From Campylobacterales bacterium (GTDB lineage Bacteria > Campylobacterota > Campylobacteria > Campylobacterales > Sulfurimonadaceae): a stretch of 35,050 nucleotides of DNA. The position numbers and the translations under genes are program-made. Location: assembly GCA_026390115.1 (NCBI GenBank), contig JAPLGO010000033.1, forward strand, positions 1-35,050. Direction: 5' to 3'. Under the pieces are notes generated by a model, which saw only the letters and a list, made by a program, of their open reading frames with translations, was not told the origin of the DNA and made no database searches. Of this stretch, positions 1 to 35,050 are shown in pieces; position 1 is the stretch's first letter, and each line of letters begins with the position of its first letter.

Positions 1-140
1 TAACTTACAAACCCGAAGCAGTGAAGAATCTAAGTCTTCGTCTTCGTGCCAATTATGCTGATGACTTTAATGTTGCTAAAACCACTGGTTATACAACAAG
101 CTGGAACGAGTATAGATTTATAGCAAACTACAACTTCTAA
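1..140 (+). CDS. C-terminal end of an outer-membrane porin (OprD-like), partial
   Basis: Only the last 45 codons are inside the window, read in the frame that starts at base 3 and stops with TAA at 138-140. The peptide has alternating polar and hydrophobic residues typical of outer-membrane beta strands (LSLRLRANYADDF, then EYRFIANYNF) and ends in a terminal phenylalanine, the usual signature for assembly by the BAM machinery. OprD-type porins often sit next to substrate uptake genes in Campylobacterota. Here the acetate symporter genes follow 18 bases later, so acetate or other small carboxylate entry is a reasonable inference. The family call rests on context and the strand pattern only, because the N-terminal part is missing. 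Confidence 0.6.
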   Translation, partial: TYKPEAVKNLSLRLRANYADDFNVAKTTGYTTSWNEYRFIANYNF

Positions 141-158
141 AAATATATTAAGGAAATA

Positions 159-476
159 ATGATGAACAAAGAGCTTGTAGAAAAGATAAAAAACGACCCG
201 AATTATCAAGAATTAGTTTCTAAAAGAAGCAGTTTTTCAATAAAACTCACAATTGCCATGTTGGCTGTATATTTTGCTTTTATTTTAACTATTGCATTTA
301 AACCAGCTCTTTTGGGCACTCCTCTCTCAGCGGATAGTGTTACAACAGTAGGTATTCCGGTTGGAATAGCGGTTATCATATTTGCTTTTATTCTTACAGG
401 CATTTATACAAAAAGAGCAAATACAGAGTTTGATGATTTAACTAACAAAATTAAAAATGCAATTAAGGAGCACTAA
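159..476 (+). CDS. DUF485 small inner-membrane protein (YjcH-like), partner of ActP
   Basis: This is a 105-residue protein with two predicted membrane helices (about residues 27-48 and 66-86), short charged ends, and the size and layout of the DUF485 family. Family members nearly always precede acetate permease ActP. Their exact role is unknown; a part in assembly or activity of the symporter is inferred. Two ATG codons stand in tandem at 159 and 162. The ribosome site AAGGA (150-154) is better spaced for 162, so the true protein may lack one Met. The stop codon abuts the GTG start of actP, and the actP ribosome site (AAGGAG, 465-470) lies inside this gene, so the two are translationally coupled. 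Confidence 0.85.
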   Translation: MMNKELVEKIKNDPNYQELVSKRSSFSIKLTIAMLAVYFAFILTIAFKPALLGTPLSADSVTTVGIPVGIAVIIFAFILTGIYTKRANTEFDDLTNKIKNAIKEH

Positions 477-2138
477 GTGAATAGAACATTTCTTTTTTTA
501 GTACTAGGTTCTATAGCAGTTTTTGCTTCCGGAGCAATTGAGGGTGAAGTACAAAAGCAGGCACTCAACATGTCTGCAATTGTGATGTTTCTTATTTTTG
601 TAAGTGCAACTTTAGGTATCACTTACTGGGCTGCAAAACGCACAAAAAGCGCAAAAGATTTTTACACTGCAGGCGGTGGGATAACGGGCTTTCAAAACGG
701 TATGGCGATTGCGGGTGACTATATGTCGGCTGCTTCATTTTTGGGAATTTCCGGTCTTGTTTACATGAAGGGATATGATGGTCTCATCTACTCCATAGGC
801 TTTTTGGTCGGCTGGCCGATAATTCTGTTTATGATTGCCGAGCCTTTGAGAAACTTGGGCAAATACACTTTTGCCGATGTTGCTTCCTACAGACTTCGTC
901 AAACGCCTATTCGCACACTGGCGGCTTCGGGCTCTATCGCGACGGTTGTTTTATATCTCATCGCACAGATGGTGGGTGCGGGAAAACTGATTGAGCTTCT
1001 TTTTGGACTTAATTATGAAGTTGCCGTAATTCTTGTCGGTGTTCTTATGATTTTATATGTAACTTTCGGCGGTATGCTTGCAACGACTTGGGTGCAGATT
1101 ATCAAGGCATTTTTACTTCTATCAGGTGCTTCATTTATGGCAATTGCTGTTATGGCTCACTATGATTTTAGTTTTGGCGCACTCTTTACACATGCCACAG
1201 AGCTTAAAGGCATAGCGATTATGAGTCCGGGCGGGCTTGTCTCAGATCCAATATCTGCAATCTCACTAGCTATCGCTCTTATGTTTGGTACAGCGGGACT
1301 TCCTCATATATTAATGAGATTTTTTACTGTAAGCGATGCGAAAGAGGCAAGAAAATCAGTTTTCTATGCAACGGGTTTTATCGGATATTTTTACATTTTA
1401 ACTTTCATCATTGGTTTTGGTGCTATCGTTATGGTATTTAAAAATCCAGCCTATTTAGATGTTGTAAAAAATGCAGTAGATGGAACTTCTCCTATTTTGG
1501 GCGGAAGCAACATGGCGGCGATTCACCTCTCACATGCCGTGGGCGGTGACTTCTTCTTAGGCTTTATTTCGGCAGTTGCTTTTGCCACAATTCTGGCTGT
1601 TGTTTCGGGTCTAACACTTGCGGGTGCTTCGGCAATCAGTCATGATCTCTATGCTTCTGTAATTAAAAGAGGAAATGTTGACTCTATGAAAGAGATGAGA
1701 GTCTCTAAAATAGCCACGGTTATTTTAGGTATCGTTGCTATCATCATGGGTATTATGTTTGAAAAGCAAAATATCGCTTTCGTTGTCGGGCTTGCTTTTG
1801 CTATTGCCGCATCTGCGAACTTTCCAATTTTAGTTCTTTCAATGTATTGGAGAAAACTTACAACTCGCGGAGCTGTAGTCGGAGGAAGTTTAGGACTTGC
1901 AACAGCAATTCTTTTAGTGATTTTAAGTCCAACTGTCTGGGTGAAAATATTAGGGTATAAAACTGCAATTTTCCCTTATGAGCATCCAGCATTATTCTCT
2001 GTAGCGGTAGCTTTTATTGCTATTTGGTTCTTTTCAATTACTGATAAATCAGAAAATGCAAAAGAGGAACAGGAGGCTTTTGAAGCGCAATATATTAGAA
2101 GTCAAACCGGCATTGGTGCTGAGGGTGCGAGTCACTAA
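477..2138 (+). CDS. actP: Cation:acetate symporter ActP
   Basis: The 553-residue product matches the sodium:solute symporter family in length and hydrophobic pattern (about 13 membrane helices). A signal-like first helix (residues 1-20) and the SSS-type segment with [20 protein letters not shown] near residue 70 are visible. It imports acetate, and in known homologues other short monocarboxylates, together with a cation across the inner membrane. The start is GTG, set by AAGGAG six bases upstream and by the position directly after the DUF485 stop. The gene belongs to an operon with DUF485 upstream and, downstream, a cNMP/CBS/DUF294 protein, an exonuclease and acs. That order is a recurrent acetate-assimilation arrangement in proteobacteria. 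The C-terminal tail is acidic and Gln-rich. Confidence 0.93.
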
Positions 2139-2147
2139 GAAAAAATC

Positions 2148-2178
2148 ATGGCATGTGCAGACGAAGTCCGCATGCCAT
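2148..2178 (+). other. Intercistronic hairpin between actP and the cNMP/CBS gene
   Basis: A perfect 8-bp inverted repeat (ATGGCATG at 2148-2155, CATGCCAT at 2171-2178) encloses a 15-base loop with a smaller GAC/GTC pairing. It starts ten bases after the actP stop and ends just before the ribosome site of the next gene. No T-run follows on the + strand, so it is not a standard terminator. It may stabilise the upstream mRNA end or set different expression for the transporter and the signalling protein; this role is inferred. Confidence 0.5.
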
Positions 2179-2194
2179 AAAATAGGAGTAATTC

Positions 2195-4009
2195 TTGAGT
2201 ATTTTAGACCAAAGAAAACTTATTGAATCTATCCATCCCTTCGAGCTGTTAAGCTCTCTTACACTCGATAATCTTATGAAAAAGATTGATATAGCGTACT
2301 ACCCGAAAGATACACTTCTCATATCAAAAAATCTTCCATCTATTGCATTTTATATTGTCATAAAAGGCTCTGTTACGGAGCTGATAGATGATGAAATTCA
2401 CAGCGTGTTTGGAGCAGGCGACAGTTTCGATGCAAATGCTCTTATTTACGGCACATGCGAGGGAAGATTTATTGTGGATGAGGATTTAATCTGTTATGAA
2501 ATTAAAAAAGATGATTTTTTGGATTTAATGCAGGATAAAAGAGTTCAAAGCTACTTTTTACAAAACTTTGTAACTCGTCATCAGCATCTCAAAGATTATG
2601 ATGCTCAAAGCAGTTTGACACCTTTTTTAATGTCAAAAGTTTCGGATATGTATCTTCATAATGCATGTATTGTTGCACCGGGTGAGACAATTTATAACGC
2701 ACTTTTAAAGATGAAAGAGCTAAAAGCAAGTGCTATTCTGGTTCAAGCCCAAGAGGAACTTTTTATAGTAACGGATACCGATTTACGGAACAAAGTTTTA
2801 CTCGGCAAAAACAGCGTGGATGATTCGATTATGACAATCGCTTCAAGCAGAGCCATAACCATTGATATAAACGACTTTTTATTTAACGCGCTTCTGCTCA
2901 TGACACACAACACAATAAAAAGGGTTGTAGTCAAACAAAAAGGCGAAGTCAAAGGCGTTTTAGAACAGTTGGATCTGCTCAGCTATTTTGCGAATCACTC
3001 CTATCTTGTTGCAGTTCAGATAGACAAAGCCAAAAATGTAGAAGACCTAAAAAACATACAGAGTGACTTGAAAAATCTTTTAATCTCCCTACACACAAAA
3101 GGCGTAAAGTGCAGATACATTACAAAACTTGTCTCCACTCTCAATATAAAAATGTATAAAAAAGTGTTTGACATGTGTGTAGAAGCGGATTTGCAAGATA
3201 AGTGTGCTTTGATTGTCATGGGTTCAGAAGGCAGGGAAGAACAGAGCGTAAAGACTGACCAAGATAACGCACTCATAGTAAAAGACGGAGTGGATATTGA
3301 ACTTTTTTCAGAGCCCATGCTGAAGTTAAACAGCTATCTTTTAGAGCTTGGTTTTCCCCCTTGTGCGGGAGATGTCATGGTAAGCAACCCGTTCTGGCGA
3401 AGAGAAGTGCATGACTATAAAGAGCTTATTGATACATGGATGAACTCACTGGGTGAAGTAAATTTACAAGCTCTCAGTATCTTCTTGGATGCAAAATGTG
3501 TTTGCGGAGATTGTACACTGCTCGATGAGCTTGCGGAGTATCTGCACAGCAATTTTCATGCAAGAGATGATGTTTTGGCACACATGGCAAAATCAGTTTT
3601 AAATTTCGACACGCCTCTATCTATGTTTTCGAGTTTTGTGTTGGAGAAAAACCATAGCAATAAACTTGATTTAAAGAAGGGTGGGATTTTTGCCCTTGTG
3701 CATGGTGTGAGAGTTTTGGCACTCCAATATGAGATAAAAGAGACAAACACAATTTCAAGAATTAAAAAGTTGAATAACAGAGGTGTCATCGATAAGAATT
3801 TTGCAACAGAGTTGATAGAGAGTTTTGATACTCTCTCCTCTATCCGTCTCAAAGCGATGCTCGGGGCAAAAGATTTGGAGGAGTGCAACTATATAAATCC
3901 TAAGAAATTACAAAAAAATCAGATGGATTTACTCAAAGACAGTTTCAAAATCATAAATAAGTTTAAGAAGTTTATGATTTTTCATTTTCACTTAAATATG
4001 GTCGCTTAA
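2195..4009 (+). CDS. Cyclic-nucleotide-binding, CBS and DUF294 nucleotidyltransferase-like signalling protein
   Basis: The domains of this 604-residue soluble protein run in order: a cNMP-binding-like beta barrel (about 15-130), a tandem CBS pair (about 150-270), a DUF294 nucleotidyltransferase-like core (about 285-430) and the DUF294 C-terminal helical domain (about 455-595). The core carries G343-S-E-G-R347 and T354-D-Q-D357, the glycine motif and paired metal-binding aspartates of the fold, so the active site looks intact. The substrate is not known. Family members usually sit between actP and acs and are thought to sense nucleotides and tune acetate metabolism. The start is TTG with AGGAG at 2184-2188; the alternative would need loss of the barrel's first strand. 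The stop is followed at once by the ATG of the exonuclease gene. Confidence 0.88.
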   Translation: MSILDQRKLIESIHPFELLSSLTLDNLMKKIDIAYYPKDTLLISKNLPSIAFYIVIKGSVTELIDDEIHSVFGAGDSFDANALIYGTCEGRFIVDEDLICYEIKKDDFLDLMQDKRVQSYFLQNFVTRHQHLKDYDAQSSLTPFLMSKVSDMYLHNACIVAPGETIYNALLKMKELKASAILVQAQEELFIVTDTDLRNKVLLGKNSVDDSIMTIASSRAITIDINDFLFNALLLMTHNTIKRVVVKQKGEVKGVLEQLDLLSYFANHSYLVAVQIDKAKNVEDLKNIQSDLKNLLISLHTKGVKCRYITKLVSTLNIKMYKKVFDMCVEADLQDKCALIVMGSEGREEQSVKTDQDNALIVKDGVDIELFSEPMLKLNSYLLELGFPPCAGDVMVSNPFWRREVHDYKELIDTWMNSLGEVNLQALSIFLDAKCVCGDCTLLDELAEYLHSNFHARDDVLAHMAKSVLNFDTPLSMFSSFVLEKNHSNKLDLKKGGIFALVHGVRVLALQYEIKETNTISRIKKLNNRGVIDKNFATELIESFDTLSSIRLKAMLGAKDLEECNYINPKKLQKNQMDLLKDSFKIINKFKKFMIFHFHLNMVA

Positions 4010-4660
4010 ATGTTTTTTTCATTCTTTGAAAAATTCAAAAAAAAGAGAAATTTTGCTAAACTCAAAGATAACAGTTTTTCTTATCTTTTTGATGAAGATA
4101 AAAGTGGTGAATATATTGTTTTTGACACGGAGACAACAGGATTAAATCCTAAAATGGATGAGATTCTATCTATAGGTGCGGTTAAAATAAGAGAGAATAA
4201 AATTTTAACTTCTCAAACTTTTGAAGTGTATCTTAAAAATTCTAAAGAGATTAGTTCAAAAAGTATTCAAATTCATAGAATTCGTCCAATTGATTTAAAG
4301 AATGCCAAAGAGCCTGAGACTGCGATAAAAGAGTTTTTGGAGTTTATCGGTTCACGCCCTTTGGTAGGCTATTATTTGGAGTTTGATGTTGAGATGATAA
4401 ATAAATATATTCGACCTTTTCTTGGAATTTCACTTCCAAACAAGATGATAGAAGTCTCGGAGCTCTATTTTGACAAAACAATTTCTTTGATACCACAAGG
4501 AAATATTGATTTACGCTTTGATACAATCTTAAAAAATTGTGCAGTTCCAAATATGGGTGGACATAACGCGGTTAATGATGCGATTATGACTGCTATGATT
4601 TATTTAAAACTAACTAAGGAGAAATTAAATGACAGAAGTCCAAAAGAAACCAATTTATAA
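4010..4660 (+). CDS. DnaQ-like 3'-5' exonuclease (DEDDh family)
   Basis: The 216-residue protein has the exonuclease fold of the DNA polymerase III epsilon type. Exo I is visible as D39-T-E41 in FDTETTGL, Exo II around residue 126 ([11 protein letters not shown]), and Exo III as H185-N-A-V-N-D190, so all DEDDh metal and catalytic residues are present. A basic N-terminal extension (residues 8-20, [12 protein letters not shown]) precedes the domain. The gene starts directly after the stop of the cNMP/DUF294 gene and overlaps acs by 32 bases, so translation is coupled. This exonuclease is a regular neighbour of the DUF294 protein in acetate operons. It is unlikely to be the replicative proofreading subunit; a role in degrading a nucleotide signal or RNA is inference only. 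Confidence 0.87.
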
Positions 4661-6587
4661 GCCAAACAAAGAGTTTGCTAAAAATGCAAGAATAAAAAAT
4701 ATGTGTGAGTATCAAGACCTTATGGATTGGGCGAGTGAAGATTATGAGGGCTTTTGGGGAAGCTTTGCAAAAGAGAAAATAACATGGATGAAGCCTTTTA
4801 CCAATGTTATGGACAATAAAGATTTTCCATTCGTAAACTGGTTTGAGGGCGGAAAGCTCAATGTTTCAGTTCAGTGCATCGATAGACATTTAAACAGTCG
4901 TAAAAATAAGGCGGCAATTATTTTCGAGGGAGATCGCGGCGATAAACAAATTATTACTTATCTTGAACTTTACTACAATGTAAACAGATTTGCTAATCTT
5001 CTTAAGAATGAGTTCGACGTAAAAAAAGGTGACAGAGTTGTTATTTACATGCCGATGATTCCAGAAGCTGCGTATGCAATGCTGGCATGTGCTAGAATTG
5101 GGGCAATTCACTCTATTGTTTTTGGTGGATTCTCTGCAGAGGCACTCAAAGATAGAATTCTAGACGCAGACGCAAAAGTTGTAATTACAGCGGACGGAGC
5201 ATTCAGAAAAGATACTCCCTACATGCTCAAACCCGTTGTGGATGAGGCGTTGAAAGGAGATACACCTGTACAAAAAGTTTTGGTTGTCGAGAGAAACGGC
5301 GAAGATGTTACATGGGTAGCGGGGCGAGATTACTCCTACAACGAGTTAATCAAACATCAAAATACAAAGTGTGAGCCGGAGGTTATGGAGAGTGAAGACC
5401 CTCTCTTTTTGCTTTACACTTCGGGAAGCACGGGCAAGCCAAAAGGAGTGCAACACAACTCGGCAGGGTATATTCTTTGGGCGCAGATGACCATGGAGTG
5501 GGTGTTTGATGTAAAAGAGAATGACACTTATTGGTGTACGGCAGATATTGGCTGGATTACGGGGCATACATACATAGTGTATGGACCTCTTGCCATGGGT
5601 GCTACGACGGTTATGTTTGAGGGTGTTCCAACCTATCCTGATGCGGGACGACCTTGGAAAATGGTGGAGGAGTATAAGATAAATCAGTTCTACACTGCTC
5701 CAACTGCCATAAGAGTTCTGCATAAAATGGGCGAACATGAACCTGCAAAGTATGATTTGAGCAGCTTGAAAGTACTTGGAACAGTTGGTGAACCAATCGA
5801 TCCTCCTGCATGGAAATGGTACTATGAATCCGTTGGAGGGGGCAGATGCTCTATCGTAGATACTTACTGGCAGACTGAGACTGGCGGGCATGTTATCTCT
5901 CCTCTTCCGGGGGCAACGCCTATCAAACCTGCATGTGCAACGATGCCTCTTCCTGGAATTATTGCTGAGATTTTGGATGAGAACGGGAACAAATCTGAGA
6001 TTGGAGAGAAGGGTTATATGTGCATAACGCGTCCTTGGCCTTCTATGATTCGTAGTATCTGGGGAGATAAAGAGAGATTTGTAAAATCATATTTCGGTGA
6101 TGCAACTAAAGAGGGGAAACCTGTCTATTTTACAGGTGACGGTGCCGTCTATGATGAGGATGGCTACATCACAATCACAGGGAGAACGGATGATGTTATT
6201 AACGTAAGCGGGCATAGAATGGGAACTGCTGAGGTTGAAGCGGCTATTAAAAAACATCCTAATGTCGCTGAGGTTGCAGTGGTAGGAAAGCCGCATGAGA
6301 TAAAAGGAGAGGGCATTTTTGCCTACATTGTCTTAAAATCAGACACAGGCGTAGCGGATGAGGTAGAAGAGGTCAAAGCTATAAACAATGTTATCAAAAA
6401 AGAGATAGGAAATATTGCTCTTTGTGATGATGTAGTTTTTGTAGTAGGGCTTCCAAAAACCCGTTCAGGCAAAATCATGCGAAGAATTCTCCGCTCTATC
6501 GCAAAAGGTGAAGAGATAACGCAAGATATTTCAACTCTTGAAGATCCGAGTATAGTTGAAAAAATCGCAGGTATGGTAAGAAAATAG
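4629..6587 (+). CDS. acs: Acetyl-CoA synthetase (AMP-forming)
   Basis: The enzyme activates acetate to acetyl-CoA through acetyl-AMP, feeding the TCA cycle and biosynthesis. Its length of 652 residues is normal for the family. Visible motifs are the phosphate-binding loop [13 protein letters not shown], the adenine/acyl site YWQTETGG, the hinge [15 protein letters not shown], and the C-terminal TRSGKIMRR with catalytic K615, which in homologues is switched off by acetylation. The ribosome site AAGGAG (4616-4621) supports the ATG at 4629 inside the preceding exonuclease gene. It closes the acetate operon; a structured region and a strong terminator follow. The upstream ActP and porin supply its substrate. 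Confidence 0.97.
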
Positions 6588-6596
6588 ACCTTTTCT

Positions 6597-6670
6597 ATCG
6601 GCACCCCAAGGGCATACCGATTCGCAATTTAGTTGCTCACATGGTCTGACGCCCGTTAGGCTAGTTGTCA
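6597..6670 (+). other. Two tandem stem-loops downstream of acs (3' UTR or small-RNA candidate)
   Basis: The 270 bases between acs and the next gene are not plain spacer. Stem one pairs ATCGG (6597-6601) with CCGAT (6617-6621), with an inner CCC/GGG. Stem two pairs TGAC (6647-6650) with GTCA (6667-6670), with an inner GCC/GGC. The part is GC-richer than usual spacer here and is followed by a strong intrinsic terminator at 6704-6735, the layout seen in 3'-UTR-derived small RNAs. I see no convincing promoter of its own, so it may simply be the acs mRNA tail. No known RNA family is recognised. Confidence 0.35.
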
Positions 6671-6703
6671 CTTCTTTCAGGCACATGTTGAAATTATAGA
6701 GCT

Positions 6704-6735
6704 AAATAAAGTGAATAACTTCACTTTATTTTTAA
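6704..6735 (+). terminator. Intrinsic terminator of the acetate operon
   Basis: A 12-bp perfect stem (AAATAAAGTGAA at 6704-6715, TTCACTTTATTT at 6720-6731) with a four-base loop (TAAC) runs into a T-rich tract. It ends transcription from acs before the promoter of the ATP-grasp operon at about 6808. The 5' side is A-rich, so it could also work weakly in reverse. Confidence 0.85.
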
Positions 6736-6784
6736 CGCTCGACTCATGTCAATAAATTCTCCTTTAAAAACATGTTAATTATTC

Positions 6785-6813
6785 ATAGCACAAAAGAAAT
6801 TTGGTGCTATAAT
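6785..6813 (+). promoter_or_regulatory. Promoter of the ATP-grasp operon with an overlapping dyad
   Basis: TATAAT at 6808-6813 is a consensus -10. No good -35 is seen, as is usual for sigma-70 promoters of Campylobacterota. A 7-bp inverted repeat (ATAGCAC at 6785-6791, GTGCTAT at 6804-6810) covers the spacer and the first bases of the -10. A repressor bound there would block polymerase, so it is a candidate operator. The start point would lie near 6820, about 38 bases before the TTG start codon. Confidence 0.5.
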
Positions 6814-6857
6814 AGTGTTGGTTACTAAAATATTACATTAGATGTCGGGGGTGTTTT

Positions 6858-8222
6858 TTGTTAGAAAAAGAGTCGGAGTTACACAAAAAATTTTGGGAAA
6901 TTTTTTCCAAACAAGACAGACAAAAGATAGACGAGTTTCAGACTTACATGGATAAGTTTGCAGTAAATTTTAACCTTTATAAAGATGGCAATTTTATAGA
7001 GCGTTCCCTTCCGTTTGATGTTATTCCACGCATCATCTCAAAACAAGAATTTAATAAAATAGAAAAAGGGTTGCAGCAGAGGGTCACTGCGCTCAATATG
7101 TTTTTAGAGGACCTCTACACAGATGCTAAAATTGTAAAAGCCGGGATTGTTCCAGAGGAGTTTGTCCATCAAGCAAAAGGGTATCTCAAAGAGTTTGTAG
7201 GTTTTTCTCCATCTCAAAAAATCAGAACACACATAAATGGAATCGACCTTGTTAAAGATACCGTAAATGACGAATGGGTTATTTTAGAAGATAATCTGAG
7301 AGTTCCAAGCGGCTCAAGTTATCCGCTCTCAATCCGTGATACCTACAGAAAAATATATCCTGACTTTTTTGAGAACCTGAAAATTGCACCGATTAAAGAG
7401 TATCCAAGTTATATCGAAGAGGCAATGAACTATGTGAATTGTGGCGGTATCAATGTGGTACTTACTCCGGGAAGATTTAATGCAGCTTACTATGAACACA
7501 GCTATTTGGCGGAAAAAGTGGGCGCGCAGCTTGTCCGTTCTCATGAGTTGACAGTTGTGGATAAGAAGCTCTACTTTAAAAATTATAACGGCAAATTGGT
7601 TCGTGTGGGTGCGGTTTACAGAAGATTGGATGATGAGTTTATCGACCCTGCATTTTTTAATCCTGAGAGCCTTATCGGTGTTCCGGGCTTGGTCGAAGCA
7701 TATCTGGCAGGGAATGTTGCACTCATGAATGCTATCGGTAACGGCGTGGCGGATGACAAAGGAATTTACTACTTTGTTCCTAAAATGATTCAATACTATC
7801 TGGGCGAAGAGCCGATACTCAAAAATGCTCCGACTTATTTGCCATATTTTGAAGAGGATATGAAATATATTTCTGACAATATAGAAAAACTCGTAATTAA
7901 AGATGTGGCAGAGGCGGGCGGTTATGGAGTGCTTTTCGGACACACGATGACGGCTCTGCAGCTTGAAGATTTAAAAGCGATTATCAAAGCAAATCCAAGA
8001 AGATTTATAGCCCAAGAACTTATAGAGTTTTACGATGAGCAGTGCTACCTCAATAAAGAGTTGCATAACAGAAAAGCGGATTTTAGAGCCTATGTGGTAA
8101 TGGGCAAAGATGTAAAAGTTTGGCAGTGTGGCTTAACAAGATATGCATTAGAAGCCGGAAATTATCTTGTAAACTCATCACAGGGTGGCGGTTTTAAAGA
8201 TACATGGGTAATGGAGTTATAA
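6858..8222 (+). CDS. Circularly permuted ATP-grasp protein (COG2308), stand-alone form
   Basis: The 454-residue protein belongs to the circularly permuted ATP-grasp family, predicted amide- or peptide-bond-forming ligases of unknown substrate. Landmarks are LEDNLRVPSG (143-152), VLTPGRFNAAYYEHSYL (201-217 and onward, with E223-H224), the R255-R-L-D-D259 motif, and a glycine loop KDVAEAGGYG (348-357) suited to ATP binding. The start is TTG at 6858, with a G-rich ribosome site at 6846-6851. The next in-frame ATG (residue 31) would cut into a conserved N-terminal region, so TTG is preferred. It is the first gene of a tight operon: the alpha-E gene starts one base after its stop. A paralogue fused to alpha-E lies at 15010-17505. 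Confidence 0.9.
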   Translation: MLEKESELHKKFWEIFSKQDRQKIDEFQTYMDKFAVNFNLYKDGNFIERSLPFDVIPRIISKQEFNKIEKGLQQRVTALNMFLEDLYTDAKIVKAGIVPEEFVHQAKGYLKEFVGFSPSQKIRTHINGIDLVKDTVNDEWVILEDNLRVPSGSSYPLSIRDTYRKIYPDFFENLKIAPIKEYPSYIEEAMNYVNCGGINVVLTPGRFNAAYYEHSYLAEKVGAQLVRSHELTVVDKKLYFKNYNGKLVRVGAVYRRLDDEFIDPAFFNPESLIGVPGLVEAYLAGNVALMNAIGNGVADDKGIYYFVPKMIQYYLGEEPILKNAPTYLPYFEEDMKYISDNIEKLVIKDVAEAGGYGVLFGHTMTALQLEDLKAIIKANPRRFIAQELIEFYDEQCYLNKELHNRKADFRAYVVMGKDVKVWQCGLTRYALEAGNYLVNSSQGGGFKDTWVMEL

Positions 8223-8223
8223 G

Positions 8224-8895
8224 ATGGGACAACTACTGACAGCAAATGTGGCTACGAACCTTTATTGGCTCGGAAGATATATAGAGAGGATTGAAGCAAC
8301 GTTGCTTCAGATTATCAGTGCGTATGATTGTATTATCGATGTTGACAAAGAGGCTGGAGTAAAACTTTATAAAAAAATCGGTGTAGATTTGGAGTATAAA
8401 AATGCTCAAGAGTTTTTGTCTCAATCTATCTTGGGCGCGCACTCTGCAAATCTGAGTGAGCTTATGAGTTATGCAAGAGAAAATACGATAATTAGCCGTA
8501 ACTACATAGATACGGAAGCTTTTGGAGAGATAATCGCCCTGCATGGGCTATTCCAAAGCATATCAAAAAGTCATATATCCATTGATTATAATTTTATAGA
8601 TAGTGCACAGTCTCTCATATGCGAAATCTGGGGTCAGCTCTCAAAAAGAGAACTTAGAAAAAATAGCGATTATTTTTTAAGACTCGGTAAGCTGGTAGAA
8701 GAGGCGGACTTCCATTTTAGGTTTGATAAAGATCAAGAGATAGCCATGGTTATCGTAGATGAGATTCATACAATTATTGATATTTTAACTACGGATAAAG
8801 AGAGTCAAGTCAGACAATCACAAAATCAGAGTAGTTCCAATGAAGATATTATGGATGCTATTCACAAAAAAATAGAGAGTATAATCGTATATTAA
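8224..8895 (+). CDS. Alpha-E domain protein (COG2307)
   Basis: The 223-residue, mainly helical protein has the family signature NLYWLGRYIERIEATLL near residues 12-28, with the conserved Glu-Arg pairs intact. Alpha-E proteins accompany permuted ATP-grasp and transglutaminase-like proteins. Comparative genomics proposes that they take part in forming or modifying a peptide, but no reaction is proven. At 223 residues it is shorter than many free-standing members (about 300), mostly at the C-terminal end, where the tail is polar and Ser/Gln-rich (residues about 198-210). It is separated by a single base from both neighbours, so co-translation with the ATP-grasp protein is likely. Confidence 0.87.
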   Translation: MGQLLTANVATNLYWLGRYIERIEATLLQIISAYDCIIDVDKEAGVKLYKKIGVDLEYKNAQEFLSQSILGAHSANLSELMSYARENTIISRNYIDTEAFGEIIALHGLFQSISKSHISIDYNFIDSAQSLICEIWGQLSKRELRKNSDYFLRLGKLVEEADFHFRFDKDQEIAMVIVDEIHTIIDILTTDKESQVRQSQNQSSSNEDIMDAIHKKIESIIVY

Positions 8896-8896
8896 C

Positions 8897-9847
8897 ATGC
8901 AGATAACAGAAATATTTTCCTCACAGCTACCGGTCGGCGAAACGCTCAGCATCAAGAGAAACAGGTATGAGCCGACACAAAAACAAGAGAACTTAAAAAG
9001 AATCAGTATAGTAAGCGGCACGCATGGAGACGAACTTGAAGGTCAATATGTAATCTACCTACTTTCATCATGGCTTAATAAAAATCAAAGTCATATCAAT
9101 GGAATTATAGACCTCTACCCTGCAGTGAATGCTTTGGGAATTGACTCTATAACAAGAGGATTTCCGCTTTATGAAGTAGATTTAAACAGAGCTTTTCCGG
9201 GCGGCAAAGAGGAGTATCTTCCGGGGCAGATTGTTTATGCTTTGGCGCAGGATGTAAAGGGGAGCGATATTGCGATAGATATTCACTCCTCCAATATTTT
9301 CTTGCGTGAAATCCCTCAGATACGAATCAATAAAGAGTTTTCAGCATTTACCCTTCCCCATGCCAAAGAGTTGAACTGTGATTTTATCTGGATTCATGAC
9401 GCGGTTACGGTGCTTGAAGCCACTTTTTCGCATACCCTCAATGAGATGGGGACAAAAACTCTGGTGGTCGAGATGGGCGTGGGAATGCGTCTGACAAAAG
9501 AGTATGGCGTGCAGCTTTTAAACGGGATTTTAAATCTTATGAAAAAAGAGGGCATCATAGTTACGGACGAAGAGTTTGAGGCAAGAGAGCCGTTTTTGTC
9601 GGAAGTCGGCGAGGTTTTTTATCTCAACGCACCGACAAGCGGGCTTTTTGTACCGGAACTGAGTCACTGTGCAATTATAAGCAAAGATGAGAAGATAGGA
9701 ACTATCGTCAACCCGCTAGACGGTGCAATTTTAGAGACTATCTATGCACCGAGCGGTGGAATTTTGTTTACACTCAGAGAGTATCCGATTGTATATGAGG
9801 GTTCACTTTTAGTGAGAATATTTGGAAATAATGATGAAAAAAATTGA
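8897..9847 (+). CDS. M14-family zinc hydrolase, succinylglutamate desuccinylase/aspartoacylase-like
   Basis: The 316-residue protein shows the full zinc site of the AstE/AspA branch of M14 carboxypeptidase-fold enzymes: H43-G-D-E46 (GTHGDE), H130 in IDIHSS, the substrate-binding DLNRAFPG (105-112), and a catalytic Glu at 192 (VVEMG). The enzyme should therefore hydrolyse an amide bond of a small acyl-amino acid or peptide. Within this operon its likely target is the product of the ATP-grasp/alpha-E proteins, which is inference. A beta-rich C-terminal domain (from about 225) is also typical of the family. The gene starts one base after the alpha-E stop and overlaps the next gene by 14-17 bases. 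Confidence 0.87.
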   Translation: MQITEIFSSQLPVGETLSIKRNRYEPTQKQENLKRISIVSGTHGDELEGQYVIYLLSSWLNKNQSHINGIIDLYPAVNALGIDSITRGFPLYEVDLNRAFPGGKEEYLPGQIVYALAQDVKGSDIAIDIHSSNIFLREIPQIRINKEFSAFTLPHAKELNCDFIWIHDAVTVLEATFSHTLNEMGTKTLVVEMGVGMRLTKEYGVQLLNGILNLMKKEGIIVTDEEFEAREPFLSEVGEVFYLNAPTSGLFVPELSHCAIISKDEKIGTIVNPLDGAILETIYAPSGGILFTLREYPIVYEGSLLVRIFGNNDEKN

Positions 9848-10769
9848 AATACTAAGAATTAACTCACTCAATCGTGCACCTCTCATCGTTGAGGGGTACC
9901 TCTTTGAAGGAAGCAACCCTGATGCACCAACCGTTGCAGTTGTAGGAGCGATGGAGGGCAAAACAATTTTGCCTCTTTACACAGCTTCAAAGTTGGTTGA
10001 CTTTTTGAAAAACAGTATGAGTGACTCTCAAAACATTCTTGGAAATATTCTGGTCATTCCCTCCATCAATCATTATGCCCTCAACATAAATGAGCGATTC
10101 TGGCCGCTTGACAAAACAAATCTCAACACCATGTTCCCCGGATATGCAGAGGGTGAAACTACGCAAAGAATAGCAAAGAGATTGTTTGATGCAATCAGCG
10201 GCTACACCCATGGAATTATTTTGGAGAATAGAGAAGATCTCTCTACATGTTTTCCTTATGTAAGGCTCTTTCAATCGGGGTATGAAGATATAGAAAATAG
10301 CAAAAAATTCGGTTATAAAATCGTACACCACAAAGAGTTGCGACCAACAGATACCGTGTCGCTGCAATACAATTGGCAACTTTGGGGAACAAAGGCGTAC
10401 TCGATTATGTGTCCGAATGAGACGCAGATTGATATGAACGGCTCCCATGAAGTTTTAGAGGGGATTATCAGTTTTTTAAGCAAAAACAAGATTATAAAAT
10501 ACAAAGTTCTTAACGGATATGAATCAACAGTTATCACAAAAGAGGACATCGAGATTGTGAAAACTCCAAAGAGCGGTATTTTTATCCCGACAAAGCAGAT
10601 TGGTTCCCATGTCATAAAAGATGAGACAATCGGCAAGATTATTCATGCCATTGAGGGTGAAGTTATCCATAAGATTGTAGCGCCAAGTAACGGCGTTATA
10701 GCATGTCACTACAAAAACGGACTTATCTTTGAAAATGCAGTCTCGTTTAGAATTATCAAGAGTGGGTAA
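9831..10769 (+). CDS. M14-like (AstE/AspA fold) protein without zinc ligands, probable pseudoenzyme
   Basis: The protein is about 312 residues and aligns by eye along its whole length with the upstream M14 enzyme: same length, the NxxFPG region, and a C-terminal domain with the matching phrases SGIFIPTKQIGSHVIKDE and APSNGVI. All active residues have changed: zinc His to M41, zinc Glu to K44 (GAMEGKT instead of GTHGDE), second His to N123 (LENRED), catalytic Glu to M183 and substrate Arg to T. It is thus probably not a hydrolase but a binding or regulatory partner of its neighbour, or an enzyme with other chemistry. Starts possible are ATG 9831 or 9834 (TTG 9822 is less likely). It is the last gene of this operon. 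Confidence 0.82.
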   Translation: MMKKIEILRINSLNRAPLIVEGYLFEGSNPDAPTVAVVGAMEGKTILPLYTASKLVDFLKNSMSDSQNILGNILVIPSINHYALNINERFWPLDKTNLNTMFPGYAEGETTQRIAKRLFDAISGYTHGIILENREDLSTCFPYVRLFQSGYEDIENSKKFGYKIVHHKELRPTDTVSLQYNWQLWGTKAYSIMCPNETQIDMNGSHEVLEGIISFLSKNKIIKYKVLNGYESTVITKEDIEIVKTPKSGIFIPTKQIGSHVIKDETIGKIIHAIEGEVIHKIVAPSNGVIACHYKNGLIFENAVSFRIIKSG

Positions 10770-10780
10770 AATCCACTCTT
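10758..10780. terminator. Hairpin at the convergent junction of the M14-like gene and the transglutaminase remnant
   Basis: A perfect 8-bp inverted repeat (AAGAGTGG at 10758-10765, CCACTCTT at 10773-10780) with a seven-base loop contains the stop codon of the M14-like gene and reaches the stop codon of the minus-strand remnant. It has no long T-run, so its termination strength is uncertain. The full transglutaminase gene keeps only one arm of it (CACTCTT, 14034-14040), which makes this copy the likely ancestral junction. Confidence 0.5.
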
Positions 10781-10924
10781 ACCACTGCGTCTGAATCTGC
10801 ATCTGGCTTTGATTTTGGCTTTGTGTTTGCCCTTTTTGCATTTTCAAAGTTGCATTACTCTCCTCTCGTTTGACATCTACCATAACCGATAATATTTTGC
10901 AGGTAAGCCTATGGAGCGAAGTGC
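10774..10924 (-). pseudogene. Remnant of a transglutaminase-like gene (3' end with internal deletion)
   Basis: Bases 10774-10891 match 14034-14151, the 3' end of the intact minus-strand transglutaminase gene, with six differences by my count (about 95% identity). The match then jumps: 10892-10924 is identical to 14381-14413, so 229 bases in between are missing. On the minus strand the last 32 codons remain open and end in the same Gln/Ser-rich tail, with two amino-acid changes (Asn to Ser, Thr to Ala) and some silent ones. That pattern fits divergence while the copy was still functional. Nothing recognisable continues beyond 10924. It is a scar of a recombination or duplication event at the edge of the enolase block. 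Confidence 0.85.
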
Positions 10925-11055
10925 TAAAGGTTTTTCTAACCATTATCTTGGTTATTTCAGCAATAAAGCTTTACCAAAAGAGCTTAACTCACAATCGTAT
11001 GTAAACTCATTATTTCACCATAAAAGCCAAAATTACTTAAAAAATTACATTTTAG

Positions 11056-12378
<1,323 letters not shown>

Positions 12379-12411
12379 TCTGACTATTGTAAATAAAAAT
12401 CAGACTACAAT
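12379..12411 (+). other. Possible H-type pseudoknot in the eno-crcB spacer
   Basis: TCTGA (12379-12383) can pair with TCAGA (12400-12404), while ATTGTA (12386-12391) can pair with TACAAT (12406-12411). The order of arms is that of a pseudoknot, not of two separate hairpins. It starts directly after the enolase stop and ends 27 bases before the crcB ATG. It does not match the fluoride riboswitch motif. It may be chance in AT-rich DNA. Confidence 0.25.
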
Positions 12412-12438
12412 TACGCCTAAATATCAAAAGGAAAGTGT

Positions 12439-12831
12439 ATGATTTATTCGATAGTCGCTATCGTCTCGGGTGCCGGAATAGGTGCCTTGTTACGATGGTT
12501 TTTAGGACTTAAATTCAACTCGCTTTATCCTGCAATTCCATTAGGAACATTGGGTGCCAATCTTTTGGGTGGTTATCTCATTGGTATCGCAATCGCATTT
12601 TTTGCCACTAATACCGCACTTGCGCCTGAATGGAGACTCTTTATCATCACGGGATTTTTAGGAGGATTGACCACATTTAGCACATTCAGTGCAGAAATAG
12701 TTACGGCTATTCAAGAAGGGCGATTAACCCATGCCGCCATAGGTACGTTATTGCATGTTGGAGGATCACTCATTATGACTTTTTTAGGAATAGCAAGCTT
12801 AATGTATCTACAAAACAGGGGAACACTATGA
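12439..12831 (+). CDS. crcB: Fluoride ion channel CrcB/Fluc
   Basis: The 130-residue, four-helix membrane protein carries the family landmarks: [13 protein letters not shown] in helix one, [14 protein letters not shown] (with the pore Asn) in helix two, and [13 protein letters not shown], the Phe-box and Na-site segment, in helix three. Fluc proteins work as antiparallel dimers that let fluoride leak out of the cell. AAGGAAAG sits before the ATG. The next gene, DUF190, overlaps by four bases (ATGA), and enolase lies 60 bases upstream, giving a compact fluoride-protection set. Confidence 0.95.
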
Positions 12832-13139
12832 ACAATGGGTATCAGTTAACATTTTTTACGCTTCAAAGCCGCCGACACGATGGTATGAATATCGTCAATT
12901 GGTTGGAAGAGATAGCGAAACAATCCGGTATCCACGGAGTAACCGTTGTGAATGCTTCCAAAGGAATCGGACATGATGGAATATGGCATTCCTCCTCGTT
13001 TTTTGAACTCGCTGATCAGCCATTGGAGATTATGATGATTTCCGATGAAGAGGCTTATACTAAACTTTTTGATCGTTTACAAGTAGAAGCTCCTAATCTC
13101 TTTTATACAAAAACCGCCATTGAATATGGAACTATTTAA
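12828..13139 (+). CDS. DUF190 protein, CrcB-associated
   Basis: The 103-residue, PII-like small soluble protein (DUF190) has the typical run of alternating strands and helices and the segment [20 protein letters not shown] near residues 27-46. DUF190 genes are frequent neighbours of crcB; a regulatory, ligand-binding role similar to PII proteins is suspected but not shown. The four-base overlap with crcB implies translation coupling. The start ATG at 12828 is fixed by that overlap. Confidence 0.88.
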
Positions 13140-13169
13140 TAATCATTTTCATAGAATCGAAGGAAAAAA

Positions 13170-13751
13170 ATGCAAAAAATTCGTTACCTTATCAAAGACA
13201 ACTACTTCAAGCTGATCTTGCTTACAATCCTTTTGTTTGCAGGAGGCTGGGGTTATTACATCGTTTATGGCGGTAATTTTGGCATCGTGGAAAAAGGAGT
13301 ACTTTATCGCAGTGCCCAGCCTGATAAAGAAGATATAAAATACTATGCTGATAAATACGGCATTCAATCTATTCTTAATTTGCGTGGCAGTGATACTAAT
13401 GATTGGTACACAGATGAGATACAAATATCAAGAGAACTTGGAATAACTCACTATGATTTGGAGTTGGGTGCATATCATGAATTTACAGATGTTGAGATGC
13501 ATACTTTGATTCAAATTTTAAAGACAGCCCCGAAGCCTATGTTGATTCATTGTTTTGGAGGTGCTGATAGAACAGGGTTAGCTTCTGCTATATATGTATT
13601 TACGATTAAGGGAAAATCTTCTTTAGAAGCTAAAAAAAATTTATCTCTTTTGCATGGACATTTGCCCTATCTAGGAAATGGCACTGTAGCAATGGATAAA
13701 ACTTTTGAAAAATTTGTTTTTGAGTACAATTTTAAAGACCCTGTAAAATAA
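13170..13751 (+). CDS. Membrane-anchored dual-specificity (tyrosine-type) phosphatase
   Basis: The 193-residue protein starts with a basic stretch and one membrane helix (residues 13-33), which would place the rest outside the cytoplasm. The catalytic domain has the Cys-based phosphatase loop H127-C128-F-G-G-A-D-R134-T-G, an intact CX5R motif, and the early strand VLYRSAQP typical of dual-specificity-like bacterial phosphatases. The substrate is unknown: phosphoprotein, phosphoinositol-like or sugar phosphate are all possible. AAGGAAAA precedes the ATG. It comes 30 bases after DUF190 and may be read with the fluoride cassette, but its 3' part is more AT-rich than eno. Confidence 0.85.
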   Translation: MQKIRYLIKDNYFKLILLTILLFAGGWGYYIVYGGNFGIVEKGVLYRSAQPDKEDIKYYADKYGIQSILNLRGSDTNDWYTDEIQISRELGITHYDLELGAYHEFTDVEMHTLIQILKTAPKPMLIHCFGGADRTGLASAIYVFTIKGKSSLEAKKNLSLLHGHLPYLGNGTVAMDKTFEKFVFEYNFKDPVK

Positions 13752-14033
13752 GTTGTGTAAATCCACCTATTCCTATTTAATCATCTAGTATATTTTTTCA
13801 TAATGTCACTGAAAGATATACTAAGCTGATGGTAAATTTTATAAAACTTATCACTCTGTAAATGAATTTCCAGTTTCTACAATTTTACTTATCAATAATT
13901 TTGATTCATTCAGATAGGATGTTGTGTCAACTTGAATATGTTTGTAAACAAAAGTATGCATTTTAAGACTAAGAAAAGTGGATAGAACATGAAAAAATTA
14001 GAAAAGTCTTTGTGGTGTTTGTTCTTTGAGATT
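13752..14033. other. AT-rich gap with no supported gene
   Basis: This spacer holds no RNA gene or convincing promoter. A 21-codon reading frame (13989-14054, beginning MKKLEKSLWCLFFE) runs into the duplicated transglutaminase end in the opposite direction. It could be the stump of a gene cut by the recombination that produced the repeat, but it may be chance. Confidence 0.4.
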
Positions 14034-14151
14034 CACTCTTACCACTGCGTCTGAATCTGCATCTGGCTCTGATTTTGGCTTTGTGTTTGCCCTTTTTGCA
14101 TTTTCAAAGTTGTGTTATTCTCCTCTCGTTTCACATCCACCATAACCGATA
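14034..14151. repeat. Direct repeat, second copy (matches 10774-10891)
   Basis: This 118-base stretch is the 3' end of the intact transglutaminase gene and is repeated in the same orientation 3260 bases upstream, with six mismatches by eye. The two copies bracket the enolase-crcB-DUF190-phosphatase block, so they mark the edges of an insertion or a duplication-based rearrangement. Confidence 0.85.
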
Positions 14152-15007
14152 AATAGCTGCTTCCGCTGCTTTGTACCACCCCTTTGAGCGGTGCAATATC
14201 TGCGTAATCTCGTCCTTCGACTAAAAGTATATGCTGTCCACTTGGAATAATGTTGTTTGTCGGGTCAAACTCTGCCCATCCGGCATTAGGAATATAGACC
14301 GCAAACCACGCATGTGAGGCATCCACCCCAAAAAACTTCTCTTGTCCCTCGGGAGGAAGAGTTTCGATGTATCCGCTCATATATTTTGCAGGTAAGCCTA
14401 TGGAGCGAAGTGCGGAAATTGCAAATTGTGCAAAATCTTGGCATACCCCTTTCTTTGCTTTAAATATCTTCTCGACCGGTGTTGTCACATCGCTAAAGCC
14501 TGAGAGAAATTCAAAATCATGAAATATACGCCCCATAAACTCGTTTGTTGCCTCAAACATATCTCTCTCATTATGAAAAGATTCAAATGCATATTGCTGA
14601 ATTGCCTTAGAGCTTGTCGGAATAAGTTCTGACTCAAAAAGAAACTGTTTTGCATCTAAATCTTCAAGATTAAATTTCGATAATCTCCCTATGGCTTCGG
14701 CATAGCTGATCCCGCTGTTTTTAAGTCTGTGAATATTCGCTTGCAGTAGCTCAGGAAAAACCTCTACTCTTGATTTACCCGTAACGGCGAGTGATTGATG
14801 CGGTTCTCTGATGAGAAGATGCTTATTTGAGTTTCCAAACATGTCAATAAATACATGCGACTCATAGACGCTCGGTTCAATCTCCATAGAGAAATTTAGC
14901 AGTTTTTGATGCGGCAGCTCTTTTGGCTTGAGCCTTGTTATATTGTGGCTGAATGTTACCATGCTTTGGTAATTAAAAACTGTCCGGTGGTATATGTTAT
15001 AGATCAT
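14039..15007 (-). CDS. Transglutaminase-like cysteine protease-fold protein (COG1305)
   Basis: The 322-residue protein has a bacterial transglutaminase N-terminal beta domain (1-80) and the core with the catalytic triad C189 (GVCQDFAQF), H232 (SHAWFAVY) and D248 (EFDPTNN). Members of this branch are thought to act as peptidases or amide-transfer enzymes on the product of the neighbouring ATP-grasp/alpha-E proteins. The C-terminal tail is unusual, with alternating Gln and Ser (GQTQSQNQSQMQIQTQW), and it is kept in the degraded duplicate. It is the last gene of a minus-strand operon, two bases after the ATP-grasp::alpha-E fusion. An upstream-promoter signal of its own is not seen. Confidence 0.9.
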   Translation of the reverse strand: MIYNIYHRTVFNYQSMVTFSHNITRLKPKELPHQKLLNFSMEIEPSVYESHVFIDMFGNSNKHLLIREPHQSLAVTGKSRVEVFPELLQANIHRLKNSGISYAEAIGRLSKFNLEDLDAKQFLFESELIPTSSKAIQQYAFESFHNERDMFEATNEFMGRIFHDFEFLSGFSDVTTPVEKIFKAKKGVCQDFAQFAISALRSIGLPAKYMSGYIETLPPEGQEKFFGVDASHAWFAVYIPNAGWAEFDPTNNIIPSGQHILLVEGRDYADIAPLKGVVQSSGSSYLSVMVDVKREENNTTLKMQKGQTQSQNQSQMQIQTQW

Positions 15008-15009
15008 AG

Positions 15010-17505
15010 TTACTCATCATAATGCGAAAAATAGGTTTTTGAAAACTCATCAGAACATGCAATATACAACTCGGATAATTTCGATAAAGCAGTGTTAAAT
15101 TCAAAGTAAAGAGTCTCATTATCGTTTCTTTTCATCATCTCTTTTATATTCAGTGACTGAAGAAGTAGATTTGCCTCTGCCATCGGTTTTTCATAGGAAC
15201 TAAGAGAGTCTTTTGATTTTGGCAGCAGTTTTAGAGCCCGCATAAGCTCTTCCGTTCTATAGGCAAGTGATTTTGGAAACTGTCTGTTGAAAATCAGAAA
15301 TTCTATAACATTTTCAAGAAGCAGTGAGCTTTTATATTTAGCTCGGTAGGCGTTAAAACTCTCTACGGAGTTGAGTAAACCTTCCAAAATATCGTACTCA
15401 ACCGACTTCTCCACATGCCAGCACAAAATTGACCTCGCCTTAGAGATGAAGAGCAAAGCACTCTCGATGTTGTATCCAATGTCATACAGAATAAGCCCTT
15501 GCTCCTTGTATATACTCTCTTTTACAAGCCCTTTATAGGCAAGCATGTAGATAAGCATTCTCTCAAGTTCATTCGCCATGGAGATATTGGAGTGTGTTGT
15601 TTTTTTGGCAAATCCACTCCACTCCTTCTTCATCTTCTCATATACTTTTGTTGAATCTATTGCCAAAATATCTTTAAGATTTATATTTGTGTTGGAGAGC
15701 ATTGAAAAGGTAAAAGATAAACTTCCCTGTCTTGAACCATCTTTTACAACCGAAGATATCTCAATCATAGGAGTTCTCTCTAGCTTTTTTCTGTTTTCAT
15801 CGCTGAAAAAACCGGGGTAGGTCATAGTGAGGTGCGTCAGTGCTTTTTGTAAAATCTCTTGAGATTCCTTTGAAATCATTCCCTCATATCTGTAAAAATT
15901 GGTCATCTTTTTTACAATATGCAAAACAAACCGAGTCGTTGTGATGAGCCGTGAGAGATAACGACCCAGCCAGTACAGATTTTCCGCTTTGAGCGTGGAT
16001 AGATTATTTATAAGCGTGTCTGAATATTTTGCATTTTCAAACATATTGACAAAATTAATCTCTTTCTCTTCCTTGCCAAGTATCCATAAATCTTTACTTG
16101 TTCCGCCTTTTTGCGAGGAGACAAGGAGGGCATCTTTTATGGATGAAACCCTTACGAGTCCCCCGTTCATCACGGAATATTCATCATCCGATTTAAGAGA
16201 GAAGGTTCTAATTGTAGCACTTCTTGGCTCAATGGTATTATTTGCATAATAGGGCACAGTCGAGAAACTAATCTCCTCTTGGGCTACATACTGATTCGGG
16301 CTTTGAAGGAGGAGACTCTTGAGTTCTTCTCTCTCGGTTTCAGACATTTTTTTGCAAAAATAGACCTGAACACTCTCTGTTCTGTCAATTCTCTTAATAA
16401 TGAGTTTATCCAAATTTTCAAGAACAAACTCAAGCTCCTTCTCTTGCCCACACCACCATGTGGCAATTTGAGGGAGAATAAGCGTTTCATTGAGAAAATA
16501 TTGAGATGCCTTCTCCATGAAGGGATTGAGACCGATATTTTCTAAAATCGCACTCCCTACTGGATTTATCATGTTCAAATTATCTTGTCTCATGACATCT
16601 ACAAGACCGGCAACTCCAAGTTTGGAGCTGTTTTTTAACTCCAGAGGGTCGCAATATCTATCATCCACTCTTCGGATAAGCGTATCCACTCTTTTAAGAC
16701 CGCCAAGATTTTTGAGCCAAAGAGAGCCGTTCTTTGTGAGTAAATCTTCGCCTTGAACCAGCTCGATATTTAAAAAAGAACTCAAATAGGAGTGTTCAAA
16801 ATAGGTCTCATTATAGGGTCCGGGGGTAAGAAGTGCAGCAACAGAATCCTCGTTAAGTTTAAATTTTTTAAACATATTTTTAAACTCTTCAAGAAAAGAG
16901 AAGAGCTTTTTGGTCTCTATATTTGGGTACAACTCTTTTGCAATAACATTCATAGTGAGTCGATTTTCTATTGCGTACCCTAACCCTGAGGGTGCCTGAG
17001 TTCTGTCATTTATAACCCACATTTTTTCATCTGGACCGCGGGCGAGGTCGGTTGCATAAAAGTATAAATTAAAATTTTCTTTTAACCCGAAGTTATACAC
17101 CTCAGGAGAAAAACCTTTGTGGGAGAAGATAACTTCTGCGGGGATAATATTCTCTTTAATAAGTTTTTGCTCTGAGTACAAATCTTTTAAAATCAGATTC
17201 AAAAGTTTTGCTCTCTGCTGCAGCCCTTTTGTTATCTCACTCCATTCTAATTCTGAGATAACAAAAGGGATTGGGTCTAAGCTCCATGAGCGGTTCGTAT
17301 TTCCGTCTATGCTATTGTAAACATTGTAGGTAACGCCATTATCTTCAAGAAGCCAATCAATCTCCGACTGTCTCTCTTGCAAAGTTTCAAAGCCTACGGA
17401 TTTGAGGCTCTCTGCAACCTCTTTCCATGGCTCTTTTACCTTTTTTTCTCTATTAAACATCTCATCACATGATGATTTTAAAACATAACTATCAAAAATC
17501 GGCAT
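15010..17505 (-). CDS. Permuted ATP-grasp::alpha-E fusion protein (COG2308-COG2307)
   Basis: The 831-residue fusion carries an ATP-grasp region of about 1-490, with NDRTQAPSGLGYAIENR (166-182), LLTPGPYNETYFEHSYL (225-241) and RRVDD (278-282), followed by an alpha-E region from about 500 with ENLYWLGRYLSRL (508-520). It is the one-chain version of the split pair at 6858-8895. Two differences stand out. The segment after IIKR (371) has RTESVQ where the stand-alone protein has a glycine loop. The alpha-E signature has Ser in place of the first Glu of ERxE. The first may be a trait of this subfamily. The ATG follows the stop of the DUF2126 gene directly (TAGATG), so translation is coupled. Confidence 0.92.
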   Translation of the reverse strand: MPIFDSYVLKSSCDEMFNREKKVKEPWKEVAESLKSVGFETLQERQSEIDWLLEDNGVTYNVYNSIDGNTNRSWSLDPIPFVISELEWSEITKGLQQRAKLLNLILKDLYSEQKLIKENIIPAEVIFSHKGFSPEVYNFGLKENFNLYFYATDLARGPDEKMWVINDRTQAPSGLGYAIENRLTMNVIAKELYPNIETKKLFSFLEEFKNMFKKFKLNEDSVAALLTPGPYNETYFEHSYLSSFLNIELVQGEDLLTKNGSLWLKNLGGLKRVDTLIRRVDDRYCDPLELKNSSKLGVAGLVDVMRQDNLNMINPVGSAILENIGLNPFMEKASQYFLNETLILPQIATWWCGQEKELEFVLENLDKLIIKRIDRTESVQVYFCKKMSETEREELKSLLLQSPNQYVAQEEISFSTVPYYANNTIEPRSATIRTFSLKSDDEYSVMNGGLVRVSSIKDALLVSSQKGGTSKDLWILGKEEKEINFVNMFENAKYSDTLINNLSTLKAENLYWLGRYLSRLITTTRFVLHIVKKMTNFYRYEGMISKESQEILQKALTHLTMTYPGFFSDENRKKLERTPMIEISSVVKDGSRQGSLSFTFSMLSNTNINLKDILAIDSTKVYEKMKKEWSGFAKKTTHSNISMANELERMLIYMLAYKGLVKESIYKEQGLILYDIGYNIESALLFISKARSILCWHVEKSVEYDILEGLLNSVESFNAYRAKYKSSLLLENVIEFLIFNRQFPKSLAYRTEELMRALKLLPKSKDSLSSYEKPMAEANLLLQSLNIKEMMKRNDNETLYFEFNTALSKLSELYIACSDEFSKTYFSHYDE

Positions 17506-20500
17506 CTACTGTTTGGCCCACTTTCTTCTTAAATCTAGGGTGTTTGGATACTCCATGCTAGGCGTAATATTTTGGAAATAGAACACCTTTTTGCCCTCCG
17601 GTTTCTCTTTTGTAAGCACTGCTCTTGAAGCACCGTTTACATCGACTAAGCTCTGTTTTACAACCGCTGCAGAGATATATTCAAGTTCGCCCTGTGTATG
17701 ATTAAAGTCCCAAAATCTGCTGATTCTTCTTGACTCTGCTTCATAACTGTTGACCGGAAACGAATCATAAGTTCGCCCTCCTGGGTGGGATACAAAGTAG
17801 CTCATGCCGCCGATAGATCTCTGATTCCATTTATCGACCACATCAAATGTCAAAGGCGTATCCACCCCGATTGTAGGGTGAAGAGCAGACCATGGCTGCC
17901 ATGCTTTGTATTTCACACCTGCAACAAACTCTCCCTCAACTCCGGTAGGGCTGAGCGGAACAACAACGGAGTTACATGTGAGCACATAGCGCTCAGGTAC
18001 AAAGTTGGTGACTTTGACCTGCACGCGCTCCAGCGAAGAGTCAACATAGCGAGCAGTTCCCTGAGAACCGCTTTCTTCACCGAGCACATGCCAAGGCTCA
18101 ATTGCGGCACGAAGTTCAAGATGAAAGTTCTCAGCCGTAGCCATTCCATAAAGAGGAAATCTAAACTCAAAGAATGGGTCGAACCAATCCAGTTCAAAAG
18201 CATACCCCTCATTATTTAAAAACTCTACAATGTCCCTGATATCCTCTTTTACATAGTGCTCTAACAGAAATTTATCATGTAACTGAGTTCCCCAGCGAAC
18301 AAGTTTGTGTTTGTAAGGTTTTTTCCAAAAGAGCGACACAAGTGTTCTTACAAGCAGCATTTGCAAAAGTGCCATCTGCGAATGTGGCGGCATGTCAAAG
18401 GCACGAAGCTCTAAGATACCGAGTCTTCCTGTGCTGGAATCGGGCGAATAGAGTTTGTCGATACAGAACTCCGAACGGTGCGTGTTCCCCGTTATGTCGG
18501 TCAACATGTGGCGAAACAGCCTATCCGTAAGCCAGAAAGGAACCTCCTGGTCTTGAGGAATTTGCGAAAAAGCAATCTCTAACTCATAAAGATTTTCTAA
18601 TCTTCCCTCATCCACGCGAGGTGCTTGCGATGTCGGGCCGATAAAAGCACCGGAGAAGAGGTAAGAGAGACCTGGATGGTGCTGCCAAAATGTGAGAAGA
18701 CTGCGGAGAAGTTCAGGGCGTCTGAGAAGCGGACTGTCTGAGGGCTTCATAGCTCCGATAGTCACATGGTTTCCTCCGCCTGTTCCCGTATGTTTTCCGT
18801 CAAGCATAAACTTTTCTGTGCCTAGTCGTGACTGTCTTGCATCCTCATAGAGTGTAAAAAGGTTATCGCTTAAATCTTTCCATGAAGTTGCCGGCTGGAT
18901 ATTGACTTCAATAACGCCAGGATCAGGTGTAACTTTAATGGTTTCAAGTCTTAAGTCATGTGGCGGTTCATACCCCTCCAACACAATTTTTATATCCAGT
19001 TTTTTTGCAACCGCCTCAATAGAAACAGCGAGGTCTAAAAATGCCTCTGTATGATTGAGTGGTGGTAGAAAGATATAGAGTTTCCGGTCTCTAACTTCTA
19101 CATTCAAAGCAGTTCGTACAAAAATATCATCCTGAAGATCTGTTTGTCCTAATTTTTTCATCTCTTCATATCTTTTTTTGGCATTCTGTCTGAGTTTGCT
19201 GAACTTCGCAACCTCTGCAAATAAATCCGGATCAAAATGGAGCGGCAATTCCTCTTTAGGTTTTTGCGAGAGAGAATCCATAGGAAGTCTCAGCCCGATA
19301 GGAGAGTTTCCGGGTATTAAAAAGAGCTCTCCTCTTCTAAATTTCCATCCCGAGGTTACCCATTTTGTCTCTCCGAAATTGAGAGGAAGAACATAACCAA
19401 CCTCTTTGTTCAGTCCTTGACTGAGAACTTTTGCAATGTTTTGTCTCTCAAGCGAATCTTTCAAATCAGCCTTCATAGGGTCAATGTCAAAAGGGAGTTC
19501 CGCCTCTTTCATAATGTAATGAATCGGGTCTTCATACGCCTTGACAACATTTTTATCGCTTACACCCAAAGTGAGTGCAAGTTCCTTAATAAATGCATGG
19601 GCATCCTCGGTTGTGTAGGCATGTTTTTCATTCATGTCTGCAAAAAGCTCTGGGTTTTTCCAAATCTGTTTGCCGTCTTTTCTCCAGATAATAGAGGTCT
19701 GCCATCTTGGAATCGGCTCACCGGGATACCATTTTCCTTGGGCATAATGGAGCAGTCCCCCTTTTGTAAAAGAAGCTAAAAGTTTTCGTGAGAGTTTGTC
19801 TGCAAGCTCTCTTTTGTGTGCTCCGTCCGCATCTGTGTTCCACTGGGGCGATTCCATGTCATCAATAGAAACAAAAGTGGGTTCACCGCCCATAGAGAGT
19901 CTGACATCATTGGCTTCAAGCTCTTTATCAATCTCGAAACCTAGTTTATAAATGGCATTCCATTGGTCGTCTCTGTAGGGCTTGCTCACGCGGGGGGATT
20001 CAAAAATTCTGGTAACCGTGTTTGAATACTCAAACTCCGTTTCACATTTGTCGCTCATTCCCTCTATGGCATATGCGCTCTCAAAGGATGGGGTACATGC
20101 AAGCGGAATATGACCCTCACCGGCAAAAAGTCCACTTGTAGAATCAAGTCCTAGCCAGCCGGCACCGGGAATATAAACCTCTGTCCAAGCATGAAGGTCT
20201 GTAAAATCCGCCTCAGGACCGCTCGGTCCATCAAGCGATGCTACATCTGATTTTAGCTGTACCAAATAGCCTGAGACAAATCTTGCAGCAAGCCCCAAAT
20301 GGCGAAGCACTTGAACAAAAAGCCAAGCGTAATCTCTACAGCTTCCAAGCTTGTTTCCAAGCGTAATTTCACATGCTTGAACACCACTTTCCAATCTTAT
20401 TGTGTAGTTGAGATATTTATAAATTTCTGTATTTAAGTAAACTAAAAAATCGTTAATCGGTCTCTCTTTTAAATCAAGAGTTTTAATAAACTTTTGTAAT

Positions 20501-20877
20501 TTTTTGCCGTCTTCTGTAATTTCTAGGTAGGGAATAAGCTCTTTTTTTAGTTCATCTTTGTACTCAAACGGATAATTTGTTGCATAATCATCCACAAAAA
20601 AATCAAATGGATTTATTGTGATTAAATCGGCAATAATTTCTACATCAATCCCAAACTCTTTTACTTTTTCAGGAAACACAATTCTTGCAAGATAGTTTCC
20701 AAACGGGTCTTGTTGCCAATTTATAAAATGATTCTCAGGCGTGATTTTTAAAGAGTAGGATTCAATGGGTGTTCGGCTGTGCGGAGCTGGGCGAAGTCTG
20801 ATTATATGAGGAGAAAGAGATATATATTTGTCATATTTGTAATGTGTTTTATGTGAAAGAACAACTTTAAGTGCCAT
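17506..20877 (-). CDS. Transglutaminase-like protein with DUF2126 domain
   Basis: The 1123-residue protein has two parts. The first 290 residues are a transglutaminase-like domain with C180 (GSCRDYAWLF), H229 (LHAWTEVYIP) and D245 (LDSTSG). The rest is DUF2126 (COG4196), starting near 305 with LSMGGEPTFVSIDDMESPQWN and containing a conserved HTGTGGGNHVTIGA segment. DUF2126 has features of a glutamine-synthetase/ATP-dependent ligase fold in published comparisons, so it may itself make amide bonds; that is inference. It is the first gene of the minus-strand operon. Its ATG has AAGGGG upstream (in + coordinates 20884-20889). The region before it is shared with pyrF. Confidence 0.93.
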   Translation of the reverse strand: MALKVVLSHKTHYKYDKYISLSPHIIRLRPAPHSRTPIESYSLKITPENHFINWQQDPFGNYLARIVFPEKVKEFGIDVEIIADLITINPFDFFVDDYATNYPFEYKDELKKELIPYLEITEDGKKLQKFIKTLDLKERPINDFLVYLNTEIYKYLNYTIRLESGVQACEITLGNKLGSCRDYAWLFVQVLRHLGLAARFVSGYLVQLKSDVASLDGPSGPEADFTDLHAWTEVYIPGAGWLGLDSTSGLFAGEGHIPLACTPSFESAYAIEGMSDKCETEFEYSNTVTRIFESPRVSKPYRDDQWNAIYKLGFEIDKELEANDVRLSMGGEPTFVSIDDMESPQWNTDADGAHKRELADKLSRKLLASFTKGGLLHYAQGKWYPGEPIPRWQTSIIWRKDGKQIWKNPELFADMNEKHAYTTEDAHAFIKELALTLGVSDKNVVKAYEDPIHYIMKEAELPFDIDPMKADLKDSLERQNIAKVLSQGLNKEVGYVLPLNFGETKWVTSGWKFRRGELFLIPGNSPIGLRLPMDSLSQKPKEELPLHFDPDLFAEVAKFSKLRQNAKKRYEEMKKLGQTDLQDDIFVRTALNVEVRDRKLYIFLPPLNHTEAFLDLAVSIEAVAKKLDIKIVLEGYEPPHDLRLETIKVTPDPGVIEVNIQPATSWKDLSDNLFTLYEDARQSRLGTEKFMLDGKHTGTGGGNHVTIGAMKPSDSPLLRRPELLRSLLTFWQHHPGLSYLFSGAFIGPTSQAPRVDEGRLENLYELEIAFSQIPQDQEVPFWLTDRLFRHMLTDITGNTHRSEFCIDKLYSPDSSTGRLGILELRAFDMPPHSQMALLQMLLVRTLVSLFWKKPYKHKLVRWGTQLHDKFLLEHYVKEDIRDIVEFLNNEGYAFELDWFDPFFEFRFPLYGMATAENFHLELRAAIEPWHVLGEESGSQGTARYVDSSLERVQVKVTNFVPERYVLTCNSVVVPLSPTGVEGEFVAGVKYKAWQPWSALHPTIGVDTPLTFDVVDKWNQRSIGGMSYFVSHPGGRTYDSFPVNSYEAESRRISRFWDFNHTQGELEYISAAVVKQSLVDVNGASRAVLTKEKPEGKKVFYFQNITPSMEYPNTLDLRRKWAKQ

Positions 20878-21082
20878 ATTTTCCCCTTAAAATAGCGGTA
20901 ATTAAAGAAGACTCAACCACCGACAATAATTTACTAAATAATAGAAACATTTAAAATATAACTGCTGCTACAGACATGAATGAATAATTAACTGTTCTTA
21001 TTATACACTCATTTTTTTAAGTTTACATGTGTGCGAGCAGAGAAAACAGCCTCTTGCGCTAAACAAATTATAGTTAAAATGG

Positions 21083-21088
21083 TACAAT
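21083..21088 (+). promoter_or_regulatory. -10 element of the pyrF promoter
   Basis: TACAAT lies 25 bases before the pyrF start and 11 bases before the AAGGAAAG ribosome site. There is no good -35. The 235-base divergent region to the minus-strand operon (20878-21112) is AT-rich and holds no other gene. Confidence 0.45.
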
Positions 21089-21112
21089 TTCACAAAAAAG
21101 GAAAGAGAAATT

Positions 21113-21796
21113 ATGGAACTTTGTGTAGCACTTGATTTACCGACAAAAGAAGAGAATTTAGAGTTAGTTAGGGCGATAAAAGAGTATGATGTTTGGCTAA
21201 AAGTTGGCTTTCGCTCTTATATTCGAGATGGAGCCGAGTTTTTAAAGGATATAAAAAAAATAAACTCCAATTTTAAAATATTTTTGGATTTAAAACTTTA
21301 TGATATTCCAAACACTATGGCAGATGCCGCTGAATCTATTATGGGGCTGAGTGTGGATATGTTCAACGTACATGCAAGTGCCGGAACAAAAGCAATGAAA
21401 ATGGTTATGGATAGACTCTCTTTATATGAAAAGCGGCCGATAGTTTTGGCAGTGACTGCACTAACTTCCTTTAATGAAGAAGATTTTACAAAAGTTTATG
21501 AAAAAAGCATAGCACAAAAAGCTGACCAGTTCGCAAAAGATGCCTATGAAAGTGGGCTTGATGGTGTAGTTTGCTCTGCGTATGAGAGTGAATCTATAAA
21601 AAATATAACTTCAAAACAATTTATGACACTCACCCCTGGAATTCGTCCATTTGGAGAAGATGCAGGGGATCAAGAGAGAGTAGCTGATATAGCCTATGCA
21701 CAAAATGCTTTAGTTGATTTTATTGTTGTAGGTCGCCCGATATATAAATCAGAAAGTCCTGCAGAGGTAGTTAAAAGAATTTTAGAAATTATTTGA
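21113..21796 (+). CDS. pyrF: Orotidine 5'-phosphate decarboxylase
   Basis: The 227-residue TIM-barrel enzyme converts OMP to UMP in the last step of pyrimidine synthesis. The catalytic segment DLKLYDIPNT holds K61 and D64, and the C-terminal phosphate site reads TPGIRPFGEDAGDQERVA followed by VVGRPIYKS. The length is normal. AAGGAAAG precedes the ATG. It stands alone between a divergent operon and a tRNA gene. The window's other pyrimidine gene, pyrC at 28753, is not in the same operon. Confidence 0.97.
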   Translation: MELCVALDLPTKEENLELVRAIKEYDVWLKVGFRSYIRDGAEFLKDIKKINSNFKIFLDLKLYDIPNTMADAAESIMGLSVDMFNVHASAGTKAMKMVMDRLSLYEKRPIVLAVTALTSFNEEDFTKVYEKSIAQKADQFAKDAYESGLDGVVCSAYESESIKNITSKQFMTLTPGIRPFGEDAGDQERVADIAYAQNALVDFIVVGRPIYKSESPAEVVKRILEII

Positions 21797-21839
21797 TTTG
21801 TTTTTACTGTTTTTAAGCTAAAAATTATAAAAAGTTGAT

Positions 21840-21845
21840 TATAAT
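21840..21845 (+). promoter_or_regulatory. -10 element of the tRNA-Ser promoter
   Basis: A consensus TATAAT is followed by a GC-containing stretch (TGCCCTC) before the tRNA, typical of stable-RNA promoters subject to growth-rate control. Transcription would start near 21852, eight bases before the mature 5' end. Confidence 0.5.
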
Positions 21846-21859
21846 TGCCCTCTTCAAAT

Positions 21860-21949
21860 GGACGAGTGGGTGAGCGGCTGAAACCACATCCCTGCTAAGG
21901 ATGCGTACTGGTAACGGTACCGAGAGTTCGAACCTCTCCTCGTCCACCA
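21860..21949 (+). tRNA. tRNA-Ser (anticodon GCU, reads AGC/AGU)
   Basis: The 90-base gene, with CCA encoded, folds as a class II tRNA. The acceptor GGACGAG/CTCGTCC, D stem GGT/ACC, anticodon stem CATCC/GGATG with loop CTGCTAA (anticodon GCT), a long variable arm with GTAC/GTAC pairing, and T arm GAGAG/CTCTC with TTCGAAC are all complete. The discriminator base is A, whereas serine tRNAs usually have G there. Confidence 0.95.
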
Positions 21950-21950
21950 T

Positions 21951-21974
21951 ATGTTTTTAAAATTTCTAAAACAT
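21951..21974 (+). terminator. Weak stem-loop after tRNA-Ser
   Basis: ATGTTTT (21951-21957) pairs with AAAACAT (21968-21974), and TCATTTT follows. The stem is AT-only apart from one pair, so termination may be weak. The position directly behind the tRNA favours the call. Confidence 0.35.
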
Positions 21975-22128
21975 TCATTTTCAGAGAATTAAAAACTTAT
22001 TGTGTCTTTTTTGTGGTATTATCTTTCTAAAAAAATTGTACTTGTTTTTATTGACGAAATATTTAACGTCTTTATCTTTCTGCTAGCTTTTCAAATATCT
22101 TTTTTATTTTCATTCTTCTTTCCTTATC

Positions 22129-22156
22129 TTGACATTCACTTGTGTTTTGTTACAAT
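22129..22156 (+). promoter_or_regulatory. Strong sigma-70 promoter before the small cysteine protein gene
   Basis: A perfect -35 (TTGACA, 22129-22134), a 16-base spacer and TACAAT (22151-22156) make this the closest match to the textbook promoter in the window, where most promoters lack a -35. It lies 27 bases before the ATG at 22184. The 170 bases upstream hold only T-rich spacer. Confidence 0.75.
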
Positions 22157-22183
22157 TAGGTTCATAAAAAAATTGGAGATAAA

Positions 22184-22342
22184 ATGGCACAAGTACCCGA
22201 AGATATAGGATGTTTAAATGAAATTTGTATAGCTAAAGATGAGTGTAAACGCCAAGTAATTGCAAAAGATAATACAGCTAGAGAAGTCCAAGAATTCGGC
22301 GGTTCTGAAGTTAAAAAGTGTGGAAAATTTATACAAAAATAG
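22184..22342 (+). CDS. Small four-cysteine protein (52 aa), function unknown
   Basis: A short gene with all expected signals: a consensus promoter, a TTGGAG ribosome site at the right spacing, an ATG, 52 codons, TAG, and a long terminator hairpin 28 bases later. Cysteines are at 10, 15, 21 and 46, spaced CX4CX5CX24C, in the phrases GCLNEICIAKDEC and KKCGKF. The protein is soluble and has no signal peptide. A metal- or cluster-binding or redox role is suggested by the cysteines only. I do not recognise the family. It stands alone between tRNA-Ser and the convergent gltA gene. Another reading frame crosses this region, but it has no ribosome site. Confidence 0.75.
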   Translation: MAQVPEDIGCLNEICIAKDECKRQVIAKDNTAREVQEFGGSEVKKCGKFIQK

Positions 22343-22370
22343 GTTTTACTTATTTTTACGCGTTATTTCA

Positions 22371-22434
22371 ACTTCTTCGTTCCAATCAAATTTACTCAAC
22401 ATGTTAAGTAAGGTTGATTGGAACGAAGAGAAGT
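22371..22434. terminator. Long bidirectional terminator hairpin between the small Cys gene and gltA
   Basis: A 14-bp perfect stem (TTCGTTCCAATCAA at 22376-22389, TTGATTGGAACGAA at 22414-22427) is extended outward by ACTTC/GAAGT after a two-base bulge and inward by TTACT/AGTAA. It separates two converging genes and is symmetrical enough to serve both. T-rich DNA follows on the + side. Confidence 0.8.
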
Positions 22435-22451
22435 CTTTTAAACTTTTTTAC

Positions 22452-23732
22452 TTACTTCCCAACATAAAGCTGTCTTGGTCTTGTGATTTTTGCTTTTTTG
22501 TCTTTTTTGAATTCTATCCATTGCGTTATCCAGCCGACTGTTCTGCCTATTACGAAAATCGGGGTGAACATGGATTTTGGAATTTTTAGGGCTGTTAAAA
22601 TTACCCCTGAGTAGAAGTCTATGTTCGGGTAGAGTTTTCTGCTTATGAAGTAGTCGTCGCTGAGGGCAATCTCTTCGATTCTGCTTGCGATTGCCATGAG
22701 GTGTGAATCAAGTTTGAGTTCATCTTTGAGCTGGTCTTGCAGCTCTTTTAAAATCTTTGCTCTTGGGTCGAAGTTTTTATAGACTCTGTGTCCAAATCCC
22801 ATAAGTTTGAAGTCATCATTCGGGTCTTTTGCTCTTTCTATGAATTTGTCCACATTCTCAATGCTTCCTATCATTTCAAGCTGGGCGATAACCGACTCAT
22901 TTGCTCCGCCATGCGCTCTTCCCCAAAGTGCTGAAATTCCTGCACTTATGGCTACATAAGGGTGTGCTCCCGTAGAGGCGACATCCCTCACCGTAGTAGT
23001 AGAGGCGTTTTGTTCATGGTCGGCATGGAGGGTGAAAATAGTGTCGAGGGCTTTTATCTCAATCTCTCTTATTCTATCTTCGCCGTTGATATTTCTGTGC
23101 ATCTTTCCACCAGGATAGGCGCGGAGCATGTAGAGAAAATTCTCCGTAAAACTTCTGTCGATGTCAGGCTGAATAAACGGTGCACCGATGGAGTAGCGGT
23201 AGGCAAAAGCCGCAACTGTAGGCATTTTTGCAATTATTCTTCTTGCCATCTCCTGATACTCGGCTTCGTTATTTATGTCCAAATGGTCAAAGTAAAAGGA
23301 TGAAAGAGCACAAGTAGCTGACGCTAAAGTAGCCATGGGGTGTGCATTGGACGGAAAAGCAAAAAACAGATTTTTTAACCCCTCATGCAAAAAAGATCTG
23401 TGGCGAAGCTCCAAATCAAACTCATGAAGTTCCTCTTTACCTGGTAGTTTTGAGTTTAAAAGAAGGTAACATGTTTCTAAATAGCTGTGATTTAAAGCCA
23501 GCTCGCTTATGTCATATCCTCGGTATCTCAGCTCTCCTTTGTCTCCGTCTATGTAGGTAATATCCGATTTGCAGCTTGCCGTTGAAGTGTATCCTTGGTC
23601 GTAGGTAAACATGCCTGTTTCGGCATAAAATGTTGAGATGTCAACTACACTCGGACCTCTTGAACCGTCGAGTATGTTGAATTCGTACGATTTGTTTGTA
23701 CGGTTGTCTGTTATGGTTACGCTATTTTTCAT
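22452..23732 (-). CDS. gltA: Citrate synthase
   Basis: The 426-residue type I hexameric-type bacterial citrate synthase condenses oxaloacetate with acetyl-CoA. Active-site phrases are visible: LHADHEQNASTTTVR, a GRAHGGANESV segment with the first catalytic His, and MGFGHRVYKNFDPRAK with the second His and phosphate-binding Arg. A GGAG ribosome site inside the end of mqo sets the ATG at 23732, and the two genes overlap by 11 bases. The pair mqo-gltA makes oxaloacetate and then uses it, so joint control is sensible. With acs and actP in this window it allows acetyl-CoA from acetate to enter the TCA cycle. Confidence 0.97.
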   Translation of the reverse strand: MKNSVTITDNRTNKSYEFNILDGSRGPSVVDISTFYAETGMFTYDQGYTSTASCKSDITYIDGDKGELRYRGYDISELALNHSYLETCYLLLNSKLPGKEELHEFDLELRHRSFLHEGLKNLFFAFPSNAHPMATLASATCALSSFYFDHLDINNEAEYQEMARRIIAKMPTVAAFAYRYSIGAPFIQPDIDRSFTENFLYMLRAYPGGKMHRNINGEDRIREIEIKALDTIFTLHADHEQNASTTTVRDVASTGAHPYVAISAGISALWGRAHGGANESVIAQLEMIGSIENVDKFIERAKDPNDDFKLMGFGHRVYKNFDPRAKILKELQDQLKDELKLDSHLMAIASRIEEIALSDDYFISRKLYPNIDFYSGVILTALKIPKSMFTPIFVIGRTVGWITQWIEFKKDKKAKITRPRQLYVGK

Positions 23733-25056
23733 CGACTAACTCCTGATTGAATTTTTTTGTATCAAATTTTGCACCCAAAAATGCACAGATAAGTTCTGCA
23801 TCTTTGTAGGCATTGCCTAAACAGCTCGTAGCCCCTGGGGAAGGTGTCATGTTAAAAACTATTCCCTCTCCCGTCTCTATTTTTGCTTCGCCTAAAAAAA
23901 GTTTTTTTGTTTTTTTGTCTATAACCTGAGGTCGCAAACCGCCGATTCCCTCGGCAAATTCTATATCATTTTCAGTCATAAAAGGTACTATCTTCTGCAC
24001 CTCTTTGGCAAAGAGTTTGGTTCGGATGCCGGGAACTTCATACAAAAAGTTTTTGATAGCGTACGCTCTAATGTCGTCGTCGTGTAAAAGGTCGTAAAAT
24101 ACCTCAATAACTTCAGAAGAGGGAGCCATGGTCTCTAAAAAATCTAAAAAGTGCGAATGGTGGTATCGCTCCAACTTTGGAAGCACGATAGCCGTCGGGC
24201 CGAAACGGATTGTGTTGCCATGTACGATGTCAGGGTCGCCATGAATCGCCGCAAAAGGGAGTTTAGGATTTTGAATGGTATAAACTTTTGATTTTAGAGA
24301 CTCAACTTTAGAGTAATAAAAACTTCCGCCCACAGGAAGACAAGAAAAATCCTGTCCATGCCCCATTTTATGTGCAAAAAGGAGTGAATGCGCACCGGCA
24401 TCTACAACTACATAATCAGCAAAGTAGTGTTTCCCCTCTACCGTAACTTCAAATTTATCGCCGATTTTTCTGATATTTTCCACCTCTTTTGAGAGATGTA
24501 CTTCACACTCCGGATTCTCAATTTTGGCATTTTTTACAAAACTTTTAGCTATTTCACCAAAATTTATGGCACTCCACCTTTTATCTGTTCCCATAGCGCA
24601 GATGTCTTCGTTTTCATCTCTGCCTTTTAAGAGTGCAGGTTCAATTTCTGCAAGCTTTGCCTTGTCCCAATACTCCATGTAAGGAAAAGCCTCTTTAAAC
24701 TGCTCAAATCTCTCTTTGATAAATTGAACCTCTTTATCGCCGACACCAAGAGCCATTTTAGGGATTTTAAACATATATTTGTTTTCATAACCGTAAAGTT
24801 TGCCGTAGTTTTCAACCATGGTTGCAGTTCTATTTGTTTTGATGGCTTTTTCTAAAGTGTAGTTTGTTTCAATATCGCCACAGTGAAGGGTCTGAGAGTT
24901 GCCTTTTGCATTTGAATTGAGCGTAGCGATATCGTCATATTTTTCAAACAATCCTATACTTTTTATATCGGTATATTTAGAAAGCGTGTAAAGCAGGGCA
25001 GTTCCAGAGATTCCCCCGCCAACTATTATTACATTGTAGTAGTGATTATCCGTCAT
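23722..25056 (-). CDS. mqo: Malate:quinone oxidoreductase
   Basis: The 444-residue FAD enzyme oxidises malate to oxaloacetate and passes electrons to the quinone pool at the inner face of the membrane. The N-terminal FAD-binding loop VIIVGGGISGTALLYTL (8-24) and the FAD end near the C-terminus (FNMTPSPGATSCLGNA) are clear, and the middle shows the family phrase GNSQTLHCGDIET. It lacks the long N-terminal part of some Mqo enzymes, as is usual in Campylobacterota. It is the promoter-proximal gene of an operon with gltA. An AAGGAC ribosome site precedes the ATG. Confidence 0.9.
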   Translation of the reverse strand: MTDNHYYNVIIVGGGISGTALLYTLSKYTDIKSIGLFEKYDDIATLNSNAKGNSQTLHCGDIETNYTLEKAIKTNRTATMVENYGKLYGYENKYMFKIPKMALGVGDKEVQFIKERFEQFKEAFPYMEYWDKAKLAEIEPALLKGRDENEDICAMGTDKRWSAINFGEIAKSFVKNAKIENPECEVHLSKEVENIRKIGDKFEVTVEGKHYFADYVVVDAGAHSLLFAHKMGHGQDFSCLPVGGSFYYSKVESLKSKVYTIQNPKLPFAAIHGDPDIVHGNTIRFGPTAIVLPKLERYHHSHFLDFLETMAPSSEVIEVFYDLLHDDDIRAYAIKNFLYEVPGIRTKLFAKEVQKIVPFMTENDIEFAEGIGGLRPQVIDKKTKKLFLGEAKIETGEGIVFNMTPSPGATSCLGNAYKDAELICAFLGAKFDTKKFNQELVDEK

Positions 25057-25108
25057 TCAATTTGTCCTTATATCAGCTTTTAAAGATTGTAGTAGATTAT
25101 CACTTATT

Positions 25109-25114
25109 ATTATA
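25109..25114 (-). promoter_or_regulatory. -10 element of the mqo-gltA promoter
   Basis: On the minus strand this reads TATAAT, 53 bases before the mqo start, in a very AT-rich spacer shared with the divergent phosphomannomutase gene. No -35 is evident. Confidence 0.45.
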
Positions 25115-25239
25115 TTAAGTATATATTCGGTCTTTTTCCTTGTGGAATGTCATTTACCGTAATTGATTCATTAACAATAAATAATACAATATAGTTTAAA
25201 TCTATTGAATCATAATCCAACTATTTAAGCCTTTTAGTG

Positions 25240-25245
25240 TAAAAT
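25240..25245 (+). promoter_or_regulatory. -10 element of the phosphomannomutase promoter
   Basis: TAAAAT lies 34 bases before the preferred GTG start at 25279. It is a moderate match with no visible -35. The rest of the 222-base divergent spacer shows no gene. Confidence 0.4.
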
Positions 25246-25278
25246 AGGAAATTAAAAATTATTGAAAAGGTGGCAGTT

Positions 25279-26637
25279 GTGAGTATTTATAGAGAGTATG
25301 ATATCAGAGGTATTTATGAGCAAGAGTTAAATAAGCTTAGTGTTACTCGTATCGGGTATGCGTTGGCTTCTAAGATAGATGGCGAATTTGTGGCTGTTGG
25401 TTATGACGCGAGAAGTCACTCTCCTATTCTTTTTGAATACCTCGTCGCAGGTCTTAATGCGGGCGGTAAAAAAGTTTTAAACATGGGGCTTGTTCCTACT
25501 CCTGTGAACTACTTTTGTAACTACAATGAGTTTGACGGCATTCTTGTTTCAGCTTCGGTGATGATTACAGGTTCCCACAATCCAAGCGAATATAACGGCT
25601 TTAAAATTACAATCGATAAAGCGCCCTTTTTTGGTGAAGATATTTATGCTTTAGGTCGCGAGTGTGAGGCTATGGGCGCAATACCGCATGTTACAAGAGA
25701 TGTAAAAGATATTGATGCTGTTACGCGCTATGTTGATTTTTTGGTCGGTGAATTTCAGCACCTCAAAGGGATGCCGACAAAAATCGTTTACGATTGCGGA
25801 AACGGTGTTGCGGGTGTCGTAACCGAAAGAATTTTTTCCGGCTTAAATCTTCATACAAAAGGGCTTTTTGTTGACCCTGACGGCACTTTTCCTAACCACC
25901 ATCCAGACCCTTCGGATGAGCATAACCTTGAAGATATTAAAAAACTTTTGGCAACCGATGGCGACATTGCATTTGCATATGACGGAGATGCAGACAGAAT
26001 TGCAGTCTTAACGCACAAAAACAACATCAAGGGCGATATGATGGCTCTTTTGTTTGCCATGAAGATGGACAAACCGGTTGTGGTCGGTGAAGTAAAATGT
26101 TCGCAGGTGATGTATGATGAGCTTGAAAAACGCGGTGCTACGGCAATCATGTATAAAACAGGACACTCGAACCTCAAAGTGAAGATGAAAGAGGTCAATG
26201 CAGATTTGGCATGTGAAGTGAGCGGGCATGTGTTTTTCAAAAACCGTTACTTTGGCTATGATGATGCAATCTACGCAACTCTTAGAATGTTAGAGCTTGT
26301 TCATGACGGAATTGATTTGGACGCAGAGTTGGCAAAACTCCCTCATGTCTTCTCAACAGAAGAGATAAAAGTAAAAACAACAGACTCTGAGAAATTTAAA
26401 ATCATAGATAAAGTAAAAGAGCTGCTTAAAAATCCGGATGCAAGTTTTCCGATTATCCGAGATATTATTGATGTAGACGGTGTGCGAATAAACTTTGAAA
26501 ACGGGTGGGGTCTTGTGCGTGCGAGTAACACGACACCGATTTTGGTGACTCGTTTTGAGTCGACTTCTAAAGAGAATGCTAAAATATATGAAGATGCGGT
26601 CAACGGATTAATAAAAAAAGCAAAAGAGTTATTGTAA
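25279..26637 (+). CDS. Phosphomannomutase/phosphoglucomutase
   Basis: The roughly 452-residue alpha-D-phosphohexomutase has the phosphoserine loop ITGSHNPSEYNGFKI, metal loop YDGDADRIAV, sugar loop CEVSGHVFF and phosphate-binding end RASNTTPILVTRFES, so all four domains are intact. It interconverts hexose 1- and 6-phosphates for cell-surface sugars. The start is probably GTG 25279 because AAAAGG (25265-25270) is eight bases upstream. The in-frame GTG at 25270 overlaps that site. The next gene, a sensor kinase, begins 30 bases later and may be co-transcribed. Confidence 0.92.
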   Translation: MSIYREYDIRGIYEQELNKLSVTRIGYALASKIDGEFVAVGYDARSHSPILFEYLVAGLNAGGKKVLNMGLVPTPVNYFCNYNEFDGILVSASVMITGSHNPSEYNGFKITIDKAPFFGEDIYALGRECEAMGAIPHVTRDVKDIDAVTRYVDFLVGEFQHLKGMPTKIVYDCGNGVAGVVTERIFSGLNLHTKGLFVDPDGTFPNHHPDPSDEHNLEDIKKLLATDGDIAFAYDGDADRIAVLTHKNNIKGDMMALLFAMKMDKPVVVGEVKCSQVMYDELEKRGATAIMYKTGHSNLKVKMKEVNADLACEVSGHVFFKNRYFGYDDAIYATLRMLELVHDGIDLDAELAKLPHVFSTEEIKVKTTDSEKFKIIDKVKELLKNPDASFPIIRDIIDVDGVRINFENGWGLVRASNTTPILVTRFESTSKENAKIYEDAVNGLIKKAKELL

Positions 26638-26667
26638 AAACATAATTGAGCATATTTAAGGTGAAGA

Positions 26668-28698
26668 ATGATAAACATAAATGATAAAAAATCGCTTGGT
26701 CTTTATGATAATTTGTCCATATTATATGCTCAGCATACCGATGAGAGCCACTTTAATAAAAAAATTTTGAGTGCCATGTCTAAAATATTTCACAGCTCTC
26801 TTGGGTTGGAAGATACTTTAAACAAATATCTGAATTTTAAAGAGATTAACGGCTTCTTTTTCGATTTAGTTATTATCGACAATAGATTCGGACTTGATAT
26901 CTGTCATAAAATATTAGAGATAAATCCCGCTCAAAAAATCATTATCAAAGTTAGATTAGATAGCAATCAATATCTGTCTAGCTTTTATATAAATGGTTTT
27001 GACGACTTTATTTATGAGCCGCTGAGCAAGCTTTCCATTGAGAAAACAATCAATGTTATACAAAAAAAAGAATCTAATCCTCTTTTAGCCGACAATAAAG
27101 AAAATATAAACATTTCAAATATTGTCTCCATGTATGAAGATAAACTTTATGACGCCCAAAGAAAACTTGAACAGAGAAGTGAATTTTTTGCAAGTATGAG
27201 TCATGAAATACGAACGCCTATGAATGCAATTATAGGACTGAGTCAGACACTTCTGCAAGACAATACTCTAAGCAGAGAACAACTGGAAACCGTAAAAACA
27301 ATCCATCAATCTTCAAATATGTTGTTAACTATCATCAATGATATATTGGATTTTTCAAAAATTGAGGCCGGTAAAATCTCTTTAGAAAAAATCTCCTTTG
27401 ATTTAAATATGATTTTAAGTTATTTAGCAGATATGATGAGTTTAAAAGCAAAAGAGAAGGGTATAAAACTTACATTTGTGATAGACCACAATATTGGAAA
27501 AAATTACCTTGGTGACCCCTTGCGTATCTCTCAGGTGTTGCTAAATTTACTAAGTAATGCGGTGAAATTTACCAACAAGGGAGGAGTGACGCTTCGTATA
27601 AAAACAGTGGACAGTGCCGAAGAAAGCTCTACTGTCGAGTTTGAAGTAAGTGATACGGGAATAGGTTTAAGAGAGGAGGAGATTCAAAATCTTTTTCAAA
27701 GTTACTCCCAAGCATCCTCCGACACAAGCCGTAAGTTTGGCGGAACAGGGCTGGGGCTGACAATATCTAAAAAACTTGTAGAGATTATGAACGGAAAAAT
27801 CTGGGTGAAGAGTGAATTTGGAAAGGGCTCCTCCTTTTTTGTCACTCTTACACTAGACACAGATAAGGATAAAAGAAAATATCGTCTTCCTTCAAAAGAT
27901 ATAATGGGGATGAGTGTCTTGATAATTGATTCAGACGCAGAATCGGTTGATTCTCTGAAAAATTTAATAAGTTACTTCCAAATGCCGGTGCAGAGTGCCG
28001 TGAATATAGAGGATGCCAAAGAGTTGATGGCAAAAAATGGGTTTGATATTTTATTTATAGATAAAGATATATTTGATTTATTAGATGTTAAGTCATACAA
28101 ATTAGAGAAGAAGTCGCATATAGTTTTGATAGAGTGCTGGGCAAATATATTGAGAAATGAAAAAATTGACTATTCGATTGTGGATGAAGTCCTCAAGAAG
28201 CCCTTTCATCAGCAAAGAATTTTTGAAATACTTACTAGTTTATACAATATAAACGGGATTCCAAATAATACGCAACAGATAGATAGATATAATAAAGAGA
28301 GTATTAAAGCTCTAGGCTTTCACAAAATACTTATAGCGGAAGACAATAAAATCAATCAAAAAGTGATGAGCGGACTGCTCCGCGGCACAAAACTAGAAAT
28401 TGAATTTGCAGATGACGGGCAAGAGGCTTTAAATAAGCTAGAGACAAACGGTGCAACTTATGAACTCATTTTTATGGATGTGAACATGCCTAATATGGAT
28501 GGACTCATGGCTTCTCAAATAATCAGAAAAAAAAGTGTGTTTGACAATATACCGATTGTTGGGTTGAGCGGACATGGAAGTGATGAAGATAGAGAACAGG
28601 AAAAAAATGCAGGAATGCAAGAATATCTGCTTAAGCCAATTGATGTAAAAGCACTTTATGAGGTACTGAATCAATATTTAAGTGGTTCAAAAAACTAA
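26668..28698 (+). CDS. Hybrid sensor histidine kinase with one true and two degenerate receiver domains
   Basis: The 676-residue soluble protein has no membrane helix. The order is a receiver-like domain (about 15-130; D71 kept but no acidic pair and Glu in place of the conserved Lys), a short coiled coil, HisKA with H179 (MSHEIRTPMNAIIG), HATPase with NAVKFT, DTGIGL and GGTGLGL boxes, a second receiver-like domain (about 405-520, acceptor site eroded but a Lys-Pro kept), and a canonical receiver with D604 and K656. It is thus a cytosolic phosphorelay kinase, with the degenerate receivers likely acting as sensing or docking modules. No output protein is encoded next to it. The ATG at 26668 has AAGGTGAAG upstream. 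Confidence 0.9.
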   Translation: MININDKKSLGLYDNLSILYAQHTDESHFNKKILSAMSKIFHSSLGLEDTLNKYLNFKEINGFFFDLVIIDNRFGLDICHKILEINPAQKIIIKVRLDSNQYLSSFYINGFDDFIYEPLSKLSIEKTINVIQKKESNPLLADNKENINISNIVSMYEDKLYDAQRKLEQRSEFFASMSHEIRTPMNAIIGLSQTLLQDNTLSREQLETVKTIHQSSNMLLTIINDILDFSKIEAGKISLEKISFDLNMILSYLADMMSLKAKEKGIKLTFVIDHNIGKNYLGDPLRISQVLLNLLSNAVKFTNKGGVTLRIKTVDSAEESSTVEFEVSDTGIGLREEEIQNLFQSYSQASSDTSRKFGGTGLGLTISKKLVEIMNGKIWVKSEFGKGSSFFVTLTLDTDKDKRKYRLPSKDIMGMSVLIIDSDAESVDSLKNLISYFQMPVQSAVNIEDAKELMAKNGFDILFIDKDIFDLLDVKSYKLEKKSHIVLIECWANILRNEKIDYSIVDEVLKKPFHQQRIFEILTSLYNINGIPNNTQQIDRYNKESIKALGFHKILIAEDNKINQKVMSGLLRGTKLEIEFADDGQEALNKLETNGATYELIFMDVNMPNMDGLMASQIIRKKSVFDNIPIVGLSGHGSDEDREQEKNAGMQEYLLKPIDVKALYEVLNQYLSGSKN

Positions 28699-28717
28699 GG
28701 TTTAAATCATATTTTGA

Positions 28718-28723
28718 TACAAT
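28718..28723 (+). promoter_or_regulatory. -10 element of the pyrC promoter
   Basis: TACAAT sits 30 bases before the pyrC ATG in the only gap (54 bases) between the hybrid kinase and pyrC. The ribosome site TAAGGAAAA follows. It probably drives pyrC through exbD, since those genes overlap or nearly touch. Confidence 0.45.
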
Positions 28724-28752
28724 TTTAGAATCGAATAGACATAAGGAAAAAC

Positions 28753-29760
28753 ATGAAAACCCATACACTTTTAATGCCGCTTGACATGCACCTTCATCTT
28801 CGTGACGGGCTTATGCTTGATACCGTTGCTCCTCTCTCTGCCTATACCTACAGCGGTGCTATTGTTATGCCGAATTTAGTTCCGCCGGTTGAAACACTCG
28901 AAGATGTTAAGGCGTATAAACAACGAATTATGGCAGCTGTTCCGAACGATTTTTTTGAGCCTTACATGACACTCTTTTATAAAAACTATGACAAAGCTTT
29001 TTTAAAAAGCGTAGCTGATCATATTATCGCAATAAAGCTCTATCCTGCAGGGATTACTACAAACTCTGAGGGAGGTGTTGCATCATTTAATATTGGGGAG
29101 ATGAGAGAGACTCTGCAGACTATGAGCGACTTGGGAATTCCTCTTTGTGTGCATGGTGAAACGGACGGTTTTGTTATGGACAGAGAGGCTGAATTTATGA
29201 GTATTTATGAACTTTTAGCAACAAGCTTTCCAAAACTGAAAATTATCATGGAGCATATCACAACAAAAGCGGCGGTTGAAATGCTTGATAAGCATGAAAA
29301 CCTTTACGCAACCATCACTGCGCATCACCTTATCTTAACGCTCGATGATGTTGTGGGTGGAATGATGAAACCGCACCTTTTTTGTAAACCGATTGCAAAA
29401 CGACCGGAAGATTTGGATGCGCTTTTAACGGTCGCACTCGAAGCACATCCAAAGGTAATGTTCGGTTCAGACTCGGCACCCCATCCAAAAGAGAAAAAAG
29501 AGTCATGCGGATGTGCGGCAGGAGTTTTTACGGCACCAATCTCTTTACAACTGCTATGTGAAATATTTGAGCAGTATGACAAGCTCCACAACCTTCAAGC
29601 TTTTGTGAGCGATAATGCACAGAATATCTATGGAATTTGTGCTGAATTTAAAGAAGTTACGCTTGAAAAACGTCCGTTTGTAGTGCCAGAGACCTATGGT
29701 TTCGTCGTTCCTATGTATGCAGGCGAAATCATTGCATGGGCGATTGAGAGTGTCGATTAA
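28753..29760 (+). CDS. pyrC: Dihydroorotase (class II)
   Basis: The 335-residue zinc amidohydrolase closes carbamoyl-aspartate to dihydroorotate in pyrimidine synthesis. H13 and H15 (MHLHLRD), the lysine to be carboxylated at K95 (IAIKLYPAG), the later histidines (LCVHGE, MEHIT) and the catalytic Asp (FGSDSAPH) are all present, and the length fits the class II (E. coli-like) type. A two-component pair follows with an 11-base overlap; the link between pyrimidine synthesis and that signalling pair is positional only. Confidence 0.96.
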
Positions 29761-30406
29761 AATTTTACTCCTAGAAGATGACCCGCTTTTTGCAGAGACT
29801 CTCACAGATTTACTCGAAGAGAGCGGCTTTGAGGTCATGCATGTTCCAAATGGACAAGATGCTTTAGATGCGACTTTTGATAAAAAGTTTGACATCTATC
29901 TGCTTGATATCAATGTACCTCTTCTGAACGGCATCACACTTTTACAAGAACTTCGAGATTCAAACGACAATACTCCGACTATATTTTTAACATCCCATAA
30001 AGACAAAGAGATGCTGAGAAACGGCTTTTCAAGCGGGGCAGATGACTATATCACTAAACCATTTGACAGTGACGAGCTTTTGCTGAGAATAGAGGCACTG
30101 CTTAGACGAATTAATGCAAATAAAACAAAATGCGTGAAACTTCTTTGCCACGACGAATTGCACCAAAGATTTTTTTATGACTCTGTTGAGATGGATTTGT
30201 CAAAAAAAGAGTATGAGTTGCTTCTTCTTCTTATGCGGCATGTAGATAACGCAGTTCCCAAAGAGCTGATTATGGATGAACTTTGGAGTTTCTCAGAATC
30301 GGGGAGTGACGGAGCGATTAGAGTTTACATAAACCGCATAAAACAGCTTCTTCCTCAGATGGAGATACAAAATATTCGCGGTATTGGCTATAAGCTTGTT
30401 TCGTAA
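29750..30406 (+). CDS. OmpR-family response regulator
   Basis: The regulator is about 218 residues. The receiver has the acidic pair D10-D11, phosphoacceptor D53 (LLDINVP) and K103 (TKPFD), and the C-terminal winged helix ends in INRIKQLLP and [10 protein letters not shown]. The start is uncertain: GTG at 29750 gives a normal N-terminus ([11 protein letters not shown]), TTG 29744 is possible, and a longer frame reaching back to 29696 only duplicates pyrC sequence. It overlaps pyrC by 11 bases and its kinase gene by up to 23, so all are coupled. Target genes are unknown; the ExbB/ExbD genes in the same operon suggest an envelope or nutrient-uptake link. Confidence 0.9.
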
Positions 30407-31226
30407 TCTTCGTATAAATATTTTTGTTTACTACTTTTTAACAGTACTCGCTTTTTTAGGAATTTTGTACTACTTTTTAGCTGTTGAAGAGATAAAAAAT
30501 ATTTTTTTATTATCCCTTGTTTTGCTCTGTTTTGTTACTCTTTCGGGTGTTTTTATCTCCAAACTTTCTATTGACCCTTTAGAAGAACATGTACAAAATC
30601 TGCAGAATCTTTCAAAAGAGACACTTCACGAGCTAAATCTTCCAATCAGCACCATTATGACCAACTCCCACATGCTCAAAAAAAACATGACGAATGAGAA
30701 AGATTTAAAACGGATGCAGAGAATAGAGAATGCCTGTGCAATGCTTCAAGAGAGATATAATGAACTGGATTATATGATAAAGACACAAACGCAAAAAATC
30801 ATAAAAGAGAGTTTTGAGCTAAGTGAACTTATACAGAAAAGAGTTGAATTTTTGGAGTCTGTTTACCCTCATGCCATCTTTGTAACAGAGCTTCAAACTA
30901 CTCAGATAATCGGTGATAGAATCGGTCTTGCGAAAGTTGTTGACAACATCATCGATAATGGTGTAAAATACTCGCCAAATAGCCCAAAAATAGATATAAA
31001 ATTAGATAATTTTGAGCTTCACATCCAAGACTGCGGCGCCGGAATGGATGAAGTTGAACTTTTACAAATTTTTGACAACTATTATCAGAGCAATATAAAC
31101 ATGCAAGGTTTTGGAATAGGTCTGAGCATGGTAAAAAGATTTTGCGATAGACAAAACATCGGGCTAAATTTCAAATCCAAGAAAAATACAGGAACAACTG
31201 TAACACTCAAATTTAAGGAAAATTAA
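30384..31226 (+). CDS. Sensor histidine kinase with no periplasmic domain
   Basis: The roughly 280-residue kinase has two membrane helices (about 12-31 and 39-60) separated by only a few residues (AVEEIKN), so nothing projects into the periplasm. HisKA follows, with the histidine in TLHELNLPIST, then a short HATPase with DNIIDNGVKYS, DCGAGMDE and GFGIGLSMVK. The start is a TTG, either 30384 or 30396 (which gives MFRNLRIN); both overlap the regulator gene. It is the partner of the OmpR-type regulator upstream. It probably senses a membrane or intracellular cue, or the state of a partner such as the adjoining ExbB/ExbD, which is inference. Confidence 0.88.
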   Translation: MAISLFRNLRINIFVYYFLTVLAFLGILYYFLAVEEIKNIFLLSLVLLCFVTLSGVFISKLSIDPLEEHVQNLQNLSKETLHELNLPISTIMTNSHMLKKNMTNEKDLKRMQRIENACAMLQERYNELDYMIKTQTQKIIKESFELSELIQKRVEFLESVYPHAIFVTELQTTQIIGDRIGLAKVVDNIIDNGVKYSPNSPKIDIKLDNFELHIQDCGAGMDEVELLQIFDNYYQSNINMQGFGIGLSMVKRFCDRQNIGLNFKSKKNTGTTVTLKFKEN

Positions 31227-31675
31227 TGCAAACAGAAAATTTGCTTCTCTACGCAGAAAACGCGCTCGACTACGGAGTTATAGGTCTTTTGATATTTATG
31301 AGTATTATTACTTTATGGTTATTTATAGAGAGAATGATGTTTTATGCAACGGTTCGAATTGAAGACTATACACATAGAGATACTCTTGAGGTAGATTTAA
31401 CCGACAACTTAAGCATAATCAGTACGATAGGTTCCAATGCTCCATATGTAGGGCTATTAGGTACTGTTATCGGGATAATGCTTACATTTTATACCATGGG
31501 TGATGTCGGTGCGGTGGATGCTAAAAAAATCATGGTGGGCCTCGCTATGGCACTCAAAGCGACGGCTATGGGACTTGTTGTAGCGATGCCGGCGATTGTT
31601 ACCTATACGATTCTGCTTAGAAAAGTTGAAAAGATTTTGACCGTTTTTGATGTAAAAAACGACAAAAAAAGCTGA
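31226..31675 (+). CDS. exbB: ExbB-type proton channel subunit (MotA/TolQ/ExbB)
   Basis: The 149-residue protein has three membrane helices and the family core SNAPYVGLLGTVIGIMLTF, followed by the third helix AMALKATAMGLVVAMPAIV. It forms the ring that, with ExbD, turns proton flow into energy for TonB-dependent outer-membrane transport. It is short compared with enterobacterial ExbB (about 240), as usual in Campylobacterota. The ATG overlaps the kinase stop (TAATG). ExbD follows after eight bases. Confidence 0.92.
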   Translation: MQTENLLLYAENALDYGVIGLLIFMSIITLWLFIERMMFYATVRIEDYTHRDTLEVDLTDNLSIISTIGSNAPYVGLLGTVIGIMLTFYTMGDVGAVDAKKIMVGLAMALKATAMGLVVAMPAIVTYTILLRKVEKILTVFDVKNDKKS

Positions 31676-31683
31676 GCACTCCT

Positions 31684-32070
31684 ATGCTGCGAAAAAACAG
31701 AAAAAGATTTGATGAGATAAATGTAATCCCTTTTATAGACATCATGCTTGTTCTTTTGGTAATGGTTCTCACAACTGCCACCTTTATCAAACAGGGAGTT
31801 ATTCCCGTGGAACTTCCCGAAGCAAAAGCTACCACTAAAGAGGATGTTAAAAAAGAGGTGACCGTCTATGTGAACGCTAAAGGTGAGATGTTTTTTGAAA
31901 AGGAAAAAGTTGAACTAAAAGCACTCGAGGAGAAACTCTCAAAAATTCCAAAAGATCAGACTGTTGTTTTAAGAAGCGACAAAGAGTCAAGATTTCAAGA
32001 TTTTGTAAGCGTTATGGATATACTCAAAAGATTAGGGCATGAGCAGCTTTACATAGTTACGAAAGAATAG
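31684..32070 (+). CDS. exbD: ExbD-type proton channel subunit
   Basis: The 128-residue protein has a short basic cytoplasmic start, one membrane helix with the essential D19 (INVIPFIDIMLVLLVMVL), and a periplasmic alpha/beta domain. It partners ExbB. No clear ribosome site is seen, so translation is likely coupled to exbB. A tonB gene would usually follow but none is present before the terminator and the AT-rich region. Confidence 0.92.
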   Translation: MLRKNRKRFDEINVIPFIDIMLVLLVMVLTTATFIKQGVIPVELPEAKATTKEDVKKEVTVYVNAKGEMFFEKEKVELKALEEKLSKIPKDQTVVLRSDKESRFQDFVSVMDILKRLGHEQLYIVTKE

Positions 32071-32110
32071 CCATAAGCTACCTTGTATAGGTATTTTGTG
32101 ATGATACTAT

Positions 32111-32155
32111 ATCCCTACTATTAACCAATAAAAAATATATTAGTAGGGATTTATT
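32111..32155 (+). terminator. Terminator after exbD
   Basis: A 10-bp perfect stem (ATCCCTACTA at 32111-32120, TAGTAGGGAT at 32141-32150) with a 20-base A/T loop and TTATT behind it. The loop is long, but the place (41 bases after exbD) fits the end of the pyrC-to-exbD operon. It also lies at the edge of the AT-rich region. Confidence 0.6.
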
Positions 32156-32176
32156 AAACCAAAATAATAATAGGTA

Positions 32177-32411
32177 GTGAATACAGAACTTCAAAGAAAA
32201 ATCAATTTACTAATAAAATTTCAAAAAAACTCAAAGTACACATATAAATCTACTTTTATAACCCTCTTGCAAAGTTTTGTATTTGACGAGACAAACAGCA
32301 AGCACAAATCACTAATACTATCCAGCTTAACAATAATCTAAAAAACTAAAAATAATATTGTCTGAAAAAACAGATAAGCAATTAATAGCTTTAGTGGAAG
32401 TAATGAATTAA
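32177..32411 (+). pseudogene. Small reading frame broken by an apparent single-base shift, function unknown
   Basis: From GTG at 32177 a 54-codon frame runs to TAA at 32339-32341 (start MNTELQRKINLLIKFQKN). The next frame over then reads on without a stop from 32337 to TAA at 32409-32411 (SKKLKIILSEKTDKQLIALV). Together they look like one protein of about 77 residues split by one extra base near 32336. No good ribosome site is seen, and no family is recognised. It may be a decayed gene, two chance frames, or a sequencing error. It fills most of the 445 bases between exbD and the large gene. Confidence 0.3.
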
Positions 32412-32434
32412 TCTGCTTACTTGTTAAAAGTATA

Positions 32435-32440
32435 TATAAT
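32435..32440 (+). promoter_or_regulatory. Possible -10 element before the large AT-rich gene
   Basis: TATAAT occurs about 75 bases before the ATG at 32516. Chance matches are common in DNA this AT-rich, and no -35 is clear, so support is modest. Confidence 0.3.
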
Positions 32441-32515
32441 GGCAAATAAATATTTTAAACTTGGAAGCATATATTGTATTGTAATGCTCAAATAGATTCA
32501 TTTTACAAAGAAACC

Positions 32516-35050
32516 ATGACTATTCTAGGATTAGAAAGTATAAAAAAAAATAACTCACTATATATTTATAATAAAAATTTAAAAAATAATTATAGTGTGA
32601 CTTTTAACAATATACAAATGGTTTTCGTAGATGGTTTCTATTATATAAGTGAAAAGCATGAAAATCCAGTTAACATAGAATTTCATCCTCTAAATGAACA
32701 AGAGGAATCATGTAGTCGTTTATTAATAAATGACTCAATACATCTACACCTAAAAAATCTAATATACCGTCTATTTAGTAAAATAATTATCACTAAAGAT
32801 GACCCTAAAATTCATCCCTTTCATCAGTTTGACAAAACTGAAATAGAGAAGTTACCAAACCCAACAAAAAATACAATATTTAAATTTAATAACCTCTTTA
32901 ATATCGTCACTGCTACATCATTTTCAAAAAACATAATAAGTTTTTCAATTGATTTTGCCAGCTCTTTAAATAGTGCTAAAGTGAATTTTAAATATCCTCT
33001 CTATAATACACTTTGTACAATACAAAACAATACTATTTTTGGAATTTATCTTGAAGATTTTGAAGTTGTGCTATTTAAGCAAATCTATGAAAATTATATA
33101 ATAAAAATGATTGATAATTTGTTTAACAAAGATATAGAAGTTCCCCAAAGCAGTAGCCTATATCCTCGTTACTATATTCTCTTAACAATAAAGGTGATGT
33201 TGCAAGAGGCTTTTTGGAAAGAGTATAATATAAATAATATGTTAAGCATCAAAAGAAGGCTTGCAGAGTACTCTGAAATGTTAGCTAACTTGAATCAATT
33301 TACAAACATGCTACAACCAATCTCCAATCGGCAGCAAGAACTTGATTTACAATCTTACAAAAATGAGCTAGAAATAAGAAAAGCAAGTGAGCCTAATTGG
33401 CTTATATTAAAGGATAATAACATGCCAAAAACATTGAATAATCAGCAACTTGAGGTCATCACTAATAAAGATAAAGACATCGTGATAGAAACTCTTGAGA
33501 AATATTTGGAGGTAACAGTTGAAAAATATATAAAACAAATCAATCGTTTTATTGTTGATGAATCTGTAAATGATTTTATACAAGATTCTAAAATAATGAA
33601 AAACAATCAAGAGTGGTCAGAGATCTTTTATTGGCAGAACTTAGTGTTAAATATTTTAAATGGAAATGGTTCAAGCTTATGGTTTGATACCAGAATTAAT
33701 AAATATTGTTTTCGTTCAAAAATTGGCGGTACAATTACATATGAAAACAAAGAAAAAATAAGTGAATTATTAACTAGAGCCTTAGAAGAAAGAATAACAA
33801 ACTTTTTAAATGGGCGAAGTAATAGTTTTATTGCTAATCACGCAATCGAAATTGTATTAGTACATAAACTTAACGGAATACACAATCAAAAGTTAAAGGC
33901 AAACGAGAAAGCATCAAATGTAATCAAAATATTGCTTTTTGAAAATGCTATTTTTTCAATAGATGATGATAAATTTGATGTTCTATTTTCTTCAGAGTTT
34001 ACTAAATATGGAAATGATTTATTTTACACAAGAAACAGATTCGTACCTACAAAATATCTCCTAAAACGAGATAGTAACATTTATCTTACCAACAATAATG
34101 CAATCAATTTCGACAATCATTTTAGTCTAAATGATAATGACTATTTGCTTGAAATTTCAGAACAAATAACAAATTGCAGACGATCATCTTTTATAGAAGA
34201 TTTTATTTTTTATCTTGTAGATGAGAATATCCATTCATACTATTATGTAATGAATTGGCTAGCTTGTTTTTTCAATAGTTTACAAAAAAGTGGTACTGCT
34301 TTAGTGCTACTAGGTGACCAAGAGGTAACAAAAAATATATTATGGGATAAGATTATAAAAGAGGTTTTTGAACTGCAATACTGTGTTACTATTAATGATG
34401 AAGAGTGCAGTACTTCATCATTCTTTGATATTGCAAAAGATAAACTTTTTTTTCATGTTGGCGATATAACTAACCCTGCAACAAAATTTGACGATGAAAC
34501 CTTGTATAAGCTGATAAAAGATTTTTTGATTAAGCCATCAGTAACTAGGTTAAATAAAAACGATGAGCAAGAGGAAGTTACTATACATGGGCAAATGATA
34601 ATTACAGCTAAAGATCCTGCCCCATACATTAAAAGAGCAATATCTAAATGTACTATTATTAAAGTTAGTGATATAGATACTATTATAGAAAAATTGAATG
34701 TACCTGATGAATTGATACTTGAAGATAAAATACAAAAAGATTTAGATAATTTTGCTAATGTCCTGCAATCTTTTAATGGAAATTATGAGTTTGCCAAGTA
34801 TGCAATGAATACCGAAGATAAAAAACCTATAAGCAATAATAAAACTTCTAATATAAATAAAGAGGATATAGAGAAAGAGATTGATGCTTTTATTCAAGCG
34901 ATTAAAGCTAAAGACATAGAGTATTTTGAAAAAGTTAAAAATGTTGACGAAGATGGTGCAATCTATGAACACTTAAAAAATGCTTTTAATAAAGATGATG
35001 GGCATTTTATTGGGCAGGACATTCTTCATTATTATAATGCCACACATGAA
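32516..35050 (+). CDS. Large AT-rich gene, primase-helicase-like (DUF5906/SF3-type) with degenerate Walker A, incomplete at the window end
   Basis: The frame is open for 845 codons from ATG 32516 to the last base, with no stop, in DNA of about 27% GC (16 of 60 bases at 33721-33780). The first 560 residues are unrecognised, with one helical stretch near 240-300. Residues 575-720 resemble the helicase part of phage/plasmid primase-helicases: VMNWLA (578-583), then a Walker-A-like LLGDQEVTKN (598-607) where GxxGxGK/S is expected and only the Lys is kept, and IITAKDPAP (695-703) where sensor residues sit. A Lys/Glu-rich tail follows. Frame AT bias and codon pattern mark it as imported. The ribosome site is weak (AAAGAAA), and a TTG at 32474 is an alternative start. 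The family call is tentative. Confidence 0.72.
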   Translation, partial: MTILGLESIKKNNSLYIYNKNLKNNYSVTFNNIQMVFVDGFYYISEKHENPVNIEFHPLNEQEESCSRLLINDSIHLHLKNLIYRLFSKIIITKDDPKIHPFHQFDKTEIEKLPNPTKNTIFKFNNLFNIVTATSFSKNIISFSIDFASSLNSAKVNFKYPLYNTLCTIQNNTIFGIYLEDFEVVLFKQIYENYIIKMIDNLFNKDIEVPQSSSLYPRYYILLTIKVMLQEAFWKEYNINNMLSIKRRLAEYSEMLANLNQFTNMLQPISNRQQELDLQSYKNELEIRKASEPNWLILKDNNMPKTLNNQQLEVITNKDKDIVIETLEKYLEVTVEKYIKQINRFIVDESVNDFIQDSKIMKNNQEWSEIFYWQNLVLNILNGNGSSLWFDTRINKYCFRSKIGGTITYENKEKISELLTRALEERITNFLNGRSNSFIANHAIEIVLVHKLNGIHNQKLKANEKASNVIKILLFENAIFSIDDDKFDVLFSSEFTKYGNDLFYTRNRFVPTKYLLKRDSNIYLTNNNAINFDNHFSLNDNDYLLEISEQITNCRRSSFIEDFIFYLVDENIHSYYYVMNWLACFFNSLQKSGTALVLLGDQEVTKNILWDKIIKEVFELQYCVTINDEECSTSSFFDIAKDKLFFHVGDITNPATKFDDETLYKLIKDFLIKPSVTRLNKNDEQEEVTIHGQMIITAKDPAPYIKRAISKCTIIKVSDIDTIIEKLNVPDELILEDKIQKDLDNFANVLQSFNGNYEFAKYAMNTEDKKPISNNKTSNINKEDIEKEIDAFIQAIKAKDIEYFEKVKNVDEDGAIYEHLKNAFNKDDGHFIGQDILHYYNATHE

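Follow-up and report, generated by a model that had tools for sequence, protein, structure and literature searches.

A probable M14-fold pseudoenzyme conserved beside its intact AstE/AspA-type paralogue in ATP-grasp/Alpha-E operons

A protein encoded directly downstream of an intact M14 metallohydrolase in a Campylobacterales bacterium (Sulfurimonadaceae) is, with little doubt, a conserved pseudoenzyme. The window, that is, the whole stretch of 35,050 nucleotides that was analysed, comprises contig positions 1-35,050 of assembly GCA_026390115.1, and the two paralogues are called here A (P0001, with an intact zinc site) and B (P0002, without one). Because the same pairing of an intact with a dead protein recurs in a similar gene cluster of very different bacteria, it is very probable that B does something in its own right, most likely helping A. 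I consider it probable that the function of B is tied to that of A, and a direct A-B heteromer an even call. About the same weight can be placed on the fuller reading, which is the best explanation at hand: B would be an old, dead paralogue from the AstE/AspA branch, kept as a non-catalytic partner of A.

The genes of the locus lie on the plus strand in the order ATP-grasp, Alpha-E, A, B. The first encodes a circularly permuted ATP-grasp protein (6858..8222, from a TTG start; Pfam CP_ATPgrasp_2 and _1) and is adjacent to the gene for an Alpha-E protein (8224..8895; Pfam, matching positions 3-163 of a 294-position profile). A (8897..9847, 316 aa), an AstE/AspA-type M14 metallohydrolase, follows after 2 nt with no transglutaminase gene between, and overlaps the start of B (9831..10769), which has the same fold and 311 aa counted from the ATG at 9834, or 312 from the ATG at 9831. 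As a preliminary description of this DNA had it, the frame of B is intact, running open from the ATGATG at 9831/9834 to the stop at 10769. Misassembly of B is unlikely, given that a separate record (L032) has the gene at 98% identity.

In A, the motif H43-x-x-E46 (9023..9034) and H130 (9284-9286), which from the family I take to be the zinc ligands, and E192 (9470-9472), presumably the catalytic glutamate, are conserved in all 27 A orthologues of the order. This was read from an alignment of 57 rows (27 A, 27 B and three outgroup M14 proteins), in which B is numbered from the ATG at 9834. The same columns hold E41 and T44 (9954..9965), E131 (10224-10226) and M192 (10407-10409) in the window's B; among the 27 B rows H43, H130 and E192 occur in none, and E46 persists in two (L014 and L028). 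The preliminary description had paired the four residues of A with M41, K44, N123 and M183, of which the change of E192 to methionine is borne out, while the first three pairings fall one column off in this alignment and, with counting from 9831, N123 and M183 carry numbers that are wrong by ten. It had also held that every active residue was changed, which is true of the zinc ligands and the catalytic glutamate but not of the pocket. Of N97, R98 and R87, which I take to be substrate-binding residues by their role in AspA, B keeps the first (as N98) and the last (as R88), with T99 in place of R98.

The same picture is seen in a pooled set of 155 A and 157 B sequences, or 138 and 140 without duplicates (137 of these A being complete), which includes loci from the best 80 of at least 575 stretches found in named genomes. 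A look for orthologues with zinc residues found the triad in none of the 140 unique B, and H43, H130 and E192 are all missing from every one of them. Triad and glutamate are together intact in 131 of the 137 complete A. A zinc ligand is altered in the other six, all from a sample of the family of genome G261 (H43 to Tyr in four, H43 to Gln in one, E46 to Asp in one; loci L138, L142, L146, L150, L152 and L153), so that A as well as B may be altered at these loci.

A and B share 22% identity (E 6e-16). The Pfam family AstE_AspA_cat (PF24827, cut-off 25) matches B with 31.1 bits over residues 31-121 only and A with 63.9 bits, and no DNA-binding or other output domain is found by Pfam in the 311 aa of B. 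AlphaFold2 single-chain models have a mean pLDDT of 90.8 for B and 89.1 for A. The B model, also searched with Foldseek, resembles AstE/AspA enzymes along its length, with Z 27.7 to 3cdx and 6twm over 284-287 residues and 25.1 to CphZ, and has both the catalytic and the C-terminal domain fold of the family. With the AstE/AspA-type hydrolases as a group (EutE/DoeB 6twl and 6twm, 3cdx, CphZ 8ein and 8eip) B thus shares the full-length fold (Z 25-28), the catalytic domain, the C-terminal beta domain and the FPG loop motif, but it differs from them in lacking the zinc triad and catalytic glutamate, and its sequence is 11-18% identical to those of the nine top entries. The ligands HxxE...H and the catalytic glutamate that PF24827 enzymes require are absent, and judged from its sequence B is a relative of the AstE/AspA family and no functional member of it. 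An intact frame, lost catalytic residues and purifying selection, the marks by which a pseudoenzyme is recognised in sequence, are all present in B. The lowest model confidence in B falls on a highly conserved loop, residues 81-110 (window 10074-10163; block means 61-74), and residues 81-100 of A are likewise low (block means 59-70). A loop that is uncertain in the model yet conserved (about 81-100 in B) would suit ordering by a ligand or partner, which is a weak hint.

In 248 genomes drawn evenly from the order, a full B (at least 39% identity) was found in 27 and a full A (at least 55%) in the same 27; none of these B has an internal stop, and A and B share one locus in all 26 order loci fetched besides the window. 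Two of the 14 genomes listed for the window's genus have the pair. A full ATP-grasp orthologue is present in 28 order genomes, 26 with the pair and two (G070 and G127) without, and in G141 the pair lies on a 3-kb contig without the ATP-grasp gene. G070 and G127 have neither A nor B at the locus, keeping ATP-grasp, Alpha-E and a convergent cluster whose transglutaminase adjoins the Alpha-E end, so A and B are missing together; a further M14 gene, more distantly related, lies elsewhere in the genome of G070. Part of this joint gain and loss would follow from adjacency alone. Among plasmid records, P0003 has 116 matches and B six, which all fall below 32% identity and carry annotations as M14, AspA-type or DoeB proteins, and the ligase genes therefore occur also without the pair.

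A scan of named genomes gave at least 575 stretches encoding a relative; the best 80 of them, ranked by their similarity to B, were taken, so this is no random sample. Titles among these 80 include Lachnospiraceae, Ruminococcus, Bacteroidales, Prevotella, Spirochaetales and Desulfovibrionaceae, and A lies beside B in 78. I also sampled 200 genomes from the family of G261, the genome of locus L099 (Eubacterium sp. An11; presumably Lachnospiraceae). There were matches in 53, of which 51 have a B above 300 bits (as a count of rows), seven of them in two copies, and a weaker A match lies beside B in 49 of the 51. In G324 the start of B is damaged and no A was found, G387 has a truncated B, and G288 only a short fragment. 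Besides G324 and G387, B stands without A in L045 and L076, whose matches lie close to a sequence start, beginning 3 and 144 bases from it. Conservation in related operons, on which the preliminary description had made its reading depend, extends across several phyla.

Combining the best 80 of at least 575 named loci with 50 from the family sample gives 130 loci, of which two places were fetched twice and some (L099, L114) occur in both sets. A lies directly upstream of B in 128; the other two are B alone near sequence ends. Measured on the longest open frames, the gap between the genes has a median of -4 nt and is at most 20 nt in 111 of the 128. At all 128 paired loci the two are separate frames, and none encodes an A-B fusion.

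Selection on B is purifying: dN/dS is 0.021-0.063 in 15 close pairs (dS below 1.2; all from the Campylobacterota group and not independent, with saturated pairs left uninterpreted) and 0.017-0.055 for A in the same pairs. Between the window and L032 the value for B is 0.025. In a tree of 49 rows (short search, no bootstrap) A and B form clades with SH-aLRT support of 97 and 100, and each falls into two halves that match the same host groups, with support of 87 and 88 for the halves of A and 96 and 89 for those of B, which indicates that A and B diverged before the two host groups split. The suggestion that B retains a non-catalytic job is hence well supported, by the absence of the triad from all 140 B, by conservation of the gene in related operons and by dN/dS values well under 1 in all 15 close pairs.

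Of the ways in which B could help, direct binding to A is the one I hold likeliest. A would supply the metal site and B recognition or control; B would bind A as a heterodimer or a higher hetero-oligomer, and would shape or regulate the substrate site of A or itself bind the substrate or tag. There is precedent in Helicobacter pylori, where Csd1 and Csd2 (HP1543 and HP1544), an active and a metal-less M23 peptidase, form a 1:1 heterodimer according to an excerpt of PMC5053510. In both cases an intact and a metal-less paralogue are encoded side by side, whereas fold and peptidase family are different, and the complex is proven for Csd1-Csd2 and only proposed for A-B. Covariation shows coupling across the operon as a whole. 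The partial correlation of the A and B distance matrices, given ATP-grasp and Alpha-E, is 0.25 over 62 loci and is reached by none of 500 permutations, which is what shared ancestry alone would give. It is below the values for A with ATP-grasp (0.41), B with ATP-grasp (0.46) and ATP-grasp with Alpha-E (0.48) at the same 62 loci, and B therefore shows no special coupling to A.

Excerpts of PMC5666114 and PMC6376114 describe the Anbu operon as ATP-grasp, Alpha-E, transglutaminase and Anbu, proposed to be a protein-tagging or peptide-synthesis system, hypotheses that experiment had not confirmed as of 2017. The loci studied here share ATP-grasp and Alpha-E, often with a transglutaminase, ahead of the hydrolase genes, and differ in having the M14 pair in last place. 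The pair thus appears to hold Anbu's place in the operon, and the role would by extension be the same, with A filling the place of the Ntn protein and hydrolysing an amide or isopeptide product of the ATP-grasp/Alpha-E ligation pathway. The nearest folds to B include the deacetylase EutE and CphZ, and since CphZ is a cyanophycin dipeptide hydrolase, such hydrolysis is plausible for A. A possible, and more tentative, elaboration is that B and its relatives in several phyla form obligate hetero-oligomers with A, and that this hydrolase of two subunits takes over from Anbu the reversal or processing step of a widespread ATP-grasp/Alpha-E peptide-tagging pathway, B recognising the tag.

Of 71 testable loci, 41 have a gene with the transglutaminase motif in the interval from Alpha-E to A. 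Among the other 30, the transglutaminase of L083 missed the motif pattern by one letter, and L062 and L063 have a related gene without the Cys motif in that position. No such gene lies there in the window or in the 25 testable loci among L032-L059. Four Sulfurospirillum loci (L062, 4284-5054; L063, 4281-5054; L066, 4284-5054; and L067) have a transglutaminase without the active-site Cys, GLRND, GLSQD or GISQD replacing GVCQD, which is likely, from these motifs, to be a second pseudoenzyme in the operon. As for Anbu itself, which I take PF00227 to cover, 40 pair-bearing genomes gave one PF00227 match in 26, none in 14 and never more than one, and three pair-less genomes gave one each; every match is 172-175 residues, the size of HslV, with no class assigned beyond the family. 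Three annotated plasmid regions (two Sinorhizobium pSymB, one Tsukamurella) all list ATP-grasp and Alpha-E, and two also a transglutaminase; neither Anbu nor an M14 protein appears in the annotation, which does not cover every gene, and no clear candidate came from the frames of one gap in it.

A second, convergent cluster lies downstream on the minus strand of the window, encoding a transglutaminase-like protein (14039..15007), a CP_ATPgrasp and Alpha-E fusion (15010..17505) and a transglutaminase joined to a DUF2126 putative amidoligase (17506..20877). A second ATP-grasp relative, with a frame of about 820-850 aa, occurs in 21 of the 28 order genomes that bear the first. Directly after B lies a decayed transglutaminase remnant (10775-10923, minus strand), the intact copy being that at 14039-15007. 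In L032, a close relative, the transglutaminase lies immediately against B. About 3.1 kb separates B from it in the window, with transglutaminase sequence on both flanks, and this stretch holds enolase, CrcB, DUF190 and phosphatase-family genes, the first of which I take to be enolase by eye.

The residues that now fill the former active site bear on the alternatives. B rows were divided by locus number into a Campylobacterota group (the window and L003-L068, assigned by record title where one names the organism; L060, titled 'Proteobacteria bacterium', is the exception) and other lineages (L069-L161). In the first group the H43 column has no fixed residue (Glu in only 17 of 52), E46 varies as well, E131 replaces H130 in 51 of 52, and R133 and C139 are invariant in all 52. 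In the other lineages R41 replaces H43, Y192 replaces E192 and E46 is retained as E44, each in 88 of 88. Conservation of the replaced residues, raised as a question in the preliminary description, is therefore found at H130 in the Campylobacterota group but not at H43 or E46 there, and the other lineages differ. Because the replacing residues differ by lineage, there is no single conserved substitute site; on these alignments the dead state is common to every B examined and the filling of the old metal site depends on lineage. Thirty-three B columns carry the same residue, conserved to at least 90%, in the two host groups, ten of them also invariant in A and most others different from A, for example R14, N84, W90, D93, R112, Y179, N180, W181 and S190.

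It is conceivable, if unlikely, that B works alone as a ligand-binding regulator or sensor, its pocket kept for a substrate or product of the pathway and its action directed at something other than A. The B of other lineages would suit this, keeping N97 (88/88), R98 (87/88) and R87 (81/88) while the metal site is gone, but those of the Campylobacterota group have lost R98 in 52 of 52 and keep R87 in only 25, and the missing Pfam output domain and the near-constant pairing with A also argue against it. Rather improbable is a new metal-free enzyme, in which other polar residues, with a chemistry of their own, took the place of the old site. R133, C139 and E131 of the Campylobacterota group, at or near the former metal site, could be such a set, as could R41, E44 and Y192 elsewhere, and the shared columns include conserved polar residues (R14, N84, D93, R112, Y179, N180 and S190); the sets of the two lineages are, however, wholly different, as would be expected of structural replacement rather than of a single conserved chemistry.

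I give very little weight to the view that B still binds metal through unusual ligands and hydrolyses as Csd4 does, whose metal motif is Gln46, Glu49 and His128, Gln standing where the first His would be (excerpt of PMC4220969). The window's B does have E41 and E131, but Glu at position 41 is restricted to those 17 of 52, Arg stands there in all 88 others, and the catalytic glutamate is gone in 140 of 140. An alternative-ligand metal site common to the B family was rejected, there being no conserved residue set for it. A decaying duplicate without function is scarcely credible: the lost catalytic residues and the relics in G324, G387 and G288 might suggest one, but dN/dS in the close pairs, an A-B split older than the host groups and 27 of 27 order orthologues free of internal stops speak against it, and with this degree of conservation the pseudogene reading was rejected.

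Returning to B as a non-catalytic partner of A, the pairing of an intact with a dead protein is ordinary as a principle and is not described as a family in the literature searched. That search found no published description of the B family, a mention in Iyer et al. 2009 being possible. The M14 pseudopeptidases named in the excerpted review PMC11266112 (AEBP1, CPXM1, CPXM2, CPD domain III and Ecm14; animals and yeast) share the M14 fold and changed catalytic residues with B but are vertebrate, fly and yeast proteins of other M14 branches, and the excerpt names no bacterial or AspA-branch M14 pseudoenzyme. With B, the M14 pseudoenzymes, all from animals or yeast in that review as excerpted, would gain a deeply conserved family from bacteria. 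The pair, whose fold is well studied, would also offer an entry to a tagging or peptide pathway whose hydrolase step is a near-constant M14 pair.
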